Source of the DNA: a virus
Virus record (IMG/VR): IMGVR_UViG_3300042691_037168
Span: 1-21,681 of that record
Reading direction: 5' to 3' (one strand)
DNA length: 21,681 bases
The translations under genes and the position numbers were made by a program. Every line of letters starts with the position of its first letter. Position 1 is the stretch's first letter. The notes beneath the pieces were generated by a model. It was given only the letters and a program-made list of their open reading frames with translations, had not been told where the DNA came from and made no database searches. Positions 1 through 21,681 of the stretch are shown piece by piece.

Positions 1-1
1 C

Positions 2-931
2 ATTCACGATAAGATTACTAAGCTTGAGAAAAAATTTAATTTACCTATCACTGAACTACCGACTAATATTTTCACATTGAATCAAGGAGATGTTGTCAAT
101 AGTAAATTAGGGGATGTTAAAGAGATGAAAGGTCGTATTAAATTAATTAACAACCAATCAAGTAGACTGACAGATAGGTATACGACATTAAGTGAATTTA
201 ACGACATTATATCGTTAGGTATGTTGAATATTTTGGACTACGACAACAAATTGTTATCATTAAAACATGATAAAAGATTTAAGGATGTTCCATATGGTCT
301 TGATGATATTAACACTTATTATGAGAAAGTTAAATCATCATATGACCAATTCAATAATTGCGAGAAGACATTCGATAATCTGTCACAACTTAAATCGTTA
401 TTGAAGAGTTCCCATAACTCTGAGAACGAGTTTGAGAATTACGTTAATTCAGTTGATGATAAAAACCGTAACCACGCTAAGATTGTTGATAAAGTTAATA
501 ACTCATCAACCGAAATTAAAAATCAACATGAAAAACTTAAAGGTTATTTAAATAATTCTGATGTTAGTAGTTCAACTAAATCATTGATTAATTCTTTTAT
601 TGTCACGTTATTGGCCTATCAAGTCACATCTGATTTAATGGAATCATTTAACGGTTTAAATGGTTTGATTGATAAAACCAATGAGTTAATTAAAAAATCA
701 AAGTCCGAAATTGAGAATGAGGAATCAATCCGAAGAAGACGGAGAGAGGAAGAGGAACGTAAACGTAGAGAGAAAAGACGTAAAGAAGAACAGGAGGAGG
801 AAGATCGTAGACGGAGAGATAGTTACTATTCATCATCGTCTTGGAGTTCATCCAGTTCATCAAGTGATTCTTCTTGGGGTGGATTTGGTGGTGGAGACTC
901 CGGCGGTGGAGGATCATCAGGAGATTGGTAG
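2..931 (+). CDS. Partial coiled protein with charged helix and Ser/Gly-rich tail
   Basis: The reading frame is open from the left edge, so the true start lies outside; a TTG at 77 is only an internal codon. About 309 residues are visible. The body is hydrophilic and helix-rich, with no enzyme motif I recognise. Near the C-terminus comes a run of about 30 residues of almost only Arg, Glu and Lys, which should form a single charged alpha-helix. It is followed by a Ser-rich stretch and a Gly-rich end finishing in GGGGSSGDW. A Ser-run plus GGFGGG and a final G-x-W is known from the C-termini of TPM-domain (YgcG/Psb32-like) membrane proteins; any such domain would have to lie outside the window. 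A terminator follows directly. Function unknown. Confidence 0.75.
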   Translation: MHDKITKLEKKFNLPITELPTNIFTLNQGDVVNSKLGDVKEMKGRIKLINNQSSRLTDRYTTLSEFNDIISLGMLNILDYDNKLLSLKHDKRFKDVPYGLDDINTYYEKVKSSYDQFNNCEKTFDNLSQLKSLLKSSHNSENEFENYVNSVDDKNRNHAKIVDKVNNSSTEIKNQHEKLKGYLNNSDVSSSTKSLINSFIVTLLAYQVTSDLMESFNGLNGLIDKTNELIKKSKSEIENEESIRRRRREEEERKRREKRRKEEQEEEDRRRRDSYYSSSSWSSSSSSSDSSWGGFGGGDSGGGGSSGDW

Positions 932-940
932 AAAACTAAA

Positions 941-969
941 AAACCTCATCGTAACTGATGGGGTTTTTT
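941..969. terminator. Bidirectional intrinsic terminator
   Basis: AAACCTCATC (941-950) pairs with GATGGGGTTT (957-966), with one G-T wobble, around the 6-nt loop GTAACT. A T-run follows on the plus strand and an A-run (938-943) precedes it, so it can end both the plus-strand gene stopping at 931 and the minus-strand gene stopping at 946. Confidence 0.85.
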
Positions 970-1245
970 CTTTTTACAAGCACGTACATGATATTCATAT
1001 AAATAATCACCGAAGTTATCAACCAAATAAAAATATAATTGGTCCTTAGTGTTAGGATTAATTTCAATATCTAAAAAATCTAAAATTGAATCTTTTAACG
1101 TGTCGCAATATTCGGAAATGAATTCACCAACACTAGAAAATTCACAAGGTTCCGAATCATATAACAAATAATCTAATTCATCTTTTAAGACCTCAACTTT
1201 TAATCTCCTACGAAGTTGATTACGTGCTATTTCTTTACTATCCAT
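946..1245 (-). CDS. Small hypothetical phage protein (99 aa)
   Basis: Acidic, mostly helical protein with no recognised domain. It begins with a charged helix rich in Arg and Leu and has a Tyr/Asp-rich second half (DQLYFYLVDNFGDYLYEYH). The start is supported by a TATATTTAT element exactly 4 nt upstream, identical through the start codon to that of the lysozyme gene at 12361. The last eight or so residues (KKKPHQLR) are encoded by the terminator hairpin at 941-969, so the stop lies inside the stem. The general layout (N-terminal helix, middle strands, C-terminal helix) resembles the small proteins at 2378-4795, but I cannot show homology. Confidence 0.75.
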   Translation of the reverse strand: MDSKEIARNQLRRRLKVEVLKDELDYLLYDSEPCEFSSVGEFISEYCDTLKDSILDFLDIEINPNTKDQLYFYLVDNFGDYLYEYHVRACKKKKPHQLR

Positions 1246-1249
1246 AACA

Positions 1250-1258
1250 ATAAATATA
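1250..1258 (-). promoter_or_regulatory. Phage-type promoter element TATATTTAT
   Basis: On the minus strand the sequence reads TATATTTAT-TGTT-ATG. It has the same sequence and 4-nt spacing as the element before the lysozyme gene (12348-12356). A minus-10-like box this close to ATG would give a leaderless transcript (inference). Confidence 0.6.
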
Positions 1259-1279
1259 CGTTATTGTTATAAAATGTAT

Positions 1280-2308
1280 TTAGAAATCAATATCAGCATG
1301 TGAAGGTTCAGGATAAATATGCTCAGGTTCTTTTTTATGTAAAACCTGACCCCCACCTGATTTAACCAAATATTCTGAGTTATCAAAAATATAAACTTCG
1401 TTTGTTTTTGTATCGTAATATACTATTTTATTAACGAGTGGATATTTTGTGTAATCTCTCATTCCATAGGTTGATACATTATATCCTAAATTACCATCTT
1501 TATCTTTACCATAATAAATCGAATTAATTGGTTTTACTTGATAATTAACTCCATCAATGGTTATATCTACCCCTTCATTTCTATCCATTTTGGAACCACG
1601 AAAATAAGTTTTAATATCTTTTCCGTTAAGATACTTAATCAGATAATCTAACGCCCTTCTTTCCAATTCATCACCTCTTTTAATTGAATTCCATTGTTTG
1701 TTAACCATATTATCTAATTCTTTGGATTTTGAAGTTAGGAAATTAACCAACCAATCGAACGGCGTCTCACCTGAGTTTGTTTTAATGTATAATTTATTTA
1801 AATCATCGTGTCTTTCTCTTTTAGTGTCAAAATAATTTAAAATTGACCAATCTTCTGATTCGTAAGGAGTACCTTTTAACTTATCACCGATAGTGTATAT
1901 ACCACGTAATCCTGCCGTATATTCATCATCAGATCCTTTCCAATTATATGGAAATGCCTTTTTAATCGCCCTTCTAATTAACCCTGAATTGAATGGGTTT
2001 GAAATTTTCATATTTTTAATTGGATATACTAAAACCTCGTAGTCTTTATAATGACTTGGATAGGTTCTATCAATATCAACAATTTCTTCCTCACCATTTG
2101 GTCCGACTAATTTTATTTGTTCAGTGTAACTAGGAGGATCAAATTTTTCAAAACCTTTGTATGTGGTATATTTAGTAGTATCCTTTTTCTTGGCAACATC
2201 ACGATACTTAAATTCGTAAGTTTTGTCAAATAGAGAAAACTGGTCCTCGGTAATTAGACCCATTAGTTTCTTTATTTTGGTAACTTCTTGAATGATATTT
2301 TTTGACAT
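1280..2308 (-). CDS. Candidate PD-(D/E)XK nuclease with N-terminal LITE tag
   Basis: 342 residues. The N-terminus holds KIKKLMGLITE (residues 11-21), nearly matched by the 541-residue protein encoded at 8574-10199; its I-T-E ending resembles the cleavage site of T4-type capsid propeptides. The middle has no motif I know. The C-terminal third carries a candidate nuclease core: G212-D-E-x-E216 in a helix, D248 in GVDITIDG, then Q257-V-K259 in a following strand. This matches the E, D and (E/Q)xK order of PD-(D/E)XK endonucleases. The gene lies alone between two strand switches and has its own CATATTTAT element 5 nt before ATG. A role in DNA degradation or protection is inference; the fold call is moderate. 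Confidence 0.65.
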   Translation of the reverse strand: MSKNIIQEVTKIKKLMGLITEDQFSLFDKTYEFKYRDVAKKKDTTKYTTYKGFEKFDPPSYTEQIKLVGPNGEEEIVDIDRTYPSHYKDYEVLVYPIKNMKISNPFNSGLIRRAIKKAFPYNWKGSDDEYTAGLRGIYTIGDKLKGTPYESEDWSILNYFDTKRERHDDLNKLYIKTNSGETPFDWLVNFLTSKSKELDNMVNKQWNSIKRGDELERRALDYLIKYLNGKDIKTYFRGSKMDRNEGVDITIDGVNYQVKPINSIYYGKDKDGNLGYNVSTYGMRDYTKYPLVNKIVYYDTKTNEVYIFDNSEYLVKSGGGQVLHKKEPEHIYPEPSHADIDF

Positions 2309-2313
2309 ATCTT

Positions 2314-2322
2314 ATAAATATG
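2314..2322 (-). promoter_or_regulatory. Phage-type promoter element CATATTTAT
   Basis: On the minus strand: CATATTTAT-AAGAT-ATG, 5 nt before the nuclease-like gene. It forms a divergent pair with the element at 2364-2372. Confidence 0.5.
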
Positions 2323-2363
2323 TAAAGTTAAACAATTTTTTTGGTTTACAAAAATATTATGAG

Positions 2364-2372
2364 TATATTTAT
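2364..2372 (+). promoter_or_regulatory. Phage-type promoter element TATATTTAT
   Basis: TATATTTAT-CAAGT-ATG, 5 nt before the start at 2378, opening the eight-gene small-protein cluster. Confidence 0.55.
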
Positions 2373-2377
2373 CAAGT

Positions 2378-2710
2378 ATGAAATTAGAATTCGCACTTAG
2401 ATTAGAAAGACTCATTGAGAGGTTATTAACCAGTAAATTATCAGAACTTAACACACCTGAGAGTTTCGACAGTGTGAAAGTAAACATTTACCCGAGTGAA
2501 TACGGTTTATATTGTCATATAACATATCTAATGAATAGACCTTTTTCGAGGGTGGAGTCTGATTTCTTTAACAATTTAGATTATAAACCATTTATTAGGC
2601 GTGTAATGGGTGACATCCTTAATGGAGGAATCAGTTCAAATCAATCTACAATAAAACACTATGAGACTGTAAAAGATTGGTACGAGAAACAGAAAGAAGA
2701 GTTTAAGTAG
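2378..2710 (+). CDS. Small phage protein, helix-strand-helix layout (110 aa)
   Basis: First gene of the cluster, with the start fixed by the promoter element 5 nt upstream. The N-terminal helix (RLERLIERLL) resembles that of neighbours at 3238, 3536, 4170 and 4475. The middle has alternating beta-strand-like segments (YGLYCHITYLM), and a second amphipathic helix follows (FIRRVMGDIL). I take it as a diverged member of the local paralog group. No catalytic motif is seen; function unknown. Confidence 0.7.
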   Translation: MKLEFALRLERLIERLLTSKLSELNTPESFDSVKVNIYPSEYGLYCHITYLMNRPFSRVESDFFNNLDYKPFIRRVMGDILNGGISSNQSTIKHYETVKDWYEKQKEEFK

Positions 2711-2757
2711 AATGTTCTTTTAAATAATTTTTCATATACTTACTAAAAAAACATTTT

Positions 2758-2943
2758 ATGACAAATCAAGAAAAAGCAATTAAATACGGAGAGTTGTTGA
2801 ACCTTCACACAAGAATACAAAATAAAGTTGCCGAAATTAAGGGTCAGGACATTGAGCTTAACCATCAACAACTTTCTGAAATCAGAAAATACGAAAATCA
2901 GTTAATTCAAATCACAAACGAGATAAAACAGATAATGATATGA
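2758..2943 (+). CDS. Small helical protein (61 aa)
   Basis: Entirely helical and polar, with heptad-like Ile/Leu spacing suggesting a short coiled coil. The start is preceded by an A-rich stretch rather than a Shine-Dalgarno sequence, as is usual in Bacteroidota. A weak TATACTTAC lies 14 nt upstream (2735-2743), similar in spacing to the distant promoter elements seen elsewhere here. Its stop overlaps the next start as ATGA (2940-2943), which supports both genes. Function unknown. Confidence 0.6.
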   Translation: MTNQEKAIKYGELLNLHTRIQNKVAEIKGQDIELNHQQLSEIRKYENQLIQITNEIKQIMI

Positions 2944-3218
2944 GTTCAAATCGTAGTTTCAGAGTCGTTATTGACACTGAAATAAGTGATGGGAGAGCTA
3001 ATATAAATATAAGTTTCCCGAAAAAACAAGAATTACTCTCGATTCAGGAGACTTCACACATTTTAGCAGGTGCCATATCTCTTTTAATTAAAAGTTCATC
3101 AAAGGGTGATAAAATTAAAGATTACGAATTAATAAAAGAAGTTATTAATCATCTTAACAGCGAATTCGTCAATATTGATTCGTTTTCCGACCTTTACGTT
3201 AATCCAAAAATGGTTTGA
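2940..3218 (+). CDS. Small hypothetical protein (92 aa)
   Basis: Begins in an ATGA overlap with the gene before it, so it is probably translationally coupled. It opens with two beta-strand-like segments (SFRVVIDTEI and ANINISFP), followed by helices rich in Ile, Leu and Lys. No recognised domain and no membrane segment. The strand-helix order differs from the other small proteins of the cluster. Confidence 0.65.
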   Translation: MSSNRSFRVVIDTEISDGRANINISFPKKQELLSIQETSHILAGAISLLIKSSSKGDKIKDYELIKEVINHLNSEFVNIDSFSDLYVNPKMV

Positions 3219-3221
3219 TAA

Positions 3222-3230
3222 TGTATTTAT
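3222..3230 (+). promoter_or_regulatory. Possible phage-type promoter element (TGTATTTAT)
   Basis: A near match to TATATTTAT, 7 nt before the ATG at 3238. Its spacing and sequence are less regular than at the other sites. Confidence 0.35.
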
Positions 3231-3237
3231 ATATTGT

Positions 3238-3534
3238 ATGGATTTAAATTTAATTTTATTTGAAAAATTATTACGTAAAATAGTTTTACCTCAATACCAA
3301 CAAATTAAAGAAATAGAATCAATTGTTGACTTCAGTTGGATGGGTAAAAAACAATACGATGTTCATTTTTTATTAAAAGATAAGTTAGAATGTGAAGACC
3401 AAATGAGAGTGGATACACTTGTAAAAAATATTTTCGGACAAATGGCTTCAAATAAAAATGATAAAGTCAGGTCATTTTTTAAATATAGAAATGGTAAATA
3501 TGAATTTACCTGTAAATATGGTTATATACACTGA
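3238..3534 (+). CDS. Small phage protein, paralog-group member (98 aa)
   Basis: I chose the ATG at 3238 over an upstream TTG at 3175, because the TTG would overlap the previous gene and the promoter-like element lies just before 3238. The helix LFEKLLRKIV is followed by a strand pair (KKQYDVHFLL) and a second helix containing VDTLVKNIFGQM. This is the helix-strand-helix order of its neighbours at 2378 and 3536. The end is Lys/Arg/Tyr-rich. Function unknown. Confidence 0.65.
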   Translation: MDLNLILFEKLLRKIVLPQYQQIKEIESIVDFSWMGKKQYDVHFLLKDKLECEDQMRVDTLVKNIFGQMASNKNDKVRSFFKYRNGKYEFTCKYGYIH

Positions 3535-3535
3535 A

Positions 3536-3826
3536 ATGAAGATAGTAATTAACGAACAACAATCATCCAGAATGGTTGAAATAATTAGGAAAATCGTTTC
3601 ATCAACAATAGACTTTGAAGGTGGTGTTAAAGATTTTGAGGTTATTATCCCCAATCCGAATTTTCCTTTCCCTATGTATGATGTAATTTTATATTTGGAT
3701 GAAGACTGGATTAGAGAAAATGAATTTCACGTACAACAATATATCCGAAATGTAAGAGCCGGCGTAGGAGATAAAATTAAAAGTATGACTGGTTTGGATG
3801 TTTATGTGGGAACGAAAATGAAATAA
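3536..3826 (+). CDS. Small phage protein with N-terminal IxE tag (96 aa)
   Basis: The ATG at 3536 follows the previous stop (3532-3534) by one base; an upstream in-frame ATG at 3458 would lie inside the previous gene. The N-terminus MKIVINEQQ matches those of the genes at 4475, 12361 and 14649 (M-K/D-[ILV]-[IV]-[IV]-x-E). A helix, a Pro-rich strand segment (YDVILYL) and a C-terminal helix follow. GDKIKSMTGLDV near its end resembles INKITGLDV near the end of the 4475 product, which supports common descent. Function unknown. Confidence 0.7.
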   Translation: MKIVINEQQSSRMVEIIRKIVSSTIDFEGGVKDFEVIIPNPNFPFPMYDVILYLDEDWIRENEFHVQQYIRNVRAGVGDKIKSMTGLDVYVGTKMK

Positions 3827-3846
3827 AAAAAGAAGTGATTTTTATT

Positions 3847-4173
3847 ATGAATAAAAAAATAGAATTAATTCATAGATTTTATGATGTTAGTTTTTCGGTA
3901 GACGAAAAAAAAAGTCTGATAAATAATAGAAAAAAAATTGTTTCCGTTGGTATAACTTTTACCCCTAAAAAATATTTTGAATTATCACCTGAAATCGCAC
4001 ACTCAAAAGCGATATACCATGTATTCCAATCTGGAAAAATTGAGTTATATGATATGATTTACATACGACCACATGAAATGCCATTACTGAGGGGATTTGG
4101 AACAAATTATGATCTTGACGAATATTTAGAGATAAAGTCATATGAATTAATGTATGAAAAAATAAGTCAATGA
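3847..4173 (+). CDS. Small hypothetical phage protein (108 aa)
   Basis: The ATG at 3847 is preferred to an in-frame GTG at 3835, since the short extension would be only four hydrophobic residues. The protein mixes strands (IVSVGITFTP) and helices; the second half has a Tyr/Glu-rich helix. No recognised domain. The stop overlaps the next gene as ATGA (4170-4173), so the two are probably coupled. Confidence 0.6.
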   Translation: MNKKIELIHRFYDVSFSVDEKKSLINNRKKIVSVGITFTPKKYFELSPEIAHSKAIYHVFQSGKIELYDMIYIRPHEMPLLRGFGTNYDLDEYLEIKSYELMYEKISQ

Positions 4174-4478
4174 GAACGACCAACCTAACAGACAGTATGT
4201 ATAAATTTCTATTAAGGTATTTAGATATTATCTTTACAAAAGAACAATTTAATAAAGAAGAGTTTAATGAAGATGATTTTTATGTAATCTACTCAAATGA
4301 TTATACGATTACTATTACCAAATCAACCCAAAGAATAAGGGTAAGTTCTGAATTATTCACTAAAATTCATGATTTATTCGGTGTTGGTTGGGGTGATTTT
4401 GGGGACCTACTTAGAGATTATTTATCAGATAAGTTAGATTATGATTTTGATAAATATCCAACCATACCTTCATTATGA
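4170..4478 (+). CDS. Small phage protein, paralog of the 4475 gene (102 aa)
   Basis: Joined to both neighbours by ATGA overlaps. It aligns by eye along its length with the next protein: TNLTDSMYKFLLRYL against VIITENKLERILIRYL at the start, and a shared K-[IM]-[HY] ... DLL ... IPS pattern near the end. The N-terminal tag is degenerate here (LTD in place of ITE), suggesting that the tag drifts or is lost in some copies. Acidic; no enzyme motif. Confidence 0.7.
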   Translation: MRTTNLTDSMYKFLLRYLDIIFTKEQFNKEEFNEDDFYVIYSNDYTITITKSTQRIRVSSELFTKIHDLFGVGWGDFGDLLRDYLSDKLDYDFDKYPTIPSL

Positions 4479-4795
4479 AAGTAATTATCACTGAAAATAA
4501 ATTAGAAAGAATCTTAATAAGGTATCTCCAAGAGGTTGAAAAAATAGATTTTGAACCGACAAAAAACGGGAGATATCTCGAATATAGAGATTACAACGGT
4601 GATTTAGTTATGGAGATCGATACTTGGTTTCCAAATTCAACGGATTGTAAACTTAAATACGATCTTTACATCAAGATGTATCGATTTTTAAATCTTGAAG
4701 CAAGTCAATATCATGACCTATTAACCTCGGTTATTAATAAAATAACAGGACTAGACGTTGATAGAGTAATACCTTCAATAAGGTATACTAACTAA
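4475..4795 (+). CDS. Small phage protein with N-terminal IxE tag (106 aa)
   Basis: Begins MKVIITENKLERIL, the clearest copy of the short N-terminal tag shared with genes at 3536, 12361 and 14649. A helix, then strands with aromatic residues (RYLEYRDYNGDLVMEIDTW), then a C-terminal helix containing INKITGLDV. It is the last gene of the cluster, coupled to the one before it, and its end overlaps the convergent endolysin gene by 8 bp. Function unknown. Confidence 0.7.
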   Translation: MKVIITENKLERILIRYLQEVEKIDFEPTKNGRYLEYRDYNGDLVMEIDTWFPNSTDCKLKYDLYIKMYRFLNLEASQYHDLLTSVINKITGLDVDRVIPSIRYTN

Positions 4796-5600
4796 GTAAT
4801 TTATGAAATTCTTTAAATTCCTTAATTCTATCTGCTAAACCAATAGTCCCACCATTAACTCGTTTAGTTACCGACGTAACAACATCATCTGTTGCTCCTC
4901 TATCACAAATTGACCAAAGGTTATTGTTATTGAAGAAAAATGCCGCAGATGCTAATGGATATTTAGTCGCTACCAAATCAGGATTAGCAACACAATCTTC
5001 ACCTATAAATTTTGTAAAATTTCTATAATTTTCTTTCCCTGTCAATTGTATAAATCCGCGACCACGGAATTTAAAACCTTCTTTTGAGGCTTCATCACCA
5101 TTACCCATTCTACCACCGTAAACTCTTGAAGCAATTTTTTCAGGTTGTCTTGCGTATGATTCCGCTAAATTACCTGGAAAATATTTACCAAATATCTTTT
5201 TAAGACCGTCAACAGAGTAATTTAAATTCTCACTTGTAAGTTTAAATCCCCCGCTCTCATGTGAACATTGTGCTAAAAAGTGTGCTAATCTTAGATTATT
5301 TGTTATATTAAATTTAGATGCGGTTTCTGGTATTTGAGACAACACCGAATCAGGAATATGTCCTTTTAACCTATTAATGTTTAAACCTGTTACGGGTTGT
5401 ATAACTACGTCTTCTTTTAATAAGATACCAAGTTTAGATAATGTCGTTGCGCCGGCAATACCATCGGGAGTTATTCCGTTTTTTGATTGCCATTCTTTTA
5501 ATGCCTTTTCAGTCTTAGGACCGAAATCACCATCCGCATTTAATCCCAATTTTTCTTGTAACAATTTAACTTCGTTACCTTTCATTCCAAGTTTTAACAT
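4788..5600 (-). CDS. Endolysin: peptidoglycan-binding domain plus GH19 chitinase-like domain
   Basis: 270 residues. Residues 3-58 form a peptidoglycan-binding type-1 domain (GDFGPKTEKALKEWQ, ITPDGIAG). Residues about 72-270 match glycoside hydrolase family 19 as used by phage endolysins: catalytic acid E115 in CSHESGGF, second acid E124 in ENLNYS, the GRGFIQLTGKENY block at 180-192, and RVNGG with DR near 248-258. It should cut glycan strands of the cell wall during lysis. No signal peptide, so a holin would be needed for release. It is divergent from the kinase operon, with an AATATTTAT element 15 nt before ATG, and its end overlaps the small-protein cluster by 8 bp. Confidence 0.93.
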   Translation of the reverse strand: MLKLGMKGNEVKLLQEKLGLNADGDFGPKTEKALKEWQSKNGITPDGIAGATTLSKLGILLKEDVVIQPVTGLNINRLKGHIPDSVLSQIPETASKFNITNNLRLAHFLAQCSHESGGFKLTSENLNYSVDGLKKIFGKYFPGNLAESYARQPEKIASRVYGGRMGNGDEASKEGFKFRGRGFIQLTGKENYRNFTKFIGEDCVANPDLVATKYPLASAAFFFNNNNLWSICDRGATDDVVTSVTKRVNGGTIGLADRIKEFKEFHKLLS

Positions 5601-5615
5601 ATCTCAATTTTTACA

Positions 5616-5624
5616 ATAAATATT
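5616..5624 (-). promoter_or_regulatory. Phage-type promoter element AATATTTAT (distant spacing)
   Basis: On the minus strand AATATTTAT lies 15 nt before the endolysin ATG, with an A-rich leader between. It is divergent to the element at 5645-5653. Confidence 0.45.
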
Positions 5625-5644
5625 TTGAGAATATGAATTTTTAT

Positions 5645-5653
5645 AATATTTAT
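5645..5653 (+). promoter_or_regulatory. Phage-type promoter element AATATTTAT (distant spacing)
   Basis: AATATTTAT lies 16 nt before the kinase ATG at 5670; the leader is A-rich (GGAAAAATAATACATA). No Shine-Dalgarno sequence is present. Confidence 0.45.
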
Positions 5654-5669
5654 GGAAAAATAATACATA

Positions 5670-7451
5670 ATGACAAAGTTTCAAAGAAGAAGTATTTACT
5701 TATCTGCCTTTATTACCATATTATTCCTCCTTTACAAATATGTTCTAACCTCGGGTATAATTACACATAACACATATACTGATTTATTTGATGTCATTTA
5801 TTTTATTTCCACGTCAATTATAACATTTAAATTGTTTCATGATTTAATCACAAGAAATAGAAAATATGAACAATACCAACTCAGTTCAAAGAAATTTAAC
5901 GAGGTATTGTTAAATCAATCATATAATCCAGATTATTATAGTGGTGATATAAACCAAGCGGCAAAAACCATGACAAAAGAGGCTGTTGAGACGTTAGGTG
6001 TTGATAGGTGTTCAGTGTGGTTATATAACAAAAGTAGAACTTCAATTACCTGTGTTGAGTTATATGTAAAATCAGAATTGTTATGGTATCAAGATATTAA
6101 ATTATATAAAAAAGATTATAAACCTTATTTTGATTATATTGAAGACAACCCAATAGTCATAGCTAGTGACGCTGAAACTCATCCGGCAACTAAATGTTTC
6201 ACTGAAACTTACCTGAAACCTTTAAATATAAAATCCATGTTGGATGTTCCGGTGATATATAAAGGTGATGTTATCGGTGTGGTATGTATTGAGTCGTATA
6301 ATAAACGTGAATGGACCACCGAGGAGCTTAATTTTTCACAAATGTTATCTTCATTATATAGTTTTACACACTCGGTAAATGAGTCAAATAAACTCTCTAA
6401 TGTTGTTACATCAAAAGAAAATCAAATAATTAACAGGATGGACGCTATAAATCGTTCCAACGCCGTTATTGAGTTTGATTTGAACGGTAATATACAATTT
6501 GCGAATGATTTGTTTTTAGATTTGATGGGTTATAACTCCGAAGAAATTGTTGGTCAACACCACAGTATGTTTGTTAGAGATGAAGAAAAAAATTCTAAGG
6601 AATATTCTGACTTTTGGATTAAATTGAAAAGAGGTCAATTCTTTACCGGTAATGTTGTTAGAGTTAAAAAAGATGGTTCATCGTCATATTTAATCGCAAC
6701 GTATAATCCCATATTAAATGATAATGGTAAAACTTATAGGATTCTAAAAATCGCTACTGATATCACGCCAAGCGTTTTACAACAAATTGAGATTGAAAAG
6801 AAAAATACTTACTTAGAGCACGCCGCTAAAATAATTAGACATGATATGCACTCCGGTATTAATACCTATATCCCAAGGGGAGTTAGTTCATTGGAGAGGA
6901 GATTAACGCCTGAGGATATTGAAAAACTAAAAATATCCGTACCATTAAAAATGATTAAAGAAGGACTTAGTCATACGCAAAAAGTATATAAAGGGGTGTA
7001 TGAATTTACAAACTTGGTTAAAAAAGATGCCATATTTCATACATCACTATGTGACCTGAAAGAAATATTGAATAGTTATTTAACTTCAACATCATATAAA
7101 AGTCAAGTATTAATTTCGGATTTACCAACAATAAGTGTAAACGAATCGTTATTTTGTACTGCGGTAGATAATTTAATACGTAACGGTTTAAAATATAACG
7201 ATTCTGACACTAAAATAATAAAAATATATATGGAATCTGACAACCTACTTATCGTTCAAGATAACGGAAGAGGGATGTCTCAACAAGATTTTGAATATTT
7301 ATCTAAACCATATGTTAGAAACATGAGTCAAAAAGAATCTGGTTCAGGATTAGGGTTAAACATTTGTTTAGCCATAATGAAGGAACACGGTTTTGAACTT
7401 ACCTGTGAGAAAAATGACATTGGTACTAAAATGAAAATAAAACTTAAATAA
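5670..7451 (+). CDS. Membrane sensor histidine kinase (2 TM, GAF, PAS)
   Basis: 593 residues. Two N-terminal membrane helices (about 9-29 and 40-60) are followed by a GAF-like domain (about 85-235) and a PAS domain (about 262-368). The PAS sequence (QHHSMFV, EYSDFW, GQFFTGNVVRVKKDG, ATYNPIL) resembles those of bacterial chemotaxis / BdlA-type sensors, some of which bind FAD or haem; cofactor binding here is inference. A kinase core follows: phospho-acceptor H391 in IIRHDMHSG, N-box D500-NLIRN, G1 box DNGRGM (531-536), G2 box GSGLGL (558-563). All catalytic boxes look intact. It is first in an operon with a response regulator 11 nt downstream. A complete sensor kinase is rare in phages. Confidence 0.92.
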   Translation: MTKFQRRSIYLSAFITILFLLYKYVLTSGIITHNTYTDLFDVIYFISTSIITFKLFHDLITRNRKYEQYQLSSKKFNEVLLNQSYNPDYYSGDINQAAKTMTKEAVETLGVDRCSVWLYNKSRTSITCVELYVKSELLWYQDIKLYKKDYKPYFDYIEDNPIVIASDAETHPATKCFTETYLKPLNIKSMLDVPVIYKGDVIGVVCIESYNKREWTTEELNFSQMLSSLYSFTHSVNESNKLSNVVTSKENQIINRMDAINRSNAVIEFDLNGNIQFANDLFLDLMGYNSEEIVGQHHSMFVRDEEKNSKEYSDFWIKLKRGQFFTGNVVRVKKDGSSSYLIATYNPILNDNGKTYRILKIATDITPSVLQQIEIEKKNTYLEHAAKIIRHDMHSGINTYIPRGVSSLERRLTPEDIEKLKISVPLKMIKEGLSHTQKVYKGVYEFTNLVKKDAIFHTSLCDLKEILNSYLTSTSYKSQVLISDLPTISVNESLFCTAVDNLIRNGLKYNDSDTKIIKIYMESDNLLIVQDNGRGMSQQDFEYLSKPYVRNMSQKESGSGLGLNICLAIMKEHGFELTCEKNDIGTKMKIKLK

Positions 7452-7462
7452 CCTAACACAAA

Positions 7463-7897
7463 ATGATAGAATCAATATTATTAGTCGACGATGAAAATCT
7501 TTTTCATTTAGTTTTTGAAGACGCCTGTTCTTTATTAGAGATAAGTTTATCGCTCCAAACTGTAAATAGTTCAGATGAGGCTGCAAGAATGTTTAAAAAA
7601 TGGTATGAAACAAGTAGCAAAGATAAACCAGAATGTGTTTTTGTTGACTTAAACATCATTGGTTCTTCCTTTGATGGAATTGAGTTAATCAGAAAGATTA
7701 ATTTTGAATACGGTAATCACGTTGTAATTGGGATTATCTCATCATCTAACGAACCCGAAGAACAGGCGAAGGCTATTCAGGCAGGTGCTCAATTTTGGAT
7801 CATTAAATCGGATGAAATAGAACCTAGATTAGAAGAATTTAAGAAAGACTATGAAGGGTATAAAAACAGAACCGCAAAATTTAAAATTTACAAATGA
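7463..7897 (+). CDS. Single-domain response regulator (receiver only)
   Basis: 144 residues, a CheY-like receiver with no output domain. The acidic pocket D9-D10 (LLVDDEN), phospho-acceptor D62 (FVDLN), switch serines at 93-95 and K115 (WIIKS) are all present. It should accept phosphate from the kinase just upstream and act through protein contacts rather than DNA binding. The gap to the kinase is 11 nt, and its stop overlaps the next start as ATGA (7894-7897). After the receiver fold is a short Lys/Tyr-rich tail of about 15 residues. The obvious candidate partner is the coupled membrane protein downstream (inference). Confidence 0.9.
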   Translation: MIESILLVDDENLFHLVFEDACSLLEISLSLQTVNSSDEAARMFKKWYETSSKDKPECVFVDLNIIGSSFDGIELIRKINFEYGNHVVIGIISSSNEPEEQAKAIQAGAQFWIIKSDEIEPRLEEFKKDYEGYKNRTAKFKIYK

Positions 7898-8571
7898 TAT
7901 CATTTAATAAACAAACTAAACAACAGTTAATTACTCTTTGTAAATCAAGAAATATTTGTCTTGAAGGAAATATTATTAAGGTAATTGACTATTCAGGAGA
8001 TACTGAATTTGAACAGTACATAAAAACTTGTTTGGAAAAAGATAAGGAGGTCAGAAAAAAGAGACTGGAAATCACTAAGCAAGTTCAGTCTAAAAATAGT
8101 GAATTAGTCAATTTAAATAACGAAAATGAACGGATAATGAAAGAACTAAGAGATAGTTTAAAATCCGTTGAGGAAACTAAAATTAAGTTTGAGGCTCAGA
8201 ATATTGAATTGACCGCATGGAAAGAAGAGAGTGAAAAAATTAGTTTGGAATTACAACAAGAAATGTTAAAATCTGAACAGGCGAGAATTGAAGCAGAAAA
8301 TGCCAAAAAAACCGCTGAAAATGATTTGGACGTGTTACAAAAAAGAACCCAAACTCAATTAATTGAGAGAATCGTAAAAGTGTCATTGGGCGTTATTATT
8401 ACGGTGGGGGCAATTACCACTCTAATGTATATGATTGCGTTATTTAACGATAAAGACACTCAAATGATAGGATCTACATGGTCTAATATGTTGGGTATAT
8501 TATTGACAAACGCATTTAGTATTATAGGTACAATAATGGGTGTTAAATACGCATCGAAAGAGACCGAATAA
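7894..8571 (+). CDS. Coiled-coil protein with two C-terminal membrane helices
   Basis: 225 residues. After a short globular start (1-45) comes a long, highly charged coiled coil (about 45-155). Two membrane helices follow (about 161-184 and 197-217), with the short tail VKYASKETE. Last gene of the kinase operon, translationally coupled to the response regulator. The final helix (LLTNAFSIIGTIMGV) recalls some phage holins that end in a Gly-rich helix and a charged tail, but the long coiled coil is not typical of holins. It may be the effector of the phosphorelay, a structural membrane protein, or a lysis protein. Function not established. Confidence 0.8.
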   Translation: MISFNKQTKQQLITLCKSRNICLEGNIIKVIDYSGDTEFEQYIKTCLEKDKEVRKKRLEITKQVQSKNSELVNLNNENERIMKELRDSLKSVEETKIKFEAQNIELTAWKEESEKISLELQQEMLKSEQARIEAENAKKTAENDLDVLQKRTQTQLIERIVKVSLGVIITVGAITTLMYMIALFNDKDTQMIGSTWSNMLGILLTNAFSIIGTIMGVKYASKETE

Positions 8572-8600
8572 TTTCATATGAAATCAGATAATCTATCTGA
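8571..8600. repeat. Two adjacent palindromes at a convergent gene junction
   Basis: ATTTCATATGAAAT (8571-8584) is a perfect 14-bp palindrome. It runs straight into TCAGATA-ATC-TATCTGA (8584-8600), a 7-bp hairpin with a 3-nt loop. They sit where the plus-strand operon and the minus-strand 541-codon gene meet, and overlap the end of the latter. No T-run follows, so a terminator role is uncertain. Confidence 0.5.
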
Positions 8601-10199
8601 AAGTAATTCATTAAAATAACTTTTATCAACATCTGGATAAAACCTATCGTCAAAGTTCCATTTAGGTTTATCAAAATAACTATAATTAATTATCTCATCA
8701 AATACACAATATGAATTTGTTAATCCGCAATTATCAAAAATTTCATAAAGATATTCATCGTCACTCATATATTCATCTATTAAATTTTGTACGTTAACCT
8801 CGATTTCAGCACCTTCATCATTTAAGGACAAAACATTACCATACATTTCTAATAAATCCTTTAAATGATCTTGTAATGAGTTTACATAATCATCGGACTC
8901 CGCGTCGTTCTCAGCAGATAATAAAGCACCCACAACGTCGCCATCCTCATCTAATTCATCTATTAATGTTTCTGTTGATGAATCTTCATGTTCTGATGGA
9001 TTTTCGGATAAACCTAACAAATAACTTCTAATTTTTTTCTCATTTTCATCATTAACGTAATAATTTAACGAGGTTTTCCAATCCCCATTACCATAATTAT
9101 CCCAAAGGTCCCAAGGATCTGTAAGTAAAACCTCAAAAAAATAAACACGACGTTCTCTTTTAAATCCTTGATCGTCAATCCACCGTCTAGTCGAGAGTAC
9201 CCAATCACCATCGACATAAGCAGAAATATCATCAGGATTTATTTTTAATTTGAAATTTTCCAATGGTTTAATCTCAATTAAACCCAACTCTTTAAGTTTT
9301 TTTCTCAATGAATAGGACTCAAAAAGTTCTGGTCTATTACTATAAAGTTTTTTTATTGTTTCATCAGGTAAATCTGTAATCTTAAAATCTAAATCAGATG
9401 CGTATTCTGAACCAAACCCTCTTATCAAATAATCATCCTCTTCACCATCTCCACCTAAAACAAAAAATAAAGGTAAGATATATGAATGGAATTCTTCTTT
9501 CGGTTTTGAGTTTTTAGGACCTTTTAATTGATATAAAGTACCATCGTTACCAATAGATGCGGTTAAATGACTTTTATTTAATTTAAATTTACCACCAGGT
9601 AGATCTATTACCTCTCGTAGAGAATATAAATTATTACCTCTGGCGGTTCTTCCACAATGACCCATTCTTTCACATTCCTCATCTGACTCATTTGTTTCCA
9701 AATCAGCCCAATAAAACCCTGTGCCATCCTCTTTTCTAAAATCTACAACAACTGGATTATTTTCAATGTAATTAATTTCACCTTGTCCTAAATTGAGTGA
9801 ATCGTGCCATTCTTTGGATTTATTGTACAACTCCAAAAAACTTAAATCTTGATACTGATTTAATCTACCGTTAAGACCAACCCTAACCCAGTCCATAATT
9901 GATTGTATATATTCTCTATCATTTCTTGGTAATTTGGTTATCTTATTTAGTAAATCAATCGCGTCTTTTTCATTTTTTAAGTCAGCACCGGTCATTTTCA
10001 TATACATATAAAAATATTGTAAATATTTTTTAAACATAATAACAGCTAAACCACCACAAGTTCTATCAAAAAAATCGGCCATCACATCATTTAGACCTAT
10101 TTTGTTTTTTAAAACGTCTTTTTTTGACACTTCGGTAATCAAATTACGAATACCCATTATTTTTTGTATCTTAACTATTTTGGAATCTAATTTTTTCAT
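8574..10199 (-). CDS. Large phage protein with MGHCG motif and N-terminal LITE tag
   Basis: 541 residues. The N-terminus has KIQKIMGIRNLITE (residues 10-23), the same pattern as the nuclease-like protein at 1280. The conserved-looking centre holds ECERMGHCGR (175-184), then N-x-L-x-SLRE and, 15 residues on, SHLTASIGNDG and QLKGPKNSKP (224-233). This Cys/His plus SLR plus KGxxNxKP arrangement is familiar to me from uncharacterised phage proteins and vaguely from PcfJ-like proteins; I cannot assign an activity. The C-terminal 250 residues are very acidic and Tyr/Asp-rich. It follows two genes on the same strand with a 2-nt gap, so it is the end of a three-gene unit. Confidence 0.75.
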   Translation of the reverse strand: MKKLDSKIVKIQKIMGIRNLITEVSKKDVLKNKIGLNDVMADFFDRTCGGLAVIMFKKYLQYFYMYMKMTGADLKNEKDAIDLLNKITKLPRNDREYIQSIMDWVRVGLNGRLNQYQDLSFLELYNKSKEWHDSLNLGQGEINYIENNPVVVDFRKEDGTGFYWADLETNESDEECERMGHCGRTARGNNLYSLREVIDLPGGKFKLNKSHLTASIGNDGTLYQLKGPKNSKPKEEFHSYILPLFFVLGGDGEEDDYLIRGFGSEYASDLDFKITDLPDETIKKLYSNRPELFESYSLRKKLKELGLIEIKPLENFKLKINPDDISAYVDGDWVLSTRRWIDDQGFKRERRVYFFEVLLTDPWDLWDNYGNGDWKTSLNYYVNDENEKKIRSYLLGLSENPSEHEDSSTETLIDELDEDGDVVGALLSAENDAESDDYVNSLQDHLKDLLEMYGNVLSLNDEGAEIEVNVQNLIDEYMSDDEYLYEIFDNCGLTNSYCVFDEIINYSYFDKPKWNFDDRFYPDVDKSYFNELLSDRLSDFI

Positions 10200-10201
10200 A
10201 A

Positions 10202-10519
10202 TTAACTTCTTAAAGGTATTTTTTTCGCTTCATTAAAATCAAAATCCCATTTTGATCCATATAACCTATGATTTATATTAAAATATGACTCGACTTTATC
10301 AATAACTTCTTTTCTTTTTTCCCACAAATAACCCCAACTGTGTTTTCCTTTTAAGTTATTAAAAGTTACGTTAATTTCTATTACAGTAATAGTTCTTTCT
10401 TTTTCTGGTAATTCCGGCGACGATCCTAAATAATTTTTTTTTTCTTTAAATTCCACTTCCATAACATCAGGAAATGACCTTAAAATAACTTGCTCAATTA
10501 ATGGTAATATTTTATTCAT
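10202..10519 (-). CDS. Small hypothetical phage protein (105 aa)
   Basis: Middle gene of a minus-strand unit, 11 nt after the peptidase gene and 2 nt before the 541-codon gene. The N-terminal helix (ILPLIEQVILRSF) leads into strands (TVIEINVTF) and an aromatic, basic C-terminal half (HSWGYLWEKRKEVIDKV). The helix-strand-helix plan resembles the paralogs at 2378-4795, but identity is too low for me to claim homology. Function unknown. Confidence 0.65.
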   Translation of the reverse strand: MNKILPLIEQVILRSFPDVMEVEFKEKKNYLGSSPELPEKERTITVIEINVTFNNLKGKHSWGYLWEKRKEVIDKVESYFNINHRLYGSKWDFDFNEAKKIPLRS

Positions 10520-10530
10520 AACTAATTGTA

Positions 10531-11640
10531 TTAAAAACCAACACGTTTTTTCTTGGGTTTGTCTTTATCAGGTATTAATGCGTAAACCTTAGAGATTTTC
10601 TTCATCATTTCAGACGATACACGATTCATTTTTTTAATCTCATATTCAAAAAAACCAATTGGGTTATTGGAGTATTTTGACACCTCTTCAATAAAATTTT
10701 CATAATAGGTTTGTTTTTGACCTGAAAACCCAAAAAGAGATTCAAAAAAATCGCTTGTTAATAGTTCACCATATCCGCGTATTATTTGAGTGCTTAACGT
10801 AATGTATGTAACTTCTAATGTCCGCATTATCTTCTCTTCATCCGTCCGATGTATGTCATCTTCACCAATTTGTTTCATGATATCATTAATTCTTGACATG
10901 TGACCCCTCAACTCTGATATCATCCCTTCAAGAGAAAACTTACTTATGTCCTTATATTTTTGATATACTTTGTTACTTAATATAAAATTAACAAATTTAT
11001 CCCTTTCAACACCAGCCTTTTTCATTACCGAATGAACCTCTGACGGCCTAACAACATTCTCAGTTGCCGTGGTGTAATATAAGTTATATATGAACTCATT
11101 TATAGGCGGTAAATTGAGATTAGTTTGAGTATATCCGATATATTTAGCTCTACTTTTGGAACTTTCAAATGGCACCTTTGAATTTTCGTAAGCGTGTGCT
11201 AATTCATGAGTAATTGACGACTGAAAATCAAATATATTATTAATAGTAACTCTTAATAATTCATTGAATCTAGTATTACTATTTTTAGGTAAAACGTATG
11301 TTATTTTAAGTTTTACAGTATTACTTTTGGTTGTATCAACATTTAATGTGCTTTGATTAACGCGTGCATTAACTAAATAACCCATAGATGCGAAAACAAT
11401 ATCTTTATGATTTTCACTTTCAAAAAACTCAATTTCGACATCTACGGATTTAATTTTATAATCCGAGATCGCCATAGGACCCTTCACCCCAAACCTGTAA
11501 GTATCATCAGAATTAATTAATTCATCACCCTTATCTTTAATTTGAGTTAGTAAGGATCTCGTTATTTTTTCAGATACTTTTTCAATATTATTAGGTACTC
11601 CTACCGCCTCAGTTAATTTATAATGTTTTGACAAAGTCAT
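10531..11640 (-). CDS. Zinc metallopeptidase (HELAH) with short IxE/LxE-type N-terminus
   Basis: 369 residues. HELAHAYE at 145-152 is a clear HExxH zinc site, and TATENVVRPSEVH (191-203) offers a third ligand (E194 or E201) in the position usual for gluzincins. The N-terminus MTLSKHYKLTEA ends in L-T-E-A, close in form to the T4 capsid-targeting propeptide site. The C-terminus is basic (KPKKKRVGF). It could cut host or phage proteins; the substrate is unknown. First gene of a three-gene unit, with an AATATTTAT element 15 nt before ATG. Confidence 0.8.
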   Translation of the reverse strand: MTLSKHYKLTEAVGVPNNIEKVSEKITRSLLTQIKDKGDELINSDDTYRFGVKGPMAISDYKIKSVDVEIEFFESENHKDIVFASMGYLVNARVNQSTLNVDTTKSNTVKLKITYVLPKNSNTRFNELLRVTINNIFDFQSSITHELAHAYENSKVPFESSKSRAKYIGYTQTNLNLPPINEFIYNLYYTTATENVVRPSEVHSVMKKAGVERDKFVNFILSNKVYQKYKDISKFSLEGMISELRGHMSRINDIMKQIGEDDIHRTDEEKIMRTLEVTYITLSTQIIRGYGELLTSDFFESLFGFSGQKQTYYENFIEEVSKYSNNPIGFFEYEIKKMNRVSSEMMKKISKVYALIPDKDKPKKKRVGF

Positions 11641-11655
11641 ATTTATCTTTTAGAG

Positions 11656-11664
11656 ATAAATATT
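11656..11664 (-). promoter_or_regulatory. Phage-type promoter element AATATTTAT (distant spacing)
   Basis: On the minus strand AATATTTAT lies 15 nt before the metallopeptidase ATG, with an A-rich leader as at 5616 and 5645. Confidence 0.45.
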
Positions 11665-11665
11665 A

Positions 11666-11818
11666 TTACATTTCCTTTTGTTCTAAATAGGTATCATCTA
11701 AATTACCTATTTTCTTTAAATTCTCAATATCTTGTTCAGTTGCAATCGCAGTTTGACCGTCATCGGACATCACAAGATAAGTATTATCGTCTAATTTTTC
11801 TAATATTCTAACTTTCAT
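11666..11818 (-). CDS. Very small protein (50 aa)
   Basis: Fifty codons from the ATG at 11816-11818 to the TAA at 11666-11668; it begins MKVRILEKLDDNTYLVMSDD and ends TYLEQKEM. Two strand-like segments and an acidic helix suggest a small folded beta protein, of the kind that begins with a beta-barrel turn (DDNTYLVMSDDGQ). It fills the gap between the peptidase promoter and the FKBP terminator, which favours its being real. It lies downstream of that terminator, so it needs read-through or its own promoter. Function unknown. Confidence 0.55.
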   Translation of the reverse strand: MKVRILEKLDDNTYLVMSDDGQTAIATEQDIENLKKIGNLDDTYLEQKEM

Positions 11819-11830
11819 AAAATTTGATAT

Positions 11831-11857
11831 AAAAAAACCCCGAGGTTAGTCGGGGTT
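11831..11857 (-). terminator. Intrinsic terminator of the FKBP gene
   Basis: AACCCCGA (11836-11843) and TCGGGGTT (11850-11857) form a perfect 8-bp stem with the loop GGTTAG. On the minus strand it is followed by a T-run (11831-11837), just after the FKBP stop at 11862. Confidence 0.9.
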
Positions 11858-11861
11858 GTTA

Positions 11862-12287
11862 TTACATTACTTCAACAACTTCTAAGTCAAAGAATAATTT
11901 TTTACCCGCCAAAGGGTGATTAGCGTCAAGTACCGCCGTGGTTTCTTTAATCTCCTTAACTACAACATTGAACACTCCCTGTGGTCCGCTTGCTTGTAAC
12001 ATCATACCTTCATGAATATCTTCGGGCAACATGGTTTTTTCAACTTCTTGACACATATCTTCATTAACATCCCCATAAGCGTCAGTAGGTTCAATTTCAA
12101 TTGTTTTACTTTCACCAATCGACATATCGATTAACCCCCTTTCAAATCCTGGAATAAGTTGTCCTTGCCCCAATGTTACTGTAAGAGGTTGTCTACCCTC
12201 AACCATAGATGAGTCAAATACTGAACCATCCTCAAATTTCCCCGTGTAATTTACTTTTACGGTATCTCCGTTTTGAATTTTTTTCAT
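11862..12287 (-). CDS. FKBP-type peptidyl-prolyl isomerase (SlyD-like)
   Basis: 141 residues from the ATG at 12287; an upstream start at 12335 would add only a Lys/Ile-rich leader. The fold is clear: GDTVKVNYTGKFEDGSVFDSS at the start, then LGQGQLIPGFERGL, an insert-in-flap segment as in SlyD, and NHPLAGKKLFFDLEV near the end. This family catalyses cis-trans isomerisation of X-Pro bonds and works as a folding chaperone in the cytoplasm. It lacks the His-rich tail of SlyD. In a phage it may help fold fibre or capsid proteins (inference). Single-gene unit with its own terminator; a weak TATCTTTA at 12311-12318 could be the promoter. Confidence 0.92.
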   Translation of the reverse strand: MKKIQNGDTVKVNYTGKFEDGSVFDSSMVEGRQPLTVTLGQGQLIPGFERGLIDMSIGESKTIEIEPTDAYGDVNEDMCQEVEKTMLPEDIHEGMMLQASGPQGVFNVVVKEIKETTAVLDANHPLAGKKLFFDLEVVEVM

Positions 12288-12347
12288 AGTTTTAATTTTT
12301 TTAAGAATCATAAAGATAATAATTCTTTTAATCAACCCATATTAGGT

Positions 12348-12356
12348 TATATTTAT
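12348..12356 (+). promoter_or_regulatory. Phage-type promoter element TATATTTAT
   Basis: TATATTTAT-TGTT-ATG, 4 nt before the lysozyme start. The string TATATTTATTGTTATGGAT recurs exactly at the start of the minus-strand gene at 1245. Confidence 0.6.
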
Positions 12357-12360
12357 TGTT

Positions 12361-13230
12361 ATGGATATAATAATTAAAGAGAGTCAATTAAATAAATTGA
12401 TTGAACAGGTTAAGGTTAATAAAGTTGAGACCGTAGCTGACGAAATTTGGAATTCCACGTCGGGAATCGGAACGGACGAAGAAAAAATGTATAACGCACT
12501 TAAACAAATTAAAAATATTCGTTCATTTGTTCAAGTGAATACCCAACTAATATCAAAATATAACGAAAGTTTTTATGAAATCGTTAATTCTGATATGGAG
12601 TTTACCGAATCTGAAAAAAATAAAATAGTGAATATTCTAAATCAAAATAGAATACCCCATATTATAAATCCTGATGGTGATATACAATATAATAAACCTA
12701 AAACAAATTTACTTGATCCTCAAAATTTGAAACCATCGAGTGAACTAATTTCATTTTTAAAATGTGAAGAAGGTAAAGTTGGTTCTAAGTGTGAACCAAT
12801 GTTAAAATCTTATAAAGTACCTGGTGATGTTTGGACCATAGGTTGGGGACATACAGGTTCTTACGCCAAACCTAACAATAAAATAAATCCAAATACCGCA
12901 GAGAAAATATTAATTGATGATGCGGAACAAGCGTCTAATTGTGTTAAACGTATATTCAGTGATTGGAAAAATAAAAACATCAATAGAGGATTAACTCAAA
13001 GTATGTTTGACACTTTAACATCACTAGCGTTCAACGCAGGGTGTGGGTCCTTACGTGGCGGGTCATCAGAAAACGATCTTATTGACTTCGTGAAAAGAGG
13101 AGAATACGCCAATGCGGCAAACGCCATCCTAAACTTTAACGCAAATAAACCTGGTTTTTCAGGTTTGAAAAAACGAAGAACTAAGGAAAGAGAAATGTTC
13201 TGTAAAGAAGGTGGTTGTCAAAAATCATAA
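12361..13230 (+). CDS. GH24 lysozyme with annexin-like domain and N-terminal IxE tag
   Basis: 289 residues in three parts. Residues 1-16 (MDIIIKESQLNKLIEQ) are the short N-terminal tag found on three other proteins here. Residues about 25-93 resemble one annexin repeat: helix, G35-x-GTDE loop, then K-Y and a D/E-rich segment about 40 residues on. Residues 127-280 are a T4-type lysozyme: catalytic E137 in EEGK, T159 in VWTIGWGHT, and the SLAFNAGCGSLRGG block at 221-234. The Asp (or Cys) expected between Glu and Thr is V153; D156 is close by. It may be a virion-associated lysozyme rather than the main endolysin, since a GH19 endolysin is encoded separately (inference). Confidence 0.88.
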   Translation: MDIIIKESQLNKLIEQVKVNKVETVADEIWNSTSGIGTDEEKMYNALKQIKNIRSFVQVNTQLISKYNESFYEIVNSDMEFTESEKNKIVNILNQNRIPHIINPDGDIQYNKPKTNLLDPQNLKPSSELISFLKCEEGKVGSKCEPMLKSYKVPGDVWTIGWGHTGSYAKPNNKINPNTAEKILIDDAEQASNCVKRIFSDWKNKNINRGLTQSMFDTLTSLAFNAGCGSLRGGSSENDLIDFVKRGEYANAANAILNFNANKPGFSGLKKRRTKEREMFCKEGGCQKS

Positions 13231-13683
13231 CCACTCTGGTCTGTGACCATTCTTCCATACGAGAAGATCTTTCTTACCCTCTCTGTAATAATTTCTATAA
13301 GACTCGACCACATCATCCACCTTATATTCGTCAGGCATGGCTTTTGGATGTGGTGTTAATCCAACATCAGTGATGTTAGGTTTATTCGCGATACACCATT
13401 CTAAGACCGTTTTACTCTTATGGACTTTTTTGTAGCGAGTTTCATATTCATCACATAAAGCCATTGCCAAATCGGTTAACCATACGTAATTGGAATACGA
13501 TTGTCGTGCCCAAATAGAACAGGGGTGGTTTTTGTGACTTAATTTATATGGGGCGTTACCACCTGTAACCCAATGAACACCACATAAAAGTTGGACACTT
13601 TCAAGGATCATTTTAACACAATGTTTGTCACAATGGTCCTTAGCACATTTGCTAATATCACTATCTAAAACAAAAATATTCAT
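13225..13683 (-). CDS. Conserved phage-type protein (MNIFVLD...CDKHCVKMILE), unknown function
   Basis: 152 residues with the pattern MNIFVLD, then CDKHCVKMILESVQLL, a Cys/His region, HPCSIWARQSYSNYVWL and a C-terminal RPEWL. I know this arrangement from hypothetical proteins of many tailed phages, some annotated as pyrimidine-dimer glycosylase-like; I see no evidence that fixes an activity. Several Cys and His residues could bind metal. It carries a near-consensus Bacteroidota promoter, suggesting early expression by host polymerase, unlike the lysozyme that converges on it with a 6-bp overlap. Confidence 0.8.
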   Translation of the reverse strand: MNIFVLDSDISKCAKDHCDKHCVKMILESVQLLCGVHWVTGGNAPYKLSHKNHPCSIWARQSYSNYVWLTDLAMALCDEYETRYKKVHKSKTVLEWCIANKPNITDVGLTPHPKAMPDEYKVDDVVESYRNYYREGKKDLLVWKNGHRPEWL

Positions 13684-13687
13684 ACCG

Positions 13688-13718
13688 CAAAGTTAAAGTT
13701 TTTTTGTGATTTTACAAA
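13688..13718 (-). promoter_or_regulatory. Host-type (Bacteroidota) promoter, TTTG-N19-TAACTTTG
   Basis: On the minus strand TTTG (13715-13718), 19 nt, then TAACTTTG (13688-13695), then CGGT and ATG. Both boxes match the known Bacteroidota primary-sigma consensus (TTTG / TAnnTTTG). Spacing to ATG is 4 nt. Confidence 0.8.
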
Positions 13719-13736
13719 TTTAATTGACTAATATTT

Positions 13737-13745
13737 GATATTTAT
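13737..13745 (+). promoter_or_regulatory. Phage-type promoter element GATATTTAT
   Basis: GATATTTAT-AAGT-ATG, 4 nt before the secreted-protein start at 13750. Confidence 0.5.
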
Positions 13746-13749
13746 AAGT

Positions 13750-14634
13750 ATGAAACGCCTAATTCTAATACTACTACTATTTACTTTTTTGTCTCCTTTG
13801 TTAGCACAACAAGGTCAGATGGATAATATACAAATGTTATCTACCCAACCAACTACTTCAATGTGCGACTCATCAATTGGTCCTGTAAATCAGTCAGATA
13901 ATCCATTACCTACATATGGATATTTGGAGAGTAATGGGTATTGTTACTTCCTACCCCAACCACAAGTGTCATTTACTTTGTGTTTTCATTTCATTGCGAT
14001 GACCGAAGGTGTTTATTTAAACACGGGATTCACCGTATTAGGGTGTACAAACGTAGTTTTTAGTCAACTTACCTTATGTGATAAAACTGATGATTATATT
14101 GTCGGTCAAGGTCAATTTTTTGACAACCTAACCATAGGTAATGAATATGTGTGGTGTGTCACTGGGACCGCAACAGGTTTATTTTGTCAAGGTTTAAGTA
14201 GTATATGTCCATATTGGAATGAGTCATCGTTATTACCTGTCGAATTGACATTATTTACCGCAACTCCAACCAGCAACGGTATTCTTATTCGTTGGACAAC
14301 AATGAGTGAATCAAATTCAGATTATTTTTCTTTGGAAAAGTCAAAAGATTTACTTAACTTTGTACAAGTCTCAAAAATAAAGTCCGCAGTTTACAGTAAC
14401 ACTAAAATTGATTATGAGTATTTAGATAGGACCCCCTATGACGGTATCTCATATTATAGATTGGTTCAAGTTGATCTAAATGGCGACAAACGTATATATG
14501 ACCCGATTTATGCTAATATCACATTCAAAAAACCTGTTAAGATTTTTGATGTGTTAGGTAATTTGGTTGACATGGAATATAGAGGTTTGAAGATTTTAAT
14601 ATTTGATGACGGTTCAGTTGTAAAATATTATTGA
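13750..14634 (+). CDS. Secreted protein with type IX secretion-like C-terminal region
   Basis: 294 residues from the ATG at 13750; an upstream TTG is disfavoured because the promoter element would fall inside it. A clean signal peptide (KRLILILLLFTFLSPLLAQ) is cut near residue 19-20. A Cys-rich domain follows (about 38-180, eight or more Cys), then a Bacteroidota-type beta domain beginning LPVELTLFTA, with IRWTTMSESNSDYFSLEKS and DGISYYRLVQVD. Its last 35 residues (VKIFDVLGNLV ... GLKILIF ... KYY) look like a type-A C-terminal sorting domain of type IX cargo, perhaps shortened. This domain order is common on host surface proteins, so it was probably acquired from a host. Its role in the phage is unknown. 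Confidence 0.8.
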   Translation: MKRLILILLLFTFLSPLLAQQGQMDNIQMLSTQPTTSMCDSSIGPVNQSDNPLPTYGYLESNGYCYFLPQPQVSFTLCFHFIAMTEGVYLNTGFTVLGCTNVVFSQLTLCDKTDDYIVGQGQFFDNLTIGNEYVWCVTGTATGLFCQGLSSICPYWNESSLLPVELTLFTATPTSNGILIRWTTMSESNSDYFSLEKSKDLLNFVQVSKIKSAVYSNTKIDYEYLDRTPYDGISYYRLVQVDLNGDKRIYDPIYANITFKKPVKIFDVLGNLVDMEYRGLKILIFDDGSVVKYY

Positions 14635-14635
14635 T

Positions 14636-14644
14636 TATATTTAT
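14636..14644 (+). promoter_or_regulatory. Phage-type promoter element TATATTTAT
   Basis: TATATTTAT-AATC-GTG, 4 nt before the GTG at 14649. The spacing is what decides this GTG start. Confidence 0.55.
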
Positions 14645-14648
14645 AATC

Positions 14649-14999
14649 GTGAAACTAATTGTGGAAGATTCAGAAAAAAACGACATTTTATCAAAGTATT
14701 CAGAAAATACGTCAAATGAGTTATTAACTTATTTAAGACGAAATTTTCCTGTTACCACATACCCATTACCGAAATATCACCCTGAAACAGATTCGTATAG
14801 AGATATAATGATTCCGTTTATTGTAGTTGATGACAAATCTTACTATGTGGAATCAAACAAAAAAAATCTTGTAAATAAAATTTTTTACACAATAGAGGAT
14901 CAATTCACCGATTTAAATACCGACATCAAAAGACGGACGATTAAGAAGTATTTAGATATGATCGGTTTAACAAATTTTAACAATGAACGAAATACCTAA
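14649..14999 (+). CDS. Small phage protein with N-terminal IxE-like tag (116 aa, GTG start)
   Basis: I choose the GTG at 14649 over a TTG at 14631, because the promoter element would otherwise be coding and the resulting N-terminus (MKLIVEDSEKNDIL) matches the short tag of the genes at 3536, 4475 and 12361. The tag reads I-V-E-D, where others read I-T-E-N or I-N-E-Q. The rest is strands and helices with a basic C-terminal helix (IKRRTIKKYLDMIGL). Its end overlaps the next gene by 17 bp. Function unknown. Confidence 0.65.
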   Translation: MKLIVEDSEKNDILSKYSENTSNELLTYLRRNFPVTTYPLPKYHPETDSYRDIMIPFIVVDDKSYYVESNKKNLVNKIFYTIEDQFTDLNTDIKRRTIKKYLDMIGLTNFNNERNT

Positions 15000-15264
15000 A
15001 ATTAAAAAAGTTATTGAGATTGTAGATAAAAAACATCTATCTAAGATGTTTGACGAATCCATCAAATTTGAAGTTGGTGAAATTAGGATTATAGGTGGTA
15101 AACATTACATCGTTGATATACTTATACCTACGTTCTATTTTAGAAATGAACCGTATGAAAGTAGAATACAACAGTGGTGGGATAAGTTAACGAAGGTTAA
15201 AGATGCTTTCCGAGACTTTAACAATATCGGTTCGTTGAATTTCCAACCGATCGAAAAAAAATAG
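14983..15264 (+). CDS. Small hypothetical phage protein (93 aa)
   Basis: Starts inside the end of the previous gene (17-bp overlap, different frame), so it is probably coupled to it. An N-terminal helix (IKKVIEIVDKKHLSKMF) is followed by strands (IRIIGGKHYIVDILIPTF) and a Trp-rich helix (QQWWDKLTKVKDAF). This is the helix-strand-helix order of the small proteins at 2378-4795. No known motif. Confidence 0.65.
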   Translation: MNEIPKIKKVIEIVDKKHLSKMFDESIKFEVGEIRIIGGKHYIVDILIPTFYFRNEPYESRIQQWWDKLTKVKDAFRDFNNIGSLNFQPIEKK

Positions 15265-15317
15265 TCTGTCAATCAATCACTTACGTTTTATCGTTTTTTT
15301 ATCTTAAATAACTTCCA

Positions 15318-15325
15318 TATCTTTG
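15318..15325 (+). promoter_or_regulatory. Host-type (Bacteroidota) promoter box TATCTTTG
   Basis: TATCTTTG-CGGA-ATG, 4 nt before the start at 15330. It shares the extended string CTTTGCGG with the promoter of the 13683 gene. The upstream box at the expected 19-nt distance is only T-rich (no clear TTTG). Confidence 0.7.
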
Positions 15326-15329
15326 CGGA

Positions 15330-15716
15330 ATGGGAAGAGTAAGAAACAAAAAAAAGATTGTCGAGTTAACCTATGATTGGTGCTGTAACAAATTTGGTAG
15401 TCCGTTAAAGACTAAACAATATCCTACTTTGGAAATTGTGTCTCGGAGAACATGTGAAGAACAGGGTGCATATGAACCTCGCCATATTGTAATCAATACT
15501 GCGAGGTGTAAATCTATTTCAGCGCTAATTAGAGTAGTTATTCACGAATATACACACTTCTTACAGTTACCAAAGGTTTATCACATGTCTAGGTATTATA
15601 CGTTACTAAAATCACATGGATATAAAGACCATCCTATGGAAATTGAAGCTTCTCAGTCGGAACTTAAACATTTTCGTAACTGCTTCAGGTATTTAAAGAG
15701 AAGAAAAGTGTTTTGA
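15330..15716 (+). CDS. Zinc metallopeptidase-like protein (HEYTH)
   Basis: 128 residues. HEYTHFLQL at 72-80 is an HExxH zinc site, and the downstream HPMEIEASQSE (101-111) offers a third ligand (E105 or E107), as in SprT-like and related small phage peptidases. The N-terminus is basic (MGRVRNKKK). Likely a single-domain zinc peptidase; substrate unknown. Its host-like promoter suggests early expression. It is followed after one base by a second HExxH gene, so the two form a pair. Confidence 0.75.
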   Translation: MGRVRNKKKIVELTYDWCCNKFGSPLKTKQYPTLEIVSRRTCEEQGAYEPRHIVINTARCKSISALIRVVIHEYTHFLQLPKVYHMSRYYTLLKSHGYKDHPMEIEASQSELKHFRNCFRYLKRRKVF

Positions 15717-15717
15717 T

Positions 15718-16137
15718 ATGGATGATATAATAACATATAAAAGTATTTTTGACCCAACCGTTAGAGTTATCGTTTTATTTAAGGATAATAAGATGTATGG
15801 TGAGGTCAAACCATTATTTGATACCTATGGTTATGGTTTTGTTTCACCATCGGATAATTTGGTGATTTTGGATGGTGAAATTTTTAGCTCAGAAGATGAA
15901 ATCGATGAGGATATTTTAAGGTTTATTGAGGCTCACGAAATATCACATATATTATTAGGTCATACAACCGAAAGAAACGATAACGATGAAATGGATGCTG
16001 ATTTAGGGGCCTACATCCTACTTAAAAAATTAAAATTTACAAATTCAATGGAGATCTTGGTTGATAATTTTGAAGAAAGACACAATACTGAATTCAAAAA
16101 AACACTTCTCAGTAGGGTGTCAGACAAAATTTTTTGA
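15718..16137 (+). CDS. Zinc metallopeptidase-like protein (HEISH)
   Basis: 139 residues. HEISHILLGH at 73-82 is an HExxH site, with E91 and D95 in NDEMDADLGAYILL as likely further ligands, resembling the IrrE/ImmA (M78) arrangement. IrrE/ImmA enzymes cut repressors, and some phage and mobile-element versions work in induction; that role here is inference, and no repressor gene is visible. It starts one base after the preceding peptidase gene and is the last gene before a small-RNA-like region and a strong terminator. Confidence 0.75.
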   Translation: MDDIITYKSIFDPTVRVIVLFKDNKMYGEVKPLFDTYGYGFVSPSDNLVILDGEIFSSEDEIDEDILRFIEAHEISHILLGHTTERNDNDEMDADLGAYILLKKLKFTNSMEILVDNFEERHNTEFKKTLLSRVSDKIF

Positions 16138-16165
16138 GGTTCTTGATATTTTTTTTAATTAATAA

Positions 16166-16174
16166 TATATTTAT
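16166..16174 (+). promoter_or_regulatory. Phage-type promoter element TATATTTAT without a following start codon
   Basis: An exact copy of the element found 4-5 nt before several genes. Here no ATG/GTG reading frame follows; a terminator lies about 40 nt downstream. Confidence 0.5.
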
Positions 16175-16178
16175 CAAT

Positions 16179-16246
16179 CTCCGACCTCCTCATAGGTTGT
16201 CAAAATATATATAAACCCAAGAATTTCGGTTCTTGGGTTTTTTTAT
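16179..16246 (+). ncRNA. Candidate small RNA (about 65-70 nt)
   Basis: Bounded by an exact TATATTTAT box upstream and a strong terminator downstream, with no open frame between. It contains ACCTCCT (16184-16190), the same as the anti-Shine-Dalgarno core of 16S rRNA. This could be a chance match or a mimic. Existence of the transcript is inferred from the signals only; the box could also serve as the end of the peptidase operon control region. Confidence 0.35.
16213..16245 (+). terminator. Strong intrinsic terminator
   Basis: AAACCCAAGAA (16213-16223) pairs perfectly with TTCTTGGGTTT (16230-16240) around the loop TTTCGG, followed by a T-run. It ends the peptidase pair and the candidate small RNA. 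Confidence 0.9.
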
Positions 16247-16260
16247 TCAAATATTTTATA

Positions 16261-16268
16261 TAATTTTG
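16261..16268 (+). promoter_or_regulatory. Host-type (Bacteroidota) promoter box TAATTTTG
   Basis: TAATTTTG-TAAT-ATG, 4 nt before the start at 16273, and just after the terminator. No clear upstream TTTG at 19 nt (T-rich only). Confidence 0.6.
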
Positions 16269-16272
16269 TAAT

Positions 16273-16941
16273 ATGGAAAAAGATATCAAAATATTAACCC
16301 TACCCGAGGATACAATTTGGGATAGAAAGACATATAATCCGTATGTTCTCCTTGATCGTTGGGTTTATAATAATTTTAGACATACATATATCGGAAATAA
16401 GTTATGTGGGATGTTTGATGGTATCAATGCGTTTGTTAGAGGGGTTAAAAATCTCATAAAATGGGGTCCGACAATCTATAACGACTATCATTGGGACTAC
16501 CGTAGTATCTATGATGTTATGTTTAAGAAAATTGAACTCCTAAGAAAAAACATCGTTCAAAATAATCGTCATACCGATGTTAGTAGAGATAATTTTTGGA
16601 TGACTTTATCCCTTAATTTAATCAACAAAGTAAGAGATGAGGAATATAATACCGAATATTTGGATTATATCGATAAAGATTTTTCTTTTAACAAGATCGA
16701 TGAGTTGGACTCGGATGGAGGTAATCTTTATGAGATGAAAACAACTGTTATTAGTGATAACACGGAAGAATATGTTAAGAAACATCCCTCAAAAGTAAGA
16801 ATCCTAACTAAGAAATATCCAAACTTTGCCGATGAGACGAACGAGGATAAATCAAGGTCGATATCAAGATACAAACACGAACAGGCAAAAAAACTTTTAT
16901 TTAGAATCCTTGAAACCAAGATGGATTATTGGTGGGATTAA
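16273..16941 (+). CDS. Hypothetical phage protein (222 aa)
   Basis: Aromatic and charged protein, beginning with a Pro/Trp/Tyr-rich region (DTIWDRKTYNPYVLLDRWVYNNF), then helices with repeated Tyr, Asp and Arg, ending KMDYWWD. No catalytic motif that I recognise and no membrane segment. I have seen similar Trp/Tyr-rich proteins in phages but cannot place it in a named family. It has its own host-type promoter after a terminator and ends 21 nt before the phosphoesterase start. Confidence 0.7.
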   Translation: MEKDIKILTLPEDTIWDRKTYNPYVLLDRWVYNNFRHTYIGNKLCGMFDGINAFVRGVKNLIKWGPTIYNDYHWDYRSIYDVMFKKIELLRKNIVQNNRHTDVSRDNFWMTLSLNLINKVRDEEYNTEYLDYIDKDFSFNKIDELDSDGGNLYEMKTTVISDNTEEYVKKHPSKVRILTKKYPNFADETNEDKSRSISRYKHEQAKKLLFRILETKMDYWWD

Positions 16942-16958
16942 AAAAAATACTATCTTTG
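16929..16958 (+). promoter_or_regulatory. Host-type (Bacteroidota) promoter, TTG-N19-TATCTTTG
   Basis: TTG (16929-16931), 19 nt, then TATCTTTG (16951-16958), then TAAC and ATG at 16963. It lies partly in the end of the upstream gene. Confidence 0.75.
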
Positions 16959-16962
16959 TAAC

Positions 16963-17643
16963 ATGAAAAAGACAATAACCTTCATCAGTGACACCCATAC
17001 CAAACACAAATACGTAACTAGTGAGTTACCTGGTGGAGATATCCTTATCCATTGTGGTGATATCAGTAGTCGGGGATATATGACCGAGATCAAGAACTTC
17101 TTGGAATGGTTTGACGGTGTCAAAGGGTACGAACATAAGATTTTTATCGCAGGAAATCACGACTTCGGGTTCCAAGATAATCCAAAGGAGTGTGCTAAGT
17201 TATTACAGGATTATCCTACCATTACTTATTTGGAAGATACAAGTGTTATCATTGATGGGATTAAGATTTATGGTAGTCCTTGGCAACCACGGTTCTATGA
17301 TTGGGCATTTAATGTCGATAGAGGAGAGGCAATTGCTAAAAAGTGGGAAAAAATACCACAAGACACTGATATTTTGATCACTCACGGACCGGTTTTTGGA
17401 ATCTTAGACAAAACCTACACAGGTCAAGTAGTTGGTTGTGAGGAATTGTATAAAAAAGTGATGGAAGTAAAACCAAAGGTTCACGCATGTGGTCATATTC
17501 ACTACGCTCGTCACATAAAGCAAGTTGAGGACATTGTCTTTGTAAACGCTTGTTGTTTGGGGGAAGATTATCTATATCAAAACGGTCCTATAACCGTCGA
17601 ATACGATTTCGAAAATACTCAATGGGAATTGTTAGCACATTAA
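16963..17643 (+). CDS. Calcineurin-like metallophosphoesterase
   Basis: 226 residues with the complete two-metal site of the family: D10 and H12 (ISDTH), D33 (CGDIS), N65-H66 (AGNHD), H141 (THGP), H178 and H180 (CGHIH). The sequence order and the LEWF / NPKEC segments fit the MPPED-like branch, which hydrolyses phosphodiesters such as cyclic nucleotides; the substrate here cannot be read. Cytoplasmic, no signal peptide. It has its own host-type promoter and is followed after 4 nt by the HAD phosphatase, so both are probably expressed together, early in infection, and may act on nucleic-acid ends or nucleotides (inference). Confidence 0.92.
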   Translation: MKKTITFISDTHTKHKYVTSELPGGDILIHCGDISSRGYMTEIKNFLEWFDGVKGYEHKIFIAGNHDFGFQDNPKECAKLLQDYPTITYLEDTSVIIDGIKIYGSPWQPRFYDWAFNVDRGEAIAKKWEKIPQDTDILITHGPVFGILDKTYTGQVVGCEELYKKVMEVKPKVHACGHIHYARHIKQVEDIVFVNACCLGEDYLYQNGPITVEYDFENTQWELLAH

Positions 17644-17647
17644 TACA

Positions 17648-18277
17648 ATGAAGGTAGTATTTTTAGATATTGACGGGGTTTTAAATTGTCAGGATTGGTA
17701 TATTGAAAGACAATCAAATCCAATGTTCAACCCAAAAAATATGAGTCGGGATGAGTATAAAAGGTGGGAGTTTTCTCCCACCCTTGTATCCAACCTTAAT
17801 ATCATTATAGAACAAACAGGTGCGGTTATTTGTGTGTCTTCAACATGGAGACGAGGGTATGATATTGAAGGTTTACAAAAATTATTTAAATCAGTAGGGA
17901 TTGTTGGTGAAGTAGTTGGTATGACACCAAGTATGCATTCGCCTAAGGGGATTAAAGATGAATATACAATCCCAAGAGGTTGTGAGATTGATTATTGGTT
18001 GGGCACCCAAAAATTTAAAAGAATTAATTGGTCAAAAGAAAAACAGTTAGAGTACTTAGAAAAAAGTTATGTTAAAAATTATGTTATTATTGATGATGAC
18101 AGTGATATGTTATTAAGTCAAAGAGAACATTTTATAAAAACAACAACTAAGAATGGTCTAACTGAAGAGTTGGTTAACAGATGTGTTGAAATTTTAAACA
18201 AATCAATTATTGACCTGTATTATGATGTTGATAATGATTTTTATGACGAAAATACCTATCGAGAAGATACTGAATAG
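17648..18277 (+). CDS. HAD-family phosphatase (SAK-repair type)
   Basis: 209 residues. Motif I is FLDIDGVLN (nucleophile D7, acid D9), motif II SSTWR (64-68), and motif IV IIDDDSD (147-153). The pattern fits the HAD domain found in Swiss-army-knife RNA repair proteins, whose relatives remove phosphates from nucleic-acid ends; that specificity is inference from family resemblance. The C-terminal 35 residues are acidic and Tyr-rich, beyond the usual domain. Second gene of the unit begun at 16963. Its stop (18275-18277) abuts the convergent adhesin stop with no gap. Confidence 0.85.
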   Translation: MKVVFLDIDGVLNCQDWYIERQSNPMFNPKNMSRDEYKRWEFSPTLVSNLNIIIEQTGAVICVSSTWRRGYDIEGLQKLFKSVGIVGEVVGMTPSMHSPKGIKDEYTIPRGCEIDYWLGTQKFKRINWSKEKQLEYLEKSYVKNYVIIDDDSDMLLSQREHFIKTTTKNGLTEELVNRCVEILNKSIIDLYYDVDNDFYDENTYREDTE

Positions 18278-20116
18278 TTAGTTAACAAACGTATGGGCGA
18301 TAGAACCTGTAGGTGATATTAATGGGTTCCAATTTAGTGTTCTAAATAGTGAAACATTTGAGGACACATTATCTTGGTTAGAACCAAATGAAAATATAGT
18401 TTGTCCATCTGATGAATCAATATCCTGTGTTGTTACATATCCGACATTTTGGGTTGCGACACCATTATTTTCTAAAATAAATTTGGCCTTAAAACCTGCT
18501 CTCATTGATGTTGAACCTAAAGTTGCGGTTGCCGAAGGTGAAATTGTAAATGTTGGATTTGAACCACCTGTTATAACAGGTCTATTGGGTAATAAACCAA
18601 TCAAACCATTAGGGGAAATTCCTGTTGCTTGAGAGATTGTCATACCTATAGAGGGAGCCGTACCACTTGCGATGTTTAATTGACCTACAGGATTTATCGT
18701 CCCTGTAAATGTTGCAAAACCGGCTGATTGTAATGTTATTCTTGAAGCTAAAGTTCCAATCAATGTTAGTAACCCTGTTATTCTGTATTCTGCTAAAGGA
18801 TTTGCGTTTATATTTTGAAGTGTAATAATTGAAGCCGCTGCTGTACAAGTAAAAGTATTTGTAGTCCAACCTCTTGTTCCCTGGAAAGTAGTGTTACCAC
18901 CACATACTAATGTATTTTGGATAGTATTTGGAGCGTTTTGAATCATAGTCACATTTGCAGTAAGAGATAAAATCCAAAAGGTCATGCCATTTACCGTCAC
19001 TACGATACCACCTGGAATAGTCACCGTGAAGTTTTGTGGTACAAAAGTTCCAGTTGTTAATGTTAATTGATTATTATTTCCACCCCAAGTTAAGTTACCA
19101 TTTAGTGTTACGGTTGTTCCTGATGTGGCTTTATTTATAATAAGAGAATTAACTAAAGTACCTGTTCCTAAAAGAGCGTTAGTAGAACCATACATCTCAA
19201 TAACAGCAGTTCCTCCTATTTGAGCCGTAGGTGCTATATTTCCACCAATATAAAGACGACCTGGTCCATTAATAGTTGAGTTTGTAACAGTGTTGCTAAG
19301 ACCACTAGTTACATACATATCTGAATTTAAAGCCACACTCTGACCGGCAGCGGCTAAGAAAGACATTGATCCAAAAGTTATAGTGGACACATTGTTCATA
19401 AAATTTCCAAAAGTGCCTCCAAATTGTATGGCAGCTGTTGAATTCCAAGTTCCTGCTGTATAAGTAAAAGCAATTCCAGCTAGTTGTATAGTTGCATTGT
19501 GATTGATAGTACCACCTGGTGTGTTAATAGTAATTCCTGGTATGCCTCCTGTTCTTGTGAATCCTCCTGATAAATTACCTGTACCTCCCATAATGAAAGA
19601 AACATTATTCAAGTTAACACCACCAGCCCAAGTTAAATTAGTTCTGACGGTTATTGTTCTTGCTGATGTGGCTGTTAGATTAGAGTTAATTCCACCGGCG
19701 ATTGATCCATCAAAAACTAAATTATCTCCAATAGTGGTTGAAAATCCATTACCTGTCGGATATGACCATCCACCTGTATATGTCTTACCATTAAATGTCC
19801 AAGTTCCACCACTACCTGTTTTAATGATCGTACCTGTACCTGTAATAGTCATACCAGCACCAAATGTTAAATCAAAACTAATCGTCCAGTTTGTAGCCGC
19901 GTTAAAAGTCCCAGTGAATCCATTGAAGTTAGCTCTACTACATATTGCGTTTGCGGCTGTCGTCACGGTTCCACTACCAGAGTTCGCATCAAAAAATACA
20001 TCATCTGCTGAGGTTGGTGCTGACGCTCCACCAGCTCCACCAGATGTTGCTGACCATTTTGTTCCTGCTACGTTATTCCAAGTGTCTGTACCACCTACCC
20101 AGTATCTATCAGGCAT
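18278..20116 (-). CDS. Beta-helix-like adhesin or tail-fibre protein
   Basis: 612 residues. It begins MPDRYWVGGTDTWNNVAGT followed by a Gly/Ser/Ala-rich stretch and SADDVFFDANSGSGT, an N-terminal pattern I know from surface and tail-fibre-like proteins of environmental phages. The rest is almost only Gly, Thr, Asn, Ile and Val in short repeating strands (ITGTGTI, TLNGNLTWGGN and so on), typical of a right-handed beta-helix. The last 20 residues (FRTLNWNPLISPTG) resemble a cap. No enzyme motif visible. It is the last gene of a coupled three-gene minus-strand unit and its start overlaps the small gene before it, which supports ATG 20116. A receptor-binding or glycan-binding role is inferred. 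Confidence 0.8.
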   Translation of the reverse strand: MPDRYWVGGTDTWNNVAGTKWSATSGGAGGASAPTSADDVFFDANSGSGTVTTAANAICSRANFNGFTGTFNAATNWTISFDLTFGAGMTITGTGTIIKTGSGGTWTFNGKTYTGGWSYPTGNGFSTTIGDNLVFDGSIAGGINSNLTATSARTITVRTNLTWAGGVNLNNVSFIMGGTGNLSGGFTRTGGIPGITINTPGGTINHNATIQLAGIAFTYTAGTWNSTAAIQFGGTFGNFMNNVSTITFGSMSFLAAAGQSVALNSDMYVTSGLSNTVTNSTINGPGRLYIGGNIAPTAQIGGTAVIEMYGSTNALLGTGTLVNSLIINKATSGTTVTLNGNLTWGGNNNQLTLTTGTFVPQNFTVTIPGGIVVTVNGMTFWILSLTANVTMIQNAPNTIQNTLVCGGNTTFQGTRGWTTNTFTCTAAASIITLQNINANPLAEYRITGLLTLIGTLASRITLQSAGFATFTGTINPVGQLNIASGTAPSIGMTISQATGISPNGLIGLLPNRPVITGGSNPTFTISPSATATLGSTSMRAGFKAKFILENNGVATQNVGYVTTQDIDSSDGQTIFSFGSNQDNVSSNVSLFRTLNWNPLISPTGSIAHTFVN

Positions 20117-20279
20117 TGTTTTCTAAATGATTTTTTATTGCATTTATCAAGTCTTCAAAACTGACTATCTCATCAGTAACTTCAAACTCAATAGGTTCAT
20201 CAAAAACATCACTACCGGCTTGTTTTGTAACAATCCTGATAGCATTTCCAAAATTAACGATTTCACAAAATTGTATCAT
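20109..20279 (-). CDS. Small protein between tail-fibre genes (56 aa)
   Basis: Fifty-six codons from the ATG at 20277-20279, starting MIQFCEIVNFGNAIRIVTKQ and ending IKNHLENNA. It overlaps the upstream fibre gene by an ATGA and the downstream adhesin start by 8 bp (ATGCCTGA), so all three are probably translationally coupled. The sequence shows strands then an acidic helix, with no membrane segment. Given its place it could be an assembly factor or a minor fibre component (inference). Confidence 0.75.
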   Translation of the reverse strand: MIQFCEIVNFGNAIRIVTKQAGSDVFDEPIEFEVTDEIVSFEDLINAIKNHLENNA

Positions 20280-21681
20280 GATTTATTAGTTCTTAATGTT
20301 AATGTGGTTCTCCTAATAGTTGATGCTGATTCTACATAGAACGCAAAAACATCACCAGAGGTAAATGACGTGTCCCAATTTGTCATAGTTGTTGATGTGA
20401 CAAAATCCTGTGAGGATAACATTGGTTTATTACCCCCAACTCCGATTATCGTATTAACGTTGGTCGGGAGATTTCCTGATAATTTCCAAACATCAAAAAC
20501 AACACTTCCTGAAATATTAGCGGAAATACTCCAACCAGTAATATTACCCGAATATGTCATTTCAACATATCCTACCTGTCCTACTTGTATTACACCCGTA
20601 ACACCATCTACCGTTACACCAAAAGAACCTGTTCTTAAATTATTTTTTAAAACCGAGTTAACCAATTCACTTGATGTTGTGGCGGCGCTTGTAACCACAT
20701 CACCCGTTAACTGACCGATAGAGTTTCCTCCACCTCCACCCGATGTAAACCCTGTAATTACGATAGTACCACCTGTATTGTTGTATAATTCTAATGTTGT
20801 CGTTCCTGAATTATACGTACCTCCTGTGATAGATTGTAATATCAAAGGATTTGTTGTTGCAGTATAAGTACTAAAAATAGTAGTATCCAACTTACCACTT
20901 AATACAGTTTGAGTATTTGCGGTATATGAACTAAATACAGATGTGTCTAATTTACTATTTAAAACAGTTTGAGTTGCTCCGGTGTAGGAGTTAAAAACTG
21001 AAATTTCTAGTTTATTGTTTAAAGAAATATTAGTATCCTCGGCAAATTGATTAAACGTCGTTGTATCAACTTTTGATGAAATTAACGTTTCGGTATTAGA
21101 ACTGTAAGTTTCAAAGTTAGTGGTTGTAGTAAAACCTGTTATTGGAACAGTAAAACCTGAATATTGATCTACTCTATTTTGAGTTAGAATTAGATTGAAA
21201 TTACTATATGTTAAACCTGTTACAAACGTATCACCAGTTCCACCTTGTGAAACAGATAAACCAACTTGTTTCGCAACAATAATTACTGACGGTGAATCAG
21301 GTCTTGTTGGAGTTGTCAATCCTGACAACGTGGTTAATTGGATATATTGTGATGGAGATGAAAAATAGAATTCTACGTAATCACCCGCATTTAATTCAAA
21401 AATATAAGAAACAAAAGGAAGTTGATACGAACTATTTGAGACTAAACCAAGGGTTGATGAACTCCTATCTACGTCGTTACCATTAATTTTTGCCCAAATT
21501 GTAACATTAGCCTCAGTACCTTGCGTTTTTTCTATCTGAGCCGAATATCCTATTTCGTAAACACCAGTATTTTGAACTGTTATTTTTGTCCCGTCAACAA
21601 CACTAATACCATTTGAAATTTCTGTGGTATTATATCTCCAAACTGTGGCGATATTTGAACCTGAAACAGTTTGTGTTGTTG
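20276..21681 (-). CDS. Partial tail-fibre protein with jelly-roll-like and 20-residue repeats
   Basis: Open to the right edge, so its N-terminus is missing; a TTG at 21328 is only internal. Visible order: a beta-rich domain (VYEIGYSAQIEKTQGT, VTIWAKINGNDVDRSSS, FELNAGDYVEFYFSS) resembling C1q/TNF-like jelly rolls of phage fibres; then four and a half repeats of exactly 20 residues (20842-21115), each F-x-x-[YF]-x-x-x-T-x-x-x-[LI]-x-x-K; then GGGGGNSIGQLTGDVV; then a C-terminal domain (YSGNITGW, SGSVVFDVWK, SGDVFAFYVESAS) of the type found at fibre ends. Likely a trimeric receptor-binding fibre. Start, promoter and length are outside the window. Confidence 0.85.
   Translation of the reverse strand, partial: TTQTVSGSNIATVWRYNTTEISNGISVVDGTKITVQNTGVYEIGYSAQIEKTQGTEANVTIWAKINGNDVDRSSSTLGLVSNSSYQLPFVSYIFELNAGDYVEFYFSSPSQYIQLTTLSGLTTPTRPDSPSVIIVAKQVGLSVSQGGTGDTFVTGLTYSNFNLILTQNRVDQYSGFTVPITGFTTTTNFETYSSNTETLISSKVDTTTFNQFAEDTNISLNNKLEISVFNSYTGATQTVLNSKLDTSVFSSYTANTQTVLSGKLDTTIFSTYTATTNPLILQSITGGTYNSGTTTLELYNNTGGTIVITGFTSGGGGGNSIGQLTGDVVTSAATTSSELVNSVLKNNLRTGSFGVTVDGVTGVIQVGQVGYVEMTYSGNITGWSISANISGSVVFDVWKLSGNLPTNVNTIIGVGGNKPMLSSQDFVTSTTMTNWDTSFTSGDVFAFYVESASTIRRTTLTLRTNKS
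20842..21115 (-). repeat. Tandem 60-bp (20-residue) coding repeats in the tail fibre
   Basis: Four full units and a part unit. Examples are FNSYTGATQTVLNSKLDTSV and FSSYTANTQTVLSGKLDTTI. The spacing is exact while the sequence has diverged, as in fibre shafts or trimeric coiled segments. Confidence 0.8.

Follow-up and report, generated by a model that had tools for sequence, protein, structure and literature searches.

Large uncultured T4-like phages most likely load many unrelated proteins into the growing head by means of short N-terminal leaders. Judged from sequence, the segment would be a removable capsid-targeting leader that is cut by a gp21-type protease, freeing its cargo in the head, a reading to which we assign a probability of about 85%. 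Packaging and cleavage are only inferred, because we found no virion proteomics or mass spectrometry for these phages in the literature. The N-terminal similarity within the window, by which we mean the whole 21,681-nucleotide stretch of viral DNA analysed, is genuine and is one piece of a far larger phenomenon.

The preliminary description had quoted similar starts for the products at 3536 (MKIVINEQ), 4475 (MKVIITEN), 12361 (MDIIIKES) and 14649 (MKLIVEDS), and all four N-termini read as quoted. Under a strict pattern (M, then K/R/D, three residues from I/V/L/M, any residue and E) tested on 33 plausible window genes, the first three match (3/33), versus a mean of 0.03 matches when residues 2-30 are shuffled, with three reached in 0 of 20,000 trials. 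The inclusion of 14649 is doubtful, since MKLIVED fits a loose pattern only, and the product at 4170 (MRTTNLTD), put forward as a degenerate form on the strength of its LTD, fits no pattern and is not a member. One tagged protein is indeed a lysozyme (Pfam PF00959, E = 6e-22; PHROG 7 endolysin), and those at 3536, 4475 and 14649 have no known-family match. That the tagged proteins are unrelated holds for the lysozyme, but not without reservation for the small proteins, some of which are weakly similar (4475 versus 4170, E 0.008-0.015; 3536 versus 3175, E 0.013-0.016); paralogy could therefore account for part of their likeness to one another, though not for their likeness to the lysozyme. Three better cases had been overlooked, the proteins encoded at 1280-2308, 8574-10199 and 10531-11640. 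The relevant features are listed below, with a slash at each putative junction.

2246..2308, minus strand: class B leader, MSKNIIQEVTKIKKLMGLITE / DQFS, on a 342-aa protein (1280-2308)
2314..2320, minus strand: TATTTAT box upstream of 1280-2308
3536..3580, plus strand: class A leader, MKIVINEQQSSRMVE / IIRK, on a 96-aa protein; cut inferred
4475..4534, plus strand: class A leader, MKVIITENKLERILIRYLQE / VEKI, on a 106-aa protein; cut inferred
4788..5600, minus strand: untagged endolysin, peptidoglycan-binding and glycosidase-like, MLKLGMKGNEVKLLQ; assigned by eye
10131..10199, minus strand: class B leader, MKKLDSKIVKIQKIMGIRNLITE / VSKK, on a 541-aa protein (8574-10199)
11608..11640, minus strand: short leader, MTLSKHYKLTE / AVGV, on a 369-aa protein (10531-11640)
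11656..11662, minus strand: TATTTAT box upstream of 10531-11640
12350..12356, plus strand: TATTTAT box, late-promoter-like, upstream of the tagged lysozyme
12361..12405, plus strand: class A leader of the lysozyme, MDIIIKESQLNKLIE / QVKV; cut predicted to follow Glu15
12406..13230, plus strand: lysozyme cargo, an annexin-like segment (by eye) and a T4-type lysozyme domain (residues 148-276)
14638..14644, plus strand: TATTTAT box upstream of 14649
14649..14666, plus strand: doubtful degenerate leader, MKLIVE / D, on a 116-aa protein; loose pattern only

A cut at residue 7, after ITE, INE or IKE, had been proposed, but the predicted site in the window is probably the second [ILV]-x-E, at residues 11-23; for 3536 a cut at INE, residue 7, is a possible alternative. 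In relatives of the lysozyme (MDIIIKESQLNRLIE/QVKI, MDLLINENQLKRLVE/QVKV and MNIIIKESQLQKLIE/QVKV), Glu15 is kept, with Leu or Val at position -3. The leader core of 4475 is a near match to the class A pattern, MK[IV]IITExQ[LF]; we found no homologue of this product with which to check its junction, nor any homologue of the 14649 product. The C-terminal domain of 1280-2308 has a homologue in another contig (L112) that bears a class A leader, and the 10531-11640 product contains an HExxH-like motif (HELAH). An untagged lysis enzyme occurs beside the tagged lysozyme in the same window: the endolysin at 4788..5600 has no class A or B leader, and its full-length relatives (60-61% identity) are likewise untagged.

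When IMG/VR viral contigs were scanned, the class A pattern matched at least 120 stretches, while a codon-swapped control (TE to ET) gave 0 matches. At least 123 proteins carry the pattern, falling into 44 payload groups among the matches listed. Where a single tag had been envisaged, we find two more leader classes beyond class A, and every class terminates in [ILV]-x-E. Class D (MKKIIRLTESDLTRIVKRVINE) comprises 150 proteins in 112 payload groups, and there is no mutual similarity among either these or the 44 class A groups listed, so that the wider search and cargo count suggested by the preliminary description do return many unrelated proteins. Outside the exact search pattern, 65/74 occurrences of the motif lie within 10 residues of the ORF start, adjoining Met, and random viral contigs contain 1 early and 3 later occurrences. 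An unbiased gapped-triplet discovery flagged I.E.Q in one genome (G002, 15 versus 0.8 expected) and did not flag it in two other genomes tested. A short-peptide tblastn of the tags in a named-phage collection gave no match, which at 23 residues is near the limit of the method and is not evidence of absence.

The key evidence for a leader that is putatively removable is leader swapping. Homologues, including those of 8574-10199 and 10531-11640, have unalignable leaders of ~10-29 residues followed by shared mature sequence, and the junction preceding the shared sequence is [ILVM]-x-E despite the exchange. The 8574 family comprises 66 loci with relatives and displays 25 distinct leaders of 13-29 residues, each ending in [ILVM]-x-E just ahead of the shared mature sequence. 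Here we take the plain listing of leaders as the evidence, because the extraction regex presupposes the motif and misread one member (L297), where it halted too early. In an alignment of the 10531 family (9 sequences), Glu11 and a GVP are invariant behind leaders of 11-23 residues, and additional protein families also show leader swaps. Among class D leaders, position -3 is I/V/L in 142/142, Glu follows, and conservation collapses right after; the site lies within residues 11-34 in all 142, versus 35% of body windows. About 18% of class A proteins lack a second [ILVMF]-x-E between residues 11 and 34. The junction also occurs internally in fused proteins, both two-domain (L294-298 and L340) and in tandem copies (L323), as well as in L313. 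In an unbiased test on all homologous pairs with unaligned leaders, the junction was present in only 12.8%, versus 6.4% further downstream and 0/59 in random contigs; many variable-start proteins therefore do not use it. Single-protein scans yielded little, with no relatives for 10531 and one for 8574; an alignment query then succeeded for 8574, and in bacterial genomes the same query found no relative. A fold search with a model of the 10531-11640 product gave no significant match.

The capsid genes of these phages point to the same putative protease site. Major capsid proteins of leader-bearing phages read LINE/A near residue 60 in 11/11 full-start sequences (a predicted cut), and a gp67/68-like core protein carries the same junction; T4 gp23 reads FLTE/A, and T4 ipII and ipIII read MKTYQEFIAE/A. 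A Pfam search for Gp23 in 11 contigs, run without a positive control, gave zero matches. The T4-type prohead protease anticipated by the preliminary description (gp21, PF03420) is encoded in 20/20 leader-bearing contigs of at least 250 kb and in G167, a contig of the window's closest kin. The window itself, a 21.7-kb fragment too short to show it, contains no gp21 or capsid gene. Random viral contigs encode gp21 in 8/50 cases, including the sole one of at least 250 kb, but they are a poor control, being small, and too few large leader-free contigs were sampled to show that gp21 is specific to leaders. In three contigs (L052, L058 and L085), a class A gene lies directly upstream of the gp21 gene, which is the place of 67/68 in T4. 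TATTTAT boxes precede 82/164 tagged genes versus 506/2248 (p = 2e-13) and are common to tagged, portal and gp21 genes.

These data bear on several other explanations. The leaders might be docking helices that are retained uncut and bring late proteins to the head core, the tail or an intracellular assembly site; their cores have an amphipathic look and a conserved amino-acid sequence, and cleavage has not been observed. We nonetheless consider this unlikely, since leaders that cannot otherwise be aligned still share a terminal [ILVM]-x-E, which is better explained by a cut than by a linker alone, conservation is lost directly after the Glu, and fused proteins hold internal junctions. Targeting to the envelope or to some compartment within the cell, with removal by an unrelated Glu-specific protease, would suit the many cargoes that are enzymes, wall hydrolases among them, but is very improbable given that the capsid protein and the gp67/68-like core protein share this junction and that all of the largest contigs encode gp21.

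Still harder to sustain is shared ancestry, in which the tag would be the opening strand and helix of a single shared fold; the preliminary description had said that such a finding would refute its address tag. The weak mutual similarity of some small window proteins is consistent with this, yet common-fold ancestry is already largely refuted: the payload groups (44 among the matches listed and 112) are without mutual similarity, homologues swap leaders, and the lysozyme's Pfam domain begins only at residue 148, more than 100 residues past the tag. Equally hard to credit is a DNA- or RNA-level signal, such as a translation start enhancer or promoter. Tagged genes do share the upstream TATTTAT box, but codons within the tag vary freely (Ile5 is ATA in 63, ATC in 32 and ATT in 23; Thr6 uses four codons), the codon-swapped pattern is absent, and the junction is defined by residues. 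The T4-like prohead address on many unrelated cargoes that had been inferred at the outset is thus upheld by the controlled pattern scan, the junction under swapped leaders and within fusions, the capsid-protein site and gp21 in large contigs, with cleavage and packaging themselves still inferred.

When compared to known systems, the closest is the T4 capsid-targeting sequence (CTS) of IPI-III and Alt, which is likewise a short, gp21-cut N-terminal propeptide ending in [L/I]-x-E on unrelated mature proteins (PMC9026906, PMC7411985, PMC3012670). T4 gp21 cleaves after L/I-x-E, and the 10 N-terminal residues of IPIII are enough for packaging (PMC9026906). Both systems have a gp21-type protease and a matching capsid-protein site. 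Unlike in T4, the cores here are KIIITESQL, IIRLTESDLTRIV and NLQEEIxRIKxIMGL, V and M are also allowed at -3, several classes coexist per genome on many more cargo families, leaders are exchanged between homologous cargoes, and fused proteins contain internal leaders. Likeness to MKTYQEFIAE is absent from the class A, B and D cores, and because these share only the end motif with T4, we file the leaders as a putative variant that works like the CTS rather than a homologue of the T4 peptide. Such likeness characterises the T-even peptides and is not itself part of the mechanism. A different core, closer in look to this T4 peptide, is found in the class E leader (MKHLKxYExFxNE), repeated on unrelated proteins of huge phages LR756502 and LR745206, and in Chryseobacterium phage MA9V-1 (MKNFFSFINE/A); comparison of these phages gave weak gp21-like matches. 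In a DHH protein, MLRKYGQFINE/EVG stands in place of the class A leader. Several proteins detected in phage CBB virions start MKKQINE/A, MANIKLLQE/A or MSKLDKFLNE/S, with no repeated core, and the published table is without peptide positions (PMC5259590). The giant phages phiKZ, SPN3US and 201phi2-1 also package many processed proteins cleaved after Glu (PMC9026906), but the phiKZ motif, S/A-x-E (PMC9026906, PMC7411985), is not met in class D, where -3 is I/V/L; the leaders here have Ile, Leu or Val at -3 and are short, whereas the SPN3US gp47 propeptide has 111 residues (PMC7411985). In P1 DarB, ~30 N-terminal residues suffice to send a foreign protein to the head (PMC9024508), which is again an N-terminal packaging signal, but P1 apparently has no separate scaffold and uses one signal rather than leader families.

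In the mechanism that we propose, proteins that are probably expressed late in infection bear an N-terminal peptide of ~10-30 residues, whose amphipathic core is inferred to dock on the prohead core. Inside the prohead, a T4 gp21-type protease would cut after [ILV]-x-E, the motif of the predicted capsid-protein cut, and the conserved junction suggests that this releases the mature cargo within the head, to be injected with the DNA or retained as a head component (also an inference). Cargoes would range from lysozyme and other wall hydrolases to DHH and HD enzymes, small proteins and possible ADP-ribosyltransferase-like proteins. Several leader families coexist in a genome, and cargoes exchange them at the junction. 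T4 already provides the principle, whereas the scale, the leader families and their reshuffling look new. More tentatively, coexisting families may represent distinct addresses, each with its own core partner or its own position in the head, copy number or time of release, and so form a combinatorial loading code with dozens of injected effectors per virion and leaders traded between cargoes through recombination at [ILV]-x-E.

The function of most genes in large uncultured phages is unknown, and the head-loaded set of T4 includes anti-restriction proteins and a host-modifying enzyme. A leader that is readable in sequence would mark, among the genes of such phages, the proteins that a phage probably packs into its head and delivers along with its DNA. 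The question of which proteins a phage injects would become testable across metagenomes, and the leaders may offer new packaging tags for phages outside enterobacteria.

Leaders here are N-terminal peptides of ~10–30 residues ending in [ILV]-x-E (predicted cuts are marked by a slash). The preliminary description had inferred a short IxE tag, a T4-like prohead address, on four window genes, which we name by start coordinate. The N-termini quoted for 3536, 4475, 12361 (a T4-type lysozyme) and 14649 are all present in the sequence. The strict form of the motif occurs in 3 of the 33 plausible window genes (3536, 4475 and 12361), while 14649 is a loose match only and 4170, the supposed degenerate member, does not match. 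Shuffled N-termini give a mean of 0.03 strict matches and never reach three in 20,000 trials. The sites in 3536 and 4475 are each read from one sequence only.

Beyond the window, leaders are repeated on unrelated proteins. A degenerate DNA pattern for class A (MK[IV]IITExQ[LF]) recovers at least 120 stretches in IMG/VR, where a control of equal specificity, in which the Thr and Glu codons trade places, gives no matches. Among the matches listed, the 123 proteins that are 50 residues or longer form 44 payload groups without detectable similarity beyond residue 20, in keeping with the earlier idea of one tag on many cargoes. The leader is conserved at the protein level, with synonymous codons free, and further motif variants in leader-phage loci lie at the protein start, adjoining Met, in 65/74. 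Pfam matches among the listed class A proteins include phage lysozyme, Cell Wall Hydrolase, HD and pterin-4a-carbinolamine dehydratase, with DHH under the curated cut-off; several others look by eye, without library confirmation, like ADP-ribosyltransferases. Class B (MNLQEEIxRIKxIMGLxxE) was first noticed on two minus-strand window genes, at 2308 and 10199; it gives 33 stretches, and of its 18 distinct N-terminal cases 17 are followed by a site. Class D (MKKIIRLTESDLTRIVKRVINE) accounts for at least 150 proteins and at least 112 payload groups among the matches listed; in 142 listed sequences, position −3 is always I, V or L and conservation stops at the Glu. One locus (L436, 4359–5932) has five tandem class D genes in 1.6 kb, with mostly different payloads. 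Contigs combine several classes (G002, for example, has A and B), and the listed families with leader swaps often show a short MKxLIRKxLxE form as well. The huge phages LR756502 and LR745206 (635–642 kb; L350, L351, L352) have a different core, MKHLKxYExFxNE, repeated on many proteins and preceded by TTAATATATA-like boxes; their gp21-like matches are weak only, within ~700-aa ORFs.

The strongest evidence is homologous bodies carrying non-homologous leaders ahead of a constant junction. The 541-aa window protein (8574–10199, minus strand) has relatives at 66 loci, with 25 distinct leaders of 13–29 residues; some are close variants and ~15 are clearly different, ten truncated or fused loci having been left out. 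Because the leader-extracting regular expression itself contained the site, the evidence here is the plain sequence listing, for example:

MKKLDSKIIKIQKMMGVRNLVME/ASKK
MKLIESIKQIISE/ASKK
MNTNIRNILREGLIVE/ASKK
MKIINLIEELIIE/ASKK
MKLKEKYYHKKILNLLKEYNDNFGLLNE/SKKE
MKIIITESQFGILTE/NKAT

The 369-aa window protein (10531–11640, minus strand) begins MTLSKHYKLTE/AVGVP and its relatives MKIIITESQLKLIKE/AVGVP or MAKIIITEKQMDLMVTQLLSE/AVGVP, the junction Glu being invariant in a nine-sequence alignment. DHH proteins begin MKIIITENQLKQLIKE/SGIR, MDNMRKLIKE/SGIR or MKSLIKKVLQEEVKGILTE/SGIR, and further families are also listed. In an unbiased pair test, the junction is found in 12.8% of pairs versus 6.4% in their own downstream control, two-fold only and with pairs that are not independent; random contigs give 0/59. 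In fused proteins, the junction persists between the domains. Fused cargo polyproteins at L294–L298, L340, L323 and L313 contain a leader-like internal linker that ends in [IL]-x-E, which suggests cleavage of a single precursor into two packaged proteins.

The motif is common to the leaders and the capsid protein. Major capsid proteins of leader-bearing phages have LINE/A near residue 60 in 11/11 with a full start, and their gp67/68-like proteins have LMTE/S or SLIE/S; in T4 (NC_000866), gp23 has FLTE/A, and ipII and ipIII have MKTYQEFIAE/A. L052, L058 and L085 each have a class A gene immediately upstream of the gene for gp21, the T4-type prohead protease, in the portal–protease interval that 67 and 68 occupy in T4. 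The gp21 family PF03420 is present in 20/20 leader-bearing contigs of at least 250 kb, and in G167, the kin contig closest to the 541-aa window protein (95 kb, 67% identity). It is found in 9/18 leader-bearing contigs of 150–250 kb, as expected if many are fragments. Since large leader-free controls are too few, specificity of leaders to gp21 phages is not shown. Several gp21 homologues (G016, G136, G132 and OR050627.1 126501–130544) have unusually long frames of 386–1349 aa, some as two matches, which could reflect either fusion or an inserted domain such as an intein.

TATTTAT lies within 40 bases upstream of 82/164 tagged genes versus 506/2248 others, and also precedes the gp20 and gp21 genes. 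Tagged genes seldom have the Bacteroidetes-type box TAnnTTTG (1/164 versus 111/2248). Within the window, TATTTAT marks the majority of tagged genes as well as the endolysin and kinase genes, whereas untagged 13683 (minus strand), 15330 and 16963 are immediately preceded by boxes that fit the Bacteroidetes −7 element, TAnnTTTG; the two boxes mark two promoter classes, probably early and late. A Bacteroidetes host is suggested only by these promoter-like boxes. No tRNA genes were found in the 21,681-base viral window, which is a fragment. A likely operon at 5670–8571, unusual for a phage, was assigned by eye from sequence:

5670–7451, membrane PAS/GAF-type histidine kinase (by eye)
7463–7897, response regulator-like protein (by eye)
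7894–8571, coiled-coil membrane protein (by eye)

The window also encodes an FKBP-type prolyl isomerase without a leader (11862–12290; relatives of 39–49% identity in 635–642 kb phages) and a protein (13750–14634) whose apparent signal peptide, MKRLILILLLFTFLSPLLAQ, points to a phage product that is secreted or resides in the envelope.

Literature searches, whose coverage is incomplete, gave no match to the leader strings and found capsid-targeting papers for T4, P1 and phiKZ-like phages. The mechanism is supplied by the T4 publications. T4 gp21 cleaves after L/I-x-E; for packaging, the first ten IPIII residues suffice, 4 and 7 serving targeting and 8 and 10 processing (PMC9026906); T-even internal proteins are diverse, with the capsid targeting sequence alone conserved (PMC3012670). 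We file the leaders as a putative new variant of this sequence: the leader would dock to the prohead core and be cleaved by gp21, and the cargo would be present in the virion and injected.
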